A stretch of DNA of 64,000 nucleotides. Source: Verrucomicrobiota bacterium. Its GTDB lineage: Bacteria; Verrucomicrobiota; Verrucomicrobiia; Verrucomicrobiales; Akkermansiaceae. Below are positions 1-64,000 of the stretch, one piece after another; the stretch's first letter is position 1, and each line of letters starts with the position of its first letter. The notes under the pieces are model-generated. The model saw only the letters and a list, made by a program, of their open reading frames with translations. It searched no databases and was not told the DNA's origin. The position numbers were made by a program, and so were the translations under genes. The stretch is from the NCBI GenBank assembly GCA_030835305.1, contig JAURPJ010000095.1, positions 1 through 64,000 on the forward strand. The letters are read 5' to 3'.

Positions 1-66
1 ATCCGAGATTTTCTCCCGTCTGGGCCCTGAATCGCTTATTTATTAACGCTTATAAGGGATTGAGAG

Positions 67-141
67 TGGCACTCCCGGCGAGAATCGAACTCACATCTAA
101 GGTTTAGGAAACCCTTGTTCTATCCGTTGAACTACGGGAGC
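67..141 (-). tRNA. tRNA-Arg (anticodon CCT), CCA encoded
   Basis: Reverse complement GCTCCCG..GTTC..GAAC..AGGGT-TTCCTAA-ACCTT..GTGAG-TTCGATT-CTCGC-CGGGAGT-G-CCA folds as a full cloverleaf; 7-nt anticodon loop TTCCTAA gives CCT. Confidence 0.93.
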
Positions 142-627
142 AGCTTATGGTGTAATCAAATATTTACCACGGAAAGATCTACCTTATTATCCACCCAAAG
201 AAAGGTAAAGCTCAACAAGGAAAGACTCTCAAAAGAGGTGCAAGAGTTTCGCCATGGAAATACCCGCGTTACCGGTGGAGGGTGAGCTCAGGCAAGGTAT
301 CGCCCCATCAAAGAACACTTCAAGAACGATTCCTTAGGCACCATAGACTCCTGCTCAATAAACTTGAAGTTCTACAAGCTTCCCTCGTTACTACAAAGCA
401 CTGCAACTGGGATTTAGGGGCTTAACTAACAAGATACGAGTTACGCGAATTCGGTTTAGGAAGAGCCTGCAATCTTAACTGCTGGAGCGTCCCCTTTTAG
501 AGTTGGACAGGTAATAAGAAGACAGTTTCTTTTGGAACGAGGCTCCTCAACCGGCGTGAGTCGGGGGCCTTGGCTCCGAAAGGAAGGGTCGACGATTCCG
601 CGAACAACCTTCAAATTCTCCAGCTGT

Positions 628-780
628 CATGAGTGAATAACTTCAGGCAATCAAACGTTGGACCGCCCGACGCAAAGCCGAAGTAGTGACCGAAATCATC
701 AACGGCAAGATCCCGGAGAATGAATGGAAAGGCATTCATTCCGGAGGTCATCACAATAAACCTTGGCAATTACGCCGGTT
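628..780 (+). pseudogene. IS3-family transposase OrfA N-terminal remnant
   Basis: Frame reads MSE*LQAIKRWTARRKAEVVTEIINGKIPENEWKGIHSGG...; the RWTARRKAEVV..I..GK motif resembles IS3-type OrfA HTH N-termini; in-frame stop at codon 4, truncated after about 30 recognisable residues. Confidence 0.55.
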
Positions 781-801
781 TTGAACGAGCATCCGCCCGC
801 A

Positions 802-1653
802 ATGGCAGGTTTTTTCAAGAAACTCTTCAATAAGGTCACGAACAAGGCCGAGATCGATTGGGATGATCTCGAAGCTGATCTTATTTCCGGTGACCTAGGC
901 GTGCGACTGTCGCTCGAAATTGTCGACGAACTTAAAGACCTCGGCCGCAAGATCTCCGCCGATGATGTGGTAGAAGCCACACGCAACAAACTTTCCGGCC
1001 TTTTCCCAGAGGACGCCCCGGTCCTAGCGCCGCGAACCGACGGCAATCCGGCCGTCCTCCTCATTGTCGGAGTCAACGGGACCGGCAAAACCACCTCCAC
1101 AGCCAAACTGGGTCACCTCCTGAAAAGCCAGGGCTACTCCGTCCTGATGGCTGCCGCCGATACCTTCCGCGCCGCCGCCGTCGAACAACTGCTACGTTGG
1201 GGCGAGCGACTGGACCTCCCCGTCTTAACCGGAGCCCACCAAGCCGACCCGTCATCGGTTTGCTATCAGGCCCACCAAAAAGCCATCGCCGGAAACTATA
1301 ACTTCCTTCTCTGCGACACCGCTGGACGCCTTCATACGAGAAACAATCTCATGGACGAACTGTCCAAGATCAAGCGCACCATTGGCAAACAGGACGAAAC
1401 CGCGCCACACGAGACCTTTCTCGTTGTGGACGCCTCCACCGGTGGAAATGCCCTCAACCAGGCTCGCGAATTTCAAAAAGCCGTCCCCCTCGATGGCCTC
1501 ATTCTTACCAAACTCGATGGCTCGGGTAAAGGCGGGGTTGCAGCTGCCATTCAAAAAGAACTCGGCATCACTCCGCGCTTCATTGGTACAGGCGAAGAGC
1601 CTGATCGCTTCGAGCGCTTCGAGCGAAAGCACTTTGTGGAAAACATCCTTTAG
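802..1653 (+). CDS. ftsY: Signal recognition particle receptor FtsY (SRP GTPase)
   Basis: GVNGTGKTTSTAKLG P-loop, DTFRAAAVEQL, DTAGRLHT, TKLDGSGKGG motifs; MAGFFKKLFNKV start preferred over upstream ATG at 763. Confidence 0.95.
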   Translation: MAGFFKKLFNKVTNKAEIDWDDLEADLISGDLGVRLSLEIVDELKDLGRKISADDVVEATRNKLSGLFPEDAPVLAPRTDGNPAVLLIVGVNGTGKTTSTAKLGHLLKSQGYSVLMAAADTFRAAAVEQLLRWGERLDLPVLTGAHQADPSSVCYQAHQKAIAGNYNFLLCDTAGRLHTRNNLMDELSKIKRTIGKQDETAPHETFLVVDASTGGNALNQAREFQKAVPLDGLILTKLDGSGKGGVAAAIQKELGITPRFIGTGEEPDRFERFERKHFVENIL

Positions 1654-1666
1654 AACCCTATCGGCT

Positions 1667-3145
1667 CTAATACTTTTTCCAAAGTCGGCGGCTGAATAAC
1701 ACCAGCACCGCTACGTATTCCAGCCTGCCTAAAATCATGAGCATTGAGAGAACCAGCGCCCCGGCTGGTTCAACATGGGCGAAATTATCGCAAGGCCCAA
1801 ATTCAGCAAAGGCCGGCCCGACGTTGCACAAACAGCTCAAAACGGCCGACAATGAGCCAATAAAACTGGTCTTCGGTTCGAGCGAGCTCATCACCAAGGT
1901 TCCCCCGATCAAAAAGACCCCAAACATTGCCACCACCAAAAACAACTGCCCCTGCCCGGCCACGTCGATAAACTTCCCCCCCAAACGCACCTTCTTCAAC
2001 TCCTGGGGTCGAAATGACGCCCGTAGCTCTCCGATCACAAATTTCGCCGTTAGCACGACCCTCCCCACCTTTAGACCTCCCGCCGTCGATCCCGAGCATC
2101 CTCCCACGATCATGAGAACCACCAGGACCGATTTTCCAAAGTGCCCCCAGTGATCGTAATTGCCCGAAACGTATCCCGTTGTCGTGGCCACTGACACCGT
2201 ATCGAACACCACCTCAAGGATCGAATCACCTGTCTCCGTCGCCAAGTGGAAAATCACCACCGAAATCACCCCTGCTCCGAGAACCCCAAAAAACCACCAT
2301 ACTTCCTCAAAACGCCGCCGCTTATCCCGCCACGACATCCGGAACATCGATAGATAAAGAGGAAAGCTCACCCCGCAAATCAGCATAAAGCCAATCATCA
2401 CCAATTTCACTCCTGTCCCAAAACTCGTCACACTATCATTCTCCGTCCCAAAGCCCGCCGTCGAGACCACCGTCAAGGCGTGATTCACTGCTTGAAAAGG
2501 CGTCAATCCTGTTGCCCACAAGGATAGCGCGCAGATAATCGTAAAGCCGAGATACAATTTCCACATCTTCCTCATGGTCTGACGCAAACTCGCCAGATCA
2601 GATCCCGCCAACGACGACTCCGTCCCCACCAACATACGTCCACTCGTTCCGGTCCCGGAAAGTACCACCACGAAAATCGCCAGAATCCCCATCCCACCCA
2701 ACCACTGCGTCACAGAACGCCACATCAAAATTGATTTCGGTAAGGCCTCAACATCCGTGAAAATGGTTGCTCCGGTCGTAGTCAATCCGGACGTCGCCTC
2801 AAAAAGTGCCACGTGCACCGCCGCATTAGGCTCGCAAAACAAATAGGGAAATGCTGTCACCAAGCTACAAACCAGCCAACCAACTCCCACCAGAGCCATC
2901 GCCTCTCTTCGCCTCATTAGGTTTCCCCGCTTAATTTTCTTCGCCAATCGCGCCGATGCAAAAAAGAAGGCTCCGCTCATGAAAAGCGTAAGCCCCAGGG
3001 AGATAGCCCAGCCCTGCAAATCAAGATCGGTGTCGTGAGATACTCCTGCAGGGACCACCTCAGACAAGCCAACCGATCCAACCATCATCCCCCCAAATAG
3101 GAGAACCATGATTCCGAGAGAACGCAATAGGATAGAAAAGTTCAC
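1667..3145 (-). CDS. trkH: TrkH-family potassium uptake protein
   Basis: Multi-TM protein with TSGLTTTGAT selectivity-filter-like motif, SVTQWLGGMGI and repeated P-loop motifs. Confidence 0.9.
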   Translation of the reverse strand: MNFSILLRSLGIMVLLFGGMMVGSVGLSEVVPAGVSHDTDLDLQGWAISLGLTLFMSGAFFFASARLAKKIKRGNLMRRREAMALVGVGWLVCSLVTAFPYLFCEPNAAVHVALFEATSGLTTTGATIFTDVEALPKSILMWRSVTQWLGGMGILAIFVVVLSGTGTSGRMLVGTESSLAGSDLASLRQTMRKMWKLYLGFTIICALSLWATGLTPFQAVNHALTVVSTAGFGTENDSVTSFGTGVKLVMIGFMLICGVSFPLYLSMFRMSWRDKRRRFEEVWWFFGVLGAGVISVVIFHLATETGDSILEVVFDTVSVATTTGYVSGNYDHWGHFGKSVLVVLMIVGGCSGSTAGGLKVGRVVLTAKFVIGELRASFRPQELKKVRLGGKFIDVAGQGQLFLVVAMFGVFLIGGTLVMSSLEPKTSFIGSLSAVLSCLCNVGPAFAEFGPCDNFAHVEPAGALVLSMLMILGRLEYVAVLVLFSRRLWKKY

Positions 3146-3269
3146 AGCTCAATGACCTCGGGGTTATCTAGGTTTCCTCCCCCCCCGAAGGGTATCCACT
3201 CACTCCTATTTCTCCATCTAAAAAAACTCGGTTCTCGACGCAGCCACTACGATTTTTCAATATGAACCC

Positions 3270-5750
3270 ATGATATTTAAATCACTTTCTCTTATGGTCG
3301 TTGCCACCATTGGCCTGAGCGCCGCTGAAGTCGACTTGGTCAAGCTCGGAAAAGAAACTTTCAACGCCGTCGGTTGTGCGGAATGCCATTCTGAAATCAA
3401 GAACGACACTTCGGTCAAAACCGGCCCCGGGCTTTACGGACTCTTTCCATCAACCGCCCGCCAACGCGACATCATCGAGGTCGCTGAAAATCGCAAGCAC
3501 ACCATCACGGCCAACTACGACTACTTCAAAACATCGCTTCGTTCCCCGACCACTGAAATCGCCATTTCCGAAGTCGCTCCTACCAAGGGAACCGCATTTC
3601 TTCCGGTGATGCCAGCCTACCCCAAGGCCTTTCTCAACGAGCAAAAGGCCAAAGCCATCTTCCATTACCTCCAAACCCTAAACGACGACGGTCTGCGCGG
3701 ACCCAGCAAGGTTATGGCGGAGCTCCAGGATGGAACCATGGTCAAAGACATCCACCAAGACCCCACCGAAATCCTTGTAACCGACCGCACCCGCATTTTC
3801 CGCGCCCGCATCCCCGGCTCCTCGGCCCGCGCCGTCTACGTAGGACACCCGAGTGGACTCAACTACGCCTTCGATCCCCGCAATATGACCATCAGCAAGG
3901 TCTGGTGGGGCGGATTCCTCAATCTTAAGAACGAGATGTCCGGACGAGGCAACAACCCGTCAACTTTGGGAAACCAGCCCCGTGAAATTAGCCTTTCCAA
4001 TCCGCCTAAACTTCACGACAAGCCCGTCGATCTCTCCTTCAAATCACCTCTCATCAACGACAGCAAAACCATCGAGGAAAACCTCTGGGGAAATGCCGAC
4101 TTCCTCGACCAGCTGAAAAAAGCGGACGCCCAATTCATCGGTTACGACTACCCGTCCAACCCCATGGGCCACCCCACTTTCCACTACCGTATTGGCAAGG
4201 ACACGTATTCCCTGACATTCAAGATCCAATCCGATGGCCTGGCCGTTACCCGGTCAACAAAGAACGGCAGGACCTCGGAGCATGTCACCAACACCGACAA
4301 GCCAGGGGAAGTCTGGCGCCCCAATCCCATTCCATCGACCTTGACCCAAAAAGTCGCGCTCACCCCCATGGATGGTGTCGTTCTCCTGCCCGGCTACTCA
4401 GCCGAACGCGTTCCGGCTCCCACCGACCCCCACGGTCGCCCACAACTCTTCGAGCCCCTAGGCATGGCTCTTGATCCCAAAGACGGCTCCATCGTGGTCA
4501 CCACCCGCACCGCCGGAGTCTGGCGCTTTAAGGACAACACCTGGACCATGATCGCCGACGGCCTCCTGGACGCTCTTGGCGTGATCATTGAAAAAGAACG
4601 TCTCGTTGTCGGCCAAAAAGCAGAGCTCACTGCACTTTACGATGAAAATGGCGACGGATTCTACGAGATTTTTCGTACTTTAAGCGATGACTTCCTCTTC
4701 ACCGAAAACTACCACGGATACCTCCATGGCCCTGCCAAGGATAAGGCCGGCAACTACTACTTCACCCTGAATCTCGACCACAGAAACGGTCGCCAGATTC
4801 ACAAAGCCAATGGTAAGTTCATGGGCTCGCAAGGTGGCTATCGCGGATGGACCCTTCAAGTAGCACCCGATGGAAAGACCACTCCCTTCGCGATGGGACT
4901 CCGCAGCCCCGCCGGAGTTTCCGCCAGTCCCGACGGAAAGATTTACTACACCGAGAACCAAGGCGAATACAACGGAACCTCCAAGATGCACCTCGTAAAG
5001 AAAGGAAACTACTACGGCCATCCTTCCGGCCTCGTGGACCTCCCTGGCATGAAGCCCGATTCACCGGAAATCGCCTGGGACAAATGGGCTCCAAAACGTG
5101 CCGTATCGGTCGCGCTACTCCCACACGCCCGCATCGCAAACGCGCCCGGCAGCCCGACCTGGGACACCACCGGAGGAAAGTTCGGTCCCTTCGCCGGAGA
5201 CATTTATTGCGGAGACCAGACTCTCTCAACGCTCTTCCGCATCTCCCTCAAGCCCAACAATGAAGCCGCTCTCATTCACTTTGCCGACAGTTTCCCATCC
5301 GGCCTCATGAGACAGACCTTCGACAAGAACGGCGCGATGTATGTCGGACAAACTGGTCGTGGCTGGCGTGCCCGTGGCGGAAGCCAACATGCTCTGGTGA
5401 AGCTCACTTACACCAAGAATGATTCCCCGCAGTTGAAGGACATCAGCCGCGAGAGTGAGACCTTTACCCTGCACTTCACCGGAAACACCAAGGATCTCCC
5501 GGAGGCCACTGATCTCGCCATCGAATCATGGTATTATCACGACAAGCCAGACTACGGCTCTCCTTCCAACAACAAGCTGAAAGAGACTATCGCCAGCCAA
5601 AAGCTTGATCGTGCAAGAGGAACGATCACGGTGAAACTCGCTCCAAACGACAAGCGCCGCGACGGAAGCCGAGTCTTCTATTTCTCCTCCAAAATCCTCC
5701 CTAAAAACCGCAAGGATTCTCTGCAGGCTTATTATACCATCTCTCGATGA
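3270..5750 (+). CDS. Secreted c-type cytochrome / sorbosone-dehydrogenase-like protein (PVC-type)
   Basis: Signal peptide, CAECH haem motif near N-terminus, beta-propeller dehydrogenase-like region (MGLRSPAGVSASPDGKIYYTENQGEYNGTSKMHLVKKGNYYGHPSG). Confidence 0.8.
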   Translation: MIFKSLSLMVVATIGLSAAEVDLVKLGKETFNAVGCAECHSEIKNDTSVKTGPGLYGLFPSTARQRDIIEVAENRKHTITANYDYFKTSLRSPTTEIAISEVAPTKGTAFLPVMPAYPKAFLNEQKAKAIFHYLQTLNDDGLRGPSKVMAELQDGTMVKDIHQDPTEILVTDRTRIFRARIPGSSARAVYVGHPSGLNYAFDPRNMTISKVWWGGFLNLKNEMSGRGNNPSTLGNQPREISLSNPPKLHDKPVDLSFKSPLINDSKTIEENLWGNADFLDQLKKADAQFIGYDYPSNPMGHPTFHYRIGKDTYSLTFKIQSDGLAVTRSTKNGRTSEHVTNTDKPGEVWRPNPIPSTLTQKVALTPMDGVVLLPGYSAERVPAPTDPHGRPQLFEPLGMALDPKDGSIVVTTRTAGVWRFKDNTWTMIADGLLDALGVIIEKERLVVGQKAELTALYDENGDGFYEIFRTLSDDFLFTENYHGYLHGPAKDKAGNYYFTLNLDHRNGRQIHKANGKFMGSQGGYRGWTLQVAPDGKTTPFAMGLRSPAGVSASPDGKIYYTENQGEYNGTSKMHLVKKGNYYGHPSGLVDLPGMKPDSPEIAWDKWAPKRAVSVALLPHARIANAPGSPTWDTTGGKFGPFAGDIYCGDQTLSTLFRISLKPNNEAALIHFADSFPSGLMRQTFDKNGAMYVGQTGRGWRARGGSQHALVKLTYTKNDSPQLKDISRESETFTLHFTGNTKDLPEATDLAIESWYYHDKPDYGSPSNNKLKETIASQKLDRARGTITVKLAPNDKRRDGSRVFYFSSKILPKNRKDSLQAYYTISR

Positions 5751-6455
5751 GATTTGCTTTCCTGCTACTTTTTGCCACCTCGTTCCTCAAGGCCCAAATC
5801 CCCGGTTCCTTCACGCAAATCGATATCGATTGCGGCGGATGGTTCACCGGCATCCAGCAGCATCAGTCCGGAAGGCTTTACGGCCGGACTGATGTCGGCG
5901 GAGTTTACCGAAGCAATGACCTTGGCAATTCCTGGACCTTCTGGAGGGCGACCTCCCCACCCCGTGCAGACTTTGTGTCCAGGGAATCGCCATCTCGAAC
6001 GATAATCCGGATACCGTTTACCAAGCCTGCGGGATCCCCTACTTTGCCGACGATCCACACCGGGGGATCTGGAAAAGCAAAGATGCCGGCCAAACCTGGC
6101 AAAAGATCAAAGCAAACATCAATTTCTCCGGAAACGACAAGGCCCGTCACGGAGGAGAATGCCTCATTGTTCACCCGGCGATTGATGAAAAAATCTGGGG
6201 CGGCTCGAACAGAAACGGCCTCTGGCAATCAGTCGATGCCGTCGACAGTCGTGTCGCCGTCATCGGAAAACTCAAGGGTAACGATTTTAAAAAACTCTAC
6301 TACTCCGGCGACAACGGAAAATCCTAGCGTGAGATGACCCGCAGAGGATACCGCTTAGACAACATGACTGCCGTCGCAGTCGCTCCCTATCGCCCCGGAA
6401 AAGTCTGGATCAGCACCAGCAGACGCTCCGCCGGCGTTTTTACTCCAACCCAGTA
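5747..6455 (+). pseudogene. Degraded BNR/Asp-box repeat secreted protein (glycoside-hydrolase/sialidase-like)
   Basis: Signal peptide then GRTDVGGVYRSNDLGNSWTF; reading continues in another frame (VQGIAISNDNPDTVYQACGIPYFADDPHRGIWKSKDAGQTWQKIKANINFSGND...) after a frameshift near 5940, then an in-frame TAG near 6325 followed by further coding-like sequence to TAG near 6455. Confidence 0.75.
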
Positions 6456-6478
6456 GACAATCATTCTTCGATCTTGCC

Positions 6479-7012
6479 ATGGGCCTTCTTTCATCATTCA
6501 ACACCAATCGCCAAAACTTTGACGTCAACGCTGCCGACAGCAGACTCTCGGTCGACCTCACCAAGTTCGTTGTGGGATCAACACCTCTCGGAAAGAAACC
6601 TTGGGACGGCGACTCTTTCGCAAATCACCTTGAGAAACACACAACTCTGAAATCAGAAGAGTATGGCTACGAACTCGGACGCAAGGAGGGCGTTCTTGAT
6701 TACGCCTTCCTCACCCTCGAAAAATTCCAGAGCATCTTCTTTGTTGATGGGCGATCAATGTCCCTTTCCACCTCCACTACCAAGGAAGATATTTTCTCCA
6801 TTTTCGGAGAACCTTATTGGAGCGATCTCGACGATGGTGAGATCATCCTCTTCTACGAATACCAGGAGGGCACCGTCGAACTTCAATTTGAATTCCCGAA
6901 TGGCGAGCATCTCGAATTCATCACCCTGATGAAAGACGGAGTCCTATCAAAACAAGAGCAGCGTGAAAGCTATGGCGTCACCAAACCGTGGCCTCCCGAG
7001 AAAAAAGAATGA
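6479..7012 (+). CDS. Hypothetical protein (177 aa)
   Basis: Intact ORF with globular composition; no family recognised. Confidence 0.6.
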   Translation: MGLLSSFNTNRQNFDVNAADSRLSVDLTKFVVGSTPLGKKPWDGDSFANHLEKHTTLKSEEYGYELGRKEGVLDYAFLTLEKFQSIFFVDGRSMSLSTSTTKEDIFSIFGEPYWSDLDDGEIILFYEYQEGTVELQFEFPNGEHLEFITLMKDGVLSKQEQRESYGVTKPWPPEKKE

Positions 7013-7145
7013 CCACCTTGTAATGCAAACTGTCTGACCGGCGTCTTTCAAAGCCGAACCCAAACCCAATTTAGATAGCTATGTTACGAAAACTGCCCCT
7101 ACCATTGCCCTTCTCTTGTTTGGCTCTTCGGTTCCGCCTCTGATT

Positions 7146-7390
7146 AGATCGATGACGGTAAGTCTCACCTCGTGCTCCGCTTCCGCAGCCTCACCAGCGC
7201 GGGAGGAGTCAATCAGCGGGTGCAAGCCTCCACAATCCTCGAAGAAGGGGATGACGTCACCGATTCAATCGACCTCGTCGAGCGAACCTTGGAAATTGAC
7301 GGAACCGAGATCGTCATTCGTTACCTCCGCGAAGGCACGGATACCAGCAAATACCGCTACCTCCGGATCTCGCTCGAGGAAACCGAATAG
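7146..7390 (+). pseudogene. Probable remnant ORF (DGKSHLVLRFRSLTSAGGVNQRVQAS...)
   Basis: Short coding-like stretch flanked by stops; adjacent sequence to about 7850 has coding-like patches in shifting frames. Confidence 0.35.
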
Positions 7391-7847
7391 CCTCTTCTCC
7401 ACGCAACCCATCCAAACCATCGCTCCGTTTATCGGGGCGATGACTTGTTGGTCAAAGACATTAGCCAACAACTCAAATCACTGGAGATCCAACCGATCGA
7501 CGTCCCAACCAAAGCACCTCACCCAACGCCAGACCCTCCCCATACCGCATCGTCATTCTCCCCGTCCACCAGGACATCAAAGTGCATGGAGACCCCATTA
7601 TTTTCCAGATACCATCGATCAAGGAATTCCAGCCCCCTCCCATCGGCATCTAGCTCCCCTAAAATTTCTCCAACCTCTCCAGAGGTCATACCCGGTTTAA
7701 TTTTACTCCAGCCCTAAGGCATCGAGGCCTTTTAACGCGCGTAGATCGTCTGCGCTATTCCGAAACAAAAAACATCGACCATAAGGACTATGATCATGAA
7801 TCTGACACATGAGGCTATCCTCCTGATTTTTTCATCAATCGTAAAAT

Positions 7848-10253
7848 TCAAAAATGAACCTCGCCCCGCTTCTGCTCCAGAGTCCCCTTCGTCACTCCAA
7901 GCCTTTCAATCGCGCCAAGTTTCCGCACCAAATCCTGGGCCTCACCTTTTCCGTTCAGGAAATTCTGATACCAACCGACTAACCCCGCCGCTTGCTCCGC
8001 ATCCTCCTCGAGCAACTCCACACGAAACTTCCTCAAGCCCAGTGAGATAAACTCGTCGACACTTCCAGCTCCCGTTTGCGCTAGCCCGTTAAAGAGAGTG
8101 TTCCGGCAACCCACATCAGCCTTCAACATATGTAAGTGCCCCACCCGGTCTCGAAGCTGAACACTATGACGATCACAAGGTTTGCCACAGTTCTTGATAC
8201 TCGTTCCCTCGCTCAGGAAGGTGCAAAAGACGCAGTGCTCCATGTGAAACATCGGCATGTGCTGGTGCACCGTCAGCTCAAACCACTCCGGCGGCGCGCT
8301 TTCCAACAACTCAACAACCTGTCCTTCATTCAAATCATAGGACACCGTAAGATTCTCGAAATTCCCGTGCTTCATCAGCAAGGATGCCGAAACCGAATTC
8401 GCCACATTCAATGAAAAATCGGCTACCACCGGGACCCCACGCGCCTTGAAGTACGAAATACCCCCGAGATTTCGCACCAGAACCCCATCAGGCTCCGCTT
8501 TCTCTACCATCTTGAAGAATCCCGCCTCCTTCGGTTTCTGAATCCGCGGAGTCGCTAGGTAAATTTTCATCCCCGCATTGCGCACCACGTTCACGGCCTT
8601 GCGATACTCTTTCAAATCTTCAAAATCACAGTAAATAAACTTCGCCCCCGCCTGTGCACATCCTTCGACTTGCTCCAACGACCGACACAACAACCGCAAC
8701 TCAGGCAAACTCTCATCCACCGCCACACGCTCCGGCATTAAGCGAGCCAGAGCCGCCGCACCATCTTTCACAACCGGCTCTTCCTTCAATTCTTCGACCA
8801 AGCGCCGACGCACCCGGTTCAGCTCACCCAGCGGAATCATCACTTCGCCTTCCAGCGAATTCTGCACCAGCCCTAACTGAAAACCCGTTCCTCCCAATCG
8901 ACCCAACTGCCCCGCCAAAACCTCCTTCGTTAGCGGCCTCTTCTCCGCCTCCTCCAACATGACTTCACTCGCCACCTTCTTCCCCCGACACTCCACCACC
9001 AAGGGCTCACCCGCCTTCCCCGAAACCTGCACCATCAGGGAATCACCCTTCTCTTCCAAACGCCCGCCTTTCCAACTCTTCTTCACTTCCTTCTCCAGGC
9101 CCGGATCACTCGTCTTCCACAAACCCTGCCCCGCATGCACCCGTTTCCAGTCGATTCCCGACCTCTTGTCAAAAAACACCTTTCTCCCCTCGACTTTCCA
9201 GATCATGCCACCCTGCTCGTCATTGCGATCTTCGCCGGCATCAAAGACAAACCCATCACTCGGATTCAATGACACTCCGCTTGTCTCCAATTCCACCCAG
9301 CCTTCTCCTTTTGCAACGACTTTCCCCGCCCAGGCGCCCCGCTTCTTACCCCACTTCCCGTGAGTCAAACGAGGATGATTCGTCCCTTCCAGCCAACCGC
9401 TCGCAAGTCCGCGCGAAAACATCATCTCCAGCGTGTAACGATCCTTCTTCGTGATCTCTACCTCATCCAGAGCCTTGCGATAAACCCGAGTGACCGCTGC
9501 GACATACTCGGGCGATTTCAAGCGCCCCTCGATCTTGAAACTCGTCACCCCGGCCTTCACCAAATCCGGGATCACATCGACCGCCGCCAAATCCTGAGGG
9601 CTTAAAAGGTACCTCACCTCGCCCATCGGCACTGTCTCGCCATCCACCACCAACTCATAAGGCATGCGACATGCCTGCGCACACTCTCCTCGATTCGCGG
9701 ATCGTTGGCCCAAACTCTCCGAAGTCAGACACTGCCCCGAATACGCCACGCAAAGCGCCCCGTGCACAAACACTTCCAATGGAACCGAGCCCTTCTTCCG
9801 CACCCGCGCAATCTCCTCCACCGACATCTCCCGCGCCAGCACCGCACGATCCAGATCCAAAAACCCATCCAAAAAAGCCATCCCCTCCGGAGAGGTAATC
9901 GTCATCTGGGTCGAAGCATGCAACTCCATCTCCGGGGCGATTTCCTGCACCAACTTGGCTGCCCCCAAATCCTGAACAATGGCCGCATCCACGCCCACCC
10001 GCGCCATAACCTCAATCTGATCCACCGCCCCTTCCAGCTCCGATGGAAAAACGAGCGTATTAAAAGCGACAAATCCCTTCACTCCGTAACGATGGAGAAA
10101 ATCCATCAACTTCGGTAGGTCCTCCTCCGTAAAATTGTCCGCCCGCATTCGCGCGTTAAACTTCGGCAGCCCGAAGTAAATTGCATCCGCCCCGTTCGCC
10201 ACCGCGGCACGCGCACAATCCCAGTTTCCCGCCGGAGCCAGTAGTTCAGTCAC
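7848..10253 (-). CDS. Peptidase U32 family protein (RlhA/TrhP-like; RNA-modification-type)
   Basis: LLAPAGNWDCARAAVANGADAIYFGL N-terminus, HGALCVAYSGQCLTSESLGQRSANRGECAQACRMPY signature, long C-terminal region. Confidence 0.9.
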   Translation of the reverse strand: MTELLAPAGNWDCARAAVANGADAIYFGLPKFNARMRADNFTEEDLPKLMDFLHRYGVKGFVAFNTLVFPSELEGAVDQIEVMARVGVDAAIVQDLGAAKLVQEIAPEMELHASTQMTITSPEGMAFLDGFLDLDRAVLAREMSVEEIARVRKKGSVPLEVFVHGALCVAYSGQCLTSESLGQRSANRGECAQACRMPYELVVDGETVPMGEVRYLLSPQDLAAVDVIPDLVKAGVTSFKIEGRLKSPEYVAAVTRVYRKALDEVEITKKDRYTLEMMFSRGLASGWLEGTNHPRLTHGKWGKKRGAWAGKVVAKGEGWVELETSGVSLNPSDGFVFDAGEDRNDEQGGMIWKVEGRKVFFDKRSGIDWKRVHAGQGLWKTSDPGLEKEVKKSWKGGRLEEKGDSLMVQVSGKAGEPLVVECRGKKVASEVMLEEAEKRPLTKEVLAGQLGRLGGTGFQLGLVQNSLEGEVMIPLGELNRVRRRLVEELKEEPVVKDGAAALARLMPERVAVDESLPELRLLCRSLEQVEGCAQAGAKFIYCDFEDLKEYRKAVNVVRNAGMKIYLATPRIQKPKEAGFFKMVEKAEPDGVLVRNLGGISYFKARGVPVVADFSLNVANSVSASLLMKHGNFENLTVSYDLNEGQVVELLESAPPEWFELTVHQHMPMFHMEHCVFCTFLSEGTSIKNCGKPCDRHSVQLRDRVGHLHMLKADVGCRNTLFNGLAQTGAGSVDEFISLGLRKFRVELLEEDAEQAAGLVGWYQNFLNGKGEAQDLVRKLGAIERLGVTKGTLEQKRGEVHF

Positions 10254-10319
10254 ATCGCAGTCCTAATCCCCTAACCTGATGGAAGCAACACTAAGCCTCA
10301 CCTCAACGACTAAGTCCGG

Positions 10320-11203
10320 GACTTCAAAATCTCATCAATCTTCTGTCGGGTTCCCTTGCCCATGGGGGTTTCCGCAATCGCCGAAGCCAGCGAATCAAAA
10401 TCCTTCGCGGCAAGCCCTACTTTCCGGTGAGCAATCTAAAATCAATCGCCCCATTTGAAGTCACCGCATGAACAGCATCAACTTTTTCGGATCCGCCAAT
10501 TCGTCCAGAAGATGCAGGTGCTTTGAATCCGCGACGACTAATGCACAAATAACCATCTCTTTTTCTCTCAGACGATCCGGTCATCTTTTAATGTCAGGAT
10601 CACTTCATCAAGTCGGTCGCGAGCCATCGCCCAAAGGGTATCATTCCGGCTCCAGCCACTCTTTTCTACCTGACTGAAAATTTCCAAATAGCTAGTCGTC
10701 CAATCTCTCTTGCCAAGTCTTGCAGCCAAGGAATCAGGGTCTCCTTTCTCATCTTTCCCTCCATACTTCCGATCCACCTCCTCCTTCACACTATCGAAAA
10801 GGCAGCCCAGTCTTCCCGGGCAATCTCGGCAAGTAGACTCCCCACCACCTCGTTCGGATCGAGCACCCACACTCCCGTTACCGCTTCCAACAATTCCTTG
10901 GCCCTCGCAAAGTCAGATTGGGCCAACTCGCCAAACCAATCACTGAGCACTTCCTCCATTTTTCTCCAACCAATCTTCGAAACCCTTTTCCAACGCCTGC
11001 CACAGCTCCTCATCACTCAAACCCACCGCATAGCTCTCCATCTCCCCAATCGTCATTTCCCCTTTAGGCAAAGCCCGCCATTTCCCATCCAGCACCCGCC
11101 TCAACGACTCCGTAATCTCATTCGAGGTAATAGTCTCACCACCAAAAAGCATCCAGAGCCACAACACTCCGATCAAAAGCAGAGCCCCAACCAACCATTT
11201 CAC
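10320..11203 (-). pseudogene. Frameshifted membrane-anchored repeat-like protein
   Basis: MKWLVGALLLIGVLWLWMLFGGE.. (11203-10940) continues in another frame (WRKMEEVLSDWFGELAQSDFARAKELLEAV..) and another (DPDSLAARLGKRDWTTSYLEIFSQVEKSGW..) and finally LAAKDFDSLASAIAETPMGKGTRQKIDEILKSRT. Confidence 0.55.
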
Positions 11204-11375
11204 TTCTCAAAACTAACGATCCTTTTCACTTTTCCAATCGTCATCTTCTCTGTGGCTCAGCATCTCTGCGTGAGGTCCAATTGAGCATATGATTTTTCTG
11301 TGGCGAAGATCGGATTCTCGGGCCAAAATTCCGTCAAGGCTATCTAAGACGTCCATTGAAACAATTCAAAACACC

Positions 11376-11513
11376 ATGAAAATACATAGCCTTCTCATTC
11401 TAGCCATAGCCAGCGTCGCTCTCACTTCTTGCAACACAATCTCCGGTGCGGGCCAGGACATCAAAAGAGGCGGGCAAGCTGTAAGCGACGCAGCGAGACG
11501 AGCTTTCAGTTAG
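11376..11513 (+). CDS. Entericidin-like small lipoprotein (45 aa)
   Basis: MKIHSLLILAIASVALTSCNTISGAGQDIKRGGQAVSDAARRAFS: lipobox LTSC plus GAGQDIKRGGQAVSDAA entericidin signature. Confidence 0.8.
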   Translation: MKIHSLLILAIASVALTSCNTISGAGQDIKRGGQAVSDAARRAFS

Positions 11514-11538
11514 ACACCTTTCCTTAATTATCTCCCAA

Positions 11539-11570
11539 CCTTCGCTCTCTTCCGGGAGCGAAGGTTTTTT
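11539..11570 (+). terminator. Rho-independent terminator
   Basis: CCTTCGCTC-TCTTCCG-GGAGCGAAGG-TTTTTT hairpin plus T-tract just after the entericidin-like gene. Confidence 0.85.
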
Positions 11571-11576
11571 AACCCC

Positions 11577-12257
11577 TCACTTCTCCGCCACGAACAAAGT
11601 ATGCGTGAACTTCTTCGCCTTCGGGTACGCCTTTGCCGGCACGGCCTCCACTCGCGAAAAAACCTTCCTCAAAAGCCTCAAAAAGCCCGGGTCCTCGTGC
11701 GCCGACCAATAAACCACCCGGCCTTTTGACTTCAAAGACGCCTTCGCGATCTCCAGCCCCCTTCTTTTATAAAGCCGTCCGTTTCCCTTCTGCACCAGCG
11801 GATCGGGGCTATTATCAACGTCCAGTAAGATGGCGTCATAATATCCGCCTGATTGCATGATTTTAAAAACATCCTTCTTCAACACCTCCACTCTCGCATC
11901 ATCCAAAAGCGCCCCGTTCACCTCTCTCAGATGCTTCCGGTTCCAATCGATGATCACCTGTAGTAACTCCGCCACTTCCACTTCCGAATCGTCCGAAATC
12001 AACTTCAGCACCTTCCTCAGGGTAAAACCAAACCCCAGCCCCCCGATCAAAACCCGCTGCTTCCGTGTCCGTCCCCCACAAGCCAATTCCGCCATCGTTT
12101 GCTCGGATGAACACATCGTCGTGCTCATGAGCGGCACGCCACCCACCTTTAAGAAATACTCCCCGTCATGCTCCTGTAGAAGCAGGGTTTCACCGTCGGG
12201 GGAAGTGCTGGTGGCAAGATTGGTCGTCGGCTTCACGGAGACAGCGTAGTATTCCAT
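11577..12257 (-). CDS. Spermidine synthase-like SAM-dependent methyltransferase-fold protein
   Basis: VLIGGLGFGFTLRKVL (motif I), AELLQVIIDWNRKHL, DDARVEVLKKDVFKIMQS, YDAILLDVDNSPDPLV; start taken at MEYYAVSV. Confidence 0.8.
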   Translation of the reverse strand: MEYYAVSVKPTTNLATSTSPDGETLLLQEHDGEYFLKVGGVPLMSTTMCSSEQTMAELACGGRTRKQRVLIGGLGFGFTLRKVLKLISDDSEVEVAELLQVIIDWNRKHLREVNGALLDDARVEVLKKDVFKIMQSGGYYDAILLDVDNSPDPLVQKGNGRLYKRRGLEIAKASLKSKGRVVYWSAHEDPGFLRLLRKVFSRVEAVPAKAYPKAKKFTHTLFVAEK

Positions 12258-12311
12258 CGACACATTGAAAGGCTTTCGAGACACTGGCGGTAAGCAATCA
12301 CCACTCGCCCA

Positions 12312-12554
12312 ATGAATAAAAAACGAATCATCTTCATCGTTTTCGTTCTCCTGCTCCTGCTTCATCAAGACTGCTGGAACTGGGACAACGCCAACCTCGT
12401 CTTCGGCTTCATGCCCGTCGGACTTTTCTACCACGCATGCTACTCGCTCATCGCGGCCCTCTTCTGGGGACTTGTCATGAAATTTGCCTGGCCCAGCGAG
12501 CTCGAAGAATGGGCTGAAGGGGGACCCGACTCGTCGGAAGGAGGTGCCAAATGA
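12312..12554 (+). CDS. DUF3311-like small membrane protein
   Basis: 80 aa, two TM helices, overlaps start of SSS symporter by 4 nt. Confidence 0.65.
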   Translation: MNKKRIIFIVFVLLLLLHQDCWNWDNANLVFGFMPVGLFYHACYSLIAALFWGLVMKFAWPSELEEWAEGGPDSSEGGAK

Positions 12555-14074
12555 CCACCGTCGTTGTCATCGCGATTTATCTGGGCCTACTCCTCGCCCT
12601 CGCTCTCTTCTCAAAAACCCTCTTCCGGGGAACTTCCAAGGATTACTTCGTCGCCAGCCACTCCATCGGCCCCTTTATGCTTTTGATGTCGGTCTTCGGC
12701 ACCACCATGACCGCCTTTGCCCTTGTCGGATCAACCGGCAAGGCCTTTGAGCGGGGCATCGGCACCTACGGCCTTATGGCGTCTTCTTCCGGACTCATTC
12801 ACGCTGCTTGTTTTCTTCTCATTGGCATTAAACTCTGGGCGATCGGGAAACGCTACGGCTACGTCACGCAGATCCAGTATTTCCGTGCCCGCTTTGAGAC
12901 CAAGGCCTTCGGATACCTCCTCTTCCCCATCCTCGTCCTCCTCGTCATTCCCTACCTTCTCATTGGAATCATCGGAGCCGGTAAGACAATCGCAGGAGTC
13001 ACTGGAACCAAGTTGAAACCCAACGGAGATGTCATTGCTCCCGGCGTCTTCCCCGAATGGACTGACAACGGAGCCATCCCACCTTGGTTTACCGGCCTTG
13101 TGATCAGTGCGGTCGTCCTCACCTATATCTTTGCAGGTGGCTCGCGTGCCGCGGCTTGGGCCAACACCTTCCAAACCCTCGTTTTCATGGTCATGGGTAT
13201 ACTGGCCTTTTACCTCATATCCGACCGGCTCGGCGGACTCGAAGCTGCCATCGACAAAGCCAAGGACACCCACACGGTCCGCACCCTCTCCGAAGGAGGC
13301 GAAGTCGGGACCTCGAAATGGACCTTCTTTTCCTATATGTTCATCCCTCTCAGTGTCGGGATGTTCCCCCACCTCTTCCAGCACTGGCTCACCGCCAAAA
13401 GCGCCAAGAGCTTCAAGCTCACCGTCGTAGCCCACCCCATCTGCATTATGATTGTTTGGGTTCCCTGCGTCCTCATCGGCACCTGGGCCACCGGACTCTT
13501 CCCTTCAGACATCCCCAGCGGAGCCATTCTAGCCAAAACAGTGGGCAAACTGGTTGGTAATCCCATCATTGTCGGACTCGTTACCGCTGGGATTCTTGCT
13601 GCCATCATGTCCTCGCTTGATTCCCAATTCCTCTGTCTCGGCACAATGTTCACCAACGACATCGTCCTCCACCGGGCCAAAAAGAAATACACAGACAAGC
13701 AGACCCTCTTCATGGCCCGCAGTTTCATCGTAGCCATCGTTCTAATCACCTACGTCTGCGCTCTTCTTCTCTATGAAAAGAGTGTCTTCGACCTCGCCAT
13801 CTGGTGCTTCTCCGGATTTGCCGCCCTCACTCCGCTCGTCATTGCAGCCCTCTACTGGAAGCGCGCCACCAAGATGGGGGCCTACGCTTGCGTCATTGCC
13901 GTCACCCTCAGCTGGCTGACCTTCTTCGCGATGTCCGGCTTCGGAGGTGAATACTTCGTCTTGGGAGGCATCGTCCCCGCCGCCATCATGTGGCTCATCG
14001 GTGCCGCCGCCATGATCATCGGCTCGCTTCTTTCCTCACCACCCAGCGAAAAGACCCTCGCCAAGTTCTTCTAG
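12551..14074 (+). CDS. Sodium:solute symporter (SSS) family transporter
   Basis: 13-TM-like protein; GTSKDYFVASHSIGPFMLLMSVFGTTMTAFALVG, GGSRAAAWANTFQTLVFMVMG, GILAAIMSSLDSQFL motifs. Confidence 0.92.
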   Translation: MTTVVVIAIYLGLLLALALFSKTLFRGTSKDYFVASHSIGPFMLLMSVFGTTMTAFALVGSTGKAFERGIGTYGLMASSSGLIHAACFLLIGIKLWAIGKRYGYVTQIQYFRARFETKAFGYLLFPILVLLVIPYLLIGIIGAGKTIAGVTGTKLKPNGDVIAPGVFPEWTDNGAIPPWFTGLVISAVVLTYIFAGGSRAAAWANTFQTLVFMVMGILAFYLISDRLGGLEAAIDKAKDTHTVRTLSEGGEVGTSKWTFFSYMFIPLSVGMFPHLFQHWLTAKSAKSFKLTVVAHPICIMIVWVPCVLIGTWATGLFPSDIPSGAILAKTVGKLVGNPIIVGLVTAGILAAIMSSLDSQFLCLGTMFTNDIVLHRAKKKYTDKQTLFMARSFIVAIVLITYVCALLLYEKSVFDLAIWCFSGFAALTPLVIAALYWKRATKMGAYACVIAVTLSWLTFFAMSGFGGEYFVLGGIVPAAIMWLIGAAAMIIGSLLSSPPSEKTLAKFF

Positions 14075-14260
14075 CAAAGAATCACTTTTGCCCTTCTGTC
14101 CTTCGGATTTTTCCATCCAGACAGGAAAACCCAACCAACCCCGGGCATCACCCAGGGTTTTTCGTTTAGCCCCATGAACTCCCAACTTGGCAACAATTCC
14201 AAGTTCCATCCTTCCCCTCCGGCAATCACAACGCTATCTGCCTGACTCACCCACTGATTC

Positions 14261-15253
14261 ATGACCGCTGACAAGACCTCCCCAGCCAAGACCGCTGCCT
14301 ACATTGCAGATATTCGTGAACGAGTCGGACGAATCGTCGTCGGTCAGGACGTCGTCGTCGAGCGCACCCTCATTGCCCTCCTTACCTCTGGCCACCTCCT
14401 CCTCGAAGGAATGCCCGGTCTCGCCAAGACCCTCCTCGTCAACACGATCTCAAAAGCCCTCCACCTCGATTTCAAGCGGGTCCAGTTCACCATCGATCTA
14501 CTTCCCTCCGACATCCTCGGCACCGAGATCCTTGATGAGAAATCCGGCGAATTCCGTACGCACAAAGGCCCCATCTTTACCAACCTTCTCCTCACCGACG
14601 AAATCAACCGCGCCGCCCCCAAAGTCCAGGGAGCCCTCCTCGAATCGATGCAGGAACGCAAAGTCACCCTCGGCGCCGAAACCTTTTCACTCCCCACCCC
14701 TTTCCTTGTCATCGCGACCCAGAACCCAATCGAGCAATCTGGGACCTTCGAACTTCCCGAAGCCCAACTCGACCGCTTCATGCTTTGCCACCGACTCAGC
14801 TACCCCACTCAGGAAGATGAAGAAGAAATCCTCCGCCGAAACCTCAAGCTCGGCGTTGAAAAAAAAGGGGAAGGCGCCGTGGCCCGCACCGAGTTCGACC
14901 TCGTCACCGATGACGCCGTCGGCACGCCCCAGGACCTCGTCAACGCCATGGAAGCCACCCATGACATCCATGTGAGCGAGGTCTTTCTCAAGCATGTCGT
15001 CGACATCGTCGAGCGCACCCGCAGACACCCCGACCTCGAAATGGGGTGCTCCCCCCGCGCCGGAATCTCGCTCCTCAAAGCCTCCCGCGCCCGCGCCCTC
15101 ATCCACGGTCGCGACTACGCCGTTCCCGAGGACCTCTTTGCCCTCGCCGAAGACGTCTGCCTCCACCGCATCCGCCTCTCTTACGAGGCCCTCGCCGAAG
15201 GCAAAACTCCCCAGGCCGTCCTTCAGCAAATCCTCAACGATTCCATCTCCTAA
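14261..15253 (+). CDS. MoxR-family AAA+ ATPase
   Basis: GHLLLEGMPGLAKTLLV Walker A, LLTDEINRAAPKVQGALLESMQERKVT Walker B/sensor region, ATQNPIEQSGTFELPEAQLDRF. Confidence 0.95.
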   Translation: MTADKTSPAKTAAYIADIRERVGRIVVGQDVVVERTLIALLTSGHLLLEGMPGLAKTLLVNTISKALHLDFKRVQFTIDLLPSDILGTEILDEKSGEFRTHKGPIFTNLLLTDEINRAAPKVQGALLESMQERKVTLGAETFSLPTPFLVIATQNPIEQSGTFELPEAQLDRFMLCHRLSYPTQEDEEEILRRNLKLGVEKKGEGAVARTEFDLVTDDAVGTPQDLVNAMEATHDIHVSEVFLKHVVDIVERTRRHPDLEMGCSPRAGISLLKASRARALIHGRDYAVPEDLFALAEDVCLHRIRLSYEALAEGKTPQAVLQQILNDSIS

Positions 15254-15296
15254 ACCGCGGCCATTCAAATCTCACTGTTCAGATCTTAAATCTCAA

Positions 15297-16151
15297 ATGC
15301 CCCGCCTCACCGACCAGCAAACCAAGCCACTCGACTCCCGGCAGTTTTTGCTCGCGGTGAAACGACTGGCTGATTCCTTGTCATATGGCACGGACCGCTC
15401 TCCCTTCCTTGGGCAGGGGCTCGAATATGTGCAATCACGCCAATACGTTCCCGGCGACCCTGTCAAAGCCATTGATTGGCGCATCACCGCCCGTACCGGC
15501 AAGTTTCACATCAAGGAATACGAATCGCCAAAATCGCTTCCCGTCTGGTTCATTGTCGACACCTCCGCCTCAATGGCTTTGTCATCCACCAAAGTTTCCA
15601 AATACCAAATCGCCACGCAAATAGCCGGAGGCCTCGCCTTGGCTTCCATCGACCGTGTTTCGCCCGTTGGCATCCTCGGGGCCGGCTCGCGCAATCTCAA
15701 CGTAAAGCCTTCGCTCTCTAGGGAAAACATCCTCCAGTGGCTTCACGAACTCCGAACCTACCAATTCAACGAGTCCACCCGCCTCGGTGAAAAGCTCCTC
15801 GCCCTCAACCCATCACTAGGTGAAAGCTCACTAATTTTCGTGCTTTCCGACCTTCATGACCCCAGTGCTCTCCCCGCCCTCAAACTCCTCGGCCACCGTC
15901 ACGACCTCGTCGTGATCCCGCTCCGCGACCCAGCCGAAGACGCCCTCCCTGGAGCCGGCTTTATCCGCGGCCGCGAAGTCGAAACCGGACGCGAGGCCAC
16001 CCTCTCGGCCAAGAAGCAATTCACCTCGCTTGAGGATCTCACCACCGCTCTAAAAAAAGCCTCTCTCGACCACTTCCCCGTTCGTACCGACCGGCCTTTC
16101 CTCGCTTCGCTCCGCCTCTTCCTGCAATCCCGAAACCTCCTCTCGCGATGA
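15297..16151 (+). CDS. DUF58 domain-containing protein
   Basis: Internal ATG at 15297 (MPRLTDQQTKPLDSRQ); YVPGDPVKAIDWRITARTGKFHIKEYE is the DUF58 signature, followed by VWA-like VDTSASM. Confidence 0.9.
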   Translation: MPRLTDQQTKPLDSRQFLLAVKRLADSLSYGTDRSPFLGQGLEYVQSRQYVPGDPVKAIDWRITARTGKFHIKEYESPKSLPVWFIVDTSASMALSSTKVSKYQIATQIAGGLALASIDRVSPVGILGAGSRNLNVKPSLSRENILQWLHELRTYQFNESTRLGEKLLALNPSLGESSLIFVLSDLHDPSALPALKLLGHRHDLVVIPLRDPAEDALPGAGFIRGREVETGREATLSAKKQFTSLEDLTTALKKASLDHFPVRTDRPFLASLRLFLQSRNLLSR

Positions 16152-16924
16152 TAAAAGCTCTCCTTTTCTTGCTCCTCGCGACACTCTCTCCCTTCGCCCA
16201 AACAAAGGCGCCTCTCGGCTTTCCGACAAAGGTCACCGACCTATACATTCCGGGCTCAAAAATCGAAATCATTCCACGCACGAACAACGAGTCCTCCCTC
16301 GTCATTCGGATACTCGAAATCAAACCCGCAGCCGACGGCTTTCGCTACGACCTCGAAATTTACGCGCTCGATCCCGGCACCCACCGGATCGCGGATTTCC
16401 TCCGCTACGCTGATGATCACACTCCGGTCAAGAACGTGGACGCCACTTTCGAAGTCACCACCATCCACCCGCTCGACACTCTCCCAAAACCTTCCGATCC
16501 CGAGCCCGTCGAACCCGCAAAGCTCGGAGGCTACAAAACCGTCATCATCCTACTCGGAATCCTCTGGGCCCTGGTTTTCCTAGCCATCCTATTTTACCGG
16601 AAAAAACAAGTGGCCGACTTCGTCGCCGAAAACCCTCCTCCAACCCTTCACGAAAAACTCCAGGTTCTTGTTTCCGCCGCCTCGCAGGGTGAATTAACAG
16701 ACCAAGAGCAAGCCAATCTCGAACGCCTTATTCTCGGCCACTGGAAACGGAAAATCCCCGAAATTGGCTCTCTCCCCCCCGCCCGAGCTCTCGTCGAACT
16801 TAACAACCACCCGGAAGCGTCCCCGCTAATTCTTAAACTCGAGGAATGGCTCCACGCCCCCAATCCGGATCTGTCACGGGAAGAGATTCTTCCACTCCTG
16901 AGGCCTTACGCGGAAAGCTCGTAG
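16148..16924 (+). CDS. Hypothetical membrane protein of the MoxR/Bat cluster
   Basis: Signal peptide, one TM (GYKTVIILLGILWALVFLAILFY), Pro-rich linker; in operon with flanking Bat-like genes. Confidence 0.65.
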   Translation: MIKALLFLLLATLSPFAQTKAPLGFPTKVTDLYIPGSKIEIIPRTNNESSLVIRILEIKPAADGFRYDLEIYALDPGTHRIADFLRYADDHTPVKNVDATFEVTTIHPLDTLPKPSDPEPVEPAKLGGYKTVIILLGILWALVFLAILFYRKKQVADFVAENPPPTLHEKLQVLVSAASQGELTDQEQANLERLILGHWKRKIPEIGSLPPARALVELNNHPEASPLILKLEEWLHAPNPDLSREEILPLLRPYAESS

Positions 16925-16950
16925 ATTAAATCTCAAACCTCAAATCCCAA

Positions 16951-17868
16951 TTGTCCTTCGCCCACCCCATCGTTCTCATCGCGCTTGCCATTCCGGTCTT
17001 TTTGATCGTGTTTCAATGGATCACGCGAACGCGACCACTACCTCTGCCATTCGACCACCAAAAGATGGCCGACCGCAAATGGCTGGGCGTGATTCTCAAC
17101 CTGGTCAACACCCTGCCACATCTCATCCTGGCAACCCTCATCCTCATCGCCGCCGGACCACGCTCCTTCGAGAGGCCCAAGTCAGAACGCGAACTCACCA
17201 ACATCCTTTTTTGCCTCGATGTCTCCGGTTCCATGGTGGCCAAGTTTGGCGCGGGTGATCGTTATGACGCAGCCATGGAATCACTCAATGAATTCCTCGA
17301 CTACCGCGAGGGTGACGCCTTTTCGCTCATGGTCTTTGGTGGTGACAACCTCCGCTGGGTTCCTCTCACCACCGATGTTTCCGCCTTCCGAAACGCGCCC
17401 AACTTCCTTCATCCCAGCAAACTCCCCCCTTGGTTCAACGGAGGAACCTTCATCGGCAAAGCCCTCAAGCAAGGGCAGAGAGAACTCCTCGCTTCCGAGA
17501 GTGGAGATCGCATGATCATTCTGCTTTCGGACGGCGCCAGCTTCGACCTTTCAAATGGCAACGACGTGAAGATCGCGCGCGAGCTCGAAGAAAACAATAT
17601 CACCGTTTACGCCATTCACATCGGAGGCGGCGCTCCTCCCGCAGAGGTTTCCGTGGTCGCCTCAATCACCGGAGGAGAGACTTTCGCCGCGGGGGATCCC
17701 GATGCCTTGAAGGCCGTGTTCCAAAGAATCGATGAAATGGCCCAAGCTTCCATGGTTCGGCTCACCCCGGACCCCGTCGACAACTTCAAACCTTACGTCA
17801 TCACCGCCCTATCACTGGCCGGGGCCTACCTCCTCACTCTTTTCGGACTTCGCTACACCCCCTGGTAA
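16951..17868 (+). CDS. VWA domain protein, BatA-like (TTG start)
   Basis: N-terminal TM region, FCLDVSGSM MIDAS motif, C-terminal TM; 4-nt-scale spacing with next gene. Confidence 0.85.
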   Translation: MSFAHPIVLIALAIPVFLIVFQWITRTRPLPLPFDHQKMADRKWLGVILNLVNTLPHLILATLILIAAGPRSFERPKSERELTNILFCLDVSGSMVAKFGAGDRYDAAMESLNEFLDYREGDAFSLMVFGGDNLRWVPLTTDVSAFRNAPNFLHPSKLPPWFNGGTFIGKALKQGQRELLASESGDRMIILLSDGASFDLSNGNDVKIARELEENNITVYAIHIGGGAPPAEVSVVASITGGETFAAGDPDALKAVFQRIDEMAQASMVRLTPDPVDNFKPYVITALSLAGAYLLTLFGLRYTPW

Positions 17869-18875
17869 TGTTTGTTCCCATTCTCGTTGCAGCTACCACC
17901 GCTATCCTCGCGACCGGCGCGGAAGTCCTTCATTCCCTTCGAATCAGAAAGGTTCGTCACCTCGCCTTTGGACCGACCGGAAGCTTCTCAGCAATCACTT
18001 TCCTGGCTCCCATTTTAAAAATCTTGTTCCTTGGCGGCCTCGCATGGGCACTCACCACGCTTTACTTGCTCGAACCAAAAGCGCACCGCTCCGAGATCAA
18101 AGAAGTAGAAGCCAAGGAACGCCGACACCTTCTTCTGGTGCTCGATGTCTCCCCCTCGATGAAGTTGAAGGACTCCGGTGAAGACTCCGGCCTGACCCGA
18201 ACCCAACGTGCCTCCAAGCTCGTCCAATCGCTGCTCAAAAGAACCACCGACGACAAACTTCATATCACCATGGTAGCGGTCTACAATGGTGCAAAACCAG
18301 TGGTGGAGGAAAGCCGGGATCTCGAAGTCATCCTCAACTTCCTCGATGGCATGGACATGTCCTCAGTCTTCCCGGTGGGCAAAACCCGCCTCTTCGATGG
18401 GCTCGAGGAAGCTGCCAAGATTGCACGCGACTGGCCCGCGAATTCCGCCACTCTCCTCCTGGTCAGCGATGGCGACACCGTTCCCGCCACCGGAATGCCC
18501 AAGATGCCCTCCTCCATCGGAGGCGTCCTCGTTATGGGAGTCGGGAACCCGACCAAAGGCTCCATGATCGATGGTCGGCAATCGCGGCAAGACGTGGGAG
18601 CCCTCCAGCAAATCGCTTCTCGTCTCGGCGGACAGTATCATGATGGCAACATGCGGCACGTCCCCAGCTCCGTTCTCAGTGATTTGGGCTCGTTAAAGAC
18701 CGACGACAAGGGGCTCAAGCTCACTCTCCGCGAATACGCTCTCATTACCGGAGTGACCTCCGCGCTCGGACTGGCGTTGATTTCCGTCTTGCTCTACTTC
18801 TTTGCGAGCCCGTTCAAACCAGGCCAATCGCAGCGAGACCAAGCTCCGGATCACTCGGGAAACTTCACCTTCTGA
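17868..18875 (+). CDS. VWA domain protein, BatB-like
   Basis: LVLDVSPSMKLKD MIDAS-like motif, N- and C-terminal TM helices. Confidence 0.8.
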   Translation: MFVPILVAATTAILATGAEVLHSLRIRKVRHLAFGPTGSFSAITFLAPILKILFLGGLAWALTTLYLLEPKAHRSEIKEVEAKERRHLLLVLDVSPSMKLKDSGEDSGLTRTQRASKLVQSLLKRTTDDKLHITMVAVYNGAKPVVEESRDLEVILNFLDGMDMSSVFPVGKTRLFDGLEEAAKIARDWPANSATLLLVSDGDTVPATGMPKMPSSIGGVLVMGVGNPTKGSMIDGRQSRQDVGALQQIASRLGGQYHDGNMRHVPSSVLSDLGSLKTDDKGLKLTLREYALITGVTSALGLALISVLLYFFASPFKPGQSQRDQAPDHSGNFTF

Positions 18876-19987
18876 TTCGGCTTTAACAATCCCTCGGGAG
18901 CCGGGTGATCATCATCAAAAACAAAGAGGGTCTTCGGATCAATCAACTCCACTTTTGACTCGTCCGCACGCTTCCGGTCCAGGTTAAAATGCTCCGCGAC
19001 AAAGTTGTAAAGAGCCATCCTCTTCGACTTCCCATAGTCATGCTTTTCCTCCGGCAGGTGAACATTCCGAACCTTTTCCCCGGCCCCATACAATTCGTAA
19101 ATCTTCCGAAGAAAGGGATACTCCAGAGCCGGAGTATGTTTTGTCCAGTCGTCGCCATTTGAGACCAATAACTGGGGTCTTGGTGCAAACAATGCCGCAA
19201 TCTCGGCATTGTTTGTCACGTGGCTTTCCCGAACATGAATGGGCAGGCCGCTCTCACACCGGCACCCACCAAAGAAGTGACAAGACACCATGACGCAGGG
19301 AGCCGAAAGAGTGATCCGATTGTCCAGAGCCGCGAGGAGAAACGACTGCGTCCCGCCACCCGAAGCTCCGGTAACCCCAACTCTGTTCGGGTCGGCTCCC
19401 GGCAATCCTAACACATAATCCAGCGCCCTGATCGAATTCCACGTCTGCAGCGCCATCACCTGGGGATCCCAACGGTGCTCCCATCCCATTCGTTTGGAAT
19501 CGCCATATCCCACCATTTCATAGGCGAAGACCCCGCATCCCATCCGGGCCAAAGCACCACAGCGAAACTGCATCTCATCGCGATGCCTCCCGTGTTTGTG
19601 CAGATCCTCCTGCGACCAATGTCCGTGTGGACAAAGAAAGACCGGTATCTTCCCACCAGAACTTTTAGGCAGATAAAGATTCCCACACAAAAAGTAACCC
19701 GGGATCGTTTCAATTCCAACATTCTCGACCGTGTACTCGTCCCGCTCGACTTTCGAATGCCGGACAATCCGCATCTTCGTTTTCTTCGGCCAGGTCTTGA
19801 AACCCAATCCCTCCCGAACCCCCTTTTTCACCAAATCGCGCCGACCTTCCCAGCCCTCGCGATCCTTGGCCTCTTTAAGGATCACTGCCAATTCCTTTCG
19901 CCCCTCTTCCGCAGTCCGAAACTGCCCCACGCGGAGCCCTCCCCACAACAAACCGACCAAACAAAAAGCAATTCCCAAGAGTTTCAT
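18851..19987 (-). CDS. Secreted alpha/beta hydrolase (acetyl-xylan-esterase-like)
   Basis: Signal/anchor MKLLGIAFCLVGLLWGG; PVFLCPHGHW, VGVTGASGGGTQS nucleophile elbow, EKHDYG catalytic His region; start set to internal ATG at 19987. Confidence 0.8.
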   Translation of the reverse strand: MKLLGIAFCLVGLLWGGLRVGQFRTAEEGRKELAVILKEAKDREGWEGRRDLVKKGVREGLGFKTWPKKTKMRIVRHSKVERDEYTVENVGIETIPGYFLCGNLYLPKSSGGKIPVFLCPHGHWSQEDLHKHGRHRDEMQFRCGALARMGCGVFAYEMVGYGDSKRMGWEHRWDPQVMALQTWNSIRALDYVLGLPGADPNRVGVTGASGGGTQSFLLAALDNRITLSAPCVMVSCHFFGGCRCESGLPIHVRESHVTNNAEIAALFAPRPQLLVSNGDDWTKHTPALEYPFLRKIYELYGAGEKVRNVHLPEEKHDYGKSKRMALYNFVAEHFNLDRKRADESKVELIDPKTLFVFDDDHPAPEGLLKPNQKVKFPE

Positions 19988-20224
19988 ACTCCGCACGCTA
20001 GCAACTCCCTCAGCCCAGATCGATCGGATTTTCCATCGATCCCATTGAAGCGGACAAGGCGATTCAAATCGGTGTCCGGAAAGCCCAACGAACCGTATAT
20101 GACAAGATCGATCAACACCGCCAACCTCAGGTTTTTCCTTGCGGCAACAGAGAGGAATCGCTTCGCTCTTTGCCCGAATTGATCTCTTACCAGGATCATA
20201 AACACACAAAGCCACCATCCTGAC

Positions 20225-22513
20225 ATGAACAAAAAAATTTTAAACCAACTCTTCATCACCCTCGCTGCCGCCACGCAGATGAGTTCGGCCCAAATTTCCT
20301 ACGTGCAAATCACAAGCGATACCGATTCCGGAATCAGCTCCGACATGACATTCACTCATGCCATCGATTTCGGCACGAGCGGGGTCGCCACCGTCAACGG
20401 CGTGCTTTTCGCCAATGATGTCAATCAGACTGCTGATGGCCGCGCCAATTCCGGCTCCCGCACCTATTCCCCCAATAATCCCCACCCCGGAAACACCCCG
20501 CCAGCCGTGTCTGGCAACATCGCCAGCGTCTTTCAAGATATGCGTTACAACGGCCCCGACCTTGGCTCTGTGGAACTCACCGGTCTTACCCCGGGCGAGT
20601 TTTATGAACTCCGTCTCTATGAGCGCGCTTGGGACGCCAATGCCATTCGCACCTTTTCCCTCGACTTCGATATCGGAGCCAATGGATCGATTGAAGCCTC
20701 CACTCCCGAGATCAACCAAAACAACCCAACCCTTCCCACACCGGGGTTCGCGGCCAATGTATCCTACGCCCTCGTTTACAAATATCAGGCCGATGACAGT
20801 GGCTCACTCCGGATCATTGTCGACCTCGCCGATGGAAGCACCGGCACCTACCATCTTTATGGCCTCACCAATGCGATCGATCCGGATGGCTCGGCCACTT
20901 ATCTCGTTTCTCTGGACAACAACATCTTTAGCACAGGCGGAGCTCAAGGCACCCTCGTCGGCAGTCTCGCCGGGAGTCTCGAAGGAAACCCCGACCCGTC
21001 CACCTTCACCCTCGTGGCAGGCAACGGCGACACCGATAACGGAAAGTTCCAGATCAATGGCGACCGCCTTGAAATCGGTAACTTCGACTTCAGCGGAGCA
21101 GAGTTCACCGATGGCCAGCAATTTTCAATCCGGATTCAGGGCGTTGGAAGCAGCACCACCGAACGCGTCCTCCTCCTGACCCTTCTCCGTGACGATGACA
21201 ACGACAGACTCAATGACGACTGGGAACTCCAATGGGCCACCGACCTCACAATCCTCTCCGGAGAAACCGGCGAAGAAGACCTCGATCAAGACGGCCTCAC
21301 CAACCTCGAAGAATTTAGAATCAGCCGTGGGAACTTTGGCAGTGGAGTGCCCGCCTACCCAAACATCGATCCCACTGATGACGATAGTGATGACGATACC
21401 CTGAGCGACGATGAAGAGATCAATCCTGTCGCTCCCCGCCTTCAGACCAACCCCACCGCCGAAGACACCGATGGCGATGAATTGAGCGATCTCGTTGAAT
21501 CAAATAGCGGCACCTTTACCGACGGGACCGACACCGGAACAGATCCAACCCTTTGCGACACGGACGGAGACTACTCCATCGATAGCTGGGAGGTCACCCA
21601 CAACTCCGACCCGGTTGACGTTAATTCCTATCCCAATCCCGTGGGCCCGGTTGCCATTGCCCCCATGACCGACGATGCCAGCACCGGACTGGATCCAGCC
21701 AAGACTTACACCCACCTTGTCAGCGGCGGTCAGCCAGCCACCGTCAATGGGGTCACTTTCGAGACGCTGAGCCCCACCATCTCACCTGCGAATGTCATCT
21801 GGGATTCCATGGGACGCTCCATGAATCAGGTCATCGCCAACAATGGTGACTGGGATCCAGTCGCGGCGGGCGTGAGTGCTAACGTGGAAACCCTTTTGGG
21901 TTCCTTCACCTATTCCGGAAATGGCCCCAATCCCGGGGACAGCCAGCGGTTCACCCTCACCGGCCTGTCGCCCGGAGCTTCCTATGACCTCCGAATTTAC
22001 AGTCGCCAATGGGACACCGAAGGCTCGGGCCGCCCCAGCGACCTTGTCTTCACCAACGGCGACGAAACGGTTCGCCCCTTCGGTTTCCTGCCGCTGGATC
22101 GCCCGGGCATCCTTACCCGCTCGGGAATTCAGACCGACGCCTACTACCTCACTTACCAGTACACCGCACAAACCACCGAACTCATCGTTGATGCGACTGT
22201 TCCCCTGTGCGCGCCTCCCAATAGCGGAAGCTTCCACATGTACGCTCTGAGCAACGAAATCGCCTCCGGTGCTCCGCTCGGACAAATCCTGATCACCAAC
22301 CAGGTTCTCTTGAGCGATGGCCGCTTTGCCATCGCGTTTCAGGGCAAACCACAAACGACTTATCAAGTGACCAAATCAGCAAACCTCGCCGGCGACTTTC
22401 TCCCACTTGATCCTCCTCTTTCCGCCACCACCGACATCAACGGCGAGGGACAGGCTGTCATCTCTGCGGGCGAAACAAGCGAACGTAAAGAGTTCTACCG
22501 AATCGAGGAATGA
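20225..22513 (+). CDS. Exported thrombospondin type-3 repeat protein (762 aa)
   Basis: Signal peptide, Ca-binding DxDxDGxxD-type repeats (EDLDQDGLTNLEE, DDDSDDDTLSDDEE, DTDGDELSDLVE), C-terminal KEFYRIEE. Confidence 0.75.
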   Translation: MNKKILNQLFITLAAATQMSSAQISYVQITSDTDSGISSDMTFTHAIDFGTSGVATVNGVLFANDVNQTADGRANSGSRTYSPNNPHPGNTPPAVSGNIASVFQDMRYNGPDLGSVELTGLTPGEFYELRLYERAWDANAIRTFSLDFDIGANGSIEASTPEINQNNPTLPTPGFAANVSYALVYKYQADDSGSLRIIVDLADGSTGTYHLYGLTNAIDPDGSATYLVSLDNNIFSTGGAQGTLVGSLAGSLEGNPDPSTFTLVAGNGDTDNGKFQINGDRLEIGNFDFSGAEFTDGQQFSIRIQGVGSSTTERVLLLTLLRDDDNDRLNDDWELQWATDLTILSGETGEEDLDQDGLTNLEEFRISRGNFGSGVPAYPNIDPTDDDSDDDTLSDDEEINPVAPRLQTNPTAEDTDGDELSDLVESNSGTFTDGTDTGTDPTLCDTDGDYSIDSWEVTHNSDPVDVNSYPNPVGPVAIAPMTDDASTGLDPAKTYTHLVSGGQPATVNGVTFETLSPTISPANVIWDSMGRSMNQVIANNGDWDPVAAGVSANVETLLGSFTYSGNGPNPGDSQRFTLTGLSPGASYDLRIYSRQWDTEGSGRPSDLVFTNGDETVRPFGFLPLDRPGILTRSGIQTDAYYLTYQYTAQTTELIVDATVPLCAPPNSGSFHMYALSNEIASGAPLGQILITNQVLLSDGRFAIAFQGKPQTTYQVTKSANLAGDFLPLDPPLSATTDINGEGQAVISAGETSERKEFYRIEE
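22406..22455 (+). repeat. 50-nt exact direct repeat, copy 1 (other copy 25978-26027)
   Basis: cttgatcctcctctttccgccaccaccgacatcaacggcgagggacaggc present identically at both loci near the 3' ends of paralogous genes. Confidence 0.9.
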
Positions 22514-22878
22514 TAGACTGATCTGAAACCTGCTTTGCATTCATAGAACGGGCAATCCAGGAACCTAAAAGCTGCCACGGGGACCAGCTTTACAGTCTGC
22601 CAAGCTCAGTGAGATTCGAGCAAAACGTTTCAGAAATTGAGATGAATCCGTGCTAACTGACCTGCAGGAGCTTGTGGCCTGGCAAATCGGTACACGGAGC
22701 TGGAAGCCGAATCCACCCTCCTTGCCTCTCGCCCAATCCCTGCCCCAAGGTGGCTTCAGGCCCCTCTCTCCAGAAGCGTATTTCCCCGGCCGCAAGCCTG
22801 GACTTTTCCCTTGCCAAACAACGGTTTTGTATGTTTTCAATTACAGGCTGATCCGTAGTAAGCCAAATAAGTTTCTTC

Positions 22879-23697
22879 ATGAATAAAAACTCGATTCTGA
22901 CCGCCGGGTTCGCCCTTTCCTCTTCAATCGTTTCAGGAACGGTCCTGTTTCAGGACAATTTCGATGCACCGGATATCAACAACCTGGATCAGTCCGATCA
23001 AACCAGCCGCCGATCCGGCCTTGTTCCGGGGATTCAAGTTCGCTCTTCCCGGATCCAGCATGGAATCATCTCAAACCAGCTGAACTTCCTCGACAACCGA
23101 ACCGGTCGGATTCGTTTCCATGATGATTCCGACAATGATACTGGGACGGCCGGCATCTGGTACGACTGGGCCTCGGGCATTACCGGATCCACCATTCTCG
23201 GAACTCAAAATCTCCGCATCGCGTTCGACTGGAACGTTACCGACAACTCAACAAACAACTGGGTCTCCGTCAATTTAGGTATCAGCGGGCCGGGAGTTCC
23301 GGAACCCGGTTTCCGGGTGAACCATCCGGAAACTGACATCGGAATGCTCCTGCGCTTCAACGGCGACACCCAGCTTTTCGACAACGGCGCCGACTTGACC
23401 GCACAAGGTTCTTTTTCTCCAACCATCGGCACCCGCCGGGTCACCTTCGACTACACGCTCGATTCCTTTGCAGACGGAACAAATGTCGGCCTGATCGCGA
23501 ACGTCGATGGCACCGAGGTCTACAATGGAAACCCCTTCACACTGGATAACAATGGCGGCGAGCTTTATTTCGAAATCGGCACCTTGCAGAACACCTTGCT
23601 CGATAATGTGACAATCTCATCCATCCCCGAGCCTTCGGTTGCGCTCATGTCATTGCTAGGCCTTGCGGGTCTTGTCCAGCGCCGTCGTTCAAAGTGA
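22879..23697 (+). CDS. PEP-CTERM sorting-signal protein (272 aa)
   Basis: Signal peptide and C-terminal SIPEPSVALMSLLGLAGLVQRRRSK (PEP + TM + Arg-rich tail). Confidence 0.85.
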   Translation: MNKNSILTAGFALSSSIVSGTVLFQDNFDAPDINNLDQSDQTSRRSGLVPGIQVRSSRIQHGIISNQLNFLDNRTGRIRFHDDSDNDTGTAGIWYDWASGITGSTILGTQNLRIAFDWNVTDNSTNNWVSVNLGISGPGVPEPGFRVNHPETDIGMLLRFNGDTQLFDNGADLTAQGSFSPTIGTRRVTFDYTLDSFADGTNVGLIANVDGTEVYNGNPFTLDNNGGELYFEIGTLQNTLLDNVTISSIPEPSVALMSLLGLAGLVQRRRSK

Positions 23698-23742
23698 ATG
23701 GTCGCTGCCCTTTACTGCCTCCCCCAAAGCAAACACACCAGT

Positions 23743-26085
23743 ATGAAAACCGCTCTCGGAATTCTGTTGGGCTGCTCATGCCTCGTCGAAGCCCAGACCA
23801 CCCTCTTGCAAGACACCTTCGATGCACCAGACACCGGGAATCTCGACCAATCGGACCAAACCGGTCGTCGTAGCGGGGTGGCTTCCGATATCCAGATCCG
23901 CTCGTCACGGATCCAGCATGGCATTGCTGGAAACCAGCTCAACTTTCTGAATAACAGGACAGGTAGAATTCGTTTCCACCAGGATTCCGACAATGACACC
24001 ACAACTGCTGGAGTCTGGCACAATTGGGCTTCCCCTTCCACGGGCCCGCTCATTCTTTCCAATGGTGGGATTCGCATCGAATTCGACTGGATCGCAGGAA
24101 ACAGCGACTCCAACAACTGGGTCTCGGTCAATATGGGTATCAGTGGACCAGGGACGGGTGAACCGGGCTTCCGGGTGAATGAGCCTGAAACTGATGTTGG
24201 TTTGCTTTTTCGCTTCAACGGCGGAACCCAGGTCTTCGACAATGGCACTGGGCTTGGGGCGCAGGGTTCATTCACTCCAACGATCGGAACACGCCATGTC
24301 GTAGTTGATTTCACCTTCAATACCTTTGATGATGGTGGCAATATTAACGTCGTGGCCACCGTCGATGGCACGGAAGTCTACAACGGAACCGGATTCACCT
24401 GGGACAATAATCTGGGGGAAGTCTATTTCGAAATCGGGACCCTTGAGAGCACCCTTCTGGACAATGTAGCAATCTCAACTATCACGCAGAACGACTATCG
24501 ATTTGAGCTCAGCGGAAATTCCTTTGCCTCCGGAGCACCGCAGGGAAGCATCATCGGAGACCTTTCCGCGACCTTTCAGGAAAACCCCGACACCTCAACC
24601 TTTGCCTTGATTGCCGGAGATGGGGACACTGACAATGATAAATTCCAAATCACCGGCGGTCGCCTCGAGATCGGGAATTTTGATTTCACCGGAGGAAATT
24701 CCGTGGAGGGCCAACTATACTCCATACGCGTCCAAGGCACCGGGACTGAATCTTTGGAACGAATTCTCACCCTAAGTCTCAACAAGGACGACGACCTAGA
24801 CAATCTTACGGATGACTGGGAACAACGCTGGTCTGGAAATCTCACCGATCTCTCCGCCGTCACCGGCAACGAGGACTTCGACTCCGACGGGCTCAGCGAT
24901 GCCGAAGAACTGGAAGCCAGCCTGCTGTATCCCGACATCGATCCCACCGAAGGCGACACCGATAACGACAACCTGAGCGACAACGAGGAAATCAATCCCA
25001 CCGGAAGCCGCCCGACGACCGACCCGACCAACGCCGATACCGACCTCGATGGGCTCAGCGACGAAGTCGAAACCAACACCGGAACCTTAGTCGACATGAA
25101 CGACACAGGCACCGACCCCACTCTCTGCGATACTGATGGCGATTATGCCATCGACAGCTGGGAAATCACCTACAGCTTCAGCCCGTTTGATGCCAACGAC
25201 CTCCCCGGACCCGTGGGATCGGTCGCCATTGTCCCTATCACCGATGCCGCCAGCAGTGGGATCGATTCCTCGAAAACCTACACTCATCTCGTGAGCGGAG
25301 GGCAAACTGCCACCGTCAATGGAGTTTCTTTTAACCCGCTAGACCCTAACATCCAGCCGGCCAATTTTCTGTGGGATACCAATGGAACCAGCTTCAACGC
25401 CATCACCAATAATCCAGGTGACTGGCTTCCATTCGAAGCTGGAGCCGATGCTGAGATTGAAGCCCTACTCAATTCCTTCACCTACTCCGGCACTGGAGCC
25501 GCCCCCGGTAACAGCCAGACCTTTACACTGTCCGGATTAACACCAGGCACCACCTATGATCTCAGGATCTACAGCCGCCTCTGGGACACGGAAGGAGCCG
25601 GGCGCCCTATCGACGTCATCTTCACCAACGGCTCGGAAATCGTTCAGCCATTTAGCTCCATGCCACTTGATCGTCCTGGCATTTTGACCGGCTCTGGAAA
25701 TCTCCATGATGCCTACTACCTGACATACCAATACACCGTCCAGGGGACCGAAATTGTCATCGCCGCAAACACCCAACCTTGCGGCCCTGCAGTCAGCGGT
25801 AGCTTCCACATGTATGCACTCAGTAATGAAGTAGCGACCGGAGTCCCTCCCGGCCAGATTCTCATCGCTAACCAAATCCTCCTTGAAGACGGACGGTTCG
25901 CCATCGGATTTCAAGGCAGGCCCCAGACAACATATCAGGTGACCAAATCGCCCAACCTGATCGGCAATTTCCTCCCGCTTGATCCTCCTCTTTCCGCCAC
26001 CACCGACATCAACGGCGAGGGACAGGCCATTATTCCAGCCTTCGAGACCAGTGACCTGAAGGAATTTTACCGCATCGAGGAGTAA
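23743..26085 (+). CDS. Exported thrombospondin type-3 repeat protein, chimera of neighbouring paralogues
   Basis: Residues after the signal peptide match the 22879 protein throughout (FDAPDTGNLDQSDQTGRRSG...); the remainder matches the 20225 protein to its terminal KEFYRIEE. Confidence 0.8.
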   Translation: MKTALGILLGCSCLVEAQTTLLQDTFDAPDTGNLDQSDQTGRRSGVASDIQIRSSRIQHGIAGNQLNFLNNRTGRIRFHQDSDNDTTTAGVWHNWASPSTGPLILSNGGIRIEFDWIAGNSDSNNWVSVNMGISGPGTGEPGFRVNEPETDVGLLFRFNGGTQVFDNGTGLGAQGSFTPTIGTRHVVVDFTFNTFDDGGNINVVATVDGTEVYNGTGFTWDNNLGEVYFEIGTLESTLLDNVAISTITQNDYRFELSGNSFASGAPQGSIIGDLSATFQENPDTSTFALIAGDGDTDNDKFQITGGRLEIGNFDFTGGNSVEGQLYSIRVQGTGTESLERILTLSLNKDDDLDNLTDDWEQRWSGNLTDLSAVTGNEDFDSDGLSDAEELEASLLYPDIDPTEGDTDNDNLSDNEEINPTGSRPTTDPTNADTDLDGLSDEVETNTGTLVDMNDTGTDPTLCDTDGDYAIDSWEITYSFSPFDANDLPGPVGSVAIVPITDAASSGIDSSKTYTHLVSGGQTATVNGVSFNPLDPNIQPANFLWDTNGTSFNAITNNPGDWLPFEAGADAEIEALLNSFTYSGTGAAPGNSQTFTLSGLTPGTTYDLRIYSRLWDTEGAGRPIDVIFTNGSEIVQPFSSMPLDRPGILTGSGNLHDAYYLTYQYTVQGTEIVIAANTQPCGPAVSGSFHMYALSNEVATGVPPGQILIANQILLEDGRFAIGFQGRPQTTYQVTKSPNLIGNFLPLDPPLSATTDINGEGQAIIPAFETSDLKEFYRIEE
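25978..26027 (+). repeat. 50-nt exact direct repeat, copy 2 (other copy 22406-22455)
   Basis: Same 50-nt string as copy 1. Confidence 0.9.
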
Positions 26086-26121
26086 TCACCTTCGAAACGA
26101 TTTCCCTTCTTTACGAATCAC

Positions 26122-26151
26122 GGGCGGCCCTCAGACTGGGGGGTCGTCCGC
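26122..26151 (+). terminator. Possible intrinsic terminator
   Basis: 10-bp stem CGGGCGGCCC / GGGTCGTCCG (two G-U) with loop TCAGACTGG, followed by a pyrimidine-rich CTTCCTTTCC; weak T-tract. Confidence 0.45.
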
Positions 26152-26166
26152 TTCCTTTCCACACGT

Positions 26167-29100
26167 ATGAAAAAAACGCTCCTCTTTCTCGCACTGGTGC
26201 AATCATTAAATGCTTCCGACAGCGTAGTGACCTTCAACGAAATCAACTACAACCCGCAAGGGGCGTCCGAAGATCTGGAGTGGATTGAGGTCCACAACCA
26301 GATGGCCATCAACGTCGACTTTTCCGGCTGGAAGATCACGGGCGGAGTCAATTTCACCATCCCAGAGGGAACAATCATTCCCGGCGGCGGCTACTTTCTG
26401 ATTGCCAGCGATCCTTCCAACCCGGCTCTCGCCGATCTCGATGTTGCAGGACCATTCACCGGCAGCCTCGCCAATGGCGGAGAAACCATCAGGCTCAGAA
26501 GCCGCTCGGAAAGACTCATGGACGAGCTCGACTACTCCGACTCCGGCCAATGGCCCGTCGGCCCGGATGGGTCGGGAGCCACGCTTGCCAAAATTGAAAA
26601 TTCCCTTCTATCGGGGAAGAGCTCCTCGTGGAGAAGCAGCTCGCAAATCGGGGGCACTCCGGGAGCCGCAAACTTCCCGCAGGCCGGCAGCCCGATCCCC
26701 TACGTCTTCGTCGCAAATGACGCTCCATGGAAATTCGATGACTCCGGAAACAACCCACCTGCAGAATGGAACACCTCCGGCTTTGACGACTCCAGCTGGA
26801 CTTCCGGCGAAACCCTTTTTGGCACGGACGCAGGCGGCGGCCCGGCTTCGCTCACCATGACCGACCACCTCGTCGAACGCTTCCGCGCCAGCGACCTCAC
26901 TCTCAGCAACGGTCAAACTGTCTCTTCCTGGCCCGACACCGCCACCGCCGACGGACAAACCCAAACTGCCACCGCCACCGGCAATCCCAGCTTTGCAACC
27001 AATGCCACCCCGTCGGGAGAACCCGCAGTCCGCTTTGATGGCAACGATGCCCTTCGTACTTCCTTCGCGCCGGGAATCGGAGGAACCTCCGGCTTCGTCT
27101 TTTTTGCCGTCGTGAAAGCCAACTCCACTCCCGGAAACGGCGGGATCACCAATGGAAGCGGACCCTACATTTGGGATCGGGAGACTGCCGGGGGCGGGAA
27201 CCCGCTCACATCGCTCAAATCAGATGGCGGACGCTTTGCCTTTCAAAAACGCTATGACAACGGCTCCGGACTGGGTGGCCCCATCTCGTCCACCTCCATC
27301 TCCACCAGTGACTATCAAATCGTCGCGATTCGACGCAACCGGACTTCCGACCAATTCGAACTTTGGGTCGATGGCGTGCTCGAATCCACCGATGGTGATA
27401 CCGGAGCCGCGCTCAATCCCCAACCCATCGTAATTGGAAATCATTTCGGCGGAAATGGAGGATTCGACGGCGATATCGCCGAGCTTCTTATTTACGAAGA
27501 CGAGCTGACACCGACCGAGTTCGAAGCGGTCGGTGCTTATCTCGAATCGAGATATGGCCTCGACACCGCTTTCCCCGGCTCGGCCGTGACCACTCCGATC
27601 AACGACAACGGAGCCACCTCTTACTTCCGCCAAACGTTCAATTTCACCGGTAATCCCGCCAACACCTCGGTCCGTTTGAACCAACTCGTCGCTGACGGAG
27701 CAGTCGTGTATCTCAATGGAATTGAAATCCAGCGCATCAATATGCCGGCCGGAGCGATCTCCCACTCGAGCAAAGCCCTGAATGATGTATCATCCCCGTC
27801 CACTTCGGGCTTCGTCACCATCCCCGGGGCTGCACTTCAAAGCGGACCCAACGTCCTCGCGGTCTCCCTGCACCCGGCTTCCGGCAACACCTCGAATTCA
27901 TTTGCAGCCACGCTTGAGGGAACCGAAACCCCGGAGGATCCAAACACTATTAATGAACTCGCCCTCAACGAAATCCCCGCTGCCGGATCGGCCGACTTCT
28001 TCGTCGAAGTGATCAACCCCGGCACTTCCCCCATCACCACGAGGGGCTACTCCATTCAAATTGAAGGCTCCAGCACCACTTTGATCCCGCTCCCCTCGAC
28101 CACTCTGAATCGCGGCGAAATTCTTCTCCTCGATCAAAACGCCCTGGGTGTCATCCCGATCGCCGGGGACAAGGTCTTTCTGCTCTCATCAAACGGCAAT
28201 GCCCTCGCCGACGGACAGGAAATCACCAACCGCCTTCGCGGTCTCAGCCCACAATATCCCGGACAGTGGATTTTTCCGAACGTAAAGACTCCAGGCTCGG
28301 CCAATTCCTTCGAGTTCGAAACCGACATTGTCATCAACGAGATCTGCTACAACCCACCCATTCTCGATTCCGATCCCGGCGTGCCCCCAACCATCGAAAG
28401 TAGCTCGCTCATCACCACAGGAGCAACGTGGCGCTACAATGAAAGTGGCGATTCACTCGCTTCCGACTGGGCCGCCAAAAACCACCCGGTAGGTGGCAAT
28501 TGGCAATCCGGAGTAACCTTCCTCGCCTACGATACCGGGCTAAACACTGCGACCCTATCCAACCCCGCCGTTAATTTCCCTCGAGTGGTGACCTATTATT
28601 TCGAAACTGATTTCACCCTCACCGCCCAAGAGGCCGGTGATCTTGAAACACTAAAGCTGAGACATCGTATCGACGATGGCGCCATCTTCTATCTCAACGG
28701 AGTGGAATTGGAGCGCTTCCAAATGCCTGAGGGCGATATCGATTCTTCCACTCTCGCCAGTGGCTCTGTAGGAGATGCCGAATGGTCTGAATTCTCCCTA
28801 ATCCCCGTGCCTCCGGGCACCGCTGTCGCCGGAACAAATCGCATCTCAGTCGAGGTTCACCAACGCACCATTGGAAGCAGTGACATCGCTTTTGATCTTG
28901 AAGCAGAAGCCCAATTCATCCTCGACCCCGGCCTTCCCCCACTCCCATCCCGCCCCGGCAAAACCCAGTGGATTGAGCTCTACAACCGCGGAAGCGAAAG
29001 TGTCGATCTTTCATCTTGGGACTTCGGTGAGGGTATTAAATTCACCTTTCCGGAAAACACCACGCTCGCTGCCGGAGCCTTCCTAGTCATCGCGAACGAC

Positions 29101-32100
29101 CCCGCCACCATTGCCACCCAGCATCCGGGCATTACGGCTCTCGGACCATTTGAGGGCAGCCTGAGCCGCCGCAGCGAAACGATCACCCTGCGAGACCGAA
29201 ACAACAATCCAGTCGACACTCTTCGCTACTTCGACGGGGGCAGATGGCCCGACAAAGCCGATGCCCTGGGCTCGACCATCGAACTCATTGATCCGGACGC
29301 CGACAACTCCATGCCCGCCGCCTGGGCCGCCAGTGATGAACTTTCAAGAACCTCATGGCACACCTACACCTTCCGTGCCACCGCATCCTCCAGTCCCGTC
29401 GGAAACGATGGTCAATGGCGCGAGTTCATCTTTGGCATGCTCGAAGAAGGAGAGATCTTACTCGATGACCTCACTGTCACCGAAAATCCGGATGGCGCTG
29501 CCGTAGCCATGATTAGCAACGGAACCTTTGACAATCTCAACTCCTGGAGGGCACTTGGAAACCACCGTGATGTCGAAATCGTCCCCGACCCCGATGGAGG
29601 AGGAAACGTCCTCCACCTCAAAGCCATCGGCTCAACGGAACACCAGCACAACCATGTTGAAGCCACCCTCGCCAATAATCGCAGAGTCAGCAACGGACAG
29701 GAATACGAAGTCTCCTTCCGCGCCCGTTGGCTGAGCGGAAGCCACTTTCTTCACACCCGCCTCTACTTCAATCGTATTCCACACACCTTTCACCTCAAGA
29801 GGCCGGAGATCTTCGGTACTCCGGGCGCACCCAATTCCACACTCGTCACAAACGCCGGCCCGACGTCAGAAAACCTCACCCATTCACCTGTTGTCCCTGC
29901 ACCCGGAGAAAGTGTTACCGTGAGCGCTGATGTATTCGATGCAGACGGTGTGGGTTCTCTGATTCTAAACTACCGGACCGAAGGAGGTGTGTTCACCAAT
30001 GTGGCCATGTCCCGGATTGGCACCACCTCAAAGTGGGAGGGAACAATTCCCGGCCAAAGCACAGGGAATGTCGTACAATTTTATCTGACAGCCACTGATG
30101 ATCTCGGAGCCAGCACCTTCATCCCAGCCGACGGACCGGAGTCCCGCGCAATGTATGAGGTCGAAGACGGCCGTGCCGCCACCACCGGCTGCATCAACAA
30201 CATACGTATCGTGATGGACCCCGCCGATCTCACCTGGATGTTCACCCCCCGAAATCTCATGAGCAACGGACGGGTTCCCTGCACCGTCATCGACCGCGAA
30301 AACAAACCCTATTACGATGCCGGAGTCCGCATCAAGGGTTCCCAACGGGCACGAGGACAAGTCAATCGCGTTGGCTTCAACCTTGGATTTCCCTCAGACC
30401 AACTCTTTCGCAACGTTCACCGCAGCGTGGCCATCGACCGATCGGAAGGCCAGGTGGTCGGGCAACGCGAAATCCTCTTTGACCTCATGGCCACCTCATC
30501 GGGCGGTGTGCCGGGGGAGTTTAACGATCTCGCCTATGTCATTTCACCAAATCCCATCCACACCAGCGCCGCAGTGCTGCAAATGGCCCGCTTTGGCTCC
30601 GTCTTTTTGGAAGATCAATTTGAAGACGGGAGCGATGGCACCGTATACGAATACGAGCTTATTTACTACCCTACAACGACAGACGCTGGGGGTTACAAAG
30701 TTCCCCAACCCGATAACGTTCTTGGCAGGGACATCAACAACATGGGCGATGACCTCGAGGCTTATCGCTGGACCTACCTCATTAAGAACAACCAGGAATT
30801 TGATGACTACCTGCCTGCGATGACGCTCGGCAAGCAGTTTAGTAAATCAAGTGCTGACTTTAACGCAAGCGTGGCCGACGTCCTCGACGTTGATCAATGG
30901 CTGCGGGCGCTCGCCTACTCTTGTGCTACTGGAGCCGGAGATTCCTTCTATTCTAACTCCAGACACAACGGTCAATTCTACGGTCGCCCGGATAGCAAAA
31001 TCCTGTACTTTCCACACGATCTTGATTTCGCTTTCAGTGCCACCCGCAACATTTTCGAAAACAGGGAGCTCAACCGAATTGTTGCGAATCAAAGCTACCG
31101 GCGTGCCTACCTCGCTCACCTCCATGAGATCTGCACAACCGTTTACAACCAGTTGTGGATGGCCCCGTGGACAAGCCACTTCGATGAGTGTGTTCCTGGA
31201 GGCAATGTCTTTTCTGACGACCTGGGCTACATCAACAGTCGCTCAAATTACATCTTGAGCCAAGTCAACTCACAGGTTCCCCAGGTCTCGTTCGCCATCA
31301 CCACCAACGGCGGAAACAACCTGACCACCTCTGTCAGCCCTGTCATTTTAGAGGGTACAGGCTGGGTAAACGTGAACGAGATCCGCCTCTCAAACGGCAC
31401 CGTCCTGGACACGACGTGGAAAACCACCGATGACTGGGAGATTCCTCTCACTCTGGGGATTGGCAGCAATGCCATCGCTCTCGAAGCCTTCGACAGCCGG
31501 GGCAACTCTGTCGGAACTGATAGCATCACTGTAACACGCACGGGCGGACCTGACACCCCCGGCCCCGATAAACTCGTCGTCTCGGAACTCTTCTACAACC
31601 CTGCCGGTCAGGTTGAAGACACTGAATTCATCGAACTCCTTAATGTGGGAGCCAGCTCGCTCGACCTCAGCGGGACCCGCTTCACCGATGGCATTGACTT
31701 CACTTTCCCTGCCGCCACCACCCTGGCACCGGGCGAGCACATCCTCGTTGTTGCAAACCGGGTAGCCTTCGAAGCCCGCTATGGCACCGGCCTCCCGATT
31801 GCCGGTGAATTCGAAAACGGTATGGCCCTAAGCAACGGAGGTGAACTCATCACCTTGCAAAACAACACTGGCATCATCATTCAATCCTTCACCTACGGTG
31901 ATAGCTCACCGTGGCCGGAAGAAGCCGATGGCGATGACTTTAGCCTCGTTCTGGTGAGTCCGGAATCACTCCCGGATCACAACCTCGCTTCAAGCTGGAG
32001 AGCAAGCGCATTGCGAGGGGGCAACCCGGGCACCAGTGATGTCTGCCCGGCCTTCGTTGGCGATGCCACTGCTGACGCCGACCTCGATGGAGGTCCCGCG

Positions 32101-32415
32101 TTGATTGAATATTATTTGGGCACCTCGGACGGGATCTTTGGAGACACACAACCTAATCTCGAATATGGAACAATGGTTGAGCTCGGGCAAATCTTTCCTA
32201 CCTACACCATCACCCACAAGGTAGGGACGGACGAGGTCGAAGCCAGCGCTCAGGTGTCTTTCGATTTGGAAAACTGGTCCAACCTCGCCGCAGACATCGT
32301 CCTCCATCAACGGGTTTCTAATGGTGATGGGACAGCGACCTCCATCTGGCGAAGCACCAGACCTTTTTCAACAACACCCCGTCAACTCTTCCGGCTGCGG
32401 GTTATCATTGAATAG
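26167..32415 (+). CDS. Giant secreted protein with lamin-tail domains and CotH-kinase-like domain (2082 aa)
   Basis: Repeated LTD motifs (VTFNEINYNPQG..DLEWIEVHN; IVINEICYNPP; LVVSELFYNPAGQVEDTEFIELLN), LamG-like region, CotH-like GVRIKGSQRARGQVNRVGFNLGFP...LYFPHDLDFAFSA. Confidence 0.85.
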   Translation: MKKTLLFLALVQSLNASDSVVTFNEINYNPQGASEDLEWIEVHNQMAINVDFSGWKITGGVNFTIPEGTIIPGGGYFLIASDPSNPALADLDVAGPFTGSLANGGETIRLRSRSERLMDELDYSDSGQWPVGPDGSGATLAKIENSLLSGKSSSWRSSSQIGGTPGAANFPQAGSPIPYVFVANDAPWKFDDSGNNPPAEWNTSGFDDSSWTSGETLFGTDAGGGPASLTMTDHLVERFRASDLTLSNGQTVSSWPDTATADGQTQTATATGNPSFATNATPSGEPAVRFDGNDALRTSFAPGIGGTSGFVFFAVVKANSTPGNGGITNGSGPYIWDRETAGGGNPLTSLKSDGGRFAFQKRYDNGSGLGGPISSTSISTSDYQIVAIRRNRTSDQFELWVDGVLESTDGDTGAALNPQPIVIGNHFGGNGGFDGDIAELLIYEDELTPTEFEAVGAYLESRYGLDTAFPGSAVTTPINDNGATSYFRQTFNFTGNPANTSVRLNQLVADGAVVYLNGIEIQRINMPAGAISHSSKALNDVSSPSTSGFVTIPGAALQSGPNVLAVSLHPASGNTSNSFAATLEGTETPEDPNTINELALNEIPAAGSADFFVEVINPGTSPITTRGYSIQIEGSSTTLIPLPSTTLNRGEILLLDQNALGVIPIAGDKVFLLSSNGNALADGQEITNRLRGLSPQYPGQWIFPNVKTPGSANSFEFETDIVINEICYNPPILDSDPGVPPTIESSSLITTGATWRYNESGDSLASDWAAKNHPVGGNWQSGVTFLAYDTGLNTATLSNPAVNFPRVVTYYFETDFTLTAQEAGDLETLKLRHRIDDGAIFYLNGVELERFQMPEGDIDSSTLASGSVGDAEWSEFSLIPVPPGTAVAGTNRISVEVHQRTIGSSDIAFDLEAEAQFILDPGLPPLPSRPGKTQWIELYNRGSESVDLSSWDFGEGIKFTFPENTTLAAGAFLVIANDPATIATQHPGITALGPFEGSLSRRSETITLRDRNNNPVDTLRYFDGGRWPDKADALGSTIELIDPDADNSMPAAWAASDELSRTSWHTYTFRATASSSPVGNDGQWREFIFGMLEEGEILLDDLTVTENPDGAAVAMISNGTFDNLNSWRALGNHRDVEIVPDPDGGGNVLHLKAIGSTEHQHNHVEATLANNRRVSNGQEYEVSFRARWLSGSHFLHTRLYFNRIPHTFHLKRPEIFGTPGAPNSTLVTNAGPTSENLTHSPVVPAPGESVTVSADVFDADGVGSLILNYRTEGGVFTNVAMSRIGTTSKWEGTIPGQSTGNVVQFYLTATDDLGASTFIPADGPESRAMYEVEDGRAATTGCINNIRIVMDPADLTWMFTPRNLMSNGRVPCTVIDRENKPYYDAGVRIKGSQRARGQVNRVGFNLGFPSDQLFRNVHRSVAIDRSEGQVVGQREILFDLMATSSGGVPGEFNDLAYVISPNPIHTSAAVLQMARFGSVFLEDQFEDGSDGTVYEYELIYYPTTTDAGGYKVPQPDNVLGRDINNMGDDLEAYRWTYLIKNNQEFDDYLPAMTLGKQFSKSSADFNASVADVLDVDQWLRALAYSCATGAGDSFYSNSRHNGQFYGRPDSKILYFPHDLDFAFSATRNIFENRELNRIVANQSYRRAYLAHLHEICTTVYNQLWMAPWTSHFDECVPGGNVFSDDLGYINSRSNYILSQVNSQVPQVSFAITTNGGNNLTTSVSPVILEGTGWVNVNEIRLSNGTVLDTTWKTTDDWEIPLTLGIGSNAIALEAFDSRGNSVGTDSITVTRTGGPDTPGPDKLVVSELFYNPAGQVEDTEFIELLNVGASSLDLSGTRFTDGIDFTFPAATTLAPGEHILVVANRVAFEARYGTGLPIAGEFENGMALSNGGELITLQNNTGIIIQSFTYGDSSPWPEEADGDDFSLVLVSPESLPDHNLASSWRASALRGGNPGTSDVCPAFVGDATADADLDGGPALIEYYLGTSDGIFGDTQPNLEYGTMVELGQIFPTYTITHKVGTDEVEASAQVSFDLENWSNLAADIVLHQRVSNGDGTATSIWRSTRPFSTTPRQLFRLRVIIE

Positions 32416-32544
32416 TTCTGAACGCACTCGATGGCCGTTGGCCCCCTCCCCTGGTTCAACCTGACAGAACAATTTGTAATTCGACAACTCCGTTTGCTGA
32501 AAAAGTCAAACTTGCCTCCTGTTCAATCAGCCCGAGATTCCGCC

Positions 32545-33210
32545 ATGATCATTTCAACAGCGGATCTGGAGGCCATGGAAAAACTTCCCCGCGTCCAACT
32601 TGCCACCACTCTTCCAGGCCCCAAACCAATCTGCCTCGTCGGCACCCGTTCCATCACCGGAACCTCGAATCTCGCACCATTCTCGAGTATCACGCACCTT
32701 GGTTCCAATCCTGTTTTGCTCGGAATGGTCACCCGCCCCGACACCGTGGATCGGCACACTTTGAAGAACATTCTCGATACGAAGGAGTGGAGCCTGAATC
32801 ACATCACCGCCGGGATTTTAAAAAATGCCCACCAATGCTCGGCCCGCTACCCATCTACTATCTCTGAATTCGAAGCGACGGGCCTTACGGAATTTCATCA
32901 CACCGGCTTTGAGTCACCATTCGTAAAGGAAAGCCCACTCCGCATCGGAATCGCCCTCGAGGATATCATCGATATCCCATCAAACGATACGAAGCTTATT
33001 GTAGGACGCGTCAAACTCATCGATCTTCCCGAACACACCATCAAAAAAGACGGCTCGCTCGATCTCACAGAGCTTGGCACCGTAGCCTCCACCGCTCTCG
33101 ATACCTATTTCTCGATCACTGAAATTGCCCGTCTCCCCTATGCGAAACCAAATTCTCAATTCAAGAAACAACAAGTAACCAAAACGAGTGGGGTTGGGAA
33201 GGCTCCGTAG
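32545..33210 (+). CDS. Flavin reductase-like (FMN-binding split barrel) protein
   Basis: PGPKPICLVGTRSITGTSNLAPFSSITHLGSNPVLLGMVTRP..; start set to ATG 32545. Confidence 0.8.
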   Translation: MIISTADLEAMEKLPRVQLATTLPGPKPICLVGTRSITGTSNLAPFSSITHLGSNPVLLGMVTRPDTVDRHTLKNILDTKEWSLNHITAGILKNAHQCSARYPSTISEFEATGLTEFHHTGFESPFVKESPLRIGIALEDIIDIPSNDTKLIVGRVKLIDLPEHTIKKDGSLDLTELGTVASTALDTYFSITEIARLPYAKPNSQFKKQQVTKTSGVGKAP

Positions 33211-33328
33211 AGAAACCCCAAGCAGTCGAAAGGCATGAATGCCCCCCGTCCGCTCACCACGAGAGTGAATTAGGTGAGAGTTTCAATAATCACTTGTAGA
33301 TTCGCCAGCGTATTCAAGACTTCCATCG

Positions 33329-33700
33329 ATGACCTACTTATTGACCATCCTTCAATTATTAGTCGCGGGGGTCTTGATCAACGTCTGGGTTCTTCGTTTT
33401 AACAAAGGCACCGATTATCGGGGCAAGTCCGCAAGGAATATGCGAGAGGAATTTGCCGCTTACGGACTTCCAGGGTGGTTCATGTGGTTGGTGGGCACCC
33501 TGAAACTAACCAGCGCGGCAGCTCTCATCTTCGGAATTTGGCTACCCGAAGTAATCTTCTCATCGGCCGTAGTTCTTTTGGTGCTCATGACGGGAGCGAT
33601 TGCCATGCATCTTAGGGCTGGGGATCCTTTCGTCAAATTTGTGCCCGCCCTGGTCATGCTTTTGCTCTCTGTCATCATCGCGATTCTTTCACTGCCTTAA
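33329..33700 (+). CDS. DoxX-like small membrane protein
   Basis: Four-TM topology, FAAYGLPGWFMWLVGTLKLTSAAALIFGIWLP. Confidence 0.7.
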   Translation: MTYLLTILQLLVAGVLINVWVLRFNKGTDYRGKSARNMREEFAAYGLPGWFMWLVGTLKLTSAAALIFGIWLPEVIFSSAVVLLVLMTGAIAMHLRAGDPFVKFVPALVMLLLSVIIAILSLP

Positions 33701-34024
33701 CAGGCCGGAGAAAAGATAGGCGTTGAGGACAAAGTAAAAAGTGGCCGGCAGGGCTTGAAGCAAACTATCTCCGATGGTAATGCGAACCCCAATCCCCATC
33801 AGCATCTGCAGGGCGAGTCCGCCGGAAGCCACTAGACCAAGAACAGGAAAGTGCAATCCAGCCACCAGACCGACCGAACCTGCAAGTTGTGTCACCCCTA
33901 CGGTGACCCGCTGCCGGGCGAGCCCGAAGCGTTCGAACTCTGCACGCATGCGCCCGGTGAAAACGCATCCTAGACCGTAACCCAGAAAGGACACGGCTGA
34001 TAACCATAGAAGCGGAGCGAACAT
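33689..34024 (-). CDS. DoxX-like small membrane protein
   Basis: Four-TM topology, EFERFGLARQRVTVGVTQLAGSVGLVAGLHFPVLGL. Confidence 0.65.
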   Translation of the reverse strand: MFAPLLWLSAVSFLGYGLGCVFTGRMRAEFERFGLARQRVTVGVTQLAGSVGLVAGLHFPVLGLVASGGLALQMLMGIGVRITIGDSLLQALPATFYFVLNAYLFSGLLRQ

Positions 34025-34280
34025 TTGGCGAGATAGGGAGGTAAGTTAACCACGTATTCTGGTCATCGCTGGAAATAAGTTCGGAAACCGATGAAAAAGT
34101 GCACCAAATGACTGTTCGAAAAATCATTCGGTGGGTTTCCGTGCGTTCTTATTCCTTTTCCTCTCAACAGTCGGCGCTGCGGCACAGCAGGTCGGTAATT
34201 TACCCGACGATTAATCCCAAAGAAAACATTCAGGAATAGTAATAAACAATGATATTTTTGAAGCACCGAATCGTTCGAGC

Positions 34281-34316
34281 CAAAAAAACGACCGCCCCAG
34301 TGATGGAGCGGTCGTT
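34281..34316 (-). terminator. Rho-independent terminator of the 34339 gene
   Basis: 9-bp perfect stem AACGACCGC / GCGGTCGTT with A7 (U-tract on minus strand). Confidence 0.85.
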
Positions 34317-34338
34317 GTAAAAGCGGATCTGTCGGGAG

Positions 34339-34692
34339 TTACTTGACCTTGGCGAGATGCTTCTTCGGATCAGCTTCAACCTTCTTTTTGCAGCCACCGC
34401 AGCAAACGCCAACAGCAGCGGTGGACTTTTTGGAAGCCTTAACCGGCTTGCCACTGATCGGACACTTGCCGTCCTCGGTAGCGGCAAACTTCTTAAGTCC
34501 ACCCAACACGTCAGCATCGAACTTAGACTTACATTTGCCACAGCAGAATGTGACCTCGACGCTGGCTATTTTGCTCTTGGCATCGACTGCCTTTCCCTTC
34601 AAGGGGCACTTGGTGTTGACAGGATCTGCGGCGAAAGCGCTTGAGAAGCTGAAAAATAGGCTCAAGGAGAAAAGAGAGAGGAATTTTTTCAT
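34339..34692 (-). CDS. Secreted Cys-rich duplicated CxxC protein (TRASH/YHS-like)
   Basis: Signal peptide MKKFLSLFSLSLFFSFSSAFA, two repeats CPLKGKAV..FCCGKCKSKF and CPISGKPV..VCCGGCKKKV. Confidence 0.7.
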   Translation of the reverse strand: MKKFLSLFSLSLFFSFSSAFAADPVNTKCPLKGKAVDAKSKIASVEVTFCCGKCKSKFDADVLGGLKKFAATEDGKCPISGKPVKASKKSTAAVGVCCGGCKKKVEADPKKHLAKVK

Positions 34693-34846
34693 GATTGATT
34701 GCTGGGCTGATAATGAAGCTAAGGGTAAGCTTTCAACACCGTCAAGCAGAAATCCCGGAAGCTCACGACTCAACCCATGTTGCGAAAAGCGGCCTTTTTT
34801 CGTGGCGTAAAAAGTGCTAAACGAATCTAGGAATCCTTTGACCTAT

Positions 34847-35422
34847 ATGAGAATCATTCTAGCCACCCTTTGGCTCCTCGTGCCCCTCGGCTTTGCCGCT
34901 TACCATTACGGTCCGGGCCAGGAACAAGTAAAACTTGATGAAACCGAAGCTCTTCTCACCGAGGCTCGATCCGCCGTCAAAGAGGAAAACTGGACCTCCG
35001 CCATTGAAGCCTATCAAAAGGCGCTCGCCAAACTCCCCAAAGAAAATAAGGAAACGTCCACGAGGATCCAGCTTGAGATTGCAAAAGCCAAGATGCAAAA
35101 CTCAGGCCTTCCCGAAGCCCGGGAAAATCTCGCCGAGCTCGTCTCTCAACTCAACGACGACACCTCCATTTCAACAGTTCTCAAGGAAGAAGTACTCTCC
35201 GCCCTCGCGAATGCCCGCTACTATATGACTTACCTCATGAAGCTCGAGGGTCTTCCCGCCGAAGAATGGGAGCCTGAAATTGAAGCCGCTAGACAGGAAT
35301 ACAAGTTCCTCGCACAAACCGGCTCCGACCAGGAAAAGCATCTCGCCGATCTTGAGTCAGCCATTCGTCTGGCCCGCGCCGAGCCGACCGAGCTCTACGG
35401 TCTGCCGATTCCAAGCCAATGA
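34847..35422 (+). CDS. Hypothetical TPR-like exported/anchored protein
   Basis: N-terminal hydrophobic segment MRIILATLWLLVPLGFAAYHYG, helical TPR-like body. Confidence 0.6.
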   Translation: MRIILATLWLLVPLGFAAYHYGPGQEQVKLDETEALLTEARSAVKEENWTSAIEAYQKALAKLPKENKETSTRIQLEIAKAKMQNSGLPEARENLAELVSQLNDDTSISTVLKEEVLSALANARYYMTYLMKLEGLPAEEWEPEIEAARQEYKFLAQTGSDQEKHLADLESAIRLARAEPTELYGLPIPSQ

Positions 35423-35566
35423 CAGGGCTGCAGCTCGGGCGGTCGCCCGAATCCAAAAGCCAAGCCAGGAAAGAAGCCGCAGGACTCCCGTGGCGCAGGC
35501 TCCGGACCACCGACGGACGGCTCCGGCTCATAGCCATCCCATCGTTCACCTCACGATCCCAACATC

Positions 35567-38500
35567 ATGAAATTTAGGAATCTCCTACCGCTTTCGCTTA
35601 CCCTTATCTCAGCGTCAGCTCAAAGTTCCCGGCTCACCATTGAGGGAAGCAACCTGCCTCCCGAGATCCTGATGAGGCTTGAACAACAAGCAGGCCGTCC
35701 AACCACCTCCGCGGTCGCCAATTCATCCTCCCCGTCAAAGCCACCGCAGACCCCCGAGCAGCAACGGACAAAACTGCTTCAGGGCCTCAAAATCGATCGC
35801 ACCACTTCCGGGATTCTCGCCACCCGCCTGGCCGAGAAAAATCAGGCAGGAAAGCCTCCAATAGCAGTTCCCACTGTTCCAAAAGATCCTGAGGTAGGCC
35901 CCCCAGAGAATCCACAGGTAACAAAGCAGCGGAAAGAGCAGGCGAAACTTGCGGCCTTCAAGAACGACTTCGACAAGTTTACCCGCGACGTCACCCTGGG
36001 ACGATGGGGCGGTGTCAAAACCTACCTAGCCGCTCTTCCAGCCGGTGACGCCACTCTGGCCTTTCGTCAAATTGTCACCCAGCTGAATGCGCCGGTCACC
36101 GTCCGCCCGCGCAAGGAACTGACCACCCTCGGCGCCAAGCAACACCAACAAGAGCAGTATCTCCGACCCGAAGAGTTTCTAGCCCTTACCGATGCTTCGC
36201 AAAAAGCTCCCGACAAGACCATCCTACCTCAACTCGCGGGCTTGATCAAAGGCGACCGCAAGCCACCAAGTGACTTCTTCGCCGTCCTCGCCAAAGGAAC
36301 CCGCTACTTCGGGCTCGACGATGAAGAAACCAAGGCTCGCACTGCACATCTCTTGATCGAAGCCGGCCACCTCAACGAGACCGAACCGTTTCTCCCGGCC
36401 CTCAAGGAAGCCGAAGAGACCAAAAACTATCCCGCCCTCAACCTCCTCGGTCGCTACCATGCAGAATCCCACTCCGCTGATCGTGGTGACGGGCATCTTG
36501 AAAATGCCTGGAAAATTTCTCTCAGAATCATTAGCGAAAAAATGGCACCGCTCAGCGAGCGGGCCGAAGCTCTCTACCGGGCTCTCGCTCTCGTTCCCGA
36601 CCTCGAAGACGGCACCGGGAGCGACTGGCTCGTGAAGACCTTTGCCAACGCATCCACCGAGGGTTTTGAAATCCTCGCAACCGTCGGAACTCTGGCTTCC
36701 CAGGTTCGCGAACACCGCTCGGCAGATTTCCGCCTCGAGCAACTCAAGCTCCAGGCCGCAGCGGTCGCCGCCCTCACATCGAACGTGAAAATCGACCTCA
36801 AACCCTGGCAGGAAATCCTTACTCTTTACGTTCGTAACTGGAACGCAGAGGCCGAACGATCCTATCGCCTTGACACCTCCAACTCGATGCGCCCGCAAGC
36901 GCAGGTCGATCCGTTTGGCAACCTTTTCTACTCACGCTACCAGCCCCCCGTCCGTCAAACCAACACTCGCACCATTCCGGCGATTCCCTCCGGGGATCTG
37001 CTCCGCACCCGCCCAGATAAGCAGTGGCTCGCGCAAATTGATTCCCCGGTGCGCCTTGAGAACATCGAGCTCTCCGCAAAGCTATTTCTCAAGGTCAAGG
37101 AGGAGGAGGAAGCCTTCCTGATTCTCAAAAAGCTCGCAAAAGTAAAGCCGAAAGAAACCAAGGAACTGGTTCGCGAAATGATCCGGGTTTGGGCCGAAAA
37201 CAATAATCCAAACCAACAGAGTCGCTACCGCTCCAGCTACTCTTATTACTACGGTTACAATCAGCGCGCCGAGACCATCCCGCTCACACGCTCCAAGCAG
37301 GAACGCAATCTCAAGCTTCTCGCCAATATGGTGAACGAGGTGAAGGCCCTCGGACTCGATGAGAACTTTCAGGAGGAGTTCGCCGACGCCTTCATCCAGG
37401 CCCACTCGCAAGCCGAAGTCTGGCGGGTCGAGGCACTCACTGCGGTCTTTGGAGAAACTTCCAAGCTCGACTCCGGCACCATTGCCTCTCTCCTCCGCCG
37501 CATGCGGCAAAACCTCGCCCTTCTCTGGCCGAACCCCAAGCTGCAAGAGCAGGCCAAAACCAACCGCAAGGACAAGGAACTGGAAGCCCAAATATTCAAA
37601 GGTTATTCCGCGGCCAAAAACCTTTGTCTCGACGCACTGGACCAGAACCCCGATGACTGGGCTCTTAAAGTCCAACTTGCTTCGATCAAATACGAGGAGT
37701 CAAACTACAGGGCCGGAATCGCCTCGCACCCCGAGCACTCGACCACCAAGTCCTTTGCCCTCGAAGATCTCGCAGAGGCCGCTTCGGCTTATATCTCCTC
37801 CCTACCGTTAGAAGACGAAAAGGAAGAGTCAACAGAAGCTTTCACCACCTGGTTTTATGCCGCACTTGGCTCGCCGGATCTCGCCGCCCTCAAGGCCGAA
37901 CACCAACCATTTCCAGCGGAGTATCCAAAGATTAAGGCCGCGCTCGCAAGCATCCCGGAAGCTGCGAGATCGCGTCACCTCGACGATTTTGCAAAGACCC
38001 TCAATTCACGCCTCGCCAACGTCAAAGCGGATCTAAAATACCGATTCCTTGAGGCCGTCCTTCAGATCACCGGCAAGCACGAACGAATCGAGGAAGCGGC
38101 CCGCGTTTTCGAATACTATCAAGACCTCGTCACTGAGATCGAACTCGATGTTCACCTCGACGGTCTCGACCAAATCGATGCCAGCAAGCCTTTCGGTCTC
38201 TTCGTTAATCTCCGCCACACCAAGGAGATCGAGCGCGAGTCTGGCGGCTTCCAACGCTACCTGATCAACCAGACCAATTCACCATACTCTTATAATTATG
38301 GGCGCCCCACCGAGGACTACCGCGACAAGTTCGAAAAAGGCGCACGCAGTGTTCTCGAGGAACATTTTGAAATCGTCTCTCTGACCTTTCACAACTCAAA
38401 AGTCGCAAGCCGGACCGACGCGCAGGACGGTTGGACCGTCACTCCCTATGCATACTTCCTTCTCAAGCCGAAGGGTCCGGAAATCGATGCCATTCCTCCA

Positions 38501-39337
38501 CTCAAAATCGATCTGGATTTCCTTGACACCTCCGGCTACGTCGTCCTCCCGATTGCCTCCGCCGCCATCCCGGTCGATGCCAGTGGCGAGGCTTCGACAC
38601 GCCCATACCGCGATCTTTCCCTCGCCATGATCCTTGACCAACGCGAGACGGGAGAAGAAGGAAACATCACTCTTGAAATCAGGGCTTCTGGGCACGGACT
38701 GGTTCCCCCGCTTGAAAAATTGATCGAACTTCCCATCGACGGTTTCGAAATCTCCTCCACCGACGACCGGGAATTGCAAGTCGATGAACTCGATGCCAGC
38801 ACTGATGATGGAGCCCCGATCTCGACTCACGAATGGCGCCTGATTCTGGAGCCAGAATCAGGCAAGCTTCCCGAGAAATTCACCTTCCCAAAAGTTCTTG
38901 CCAAGCTTTCGACCGCAGAGGGGGAAGGACTAAACCTGCAGAAATATGAAGATGTCGATCTCATCACAGTCGAGCAAACAACCGCAATTCAGGGTGGCTC
39001 CTCCAAGCCCCCTCCCTACCTCCTCTTTATCGCCCTGCTGATACCGGCAATCGGCGTCGCCATCTCCATCTACTTCCTACTCTTTACAAATAAGGAAAAG
39101 CCTGTCGTTCAAAACGGCCCGGAACTCCCCGGAACACTCACGCCGGTCAGCCTCTTGTCCTTTCTTGAAGGTCTGCAACGAGACACCCAACTTCCCAAAG
39201 AAGCTCGCAGCAAGATCCAGAAATCTATTCAATCCCTGAAGGATCGTTCTTTCGGCCCTGGCACCGATGTTCCGGATATCGAGGAACTCAGGAAAATTGC
39301 TGCGGATTCCATCGAACCACTCCAGGAAGTCGGATAA
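35567..39337 (+). CDS. Large hypothetical envelope protein (1256 aa) with C-terminal TM
   Basis: Signal peptide, long alpha-solenoid-like region, C-terminal PPYLLFIALLIPAIGVAISIYFLLF TM and cytoplasmic tail. Confidence 0.65.
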   Translation: MKFRNLLPLSLTLISASAQSSRLTIEGSNLPPEILMRLEQQAGRPTTSAVANSSSPSKPPQTPEQQRTKLLQGLKIDRTTSGILATRLAEKNQAGKPPIAVPTVPKDPEVGPPENPQVTKQRKEQAKLAAFKNDFDKFTRDVTLGRWGGVKTYLAALPAGDATLAFRQIVTQLNAPVTVRPRKELTTLGAKQHQQEQYLRPEEFLALTDASQKAPDKTILPQLAGLIKGDRKPPSDFFAVLAKGTRYFGLDDEETKARTAHLLIEAGHLNETEPFLPALKEAEETKNYPALNLLGRYHAESHSADRGDGHLENAWKISLRIISEKMAPLSERAEALYRALALVPDLEDGTGSDWLVKTFANASTEGFEILATVGTLASQVREHRSADFRLEQLKLQAAAVAALTSNVKIDLKPWQEILTLYVRNWNAEAERSYRLDTSNSMRPQAQVDPFGNLFYSRYQPPVRQTNTRTIPAIPSGDLLRTRPDKQWLAQIDSPVRLENIELSAKLFLKVKEEEEAFLILKKLAKVKPKETKELVREMIRVWAENNNPNQQSRYRSSYSYYYGYNQRAETIPLTRSKQERNLKLLANMVNEVKALGLDENFQEEFADAFIQAHSQAEVWRVEALTAVFGETSKLDSGTIASLLRRMRQNLALLWPNPKLQEQAKTNRKDKELEAQIFKGYSAAKNLCLDALDQNPDDWALKVQLASIKYEESNYRAGIASHPEHSTTKSFALEDLAEAASAYISSLPLEDEKEESTEAFTTWFYAALGSPDLAALKAEHQPFPAEYPKIKAALASIPEAARSRHLDDFAKTLNSRLANVKADLKYRFLEAVLQITGKHERIEEAARVFEYYQDLVTEIELDVHLDGLDQIDASKPFGLFVNLRHTKEIERESGGFQRYLINQTNSPYSYNYGRPTEDYRDKFEKGARSVLEEHFEIVSLTFHNSKVASRTDAQDGWTVTPYAYFLLKPKGPEIDAIPPLKIDLDFLDTSGYVVLPIASAAIPVDASGEASTRPYRDLSLAMILDQRETGEEGNITLEIRASGHGLVPPLEKLIELPIDGFEISSTDDRELQVDELDASTDDGAPISTHEWRLILEPESGKLPEKFTFPKVLAKLSTAEGEGLNLQKYEDVDLITVEQTTAIQGGSSKPPPYLLFIALLIPAIGVAISIYFLLFTNKEKPVVQNGPELPGTLTPVSLLSFLEGLQRDTQLPKEARSKIQKSIQSLKDRSFGPGTDVPDIEELRKIAADSIEPLQEVG

Positions 39338-39466
39338 AATTTCTCAAAAAACTTGCCCCTTCTTTCATGGGTTCGGAAATCTAGTGGCCTTTTCTAAAGA
39401 TTTCTCCTACGTCTGCTAAGCTAGAAAACCTTTAAGGTCTCAAAGATAGGTAACATCTGGTCTTTT

Positions 39467-39922
39467 TTGGGGGACAATTGCAGGATCTCGCTCTGCCGCG
39501 CGGGGAAAGGTCTTCATAATCTTCCGACCTCGGCCCAAAGCCAGGGAATGGTGGGATCAAACCTCGCTCTGAGCCGGGACCCTTTGGTAGCGCGACTCAT
39601 CCTAGATTGGCGGGATTCTTTTAGGATCGGACTTGGGGGCGAATGGAACGTCATCGACAAGCTTGCCCTCCGAGCAGGTTACCTCTTTTTCGAGTCATCC
39701 ATCGGTCGCTACACCTTTTCTCCGGCCATGCCTCTAAATGATCGCCACATGTTCAGTGTTGGAGAACCCTACCATTGCAATGACAGCGCCAGCATCAGTG
39801 TTGCCTACATCAACTCAATCTTCAAAAACGCCAACGGTAATCGAAAGATTCAGCCCGCTTTTTGGACAACTACAAGAGCAATAGGCAATCCGTCACGACA
39901 TATCGGTGGTAGACGGCTGTGA
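39467..39922 (+). pseudogene. FadL/OMPP1-type outer membrane protein C-terminal fragment
   Basis: DSFRIGLGGEWNVIDKLALRAGYLFFESSIGRYTFSPAMPLNDRHMFSVGEPYHCNDSASISVAYIN resembles the FadL barrel C-terminal third; no N-terminus, terminal strands appear out of frame. Confidence 0.6.
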
Positions 39923-39982
39923 AAATTGATTGTTAGACCGCGCTCGCATTTTGCGTAGGCAGAGCTACACTCAAACACTGGC

Positions 39983-41200
39983 ATGGCTCAACTGATTCGT
40001 ATTATCCTCCCTCTCGCTGTCCTGGCGGCAGGGTTTTTTGCGTTCCAACAACTGGCCGACGAGAACAAGAAGCCACCCCCCCGCCGCGCAGAAAGGAGAC
40101 TCATCGAAGCCAAGGCCACGATCCTCCAGCGAACCGACTACCAGGTCATCCTCCAGTCTCAGGGCCTCGTCCAACCCCACAACCAGACCTCCCTGACTCC
40201 CCGGGTCAGCGGCCAGGTGCGCGAAATCTCGCCAAACTTCGAGAGTGGATCATTTTTCAAAAAAGGGGAAACTCTTCTCGAAATCGACCCCACAGACTTC
40301 CAAACCGCCAAGACGGCCGCTCTGGCCCGTCTGGCCCGGGCGGAAGCCAGCCTCGCCCAGGAAGAGGCCCGGGCAAAGCAGGCCCTCCTCGATTGGAATG
40401 ATCTAGGCTACACCGAGCCCCCGACAGACCTCGTCCTTCGAAAACCTCAACTCAAGGAGTCCAGAGCCAACGTCAAGGCCGCCCAAGCAGATCTCGATGA
40501 CTCCGTCCGCAATCTTGAACGGACCAAAGTTGTCGCACCCTATGCCGGCAGGGTGAGGAAGCGAATGGTCGGGCTGGGCCAGTCCGTGAGCTCAGGGACT
40601 GTTCTTGGTGAAATTTTTTCCACCGACTTTGCTGAAGTTCGCCTATCCCTGTCGGCGCGGGAACTGAAGCACGTGACACTCCCGAATAATCCCGAAGACC
40701 CTCCGGTCGACGTCACTTTGGTCGATGCACTCACCGAAAATTCAGGCCAGACCTGGGAGGGTCAAATCGTTCGCACCGAAGGTATTCTCGACGAGGGATC
40801 CCGGAAACTCTTCGTCATCGCCCGGGTGGATGACCCTTTTGGCTTGATGCAACCCAAGGGCAAAATCAAGCCGAACCCCCTCCGGATTGGACAACCGGTG
40901 AGAGCAATCCTCGTGGGAGCCACCATTCAAAATGTCTTCGTTATACCTCGCGAAACCCTGCGTCGGCCCAACGAAATCCTCACAATTCATCCGACGGAAT
41001 TCACCCTCAAACGGCAGAAAATCACTCCAATCTGGACCGACCCTGAGAATCTGGTCGTCACCGAAGACCTCATCGAAGATTGGCGTCTGGTCACCAACCG
41101 ACTGGCGACCGCTCCCGAGGGAGCAAAAGTAAAGATTGTTGAGCCTGACGAAGGACCCAAAGCCGCCCTCAAAAAGATGGATTCGGAGCCAGCTGCTTAA
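39983..41200 (+). CDS. Periplasmic adaptor (HlyD/MFP) of RND efflux type
   Basis: QGLVQPHNQTSLTPRVSGQVREI..FKKGETLLEIDPTDF, coiled-coil hairpin, ERTKVVAPYAGRVRKRMVGLGQSVSSG. Confidence 0.88.
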   Translation: MAQLIRIILPLAVLAAGFFAFQQLADENKKPPPRRAERRLIEAKATILQRTDYQVILQSQGLVQPHNQTSLTPRVSGQVREISPNFESGSFFKKGETLLEIDPTDFQTAKTAALARLARAEASLAQEEARAKQALLDWNDLGYTEPPTDLVLRKPQLKESRANVKAAQADLDDSVRNLERTKVVAPYAGRVRKRMVGLGQSVSSGTVLGEIFSTDFAEVRLSLSARELKHVTLPNNPEDPPVDVTLVDALTENSGQTWEGQIVRTEGILDEGSRKLFVIARVDDPFGLMQPKGKIKPNPLRIGQPVRAILVGATIQNVFVIPRETLRRPNEILTIHPTEFTLKRQKITPIWTDPENLVVTEDLIEDWRLVTNRLATAPEGAKVKIVEPDEGPKAALKKMDSEPAA

Positions 41201-41248
41201 GAGAAGCTTGATCACGGGGGGCCTGATGAACATCTTTCTTCCTCGTCC

Positions 41249-41848
41249 ATGACCTTTGATCTCGAAGCAATTCCTCCTGCCGATCGCTATCGCATTCTTG
41301 CCTCCCTCGTCACGCCTCGCCCGATTGCATGGGTCACGACGCAGGATCACGAAGGAAACCTCAACGCCGCCCCCTATTCCTTCTTCAATGTTTTTGGCTC
41401 AAACCCACCGCTTGTCGCTTTTGCACCCGGTAATAAGAACAGCCGAACCCCCAAGGATACTGCGCGAAACATCCGCGAGACCCGGGAATTCGTGATCCAT
41501 ATGGTGGACGAACCGCTTGGTGAAGTCATGGTCGCGACTTCTGCGCCACTTCCACATGGCGAGAGCGAAGTCGACCTCCACAATCTCCCCACTCTCCCTT
41601 CCCAAAAAATTTTGGTTCCACGAATCGCTGATGCTCCGGTCGCACTGGAATGCAACGAACATTCTACGATTGAAATCGGAAAAAATAGACTCGTGGTTGG
41701 CATTGTCCGTTTCATTCACGTTCGTGAAGGCCTCATGGACGAAAAAGGCTACCTCCAGCCCGGCCAATATCATCCTTTAGCCCGAATGGCTTCTCCCGAC
41801 TGGTATTCCCGCACCAGCGATCAATTTGAAATCCCCCGCCCCGACTAA
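41249..41848 (+). CDS. Flavin reductase-like (FMN-binding split barrel) protein
   Basis: ILASLVTPRPIAWVTTQDHEGNLNAAPYSFFNVFGSNPPLVAFAPG signature. Confidence 0.9.
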   Translation: MTFDLEAIPPADRYRILASLVTPRPIAWVTTQDHEGNLNAAPYSFFNVFGSNPPLVAFAPGNKNSRTPKDTARNIRETREFVIHMVDEPLGEVMVATSAPLPHGESEVDLHNLPTLPSQKILVPRIADAPVALECNEHSTIEIGKNRLVVGIVRFIHVREGLMDEKGYLQPGQYHPLARMASPDWYSRTSDQFEIPRPD

Positions 41849-41872
41849 AGTATCAAAATTTCAAATCCTGCC

Positions 41873-42613
41873 ATGCTTCTGTCCTACGACACTCTCGGGC
41901 CAAACTCAGCTGAACCTCTTGTCTTCCTGCACGGCCTCGGCGCTGGAAAAATCAAGACGACTGCCATACTTCCAGACCTGGAAAACCTCCACCTCATTGC
42001 TCCCGACATGCCGGGCCACGGGGATTCCATGGCCTTCGATCCTGAAACCTTCTCTTTCGATTTCTTCGCTGATCAGGTCATCACGCTCATGGATCATCTG
42101 GGAATAGAAGGTTGCTACCTTGGCGGACTTTCGATGGGTTCCGGAATCACCCTCAATATCGCACTCCGATATCCCGACCGCTTAAAAAAACTCATCCTAC
42201 TCCGCCCTTCGTGGCTCGACTCCAGATGCCCCGCCCATCTCAAGCTCGTTGCCGACGCAGGCGAGATGGTACAGAACGATTTAGAATCGCTCCCTGAATT
42301 CCAAACCCTCCTTGCGACCAACGAACTGGTCGCCAAATCCATCACCGCCGTTTACCAGCGACCTGATAACTCGGTCCTCAGCCGCATGTGGAATTCCCGC
42401 CCTTTTTCATCCATCGAAGACTTGAAAACCGTCACGGCCCCCGCTCTTGTCATGTCCTGCCCGCGAGACGACCTGCACCCCGAATCTGTTGCTTCCGCCA
42501 TTGCCAAGACCCTTCCAAACTCTCAACTTGTCAGCCTTCCCGCCCGCTATCACGAGCCCGAAGCTTATCAAAAATCTCTCAACCAACACATCAACCAATT
42601 CCTTAACTCATGA
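41873..42613 (+). CDS. Alpha/beta hydrolase
   Basis: VFLHGLGAGK, LIAPDMPGHGDS, YLGGLSMGSGITLNIALRYPDRLKKLILLRP. Confidence 0.88.
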   Translation: MLLSYDTLGPNSAEPLVFLHGLGAGKIKTTAILPDLENLHLIAPDMPGHGDSMAFDPETFSFDFFADQVITLMDHLGIEGCYLGGLSMGSGITLNIALRYPDRLKKLILLRPSWLDSRCPAHLKLVADAGEMVQNDLESLPEFQTLLATNELVAKSITAVYQRPDNSVLSRMWNSRPFSSIEDLKTVTAPALVMSCPRDDLHPESVASAIAKTLPNSQLVSLPARYHEPEAYQKSLNQHINQFLNS

Positions 42614-43470
42614 TCACAAAACGTCTCACCACCGAACAGATCCTCGCCAACCTGAAGGCCAAGGTCGACGCCCGCATTCCCATCATGATCTCCTCGGCGG
42701 GATCAGGCCTCGTAGCCAAGCTTCAGGAAGCCGCCGGCACCGATTGCATCAACACATTCTCCGGCGCCCGGCTTCGAGCCAACGGCATGGGAACCATGTC
42801 TATGATGTGGCCCATTCTCGATTCCAACAAGCAGACCCTAGACTACACCCGCGAGGACATCATGCCGGCTCTCGAAGGAAAGGCCTTCGTCTGCGCCTGC
42901 CTGAACGCCAATGATCCCCTCAAGGACATGCGCATGGTACTCCAGCAATGCAAGGATATGGGCGTTCAGTCAGTCTCCAACATCGGGCCATCGGTTTCCT
43001 ATGTCGATCACGACTCCGAGATCTTCAAAGTGATTACCTCCGCCGGAATCACCATCCAAAACGAAATCGACATGCTCATCCTTGCCAAGGAGGAAATGGA
43101 AATGGTCTCCGTCGGGCTCGCCTTCACCGAGGAAGATTCCTACGCGATCTGTGAGCAGGCCAAGCCTCACATTTTCTGCTATCATGCCGGTACTACCAAG
43201 GGCGGCATCAAAGGATACGACAACGGCATGACCATTGAGGAAACCGCCGAGCAGACCGAGAAGGTTTATCAAAAGTGCCGGGAGCTCAGCCCCGACACGA
43301 TTCTCGTCGCGCACGGCGCCGCCATGGAAACCCCGGACGATGCTCAATATATGCTCAACCACACCAGCGGCCACGGTTTCTGGACCGGCTCATCCACCGA
43401 GCGACTCCCCATCGAACGCGCGGTCTCCGCCGCCGCCAACGAGTTCCGGGGGCTAACTTTCGATAAGTAA
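42610..43470 (+). CDS. Phosphoenolpyruvate hydrolase-like TIM-barrel protein
   Basis: PIMISSAGSGLVAKLQEAAGTDCINTFSGARLRANGMGTMSMMWPILDSN and C-terminal HGAAMETPDDAQYMLNHTSGHGFWTGSSTERLPIE. Confidence 0.85.
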   Translation: MITKRLTTEQILANLKAKVDARIPIMISSAGSGLVAKLQEAAGTDCINTFSGARLRANGMGTMSMMWPILDSNKQTLDYTREDIMPALEGKAFVCACLNANDPLKDMRMVLQQCKDMGVQSVSNIGPSVSYVDHDSEIFKVITSAGITIQNEIDMLILAKEEMEMVSVGLAFTEEDSYAICEQAKPHIFCYHAGTTKGGIKGYDNGMTIEETAEQTEKVYQKCRELSPDTILVAHGAAMETPDDAQYMLNHTSGHGFWTGSSTERLPIERAVSAAANEFRGLTFDK

Positions 43471-43514
43471 AAGATTCGAGTTTCAAGTCTGGATCATCCC
43501 TCAAAAAGCGAAGT

Positions 43515-43539
43515 CCGGGGCAACATCCCCGGGTTTTTT
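43515..43539 (+). terminator. Rho-independent terminator
   Basis: CCGGGG-CAACAT-CCCCGG-GTTTTTT. Confidence 0.9.
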
Positions 43540-43590
43540 GCGCTAAAAATCTCCTCCACGACAAATTCTCCATGCGCTAGGGTCGATCCT

Positions 43591-44841
43591 GTGAATCTTC
43601 CAATCCTTGCCGCCACGCCCTTGCTGGCTTTGCTTCCGGCCCCTCTTTCCGCCGACAACACACACACACCGGCCCCGGCATTTGAATCTTCCCATCCCTG
43701 GATCACAAATCTCGACCTGGCCCTTGAGCAATCCCGCAAAACCAGCAAACCCATCCTCGCAGAATTCCGGTGAGAGACCTGAGCGGATTGCCGCGAATTT
43801 GAGGCACGGTTCGTGTCCACCCCACAAAACGGTCCACTCGGGAAACTACAGGAGAAGTATATCCGCCTCCGCATCACCAACATGGCTGAAGTTGATATCG
43901 GAGTCTTCGAAATGGATTTCAATACCACTTTCGGACTCTTTGTCCTTAACCACCGCAAGCAAGTCTACCTCCGCTATGGAGCCCGCAATGACGGCGGGGC
44001 CGAAACCTTCCTGTCCATCCCCAGTGTCGCCATCGCCTTGCAGCGGGGGCTCATTCTTCATGAGCGATGGAAGGCCGGAAGCTTCACCCCGCTACCGGCC
44101 GGAAAATCCAGGATGTCTCAAACCTTTCCGAACGTCCTGAAAACCGTGCGGGAAAACAAGTGCGTGCACTGCCATCAGGTGGCCGAGGGACAAGCCGTGG
44201 AAATCTTTGCCCTCGCTGATTTTGACAAAAAAACGTCGCCCTGGATCTTTCCAGACCCGGCAAAACTCGGCCTAAAACTGAAAGTGGATGATCCCATCGT
44301 CGTCGAGCACTCGACCGGTGCCGCCGCCAAGTCCGGAATCAAAAACGGAGAGGAAATCTTAAAAGTCGATGGCAAGACCGTCAGCACCTTCGCCGACATT
44401 CAATACGTCCTCCACCACCTTCCCCGTGATCGCAAGGAACTAACCCTGACCACCAATCAAGGCCCGCGAAAAATCGCCCTCTCCTCCCACTGGCGCGTCA
44501 CCGACCTCAATCGGCGCTCCATTGGCCACAAGATGGAACCATTCCCCGGTTTCTGGGGAAAGCCACTCACGATCGGTGAGAAGAAAAAATTGGGTCTTCC
44601 TACCGAAAGCTTTGCCACCCGCGCAACCAAATTCTGGGTTATCACCCCGGGCAAGCAAGCCGGCATGAGAGAGGGCGACGTCGTCATCGCTGTCGATGGA
44701 GTCAGCTCCAGCCCCCTTGCCGTAAACGCCCAGGTCTATATTCGCCTCAACTACGAGACAGGAGACGAGATCACCGTCAAATTCCTCCGAGAGGGAAAGA
44801 CCGGGGAAGCAACGTATACGCTCAAAGCAAAACCGTGGTAG
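43591..44841 (+). CDS. Candidate selenoprotein: secreted thioredoxin-like UxxU + CxxCH + PDZ protein with two in-frame UGA codons (43771-43773 and 43780-43782)
   Basis: Single frame from GTG 43591 to TAG 44841; only internal stops are two TGAs in ILAEFR(TGA)ET(TGA)ADCREFEARF. Signal peptide at N-terminus, CVHCH haem-like motif, PDZ-like C-terminal segments (GIKNGEEILKVDGKTVSTFADIQYVL; GMREGDVVIAVDGVSSSPL). Confidence 0.72.
43800..43819 (+). promoter_or_regulatory. Candidate bacterial SECIS stem-loop
   Basis: T-G-(A bulge)-GGCACG / GTT loop / CGTGTC-C-A: 8 bp with one bulged A and a G-first apical loop; loop begins 26 nt after the second UGA and 35 nt after the first. Confidence 0.55.
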
Positions 44842-44866
44842 ACTTGTCCCACTCCCCCTCAAAACC

Positions 44867-45343
44867 ATGACCCGCTCCCTACCTTTTAAAATTCTCCTTT
44901 GCGCAATCACCACGCTACTACTGGGGGGGCTCGGGGGCTGGTTGACCGGCGGTTCCAACCCCAATTGGTATGCCACCCTAAAACACCCCCCTGGAAAGCC
45001 CTCAAACTGGCTTTTCGGCCCGGTCTGGACCGTCCTCTACCTCATGATTGGCACCAGTGCTGCCCTAATCTGGCATCACCATCCCAAACAGGTTGGCAGG
45101 ACCCGCTCCACTTTCTGCTTCAGTCTGCAGTTGATCCTCAACCTTTGCTGGACTCCGGCTTTCTTCGGAGCCCATCAAATCGAGCTCGCCCTCGTGATCA
45201 TCATCCTAATGTGGCTCGCCATTTTTATGACCATTCGGGAATTTGGACATTTCTCCAAACCGGCGGCCTTCCTCCTTGTTCCCTATCTTCTGTGGGTCTC
45301 CTATGCGACCTATTTGAATGCCAGCTACGCTTGCTTAAACTAA
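44867..45343 (+). CDS. TspO/MBR family protein
   Basis: WYATLKHPPGKPSNWLFGPVWTVLYLMIGTSAALIW signature and 5-TM topology. Confidence 0.92.
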   Translation: MTRSLPFKILLCAITTLLLGGLGGWLTGGSNPNWYATLKHPPGKPSNWLFGPVWTVLYLMIGTSAALIWHHHPKQVGRTRSTFCFSLQLILNLCWTPAFFGAHQIELALVIIILMWLAIFMTIREFGHFSKPAAFLLVPYLLWVSYATYLNASYACLN

Positions 45344-45402
45344 TCAGGCCACCGGGAATAAATCCGCCTTCCATCAGTCACGATTTTTCGTTATCGTTGG
45401 AG

Positions 45403-47562
45403 ATGAGGATTTTTCTGCTCTGCCTGTTACTCCCTTCTTTTCTCGCTGCAAGACCGAATATCATCATCATTATGGCCGATGATATGGGCTACTCCGACAT
45501 CGGTTGTTATGGCGGCGAAATCAAAACTCCCAATCTCGATGCTCTTGCCGCCAATGGCCTCCGCTTCACCCAGTTTTACAACACCGCCCGCTGCTGTCCC
45601 ACCCGTGCCTCCCTTCTGACCGGGCTTTACGCCCACCAAGCCGGTATTGGACACATGACCGGCAACTACGGAATCCCCCAGTATCAGGGCTTTCTGAACA
45701 AAGAATGCCTTACCATAGCGGAGGCTCTCAAGCCCGCCGGCTATCGCACCTACATGGCCGGAAAATGGCACGTCACTCCCAAAATCTCAGCCAACGACCC
45801 CAAGGACAACTGGCCCCGCCAACGCGGTTTCGATAAGTTTTTTGGAACAATCCACGGAGCCGGATCATTCTTCGACCCAAATTCACTCACCCGCGACAAC
45901 ACGCAGATCACTCCCGAAAACGACCCCGAATACAGGCCCGATGGGACCTGGTATTACACCGACGCCATCTCGGACAACACCGTCAAGTATCTCAACTCCC
46001 ATTTCAAGGAACACCCGGACAAACCATTTTTCCACTACGTCGCCTACACTGCCGCCCATTGGCCCATGCACGCTCTCCCCGAGGACATCGTGAAATACGA
46101 GGGGAGATATGACAGTGGCTACGCCCCGGTTTATGAAGCGCGCCTCAAAAAGATGAAGCAACTCGGCCTTATCGATTCCAAATGGAAAATTCCCGGACCA
46201 CTCGGCAATTGGTCCAAGGTCGAGCTGAAGGAATGGGAATCCGCATGCATGGAAGTTTACGCGGCCATGGTCGATAACATGGATCAGGGTATCGGACGCA
46301 TTGTCCAAACCCTCAAGGATCACGATCAACTCGACAACACCCTCATTTTTTACCTTCAGGACAACGGTGGCTGCGCCGAAGGCTTTGGTCGTGGAAAAGT
46401 TGTCGGCCCGCTCGAACGCCCCGCCAAGCCTACCCTCAAACCCATGGGCAGGGACGAACTCCAAACCAACATGGTCCCCACCCAATCACGCGACGGCTTC
46501 CCGCTTCGCCGGGGCAAAGGAGTCATGCCCGGCTTCCCCGAGACTGAAATCGGATACGGAGAAAATTGGGCCAACGTCTCCAACACCCCCTTCCGAGAAT
46601 ACAAGCACTGGGTCCACGAAGGCGGCATCTCTTCCCCGCTCATCGCCCACTGGCCGAAAGGAATTAAGGCCCCCATGATCCTCTCCGCGAGCCCGACCCT
46701 CAACCCCTATTCCCGCAACTCCGACGAACCAGTCCACTTGATCGACCTTATGTCAACCTGTCTCGACCTCGCCAAGGCCACCTACCCGAAAGACAAGATC
46801 CCCGTGGAAGGAGCCTCCCTCGTTCCCATTCTCAAAGGCGAGCGACTCAAACGCGGCAAGCCGATCTTCTTCGAGCATGAAGGAAACCGTGCCGTCCGGG
46901 ATGGGGACTGGAAGCTCGTCGCCAAGGGAGTCAATGGGAATTGGGAACTTTATAACATTCCTGCGGACCGCACCGAGATGAATAACCTCGCTGAAAAGCA
47001 TCCAGATATCGTCAAAAAAATGGCCTCCCAATACAAGCAATGGGCCAAGGAGCGTGGAATCGTCCCCTTTGGTTCCTGGAACAAAAACAAGAAGGCCAAA
47101 GCCTCCCCGAAGAAGGTGTTTCACCTGAAACCTGGAGATCAGTTCACCCGGGAATCCTCTCCCGATATTGCCAATCGTCCCTTCACGGTTTCCGCGGTTC
47201 TTGAGAAACTTCCCGCCACCGGAGTCATTGTCGCCCAAGGCGGTTCCAGCCATGGTTGGTCTTTTTACCTCAGGGACAACCAGATTCACTTCATCGTTCG
47301 GCAGGGGGGACACACGATCTCCGTCTCCACCCCCGTTCCCGGGAATTCTACGGGAGCTCTCGAAGCCCGGGTTGGCAAAAAAGGCATTATTCTGCGCGCC
47401 GATAACAAACGCCTCTGCATGAAAGAGGGCAACGCTCTCCTCACCGGGCATCCAATTGACGTCCTGGAAATAGGTCAAGACACAGGTGGACTCGTCGGTG
47501 ACTACGAGAACGACTTCAAACTCTCTGTTCCCCTGAAATCTGCGACAATCAGTTTCAATTAG
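45403..47562 (+). CDS. Secreted sulfatase (arylsulfatase family)
   Basis: Signal peptide, PNIIIIMADDMGYSDIGCYGGEIKTPNLD, formylglycine motif CCPTRASLLTG, extended C-terminal beta-rich region; start at ATG 45403. Confidence 0.92.
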   Translation: MRIFLLCLLLPSFLAARPNIIIIMADDMGYSDIGCYGGEIKTPNLDALAANGLRFTQFYNTARCCPTRASLLTGLYAHQAGIGHMTGNYGIPQYQGFLNKECLTIAEALKPAGYRTYMAGKWHVTPKISANDPKDNWPRQRGFDKFFGTIHGAGSFFDPNSLTRDNTQITPENDPEYRPDGTWYYTDAISDNTVKYLNSHFKEHPDKPFFHYVAYTAAHWPMHALPEDIVKYEGRYDSGYAPVYEARLKKMKQLGLIDSKWKIPGPLGNWSKVELKEWESACMEVYAAMVDNMDQGIGRIVQTLKDHDQLDNTLIFYLQDNGGCAEGFGRGKVVGPLERPAKPTLKPMGRDELQTNMVPTQSRDGFPLRRGKGVMPGFPETEIGYGENWANVSNTPFREYKHWVHEGGISSPLIAHWPKGIKAPMILSASPTLNPYSRNSDEPVHLIDLMSTCLDLAKATYPKDKIPVEGASLVPILKGERLKRGKPIFFEHEGNRAVRDGDWKLVAKGVNGNWELYNIPADRTEMNNLAEKHPDIVKKMASQYKQWAKERGIVPFGSWNKNKKAKASPKKVFHLKPGDQFTRESSPDIANRPFTVSAVLEKLPATGVIVAQGGSSHGWSFYLRDNQIHFIVRQGGHTISVSTPVPGNSTGALEARVGKKGIILRADNKRLCMKEGNALLTGHPIDVLEIGQDTGGLVGDYENDFKLSVPLKSATISFN

Positions 47563-47599
47563 TTGGCACCTGCGCTCATTTCGATACCGACCAATACTG

Positions 47600-47755
47600 C
47601 TATCGCAATCTGGGATCTCGATCAGTTTCCTCGCGCTCTTGCTCGTTAGCGGACCAAATCTCCACCCGAACATTCGGGCCAAGTTGATAGCCCAGCTCCC
47701 TCGCTTGTGGGTCTGACAAATCCACCAACCCGACCTCCCCATCCAGCTCACTCAA
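47600..47755 (-). CDS. Possible short ORF (TTG start) downstream of 47768 gene
   Basis: LSELDGEVGLVDLSDPQARELGYQLGPNVRVEIWSANEQEREETDRDPRLR; coding-like composition, same frame as upstream gene after TAA and TAG. Confidence 0.3.
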   Translation of the reverse strand: MSELDGEVGLVDLSDPQARELGYQLGPNVRVEIWSANEQEREETDRDPRLR

Positions 47756-47767
47756 ATCCTAGGGGTA

Positions 47768-48493
47768 TTACCCTATTTTCATCCTCGCCTTCTCCAAAGC
47801 CAGAGCAATCAAAGCGATCCGCTTTGCCGTCTCTTTTTTGAGACTCGCCCTTGCCGCGAGCAATTTCATCTCAAGAAGATAGTACCAGTAGTAAATTGGG
47901 GACAAGGTAGAACTCTCGAAACGCTGGTGGAATTGCGTGCGGTATTTCTCAAGGCCAGCCCCAGAATCAACCAGGGGAATTAAATCGACGAAGAACTCTA
48001 TCGTAAAAGCCCTGCGGCGATCATCCCAACCCTCGGAGCTAAAATACACCAGCCACTCTAAGCCCAGTTTAGGAATTGCTTTGAGATCGCCATCCACCTC
48101 CCACCTCAAAGGAAGAATCTTTTCGGCAGTCTCCTCACAAATCTCCCGATACATCTGAAGCAACCGATTCAAAGCTTCCCCAAAAGAAGCATCCTCAAGC
48201 TGAATCGCAGGGTGGTGAAAATTTTTAAGATCACCGACCTCATACGTCTTGTTTACAACCAACTCTGACACCCTTCTTTTTGATCGCATGCGAGTTGCCG
48301 CCACAGAAACTTCCTCTTGGCCTCGCATTCCAAATCGGGAAGACCAGGAAACCTCACTTTCCAAATTTTGCCCCGTCAAACTCTTCGGACCAGAACAAAT
48401 CACCAGCAATAAAAGCAGGATGCCCCCCGCAATCATCGTTAGTCTCTTTCCAGTCGGAAATTTTACATTCGAAGATATCGTCGATCCACCCAA
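47768..48493 (-). CDS. Hypothetical protein with N-terminal TM (241 aa)
   Basis: LTMIAGGILLLLLVICSGP anchor; intact ORF. Confidence 0.6.
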   Translation of the reverse strand: MGGSTISSNVKFPTGKRLTMIAGGILLLLLVICSGPKSLTGQNLESEVSWSSRFGMRGQEEVSVAATRMRSKRRVSELVVNKTYEVGDLKNFHHPAIQLEDASFGEALNRLLQMYREICEETAEKILPLRWEVDGDLKAIPKLGLEWLVYFSSEGWDDRRRAFTIEFFVDLIPLVDSGAGLEKYRTQFHQRFESSTLSPIYYWYYLLEMKLLAARASLKKETAKRIALIALALEKARMKIG

Positions 48494-48542
48494 TCGTCTC
48501 TAGCTTAAAAGAGGATCCCGCGTATCAGGATCATCGGGAGTT

Positions 48543-49346
48543 TTACTTTAACGGTGGAATCCCAAGTTGCTCAGGCAGGGCTGTCCGGGGGCGCCAAGTG
48601 AGAATCTCAGGATCGCCATTGGTCACCAGAACCGTGTGCTCAAAGTGGCTTGATGGGCGGCGATCGGAAGTCGAAACAGTCCAGCCATCATCCAACCAAT
48701 CGACCGTCCCAACTCCGGCATTGATCATCGGCTCAATTGCCAAAATCATTCCCGCTTTTAAAACCGGCGACTTACCACCCGGGTGGTAATTGGGAACCTG
48801 TGGTTCCTCATGCAGCTGGCGGCCAACGCCGTGCCCGACCAGATCCTTCACCACGGTAAAACCAAATTTGGTCACGTAGTCTTCCACGGACGCACAGAGC
48901 TTGTAAAGCGGAGCCCCCGCCCGGGCGTAGGAAATGGCTACAAAAAGGGACTCTTCGGTCACGGCAAGAAGACGTTTCTGCTCACCATTGATTTTCCCAA
49001 CCGGCACGGTGAGCGCGTTGTCACCAATCCAACCCTGCCGCTTTATTCCAACATCAAGCTTCACAAGATCACCGTCCTGAATGACCCGGTCTCCACCGAT
49101 GCCATGCACCACCTCCTCATTCATCGAAATACAGGTGTAGCCCGGGAAATCACGATACTTGTGGAAAGCACTCTTCACCTTATGCTCGTCCATGAGTGAT
49201 AAGGCATAATTATCAACCTCACGGGTTGTCTTTCCCGCTTGAATAAACGCAGCAGTCCGTTGCAAGACATCACTGGCTACCTTCCCAGCCTCCCGCATCA
49301 TTTCGATCTCCTGCTTGGTCTTAATCGGAATCTTGGAACGCTTGGC
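48543..49346 (-). CDS. map: Type I methionine aminopeptidase
   Basis: MAKRSKIPIKTKQEIEMMREAGKVAS, NEEVVHGI, DVGIKRQGWIGDNALTVPVG, GHGVGRQLHEEPQVPNY, MILAIEPMI. Confidence 0.93.
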   Translation of the reverse strand, partial: AKRSKIPIKTKQEIEMMREAGKVASDVLQRTAAFIQAGKTTREVDNYALSLMDEHKVKSAFHKYRDFPGYTCISMNEEVVHGIGGDRVIQDGDLVKLDVGIKRQGWIGDNALTVPVGKINGEQKRLLAVTEESLFVAISYARAGAPLYKLCASVEDYVTKFGFTVVKDLVGHGVGRQLHEEPQVPNYHPGGKSPVLKAGMILAIEPMINAGVGTVDWLDDGWTVSTSDRRPSSHFEHTVLVTNGDPEILTWRPRTALPEQLGIPPLK

Positions 49347-49481
49347 CATGGAAAAAGGAGTTAAAGACAACTCGCCCCCCGGTCAAGACGTAGAACCTTC
49401 ACCAGACCAAGTGCCACCGGAAGGACCCTCTCCGGAATGCCCGAATTCATGTGCTGACATCCGGGAAGAGTATCACTCCGG

Positions 49482-50090
49482 CTACCCTTTAACCCTCGCA
49501 TAAACCTCATCCGGCGACCCCATCCCATTGACGATGCGGGCCCGTTGACGGTCACAATAATGGGTGACTGCAGGAATCACCAAACGACGATATTCCGCCA
49601 GACGGTTTTCAAAACTTGCTGAAGCATCATCGGCCCTCGGCTCAAGGTCACCCTGGCATTCCGGACATTGCGCACCCTCACCTTCCCGGGCCACCCGATG
49701 ACACTCAACACACTCGAGGCGGCAGGCCACCCGCCGCCTAAGTTCGTCATCCGGGACATGCAAAATAATTGCCGAAGGTTTCACTTCGAGCAGGGAATCA
49801 AGCGCTTCGGCTTGCGGAACGGTCCGGGGAAATCCATCGAGCAACCAACCATCGCTCTGCTCCCCAACCCACTCAAGCACCATCGGAACCATGATATCAT
49901 CCGGAACGTATTCGCCACGCTCCAAAAAAGGGCGCGCTTTCCGACCGAGTTCCGTGCAGTCGCGAAGGGCGCGCCGTAAAAGCGCGCCCGTCGAAAGATA
50001 GGCCAGATTAAGATCCTTGGCCAACCAGCGACCCTGGGTTCCCTTCCCCGACGCCGGAGGGCCGAGGAAGACCAGGTGCCGGAAACTCAT
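49482..50090 (-). CDS. adk: Adenylate kinase with Cys-type LID
   Basis: FLGPPASGKGTQ P-loop, LSTGALLRRAL, WLLDGFPRTVPQAEALD, CVECHR...CPEC zinc-LID. Confidence 0.93.
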   Translation of the reverse strand: MSFRHLVFLGPPASGKGTQGRWLAKDLNLAYLSTGALLRRALRDCTELGRKARPFLERGEYVPDDIMVPMVLEWVGEQSDGWLLDGFPRTVPQAEALDSLLEVKPSAIILHVPDDELRRRVACRLECVECHRVAREGEGAQCPECQGDLEPRADDASASFENRLAEYRRLVIPAVTHYCDRQRARIVNGMGSPDEVYARVKG

Positions 50091-50091
50091 T

Positions 50092-51609
50092 TTACTGGTT
50101 AATGAACAGAGCAACCACTGCAACGATGACTATCATTGCAAGAACGACCCAGAGATAAAGAACCGACGTACTGGTTGCCTGCTGACCGGAAACCTGACGT
50201 TGCTGACGGCCTTTAATCTTTCCTTTGCGAAGGAAGCCGTCGTATTGCCGCTGAAGAAGGTGGGTTTCGATTTGACGCATCATATCGAGCAACACCCCGA
50301 CCAAAATCAGGAGACTGGTGCCGCCGAAGAAGGAGGTTACGAGACTGTTTGCACCCAGATCAAGAGCCAGTCCGATGAAGAACGGCATCATGAAAATCAG
50401 CGTTAGGAAAAGTGCTCCCGCAAAAGTGAGGCGCGTCATGGTGTAATCAAGGAAATCAGAGGTTGGCTTTCCCGGACGGACCCCCGGAATGTAACCACCA
50501 CCTCTCTTGAGGTTTTCGGCAACTTCCGACGGCTGGAACATCGTTGCGACCCAGAAGAAACTGAAGAAGAAGATCATGAAGCCGGAAAGAAGATAGAACC
50601 AAATATCGTTTGGCGAGAGAATCTCACCCATGGTCCGCACCCAGGACGCATCAGTCATTTGACCAATCAACTGGGTGGGTAGCTGTAAAATAGCGGTGGC
50701 AAAAATGACGGGCATGACACCGGCGTAGTTTACCTTAAGAGGAAGATATTGCGTTCCACCGGACATCTCACGACGACCCGCAACACGGCGGGCGTATTGC
50801 ACCGCGATTCTTCTTTGTCCTTGGGTAATCGTAATCACCGCCGCGATCACAAAGAGGAAGAGGACAACCATCAGGACGATCAGGAGAGGGCTGAAGGGAT
50901 TATCACCACGCTCGATCACGAAGGTGTTCCAGATGGTCACAATGACACCAGGAAGAGACGAAATAATGTTCACCGAGATGATCAGGGAAACCCCGTTACC
51001 AATACCACGTTCGGTAATTTGGTCACCAATCCACATCAAGAAGAGGGTTCCTGCAATGATGATGAGAACGGTCTGTGCCACGAATGAACCACCGGCATTG
51101 GCGGCGAAGGCCGGAACGAGATCCTGACCGGTCGCATCAAGAGCCTTGCCAATACCGCGCAAAAGCGGATTGCTTTCGGGATTCTCAAGGGACTTGGCGA
51201 GGAAGAAACCCTGAACCGCAGCAATCGCGATCGTCACAAAGCGGGTCCATTGGTTGATCTTCTGCTGGCCACCATCCTCTTTCTTGAGACGGGCCAACTT
51301 TGGAACGACCGCGCTGAGAAGCTGCATCATAATCGATGCCGAAATGTAGGGCATAATCCCCAAAGCAAAGAGCCCCATGCTGGTCAAACCGCCCCCTGAG
51401 AAAACGTTAAGAATCGCACCGACTCCGCCACCGGCCCCTTCTTCGTTATCCTTTTTGAGAATCTCAAGATACTCGCGAATCACATCCATGTTCACGCCAG
51501 GAAGCGGGAGGTGCACGCCAAGCCGCACGATCACGATCATGGCCATGGTGAAAAGGATGCGGTCCCGAAGTTCGGGAATTTTCCAGGTATTGGTAAATGC
51601 AGAAATCAT
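50092..51609 (-). CDS. secY: Protein translocase subunit SecY
   Basis: 10-TM SecY; ARLKKEDGGQQKINQWTRFVTI, QRRIAVQYARRVAGRREMSGGTQYLPLKVNYAGVMPVIFA. Confidence 0.96.
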   Translation of the reverse strand: MISAFTNTWKIPELRDRILFTMAMIVIVRLGVHLPLPGVNMDVIREYLEILKKDNEEGAGGGVGAILNVFSGGGLTSMGLFALGIMPYISASIMMQLLSAVVPKLARLKKEDGGQQKINQWTRFVTIAIAAVQGFFLAKSLENPESNPLLRGIGKALDATGQDLVPAFAANAGGSFVAQTVLIIIAGTLFLMWIGDQITERGIGNGVSLIISVNIISSLPGVIVTIWNTFVIERGDNPFSPLLIVLMVVLFLFVIAAVITITQGQRRIAVQYARRVAGRREMSGGTQYLPLKVNYAGVMPVIFATAILQLPTQLIGQMTDASWVRTMGEILSPNDIWFYLLSGFMIFFFSFFWVATMFQPSEVAENLKRGGGYIPGVRPGKPTSDFLDYTMTRLTFAGALFLTLIFMMPFFIGLALDLGANSLVTSFFGGTSLLILVGVLLDMMRQIETHLLQRQYDGFLRKGKIKGRQQRQVSGQQATSTSVLYLWVVLAMIVIVAVVALFINQ

Positions 51610-51631
51610 GGTGATTTAAAGGTCGGAGAAG

Positions 51632-52090
51632 TTATTCGGATTTCCCCTCTCCAATCAGAGGAGCTGGGTTGTGATGAGTAGTCAGAGCCTTTGCAAGCTC
51701 GTGTGTGTTCCTTCCGGAACGGAAAAGATTTTCCTGCGCCTTTTGGAAAGCGGCAGTCGCTTCAAGAAATCTAGTTTGACCGGCTATGCTCGCCCGGTCG
51801 GATTCTTCAAGTTTTTTGAGAGAGGCATTGAGTTGGATTTTGAGTCCCTTGAGCTCTTCCCCCAAAGCGGTGAGCTTCATAGCGGAGGAATCTTGGTCGC
51901 CGCCATTAGCAACATCTTCGATGACTGCGGTCATCTCCGAAAAAACCCGCGTCTGCTCCTCCATCAGAGAAGCAGGAGAATCCTGGTCCTCACCGCAGGA
52001 GGAGAGAGTCAGGAATCCCAATAATGCAAAAAACGCTGCAGCCCGGCGAACCGGGCCCAACGTGGAAATTGCGTGAAAAGGCTTTTTCAC
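51632..52090 (-). CDS. Lipoprotein with coiled-coil, embedded between rplO and secY
   Basis: GTG start; AAAFFALLGFLTLSSCGEDQDSP signal/lipobox then helical region. Confidence 0.6.
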   Translation of the reverse strand: MKKPFHAISTLGPVRRAAAFFALLGFLTLSSCGEDQDSPASLMEEQTRVFSEMTAVIEDVANGGDQDSSAMKLTALGEELKGLKIQLNASLKKLEESDRASIAGQTRFLEATAAFQKAQENLFRSGRNTHELAKALTTHHNPAPLIGEGKSE

Positions 52091-52109
52091 CAGAGTGCGG
52101 GAGAAGCAA

Positions 52110-52556
52110 CTAGGAGAGCTCGAGGGAGCCACCAGCCTTCTCAATCTTCTCTTTTGCGGAAGCACTTGCTTGATCGACAATGACTCTGAGGGCCTTGGTA
52201 ATCTCGCCTTGTCCGAGGACCTTGATCTTGTCGCACTGACCCTTGACCAGCTTGACTTGACGAAGAGTCTCCTCATTCACTTCGGCATCAGCTTCGAAAT
52301 ACTGTTCCAACTGGGAAACGTTAACGATGGCGATGGTGTCGCGGAATTGAAAGTTGGAGAATCCACGCTTGGGGAGGCGACGGGCAAGAGGCATCTGACC
52401 ACCTTCAAAGCCGGGACGGACGCCGCCGCCGGAGCGGGACTTCTGACCTTTGTGGCCTCGACCGGAGGTCTTACCAAGACCGGAGCTCTCTCCACAACCA
52501 AGACGCTTTTTGCGGTGCTTGGCTCCTGGATTGGGCTTGAGATTATGGAGATTCAT
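52110..52556 (-). CDS. rplO: 50S ribosomal protein L15
   Basis: MNLHNLKPNPGAKHRKKRLGCGESSGLGKTSGRGHKGQKSRSG. Confidence 0.96.
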   Translation of the reverse strand: MNLHNLKPNPGAKHRKKRLGCGESSGLGKTSGRGHKGQKSRSGGGVRPGFEGGQMPLARRLPKRGFSNFQFRDTIAIVNVSQLEQYFEADAEVNEETLRQVKLVKGQCDKIKVLGQGEITKALRVIVDQASASAKEKIEKAGGSLELS

Positions 52557-52592
52557 TTTTTGAGATGTATTTCGGGGTTCAGGAGGGCCTGA

Positions 52593-53288
52593 TTAGATGG
52601 CCTTCTCCTTTTTCTTTCCGCGGAGCGCGTTGATATCGTCCTTGTTGCGGAGCATGGTGAGAGCCTTGATCGTCGCTTTCACAACATTGGCGTGGTTGTT
52701 GGAACCGATCGATTTGGCGAGAACGTCGTGAATGCCAACGGCTTCACAAACGGCACGAACACCACCACCGGCAATCACTCCGGTTCCGGGTGAAGCTGGC
52801 TTCAAGAGAACCTTTCCTCCACCATATTCAGCATAGACTTCGTGAGGGATAGTTGGACCGTTGAGCTTCACCTTCTCGAGGCTCTTGCTTGCAACGCCAG
52901 AAGCTTTCTTGATGCACTCGGCAACCTCATTGGCTTTTCCGAAACCGACGCCAACAGCACCTTTTTCGTTACCAGAAACAACGAGAGCGGAAAAACTGAA
53001 GCGACGTCCACCTTTCACCACCTTGGAACAGCGGTTGATGAAGACAACTTTCTCAGTGAGTTCGTTGCCCTCGGAATCGGTTGGAGCTGCTTCGCGCTGG
53101 CGTCCACCAAAACCACCGCGGTTTCCACCACCCTGGCCGGGACCGCCACCGCGGTTGTTTCCGCCGCCGCGATTATCTCCGCCACGGTTGTTTGAATTGT
53201 TGTCAGCTGGTTTTTGATCAGCGGCTTTTGCTTCCGCTGGCTTTACCGCTGCGTCGGCAGCCGGCTTGGAGTCTTCGTTATTTGCCAT
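52593..53288 (-). CDS. rpsE: 30S ribosomal protein S5 with RGG-rich N-terminal extension
   Basis: [44 protein letters not shown] core; N-terminal [29 protein letters not shown]. Confidence 0.95.
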
Positions 53289-53308
53289 TTTATCGTTCGG
53301 AGCAAGGA

Positions 53309-53665
53309 TTAGAATTTAAGACCACCGTCGCGGGCGGCATCGGCAAGGGCTTTGACCTTGCCTGTGAAGAAAAAGCCACCACGGTCGAAGACAACAGCCT
53401 TGATCTTGGCATCAGCGGCACGCTGGGCAACCAGCTTACCGACAGCCTCGGCAGTTTCCTTGCTGGCTCCGGTCTTCTCGATGGATGAATCGAGAGTGGA
53501 AGCTGCACAAAGAGTCTTGCCGGCGATATCGTCGATGACTTGGGCATATACGTTCTTGTTGGAGAAGTGAACAGCAAGACGCGGACGCTCGGCAGTTCCG
53601 GAAACTTTCTTCCGGATGCGGCGGTGGACCTTGCGGCGAAGTTCCTTTCGATTGAGAGTGCTCAT
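53309..53665 (-). CDS. rplR: 50S ribosomal protein L18
   Basis: [37 protein letters not shown]. Confidence 0.95.
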
Positions 53666-53698
53666 TTGAAATATGAAGTTCTGGGTTTTCGTCAGGAT

Positions 53699-54235
53699 TT
53701 ACTTAACGGACTTTCCGGCCTTACGGCGGACATATTCGCCAACGTAGCGGACGCCCTTGCCCTTGTAGGGCTCGGGGGGGTAATAGTTGCGCACTTCAGC
53801 GGCGAACTGGCCGACGAGTTGCTTGTCGATTCCCTCCACTTTAATCTTCGTGTTGTCAGTGACAGTCACAGTGAGTCCTTCGGGGATGGGATGGAGAATG
53901 GGATGTGATTTTCCGAGGCTGAGATCAAGCTCCTTGCCTTTAACAGCCGAACGGAAACCGACGCCTTGAATTTCGAGTTCCTTTACGAAGCCTTCACTGA
54001 CACCTACAATGAGGTTTTGCACAAGGCTGCGGAAGGTGCCGTGGAGAGCACGCACGTGACGCTGCTCGGAAGCACGGTTGACATTGATCTCCTCGTCGCC
54101 CACCTCAACGGTGATGCCTTCGGGAAGATCGAGTGAAAGTTTGCCTTTGGGTCCCTCGACATTGACAGTGCTTCCATCAACTTTGATGGTCACTTTGTCA
54201 ACCGCGGGGATGGGCTTGAGTCCTACTCTTGACAT
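53699..54235 (-). CDS. rplF: 50S ribosomal protein L6
   Basis: MSRVGLKPIPAVDKVTIKVDGSTVNVEGPKGKLS; PEPYKGKGVRYVGEYVRRKAGKS. Confidence 0.96.
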   Translation of the reverse strand: MSRVGLKPIPAVDKVTIKVDGSTVNVEGPKGKLSLDLPEGITVEVGDEEINVNRASEQRHVRALHGTFRSLVQNLIVGVSEGFVKELEIQGVGFRSAVKGKELDLSLGKSHPILHPIPEGLTVTVTDNTKIKVEGIDKQLVGQFAAEVRNYYPPEPYKGKGVRYVGEYVRRKAGKSVK

Positions 54236-54262
54236 GGTTCTGTTTTCTGGGTCAGGGGTTTA

Positions 54263-54661
54263 CTACCAGACGAAGGCGATGATCTCTCCGCCAACCTTGT
54301 CCTTCTTGGCTTGGTGCCCGGTCATGAGACCTTTGGAGGTCGACATGATGGAGATACCCATCCCGTTGAGAACGCGTGGGATGTTCTGGGAACCGGAATA
54401 CTTCCGTCGTCCGCACTTGGAGATCCTCTTGAGATCAGTGAGTGCGGGGACGCCGTCAACGAACTTTGTCTTAACGACCAGCTCGGGGAACTTGCCGGAG
54501 GTATCGACCTCGTAGTTCCAGATGTAGCCTTCCTCCTTGAGGATGCGGGCGATCTCCACCTTCATTTTTGAATGCGGAGCTTTGAATGAATCGTTGCCAG
54601 CGCGTGAAGCATTCTTCAAACGAATGAGAAAGTCAGCGATGGGGTCTGTGAGAGTTGCCAT
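54263..54661 (-). CDS. rpsH: 30S ribosomal protein S8
   Basis: DPIADFLIRLKNASRAGNDSFKAPHSKMKVEIARILKEEGYI. Confidence 0.96.
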   Translation of the reverse strand: MATLTDPIADFLIRLKNASRAGNDSFKAPHSKMKVEIARILKEEGYIWNYEVDTSGKFPELVVKTKFVDGVPALTDLKRISKCGRRKYSGSQNIPRVLNGMGISIMSTSKGLMTGHQAKKDKVGGEIIAFVW

Positions 54662-54687
54662 GGTATTAGTTTTTCCAGGTCGTAAAT

Positions 54688-55260
54688 TTAAGCGGCGTTT
54701 TCCTCCGTTTTGACATTGTCACGAAAGGGCATACCGAGGGCTTTGAGCATCGCTTTGGCTTGTGCATCGGTCTTCGCGGAGGTCACGAAGATGAAGTCGA
54801 AACCAATCTGGCGCTTGATCTGATCAAGCTCGATCTCAGGGAAGATGGACTGATCGGAGAATCCAACGGCGTAGTTTCCACGGCCGTCAAAAGACTTGAA
54901 TGGAAGACCGCGGAAGTCACGGATGTTCGGACAGGTGATTGCGATGAATCGCTCGAGGAATTCCCACATGCGGGCTCCCCGGAGGGTGACGCGGGCACCG
55001 ACTGCTTCGCCCTCACGGACCTTAAAGTTAGCGACAGACTTCTTGGCGTATACAACCGAGGCTTTCTGCCCCGTGATTTTGCCGATTTCATCAACTGCAT
55101 CTTCGACGGCTGCCTTACGCTCATTGACGTAATGGCCGACGTGGGAGTTGATGGAGATTTTCTCGAGGCGGGGAACCTCATTAACGTTGGTGAGGCCTAA
55201 TTCTTCCTGGAGAGCATTGATAAGATTCTCCTCGTAGAGGCGCTGGAGTGTTGGTTTCAT
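54688..55260 (-). CDS. rplE: 50S ribosomal protein L5
   Basis: NVNEVPRLEKISINSHVG, ITGQKASVVYAKKSVANFKVREGEAVGARVTLRG. Confidence 0.96.
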   Translation of the reverse strand: MKPTLQRLYEENLINALQEELGLTNVNEVPRLEKISINSHVGHYVNERKAAVEDAVDEIGKITGQKASVVYAKKSVANFKVREGEAVGARVTLRGARMWEFLERFIAITCPNIRDFRGLPFKSFDGRGNYAVGFSDQSIFPEIELDQIKRQIGFDFIFVTSAKTDAQAKAMLKALGMPFRDNVKTEENAA

Positions 55261-55376
55261 TGTATTGGTGGCGGGTCAGCTTGGTTAAGGTGCTTAAGCG
55301 CGCGGGGTGCTCCCCTTCCCAATTTCTTCGAGTGGTTGGAGCGGGCCGGGTTCCTGACACAGTCAAGCGTTCCGGG

Positions 55377-55604
55377 CTAGACTTTTTTTACGTTGGAGAT
55401 GTGAATCGGGCCATCGACTTCTTCGATACCACCATCTTGATTCTCCTCGGAGCGGCGAATTGCCTTTTTCATAATACGGACACCTTCCACGACAACCTGC
55501 TCTTTCGCAGCGTTGACGGAGAGGACAGTGCCCTGTTTTCCTTTGTGGTTTCCAGAAATGACGACAACTTCGTCGCCTGGCCTCACGTGGGTTTTAGTTT
55601 TCAT
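55377..55604 (-). CDS. rplX: 50S ribosomal protein L24
   Basis: [44 protein letters not shown]. Confidence 0.95.
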
Positions 55605-55625
55605 GGGTCCGGTAAAAATTGGAAG

Positions 55626-55991
55626 TTAGAGAACCTCGGGAGCGAGGGACACGATCTTCATGAAGTTCTTTTCACGAAGCTCACGGGCGACAGGTCCGAA
55701 GATGCGGGATCCCTTTGGATTGCCGTCTTTGTCGATGATGACGATGGCGTTCTCGTCGAAACGAAGAACGGACCCGTCAGCACGGCGAACAGGATAGGCG
55801 GTGCGAACGACCACGGCCTTGACCACGGAGCCTTTTTTCACGGCAGCAGTGGGGATGGACTCGCGGATGTGAGCAGTGATGACGTCGCCGACGCGAGCAG
55901 ACTTGGTCCGCTTGCCGATGACGCCAATCATTTTGGCCTGGCGGGCACCGGTGTTGTCGGCAACAGCGACTTTTGATTCCATTTGAAGCAT
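55626..55991 (-). CDS. rplN: 50S ribosomal protein L14
   Basis: [50 protein letters not shown]. Confidence 0.97.
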
Positions 55992-56047
55992 GGCGAAATA
56001 AGTATCGTTAGAGATTTTTGTTGAGTGGCTGCGAGAGCCGGGCTTTT

Positions 56048-56347
56048 TTAGTGGCTGAGAACTTTGACAAGCTTCCAGCGCTTGAGTTTGGAGATCGGTG
56101 TGGTCTCCTCGATGCGGACCTTGTCACCAACAGCGGCTTCACCAGATTCGTCGTGAGCGTAGAACTTCTTGGACTGCTTGATGATCTTCTTGAACTTGGG
56201 GTGAGGAACGCGGTTGGTGTATTCCACGACGATGGTCTTCTCCATGCCGGTGGACTTCACGATTCCTACGCGTGTTTTCTTGTTAGCGACTGGTCCCTCG
56301 GATGGGACAAAGTCTTTCTTGGGAGCTGCTTCCTGATTTTCGGACAT
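56048..56347 (-). CDS. rpsQ: 30S ribosomal protein S17
   Basis: [40 protein letters not shown]. Confidence 0.94.
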
Positions 56348-56390
56348 CTTTTTAAAAAACGGGTTAAAAGTTGGTTTCGGTCAGGGTTCC

Positions 56391-56591
56391 TTAGGAGGAC
56401 TTACGCTGATTAATGGCGGTCATCACCTGTGCGATTTCGCGACGGACGATGCGGCGGCGGGCGGTGTTTTCGAGTTGTCCAGTGGCCTGCTGGAGGCGGA
56501 GATTGAGAGCCTCCTCCTTAAGGTCACGAAGACGGGTTGAGAGTTCTTCAACACTCAGTTCGGAAACTTCGGAAAATTTTACTTTGGGCAT
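56391..56591 (-). CDS. rpmC: 50S ribosomal protein L29
   Basis: LSVEELSTRLRDLKEEALNLRLQQATGQLENTARRRIVRREIAQ; start MPKVKFSEV. Confidence 0.93.
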   Translation of the reverse strand: MPKVKFSEVSELSVEELSTRLRDLKEEALNLRLQQATGQLENTARRRIVRREIAQVMTAINQRKSS

Positions 56592-56642
56592 GACGTGATT
56601 CCTTTCGGTCAATTCGATGGTTTAAGCTTGATGAAATCAGGC

Positions 56643-57059
56643 TCAGTGGTTGTTGCGAGAGACGAAACGGGTTTCGAATCCAAGCTTATAAGATGCGAGG
56701 CGCATGGCTTCGCGGGCTTGGGATTCAGGAACGCCACCGACTTCGAAAAGCATGGTGCCAGGACGAATCACGGCAACCCAAGCATCGACGGAGCCCTTAC
56801 CCTTACCCATACGGGTTTCAGGTGGACGGCGGGTGATGGATTTGTGAGGAAAGACCCGGATCCAGGTCTTACCTTTACGCTTGAGAAAGCGGTTGATGGA
56901 AATACGGCAGGCTTCGATCTGGCGGTTGGTCATCCAACCGCGACCGAGGGCCTGAAGTCCGAAGTCACCGAAGCTGACATCGGTGCCACGCTGGGCGTTA
57001 CCACCCCGGTTGCCACGGTGCGACTTCCGGAACTTGGTTCTTTTGGGCATTAAAGGCAT
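56643..57059 (-). CDS. rplP: 50S ribosomal protein L16
   Basis: [54 protein letters not shown]. Confidence 0.96.
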
Positions 57060-57100
57060 GATTCTATCCTCCTAAATTTTTGGGTTAAAATGGGTGTTTA

Positions 57101-57889
57101 TTAGGAAGCGGCCGGTTTGCTTCCGCCCTCAGCGGGCTTGTCTTGATTATTGTCGTGGCGACCTCCGCCGCCTCCGCGGTTATCTCCTCCACGTCCGCCT
57201 CCGGGACCACCGCGACCACCACGACGTGGACGATCATGACCAGGAGGGCGGGATCCTTTGTCCGAATCTTCATTCTTATTGATCCAGCACTTCACACCGA
57301 TGATTCCATAAACAGTCTTTGCCTCGGCAAATCCATAGTCGATGGGGACACGAAGAGTCTGAAGAGGGACCTTGCCTTCGCGATACCACTCGGCACGGGC
57401 GATATCAGCTCCACCAAGGCGGCCGGCACAGCGGATCCGAATCCCATTGGCTCCGAAATCCATGGCGGTTTGGACAGCACGCTTCATGGCGCGACGGAAA
57501 GCAATTCGGCGCTCGAGCTGAATGCAAACCTGCTCACAGACACACTGTGCATCGAGTTCAGGCTTGCGGATCTCAACGATATCAATCTTAACCTGCGAAC
57601 CTCCGGCAATCTTGGAGATTGCGTTGGTCATGATCTCGATTTCAGATCCCTTACGCCCGATAACCAGTCCCGGCCGAGAGGTGTGAAGAGTCACCCGAAC
57701 ACTGTTCCAGGCACGCTCGATGATAACTTTGGCGAGGGCGGCAGCTTGAAGGTGACCGGCGATGTATTTGCGGATCTTGAGATCTTCGTGAAGCTTATTG
57801 GTGTAGTCCTGGCCTTCGGCATACCACTTGGAGCGCCAGTCTTTGTTGACGGCGAGGCGGAAACCGATTGGATTAACTTTTTGTCCCAT
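57101..57889 (-). CDS. rpsC: 30S ribosomal protein S3 with Gly/Arg-rich C-terminal tail
   Basis: [42 protein letters not shown]-domain VIGRKGSEI; tail [28 protein letters not shown]. Confidence 0.96.
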
Positions 57890-57920
57890 GATTCTTTAGA
57901 GGTAAATTGTTCAGTTTGGC

Positions 57921-58424
57921 TTATTCAGCAGTCTCTTCGGTGGATTCGGTCTCTTCGACATCCTCGACGGGAGCCTCTTCTGCAGGAGCTTGCTCCTTCT
58001 TGGCAGCTGGCTTTGTATCCGCTCCAAAGAGAGATTTGATGATGTCGCGCTTTTTGGGCTTTCCGGACCGTTGCTTCTCCTCAGGAGCCTCAAACTCATC
58101 GGTCAAGGTGATGAAGATATGGCTGGTACGCTTGCGGATAGCGCCGGCAGAACCACGGGCACGCGGCTTGAAACGCTTCAGAGTGGGGCCTTCCCCAACA
58201 ACTGCTTCCTTAACGATGAGCTCATCGGCAGAAAGCTCGTGGTTGTTCTCAGCATTGGCGATAGCGCTTTTAAGCGTCTTACCGATGAGGTGAGCGGATT
58301 TCTTGGGAGTATAGGTCAACGCGTCGAGGGCATCGGAGACAGGAAGCCCCTGAATTTCGCGAACAACGTGGCGTGCTTTCTTCGGAGAAATCCGAGCGTA
58401 TTTTGTGGTCGAACGAACTAACAT
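57921..58424 (-). CDS. rplV: 50S ribosomal protein L22 with acidic C-terminal extension
   Basis: YARISPKKARHVVREIQGLPVSDALDALTYTPKKSAHLIGKTLKSAIANAENNH; tail APAEEAPVEDVEETESTEETAE. Confidence 0.95.
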   Translation of the reverse strand: MLVRSTTKYARISPKKARHVVREIQGLPVSDALDALTYTPKKSAHLIGKTLKSAIANAENNHELSADELIVKEAVVGEGPTLKRFKPRARGSAGAIRKRTSHIFITLTDEFEAPEEKQRSGKPKKRDIIKSLFGADTKPAAKKEQAPAEEAPVEDVEETESTEETAE

Positions 58425-58443
58425 CAGTTTGTCGGGTGAGAAT

Positions 58444-59151
58444 TTATTGAGTGATTATTTTTGCAAGGTCACCGGGTTGAACCGGGACTTTAAGATTGAT
58501 GAGGGGTAGCAGGAGGAGGCCGCTGACGTCAGCTCGGACAAGGCCAACGGAGGAGTCGCAAATGTGAGTACCGGAGCGCTCAATTCGGAATCGCATTCCA
58601 ATTCCAACTTCGGCATCAGATCCGGCATTGATCACAACGAGTCCGGAATCGGAGTCGACGGTGACAACGCGGGCTTCGCGGACAGTTCCCTTCTCGACCT
58701 TGCGTCTGGGCTGCTGACGCTGGCCAAGAGCAACCTCGAGTTCGCGGAGCTTAATTTCCAATTCCTTGCGAAATTCCGGATTCGAAGCAACCGCTGTGCG
58801 GAGATAGCTTTTAATGATTGGAAGCAGGCTCACAACGGAATCCTCGAGCTGAATGAGGTTTTCGCGGGCGACCTGATAGTCGGAAACAGCGTTGAGTAAT
58901 TTCGTGTCGCGATCTTCGAAGAGGTCCTTGCCCCGAAGAGCAAGGTACTCGCGAATTTCCTTGAGGGCCCTCGTTTTGCCATCCTCCCTTTCGAGAGTTT
59001 CGGCCAGGCTCTTATTCAGGTTCGCGAGTTGAAGTTTCAACTGACGATTTTCGCGTTCGAGCTTCTGAACCTCGGTTTCCTGGGCACCCGCCACTGCAGC
59101 ACCTAGCGCAAGGAGCCCGGTGAGAAGTGAGTTGGTGAATGGGAAACGCAT
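58444..59151 (-). CDS. Secreted coiled-coil protein embedded between rpsS and rplV
   Basis: Signal peptide MRFPFTNSLLTGLLALGAAVAGAQ, coiled coil EVQKLERENRQLKLQLANLNKSLAE, C-terminal beta domain. Confidence 0.7.
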   Translation of the reverse strand: MRFPFTNSLLTGLLALGAAVAGAQETEVQKLERENRQLKLQLANLNKSLAETLEREDGKTRALKEIREYLALRGKDLFEDRDTKLLNAVSDYQVARENLIQLEDSVVSLLPIIKSYLRTAVASNPEFRKELEIKLRELEVALGQRQQPRRKVEKGTVREARVVTVDSDSGLVVINAGSDAEVGIGMRFRIERSGTHICDSSVGLVRADVSGLLLLPLINLKVPVQPGDLAKIITQ

Positions 59152-59173
59152 AAGGAAGGATTCTTATGGAAGT

Positions 59174-59443
59174 TTATTTCTTACCGATACCACCGTGAGC
59201 CTTAAAGATGCGGGTAGGAGAAAACTCACCCAGCTTGTGGCCCACCATGTTCTCGGAAACGAAAACAGGGACGAAGGTTTTTCCGTTGTGAACGGCGAAG
59301 TTGTGACCGACGAAGTCAGGAGTGATCATGGAGCGGCGGCTCCAGGTCTTGATGGGCTTTTTATTGCCCGACTCGACTGCGGCGTCGATTTTGAGCAGAA
59401 GCTTCTGATCGACGTACGGGCCTTTTTTCAATGAACGTGCCAT
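59174..59443 (-). CDS. rpsS: 30S ribosomal protein S19
   Basis: [66 protein letters not shown]. Confidence 0.97.
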
Positions 59444-59476
59444 AATGAAATTTTGTTAAGTGACTAGCAGGTTGGA

Positions 59477-60319
59477 TTACTTGCGCTTGGACTTGCGGCG
59501 GTCCTCGACAATAAAGGTTGAGTTCTTGTGCTTGCGGCGTGTCTTCTGCCCCTTGGTGTGACCCCAGGGAGACTTGAGGTGCTGACGACCACCACCGGAC
59601 TTTGATTTACCCTCACCACCACCGTTGGGGTGATCGACAGGGTTCATGCACATTCCGCGAACGGAGGGGCGCTTGCCCTGCCAGCGGGTTCGGCCAGCCT
59701 TACCGGAGACCTCATTCATGTGATCGCGGTTCCCGACGGTGCCAATCGTTGCGTAGCTCTCTTCGTGGAATTTACGAAGCTCACCGGATGGCATTTTAAT
59801 GAAGGCGTAACCTTCGTCACGTGAAGCGAGAACGGCGTACTGTCCTGCAGCGCGGGCGACCTTGCCACCAGATCCGGGTCGTATCTCGATATTGTGGATC
59901 GCGGTCCCAAGAGGAACATTTTTCAAAGGCATGGCGTTACCAACCTTGGGCTCGACGTTTTCACCGGCTTCCACTTTGTGGCCATCGGTAAGGCCGGATG
60001 GAGCAAGAATGTAAGATTTGGTTCCGTCCCGGTACTCAAGAAGAGCGATGCGACAAGTCCGGTTCGGATCGTATTCGATCCCAATCACGGTTGCGACCTC
60101 GTCGCGCTTGGTCCGCTTGAAGTCTATGAGACGATATTTCTTTTTATGACCACCGCCGATGTGGCGCATGGTGATGCGGCCCTGATTGTTACGACCACCG
60201 GAGCGTTTCTTAACTTCGAGGAGGCTTTTTTCAGGCTTGGACTTGGTAATTTCGTCGAAGGTCGGGAGCTGCTTGTAGCGGTTCGCGGGAGTGACGGGCT
60301 TAAAACTTTTCAGAGGCAT
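59477..60319 (-). CDS. rplB: 50S ribosomal protein L2
   Basis: [58 protein letters not shown]. Confidence 0.97.
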
Positions 60320-60359
60320 TGGAATAATCCTTTCTGAGTGAGGTTACGAAAAATGAATT

Positions 60360-60644
60360 TTAGAGGAGGTCGAGGGAATCACCGTCCTTGAGTCGGACGA
60401 TGGCTTTCTTCCAGGCGGAGGTGCGTCCGGCATCAGCACGGCGACGGCGCTTAGCTTTACCTGCGTAGTTGGCGGTGCGAACATCGAGAACCTTCACTTT
60501 GAAGAACTTCTCAACGGCGTTTTTGATCTCAATCTTGTTGGCACGACGATCAACCTTGAAAGTGTAGGTGTTCTCGTTTTCCTGAAGAAGAGCTGCCTTC
60601 TCAGACATGCGGACGGTATCAATAATACTGTAAATATCTCTCAT
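60360..60644 (-). CDS. rplW: 50S ribosomal protein L23
   Basis: TVRMSEKAALLQENENTYTFKVDRRANKIEIKNAVEKFFKVKVLDVRTANYAGKAKRR. Confidence 0.95.
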   Translation of the reverse strand: MRDIYSIIDTVRMSEKAALLQENENTYTFKVDRRANKIEIKNAVEKFFKVKVLDVRTANYAGKAKRRRRADAGRTSAWKKAIVRLKDGDSLDLL

Positions 60645-60659
60645 GGCTTGCTGAGTGGA

Positions 60660-61265
60660 TTAGGCGGTGCGCGAAGCGAGGGTTTCGAGAGCGTCATCGA
60701 CAATGATGACATCGCCCCAGAAGAGAAGCTCTTCCACGTTGACGTTCTCGGCGGTTTGGAGGAGGCCCCACGTGAGATTGCGCTCGGCACGATAGGTCTC
60801 TTCGGTGAAAGATTTACCAATGATGATCACACGAGCAGCGTCGGTAATTTCACGGATCGCCTTGACGATGTCTCTGGTCTTACCGGAAGCAACCTCGAAG
60901 GAACTCGCGCTGTGAACGACTCCTTCGTTGATCTTTTCTCCGAGAACACGGCGCAGGGCGAGAGTGCGGACTTTCTTGGAAACGATCTTTGCGTAGGAAC
61001 GGTTCCGGGGACCGAAGGCAACACCACCACCGACGAAGATCGGAGCTTTGCGGTCACCGTGGCGTGCGCCACCGGTGCCCTTCTGGCGATACATCTTCTT
61101 ACCGGTTCCGCGGACTTCTCCACGGGTTTTACACTGGGCGGTTCCGGATCGGCGGTTGGCTTGGTATGCGACGACGAGATCGTGCACGGCCTGCCCGCCT
61201 TTTGAGCCATCATCGATAAGCTGGATGTTGGCTTTTTCGGCGTCTTGAATTGTGAATGCTGACAT
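60660..61265 (-). CDS. rplD: 50S ribosomal protein L4
   Basis: [58 protein letters not shown]. Confidence 0.96.
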
Positions 61266-61292
61266 GGATCAGGTTCTTTCTAAAACTGGGGT

Positions 61293-61946
61293 TTACTTGG
61301 CTGCGGATTTTTTGAGAGCCGGGCGAACAGTGACGTAGGCACCGTTGTGGCCCGGAACCGAACCGGAGATGAGGAGGACTCCGTCTTCCTGACGGACTTG
61401 GACAATTTTGAGATTCTGCGTGGTGCGACGGACGGTGCCATCGTGTCCGGGCATCTTCTGGTTTTTCCAGACGCGGGCGGGTGTCGAGCCTGCACCAATG
61501 GCACCAGTTCTGCGGTGCATCATATGACCGTGACCGTCGGGCTGACCATTGTGGCCGTGACGCTTAACGTTACCCTGAAAGCCTTTACCTTTGGTTGTGC
61601 CGATAACGTCGACCCACTGGCCGTCTTCGAAAAGAGCGGCACCTGGATGCCCGTCCTCCTTGTTAGGAAGATCGGCATCGCTGTCAAAGCGGAATTCTTT
61701 GATCAGCTTTTTGGCACCGGTGGCACCTTGCTTGGCCTGGTGAGTCCGCTCAGGGAGATTGACACGGCGCTCCTTCTGGTCGTCAAAGGCGACCTGAATG
61801 GCTGAGTAGCCGTCAGTCTCCGTAGTCTTTACCTGAAGAAATTCGTTTCCGTTCACGTCGACGACAGTGACGGGGATCATGCAGCCTGCCTCTGCGTCAA
61901 AGACGCGGGTCATACCGACTTTTTTACCGAGGATTCCGAGTGACAT
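61293..61946 (-). CDS. rplC: 50S ribosomal protein L3
   Basis: GILGKKVGMTRVFDAEAGCMIPVTVV; GTTKGKGFQGNVKRHGHNGQPDGHGHMMHRRTGAIGAGSTPARVWKNQKMPGHDG. Confidence 0.97.
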   Translation of the reverse strand: MSLGILGKKVGMTRVFDAEAGCMIPVTVVDVNGNEFLQVKTTETDGYSAIQVAFDDQKERRVNLPERTHQAKQGATGAKKLIKEFRFDSDADLPNKEDGHPGAALFEDGQWVDVIGTTKGKGFQGNVKRHGHNGQPDGHGHMMHRRTGAIGAGSTPARVWKNQKMPGHDGTVRRTTQNLKIVQVRQEDGVLLISGSVPGHNGAYVTVRPALKKSAAK

Positions 61947-61989
61947 GGGTCTGGGTTCCGTTTGGAAAGTTTAAGTTAAAAGGGAAGGA

Positions 61990-62295
61990 TTAGATGTGGA
62001 TCTGAATATCAACACCAGCGGGGAGATTGAGCTTCTTGAGCTCGTCCACGGTGCGTGCGGTAGGATCAACGATGTCGAGGAGACGCTTGTGTGTGCGGAC
62101 CTCAAACTGGTCGGCGGACTTTTTATTCACGTGAACCGAGCTGTTGACGGAGAATTTTTCGATCCGTGTTGGCAGAGGGACGGGGCCGGCGACTTTGGCT
62201 CCAGTGCGCTTGGCAGTCTCGACAATCTCGACAGTGGAGCGGTCAATGGCCCGATGGTCAAATGCGCGAAGGCGGATGCGGATTTTCTGATTCAT
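61990..62295 (-). CDS. rpsJ: 30S ribosomal protein S10
   Basis: [72 protein letters not shown]. Confidence 0.97.
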
Positions 62296-62339
62296 GATGG
62301 AAAGTTATCTGGTGGGATGATTGTGATTTGAGAGCAGGC

Positions 62340-64000
62340 CTAATAGCCGCCACCGCGTTCGGCGACGAGTTTATCGACTACGTTGCGTGGCACTTCCTCG
62401 AAGCATTTTGGCTCCATCGAATAGGAAGCACGACCTGATGAAAGGGTGCGGACGTCCGTGGAATATCCGAACATTTCGGAGAGCGGGACGGTTGCGGAAA
62501 CATTGGCGACGGTGCCTTTGGTCTCGATCTCTTGGATCTGACCGCGACGGCGGTTGAGGTCACCCATGATATCTCCCTGAAATTCATCGGGAGTCGCGAT
62601 TGCGACATCCATGATGGGCTCAAGAAGAACGGGAGATGCTGCTTTGAGAGCTTCTTTAATCGCGAAAATGGCCGCGATCTTGAAGGCGTTGTCGTTGGAA
62701 TCGACCTCGTGGAAAGAGCCGCCGGTGACACTGGCATTCACATCGACAACGGGGAATCCAGCCACTAAGCCATTGGTGAGGGCTTCTTCGATGCCCTTCA
62801 TGACAGCTGGAATGTATTCCTTCGGAAAATCACTTGCGGAAGCCTTGTCCTCAGTGGTCACCCCTTCCCCTTGCTTGTTAGGCGAGAGACTGAGAATGAC
62901 ATGACCGTAGGCGGCCTTGCCTCCGAGGGCGCCATCGCGGATGAATTTGCCATCACCCTCGGCAGTCGTGGAGACTGTTTCACGATAGGCGATCTGTGGT
63001 TTACCAACGTTGGCTTGAACTCCGAACTCGCGCTTAAGACGGTCAATGATGACTTCCAGATGAAGTTCGCCCATTCCGGCGATGATCGTTTGTCCGGTTT
63101 CTTCGTCGGTCTTGACTACAAAAGTCGGGTCCTCGTCAGATAGACGATCAAGTCCAACAGCCATCTTGTCGGAATCAGCCTTGGTGCGGGGTTCCACAGC
63201 CATCGAGATGACCGGCTCCGGGAACGTTGGTGGCTCCAAGAGCACACTGGCCAGCTGGTGGGAGAGAGTATCGCCGGTTTGAACATTTTTGAGACCGACG
63301 AGGGCAGCGATGTCCCCGGCAAAGCAGGTTTCAATTTCTTCATGCTTGTCGGCCTGAACCTGAATCAAACGACCCACCCGCTCTTTGGACTGAGTGCGTG
63401 GATTATAGACCATATCTCCCTTCGAGACAGTTCCGCTGTATACACGAAAGAAAATGAGCTTGCCGAAATACTTGTCAGCCCACAACTTAAAGGCGAGAGC
63501 ACAGAAATTGGCTTCGTCAGTCGTTTCAACTTTGACGATTTTGCTTTCGTTCTTGGGATCGAGACCTTCAGCAGCCGGAATTTCCAGAGGACTCGGAAGA
63601 TAATCAACCACGGCGTCGAGAAGATATTGAACCCCCTTGTTCTTGAAAGCGGATCCGCCGGCAATTGGGACCAACTGGTTGGCGATGGTCGCACGACGAA
63701 GGGCTGCTTTCAGATCCAGAACGGTGATCTCTTCCTCCATGAGATACTTCTCGCCGATCTCCTCGTCGACATCAGCGACAGCCTCGAGAAGCTCGGAGTA
63801 GGCTTCTTCAGCAAGGGCCAGTTGATCGGAATCAAGATCGGCGATGTCATAGGTCGAACCGAGAATGTCATCGTCTTTGTAGAGGACAGCCTTCTTGTTG
63901 AGAACATCGATTTGGCCTCGTAGCTTTTCCTCGGAACCGATCGGGATCAAGATGCGGACGGTGCGTGCACCCAGCTTCTCTTGAACCTCCTTGACCGTCG
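62340..64000 (-). CDS. fusA: Translation elongation factor G (5' end beyond window)
   Basis: Domains II-V of EF-G (VYSGTVSKGDMVYN, GMGELHLEVIIDRLKREFGVQANVGKPQIAYRETV, EPIMDVAIATPDEFQGDIMGDLNRRRGQI); frame stays open to the window edge (TVKEVQEKLGARTVRILIPIGSEEKL). Confidence 0.94.
   Translation of the reverse strand, partial: TVKEVQEKLGARTVRILIPIGSEEKLRGQIDVLNKKAVLYKDDDILGSTYDIADLDSDQLALAEEAYSELLEAVADVDEEIGEKYLMEEEITVLDLKAALRRATIANQLVPIAGGSAFKNKGVQYLLDAVVDYLPSPLEIPAAEGLDPKNESKIVKVETTDEANFCALAFKLWADKYFGKLIFFRVYSGTVSKGDMVYNPRTQSKERVGRLIQVQADKHEEIETCFAGDIAALVGLKNVQTGDTLSHQLASVLLEPPTFPEPVISMAVEPRTKADSDKMAVGLDRLSDEDPTFVVKTDEETGQTIIAGMGELHLEVIIDRLKREFGVQANVGKPQIAYRETVSTTAEGDGKFIRDGALGGKAAYGHVILSLSPNKQGEGVTTEDKASASDFPKEYIPAVMKGIEEALTNGLVAGFPVVDVNASVTGGSFHEVDSNDNAFKIAAIFAIKEALKAASPVLLEPIMDVAIATPDEFQGDIMGDLNRRRGQIQEIETKGTVANVSATVPLSEMFGYSTDVRTLSSGRASYSMEPKCFEEVPRNVVDKLVAERGGGY

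Follow-up and report, generated by a model that had tools for sequence, protein, structure and literature searches.

Within the window, i.e. the whole 64,000-nucleotide stretch analyzed here (contig JAURPJ010000095.1, from a source assembly of 4.45 Mb that is 97% complete), positions 43591-44841 on the forward strand hold a single frame of 417 codons, which starts with GTG and yields 416 residues on translation. The frame contains exactly two internal stops, both TGA and spaced as CxxC, at 43771-43773 (UGA1, codon 61) and 43780-43782 (UGA2, codon 64). Retranslation returned the same coordinates and spacing as the original prediction, with the surrounding peptide reading KPILAEFR-U-ET-U-ADCREFEARF (U, putative selenocysteine, Sec). 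According to the frame translation and the family alignment, Sec61 and Sec64 would occupy the first and second redox positions, respectively. Standard annotation would split this gene into two. As had been claimed, TGA acts as a normal stop in the window: it terminates an ORF at 42613 and is thus not simply a sense codon.

Protein architecture and family membership

Pfam identified a Thioredoxin_7 domain (43699-43881) and two PDZ domains, the first covering residues ~225-294 (44263-44472) and the second residues ~352-412 (44644-44826), the latter also delineated by the NCBIfam model match and the AlphaFold2 model. In the AlphaFold2 model (pLDDT 83, pTM 0.82), residues U61-E-T-U64 are located between strand 55-59 and the N-terminus of helix 65-75, which is the position of a thioredoxin active site. 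A hydrophobic stretch ending in LSA and devoid of a basic n-region was recognized by eye as a probable N-terminal export signal (43591-43656). The CxxCH motif C191-V-H-C194-H195 (44161-44175) is a candidate haem c or metal site; its two cysteines and its histidine are invariant in the family, as is H157, which at a guess could be the second haem ligand. Pfam matched no cytochrome domain in the protein. The best Foldseek matches listed were PDZ-containing proteases with low TM-scores, which adds little. The most likely role is predicted to be that of a secreted diselenide/dithiol oxidoreductase.

Comparison of the gene neighborhood across UxxU loci gave no functional clue: neighbors are common to the same-genus copy and partly to locus L116, and are not found at the other UxxU loci compared. 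A TspO/MBR family gene lies directly downstream (44867-45343); it also stands beside the same-genus copy (L115), has an ORF match in L116 and is unmatched in the other loci compared. A 1256-aa ORF at 35567-39337 gave no Pfam match at 1e-5.

The protein matches the NCBIfam model NF041199, Trx7/PDZ domain-containing (seleno)protein, over residues 36-409 with 353.1 bits (cut-off 300). The same cut-off was passed by 9 out of 10 relatives tested, including all three UxxU relatives (333-376 bits). The suggestion that the architecture might be undescribed therefore falls: NF041199 already models it, and the listing in a 2026 review gives the family as CxxU with one Sec, with a 2008 GOS survey as source (PMC13188914; PMC2398784). 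NF041199 probably corresponds to the GOS family named 'secreted serine protease MucD' (PMC2398784). The window gene shares with NF041199 the whole-length model match, the Trx7 and PDZ architecture and Sec in the CxxC-equivalent motif, but it carries UxxU and two Sec codons where the family as listed has CxxU and one Sec. It is a variant within NF041199, since the published motif describes the listed members and the model cut-off is passed. Judged against the review listing of CxxU, the two-Sec UxxU form appears to be new, and it is possible that UxxU members of the family are already annotated somewhere.

Other bacterial families with two Sec per protein are the metal-binding NF041115 (UxxU), FmdB (UxxU) and ferredoxin-thioredoxin reductase (CxU, 2 Sec), whose domains are unrelated to those found here (PMC13188914). 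A UxxU motif is also recorded for Prx-like 2 in the GOS survey (PMC2398784). SelL and Prx-like UxxU selenoproteins resemble the window protein in having two Sec in the UxxU of a thioredoxin-like fold, but they belong to a separate, Prx-like family; Pfam detected no peroxiredoxin-type domain in the window protein, which, judged by domains alone, places it outside SelL. In SelL, a diselenide bond is known. Neither SelL nor the Prx-like UxxU selenoproteins are known to possess PDZ domains or a CxxCH motif.

Selenocysteine machinery and Cys/Sec alternation

The same genome encodes selA (488.8 bits), selB (317.7 bits), selD (385.6 bits, with its own in-frame TGA in CGGUASK) and selC, a single tRNA-Sec with anticodon UCA (ARAGORN SeC; Rfam 52.9 bits, cut-off 47). 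SelA, SelB, SelC and SelD, which a genome must encode to make a bacterial selenoprotein and which the original prediction had called for, are hence all present. Across the order, selA was found in 18 of the 19 genomes with Sec forms versus 98 of 290 genomes overall (hypergeometric p 1.5e-8, kinship ignored), and in 9 of 55 genomes whose family members are CxxC only. The lone selA-less genome with a Sec form (G230) is 53% complete and contains a UGA-containing selD. Two kinds of UGA-containing selD were observed, one with the Sec context CGUAAK (L199, L200, L201) and one with GGUASK or AGUASK (L193, L195, L196). Their hairpins are spaced at about 17 nt in L200 and L201 and at 33 nt in L193, L195 and L196; in the selD of L199, unlike in L200 and L201, no hairpin was found.

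In 125 of the 290 genomes, the order-wide search picked up relatives; many matched weakly or only in part. In the 88 members that could be mapped at both redox positions, the pairs were UxxU (6), CxxU (17) and CxxC (65), and nothing else. The in-frame UGAs are aligned with Cys in homologues, which is the comparative mark of a bacterial selenoprotein, and the Cys counterparts anticipated at both TGAs do exist. A contig scan of named genomes mapped 79 loci (64 CxxU, 11 UxxU and 4 CxxC), which overlap partly with the 88-member set. Over all searches, 14 non-redundant UxxU sequences were collected from Verrucomicrobiota and Planctomycetota (the latter being L118, L129, L159, L186 and L190); CxxU forms are common in Acidobacteriota and were found in several other phyla. 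Family members come almost entirely from metagenome assemblies, and no relatives were found in the plasmids and viral contigs searched. One CxxU carrier that belongs to a named strain is Roseibacillus persicicus (L133). The distribution is patchy: an orthologue is present in 2 out of 11 sampled same-genus genomes (own included), and the same-genus genome G281 carries a UxxU copy from a different clade.

The same two TGAs recur in separate assemblies (L024/L115, L116 and L117). The protein of the same-genus relative L024 is ~95% identical, with 42 of 1248 nucleotides differing from the window gene, and it keeps both TGAs with no other stop; the earlier argument that two such stops exceed chance holds on this basis and on the restriction of the 88 members to C or U. 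Purifying selection extends across the stops, as dN/dS between the two genes is 0.24 upstream of the TGAs and 0.23 downstream of them; translation past both TGAs would be the simplest reading of these substitution patterns. Elsewhere in the aligned cores, TGA occurs only in the degenerate copy L112 and in the terminal read-past of L038. L112, in the same-genus genome G257, is a CxxC-type copy with an in-frame TGA off the redox sites and CYCH aligned where CCCH stands; it looks like a decaying paralogue.

In a maximum-likelihood tree of 68 sequences, the UxxU label requires five changes, with a minimum of four dictated by the starred branches, and all three motif states together require eight. 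UxxU is kept in Planctomycetota clades as well as among the six sequences of one Verrucomicrobiota clade. On this tree, the UxxU form would have been gained or lost about five times. The CxxU sequence L119 clusters with the Planctomycetota UxxU sequences, so that losses are likely to have occurred as well as gains.

A covarying hairpin downstream of the UGA codons

A candidate bacterial SECIS upper stem-loop is located at 43803-43817, with a 6 bp stem (GGCACG/CGTGTC) and the loop GTT, which begins downstream of both codons, at 26 nt from UGA2 and 35 nt from UGA1. Published bSECIS elements are spaced at 16-37 nt (PMC13188914), and the criteria applied here (loop of 3-9 nt, G in the first two loop bases, spacing of 16-37 nt, MFE <= -7.5) agree with the window hairpin at both distances. 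The window's own hairpin has only 6 bp including a GU pair, and its best fold (an extended hairpin) reaches -8.5 kcal/mol. An Rfam scan of 43400-45000 found nothing. Loose bSECIS-like matches were obtained by the energy scan also in 44 of 65 CxxC genes, and the SECIS argument therefore rests on position and covariation.

In most Sec forms, a short hairpin whose loop reads GGU or GUU follows UGA2 at 26 nt; in a few, the fold at about this place has a somewhat longer loop. Across 47 non-redundant Sec forms, 87% of the cells of the six-pair stem are paired; the covariation score is 0.447 versus 0.168 for shuffled and at most 0.142 for slid versions, and both sides are changed in 36 cells versus 9.0 in shuffles. 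The 5-nt loops of L032 and L033 lower the fixed-register count. In 21 CxxC forms, the stem is 38% paired and shows no covariation excess, and RNAalifold predicted no consensus structure for the CxxC forms. Sequences that are related may score above their shuffles even when unstructured, and it is therefore the slid and CxxC controls that carry the weight of the covariation argument. Four CxxC members (L029, L030, L031 and L053) keep an FDAQVV/FDAKVV-like peptide with eroded hairpin pairing; they may once have been Sec genes and have since returned to Cys.

When the 14 UxxU forms were analyzed by themselves, the hairpin found in the larger Sec set again covaried and was the sole helix predicted; a separate SECIS for UGA1 was sought in these sequences and no other helix emerged. 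The hairpin stays at the CxxU position, leaving 35 nt between UGA1 and the loop. L021 and L025 have short hairpins immediately behind UGA2 that the other UxxU sequences lack. As no second hairpin was found, it is probable that UGA1 (at 35 nt) and UGA2 (at 26 nt) depend on a single SECIS, a matter on which the original prediction was silent. GUU-loop hairpins at 33 nt in the selD of G137, G068 and G281 indicate that these SelBs probably tolerate a long spacing; the selD of the window genome has ACGCAAGTTTTGCGT at the equivalent place, though a different fold ranked first in the energy scan. E. coli is considered to be strict about the spacing of its SECIS elements, and decoding at 35 nt is accordingly putative.

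Proposed decoding of two UGAs and its implications

A UxxU Sec centre beside CxxCH and PDZ domains, as put forward originally, is strongly supported by the Sec machinery, the Cys/Sec alternation and the covarying SECIS, while the accompanying claim of an undescribed architecture did not stand. Of the refuting observations listed with the prediction, none of those accessible to computation turned up. We consider it highly probable that the gene product is an exported selenoprotein of the Trx7/PDZ family NF041199 in which both CxxC cysteines are replaced by Sec and one SECIS acts on both UGAs. SelB and Sec-tRNA would read the two UGAs, guided by the single downstream hairpin, and the product would most likely be a periplasmic oxidoreductase that alternates between a diselenide and a two-selenol state. 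The PDZ pair may position partners or substrates, and CxxCH perhaps carries haem c.

The strongest competing explanation, improbable in our view, is that only UGA2 is efficiently recoded, UGA1 mostly terminating or being suppressed by another tRNA, and that UxxU proteins are poorly made or caught in mid-decay from CxxU. It would account for a hairpin that has not moved from its CxxU spacing of 26 nt in UxxU forms and for the lack of a predicted UGA1-specific hairpin, but it sits poorly with the conservation of UxxU in clades of two phyla, its recurrence about five times on the tree and the purifying selection downstream; moreover, 35 nt does not exceed the bSECIS range, and a spacing of 33 nt occurs at selD in several of these genomes. 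A gene broken by decay or by sequencing error, as two in-frame stops in a metagenome assembly might suggest, is very improbable, given identical TGAs in separate assemblies with no other lesions, stops at redox positions only and a dN/dS of about 0.23. The chance that UGA specifies a different amino acid (e.g. Cys or Trp) through a code change or a suppressor is smaller still: the UGA positions do align with Cys, but the genome has complete Sec machinery and a UGA-containing selD, TGA works as an ordinary stop nearby, and members with a UGA have the SECIS-like hairpin behind it, but the hairpin is unconserved in CxxC members. On the comparative data, we rejected a pseudogene, a sequencing error and an altered code.

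Preferring Sec at both sites, we think it rather probable that one hairpin serves two UGAs 9 nt apart and thereby gives rise to a diselenide thioredoxin domain in one chain with the PDZ domains and what may be a haem c site, and that Verrucomicrobiota and Planctomycetota have repeatedly acquired this form of NF041199. This poses a testable decoding question, namely over what distance a bacterial SECIS can act on a UGA and whether one hairpin suffices for two successive UGAs. The family also offers a natural C/C, C/U and U/U active-site series on one scaffold, which is suited to testing why a cell pays for the second selenium.

Follow-up and report, generated by a model that had tools for sequence, protein, structure and literature searches.

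Two in-frame UGA codons that lie nine nucleotides apart, followed closely by a short stem-loop, raise the question of whether a single RNA element can direct Sec insertion at both. The codons interrupt a gene at positions 43591–44841 of the window, the 64,000-nucleotide stretch of an Akkermansiaceae (Verrucomicrobiota) genome that we analyzed; this gene and the features described within it lie on the forward strand. UGA1 occupies 43771–43773 and UGA2 occupies 43780–43782, and under the standard code the gene is split into two open reading frames (ORFs), 43591–43773 and 43813–44841. The usual description of a bacterial SECIS has a single hairpin directly downstream of a single UGA. A sequence-only reading of this locus had proposed that the stem-loop is a SECIS-like hairpin correctly spaced for both codons. 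We conclude, with a probability of about 0.83, that the hairpin is a bacterial SECIS inside the coding region of a Trx7/PDZ selenoprotein gene, serving UGA2 and probably UGA1 as well, to yield a UxxUxxC active site.

Read through both UGAs as Sec from an assumed GTG start at 43591, the gene yields a 416-amino-acid product. It comprises an N-terminal leader, a Thioredoxin_7 domain with UxxUxxC, a CxxCH motif, and two PDZ matches, the Thioredoxin_7 and PDZ assignments coming from Pfam. Its match to NCBIfam NF041199 (Trx7/PDZ domain-containing (seleno)protein) reaches 353.1 bits, where the curated cutoff is 300, and spans positions 2–388 of 390; it is the only match above cutoff in this genome. 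With UGA translated as Sec, the active site reads U-E-T-U-A-D-C, in the context LAEFR-U-ET-U-ADC-REFE. U61 (UGA1) and U64 (UGA2) thereby occupy the first and second CxxC positions of the thioredoxin motif, at which NF041199 proteins carry Sec or Cys. The protein would presumably have a redox role. Between its thioredoxin and PDZ parts lies a CxxCH motif, CVHCH (44161–44175), of a type found in 86 of the 88 gene copies described below; it is a possible candidate heme c site.

Both UGAs are kept in relatives at 95%, 72% and 71% identity. For the codons downstream of the UGAs, comparison of the window gene with these three relatives gives dN/dS values of about 0.1–0.23. Two other UxxU pairs with a computable ratio gave 0.08 and 0.23 (some other dS values were saturated), and two diverged copies from genome G153 gave 0.55 against each other. 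The downstream part is therefore selected as protein.

The genome also carries the complete set of genes that marks a Sec-decoding organism, namely SelA, SelB, SelD and tRNA-Sec, the last identified by ARAGORN as a tRNA-SeC with anticodon TCA. More broadly, SelB matches occur in 17 of 19 tested genomes that bear a Sec copy (in G538 the match does not reach the family cutoff); the remaining two, with no match, are assemblies 65% and 86% complete. No SelB match was found in 20 of the 28 genomes that have CxxC copies only. The SelD gene of the window's genome (L074, G000:C27:15132–16061) contains an in-frame UGA of its own; downstream of this UGA lies a hairpin, TTACGCAA-GTT-TTGCGTGG, whose loop starts 33 nt after it. 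Relatives show this SelD hairpin with GTT, GTC or GTG loops, and L088 exchanges A-T for G-C pairing. Since the SelD hairpin was chosen as the best within a range, the evidence for it is conservation in several genomes rather than the single match. Elsewhere, then, this genome apparently employs a similar loop at a spacing near that of UGA1 (33 versus 35 nt). Genome G532 has two SelD matches, each with an in-frame TGA.

The hairpin in the window spans 43800–43819. Direct reading of the sequence bore out the proposed structure in every coordinate and pair: a 5' arm GGCACG (43803–43808) and a 3' arm CGTGTC (43812–43817) enclose the loop GTT (43809–43811), the outer pairs T800–A819 and G801–C818 (last three digits given) flank a bulged A802, and 804–816 is the sole G-U pair. 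The loop starts 26 nt past UGA2 and 35 nt past UGA1, the very distances put forward before. This loop may resemble that of E. coli fdhF. RNA folding of 43794–43830 returned exactly this hairpin at -7.1 kcal/mol, and in the 75-nt piece 43771–43845 it returned within a longer helix (-24.2 kcal/mol); pieces of 50–60 nt that include UGA1 preferred a competing fold. Only the window and its closest sister have the arrangement of T800–A819 and G801–C818 around a bulged A802. In most relatives 801 pairs with 819 and 802 with 818, and both of these combinations are mismatched in the window.

Taken alone, the window hairpin is no better than chance. With 6 bp plus 2 across the bulge, it is among the weakest in the Sec set. 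Dinucleotide shuffles gave z-scores of about -0.2 to -1.2 for the pieces that fold as proposed, making the single-sequence test uninformative. The evidence that the hairpin is real is comparative.

We searched the class, the family and two orders for relatives, added extra stretches, and obtained 88 distinct copies covering the motif, of which 49 are CxxC, 24 CxxU and 15 UxxU. A scan of genome contigs by P0001 turned up three near relatives only. The codon at the UGA1 position is TGC or TGT in CxxU and CxxC relatives and TGA in the 15 UxxU copies, and none of the 88 copies has TAA or TAG there. At the UGA2 position, all 39 Sec copies have TGA and the 49 Cys copies have TGC or TGT. Three side observations concern individual loci. 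L045 (G096:C174:11500–13118) has an extra in-frame TGA 31 codons past the motif, replacing an Arg of its relatives, which is possibly an error or the mark of a decaying copy. The sister genome (L048 / G253:C64:101281–102447) carries, in addition to its UxxU gene, a second copy of CxxC type, which groups with CxxC genes on the protein tree. L046 (G153:C8:26000–29200) holds a tandem pair of strongly diverged UxxU Trx7/PDZ genes.

The hairpin is a consistent feature of the UGA-bearing genes. It occurs at the homologous place in 39 of 39 UGA-bearing relatives, with the best-scoring loop starting 25–27 nt after UGA2. The loop follows the pattern G-[G/U]-U, with the G at 809 and the U at 811 invariant across all 39 Sec copies. 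Scored in a fixed register, a mean of 7.71 of 8 positions pair in CxxU genes and 6.27 in UxxU genes, versus 2.29 in CxxC genes. The common register suits UxxU hairpins less closely than CxxU ones. In L062–L064 the score is low because the pairing is displaced by one or two bases; the stem there has at least five pairs and a GGUCU-type loop.

The stem also covaries. In a set of 20 Sec sequences the bases pair in 85% of cells, and for five of the eight pairs both sides have changed. Its covariation score of 0.387 compares with 0.192 (s.d. 0.028) for shuffled sequences, a control that ignores relatedness, and with at most 0.135 for slid partners, a control that retains it. Compensatory changes, a synonymous one included, are seen in GGG..GTC versus GAA..GTT (L017, L019) and in GCA..CAT versus ACA..TAT (L021, L022). 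Synonymous recoding gene by gene gave a median P of 0.0165 in Sec genes and 0.60 in Cys genes. The expectation that TGA-containing orthologues would conserve the hairpin with compensatory changes was thus upheld, and Cys relatives lack it. We judge the hairpin real on the strength of this covariation and of its absence from Cys relatives.

Whether the same element also serves UGA1 can be approached from the distribution of the two codons. UxxC is absent from the 88 motif-covering copies, and Sec at position 1 only ever accompanies Sec at position 2. In a protein tree built from 87 copies, where gain and loss of UxxU are indistinguishable and some long branches are uncertain, the UxxU label changes six times, with at least five changes forced by well-supported branches. 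The 15 UxxU genes are scattered over this tree, and all of them keep UGA2. We found no further hairpin shared across the UxxU genes. Together, the scattered UxxU genes, the constant UGA2, the lack of another common hairpin and the lack of UxxC indicate that one SECIS probably decodes UGA1 too. The earlier proposal of one element for both codons is in this way strongly suggested by the comparison of sequences. We consider it likely that a single coding-region SECIS decodes both UGAs, which lie 35 and 26 nt ahead of its loop and 9 nt from each other, with one base change separating CxxU from UxxU and several such changes within the window's class.

Folding also suggested that a lower helix may surround both UGA2 and the hairpin (43778–43842; 43778–43783 with 43837–43842, and 43785–43790 with 43830–43835). 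The -24.2 kcal/mol fold that contains this helix makes up 42% of the ensemble, and by energy the helix is strong only in the window and some of its close relatives. Recoding of the flanks gave a mean z of -0.01 in the Sec set versus -0.33 in the Cys set, so we rejected the lower helix as a family feature.

The hairpin might instead act as a SECIS for UGA2 only, with UGA1 decoded through some other local signal. One candidate is a mini hairpin, GCGG-AUUG-CCGC, directly after UGA2 (43783–43794). It occurs in the window as well as in its sister and L056/L057, and similar stems of 4 bp, built from other bases, can be read in L059, L060 and the second G153 copy. Yet it is missing from the UxxU genes L062–L064 and L067–L068, lacks a G at either of the first two positions of its loop, and is partly explained by amino-acid constraints. 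Only 13 nt, moreover, separate UGA1 from the start of this loop, which is less than the 16–37 nt given in PMC13188914. The mini hairpin of some UxxU genes could help at UGA1, but a division of labor between separate signals strikes us as improbable.

Two further readings would dispense with a SECIS altogether. The stem could have arisen by chance, or as a by-product of the codons for F-[DE]-x-Q-[VLF]-V-R, and indeed 13% of synonymous recodings of the window codons pair as well as the native hairpin. Against this, the Sec set shows a strong excess of pairing that is not seen in Cys homologues sharing the same protein fold, and the compensatory changes in L017/L019 and L021/L022 include a synonymous one; we regard a non-functional stem as very unlikely. 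We give slightly less credence still to the idea that the UGAs are real stops, either in a decayed gene or upstream of a separate 342-amino-acid ORF starting at GTG 43813, as standard-code ORF calling would have it. Real stops would split the thioredoxin motif, and they would have to fall exactly on the CxxC positions, where TAA or TAG never appears. Nor do they fit a downstream dN/dS well below 1, full Sec machinery in the genome, or the retention of both UGAs in the 95%-identical sister.

Returning to the reading we favor, a SECIS serving UGA2 and probably UGA1, SelB with Sec-tRNA-Sec would bind the apical loop, G-(G/U)-U, and bring Sec to the ribosome at UGA2, which precedes the loop by 26 nt. 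UGA1, 35 nt from the loop, would probably be served by this element as well, producing the UxxUxxC active site. The hairpin would be placed to suit UGA2, which has Sec in every copy where the motif has any. With the first motif codon already within reach of the SECIS, one change there from TGC or TGT to TGA would suffice for a second Sec. This member of a known selenoprotein family would then most likely carry two selenium atoms instead of one in its active site.

The 24 CxxU and 15 UxxU genes, with the same hairpin at the same place, form a natural series for studying how far SelB reaches from the loop. The same series allows one to ask whether one hairpin inserts two Secs. For annotation, expecting one Sec in the NF041199 family would leave UxxU members truncated or misread. 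If our reading is true, bacterial Sec insertion is less strictly a matter of one hairpin for one UGA than the usual account holds.

How does the locus compare with known systems? In the open-access literature, where absence proves little, we found no description of UxxU in the NF041199 family and no paper on one bacterial SECIS shared by two UGAs. The bacterial SECIS model given in PMC13188914 specifies a loop of 3–9 nt, an upper stem of 4–16 bp, a G within the first two loop positions, a UGA-to-loop distance of 16–37 nt and a minimum free energy of -7.5 kcal/mol or lower; the passage that gives these limits leaves the stretch to be folded unspecified. The window hairpin has a loop of 3 nt, a stem of 6 contiguous bp with 2 more across the bulge, G809 as its first loop base, and spacings of 26 and 35 nt; the loop-G and spacing rules invoked for it earlier agree with this model. 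Against the energy limit, with its unspecified folding stretch, stand -7.1 kcal/mol for the hairpin alone and -24.2 kcal/mol for 43771–43845. The hairpin thus resembles the canonical element (the bSECISearch model, E. coli fdhF type) as an in-frame hairpin downstream of a UGA, with G then U in a 3-nt loop and a 6-bp upper stem. It differs in its energy when folded alone, which at -7.1 instead of at most -7.5 kcal/mol is marginal, and in that a single element apparently serves two UGAs separated by 9 nt.

The protein likewise belongs to a described family. It shares with NF041199 the domain order, Sec at the second motif position and a SECIS directly downstream, and its score exceeds the curated cutoff. 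However, PMC13188914 gives NF041199 as CxxU with one Sec, whereas the window gene has UGA at both CxxC positions. NF041199 is probably the CxxU family called 'putative secreted serine protease MucD' in the Global Ocean Sampling study (PMC2398784), which is likely its first report. These two sources (PMC13188914, PMC2398784) also give UxxU motifs in Prx-like, mercuric-reductase-like and FmdB families, which have the same two Sec per redox motif with codons 9 nt apart but are different proteins. Both the family and the SECIS type are already known, and what is probably new here is the combination of UxxU with a SECIS that its two UGAs probably share.
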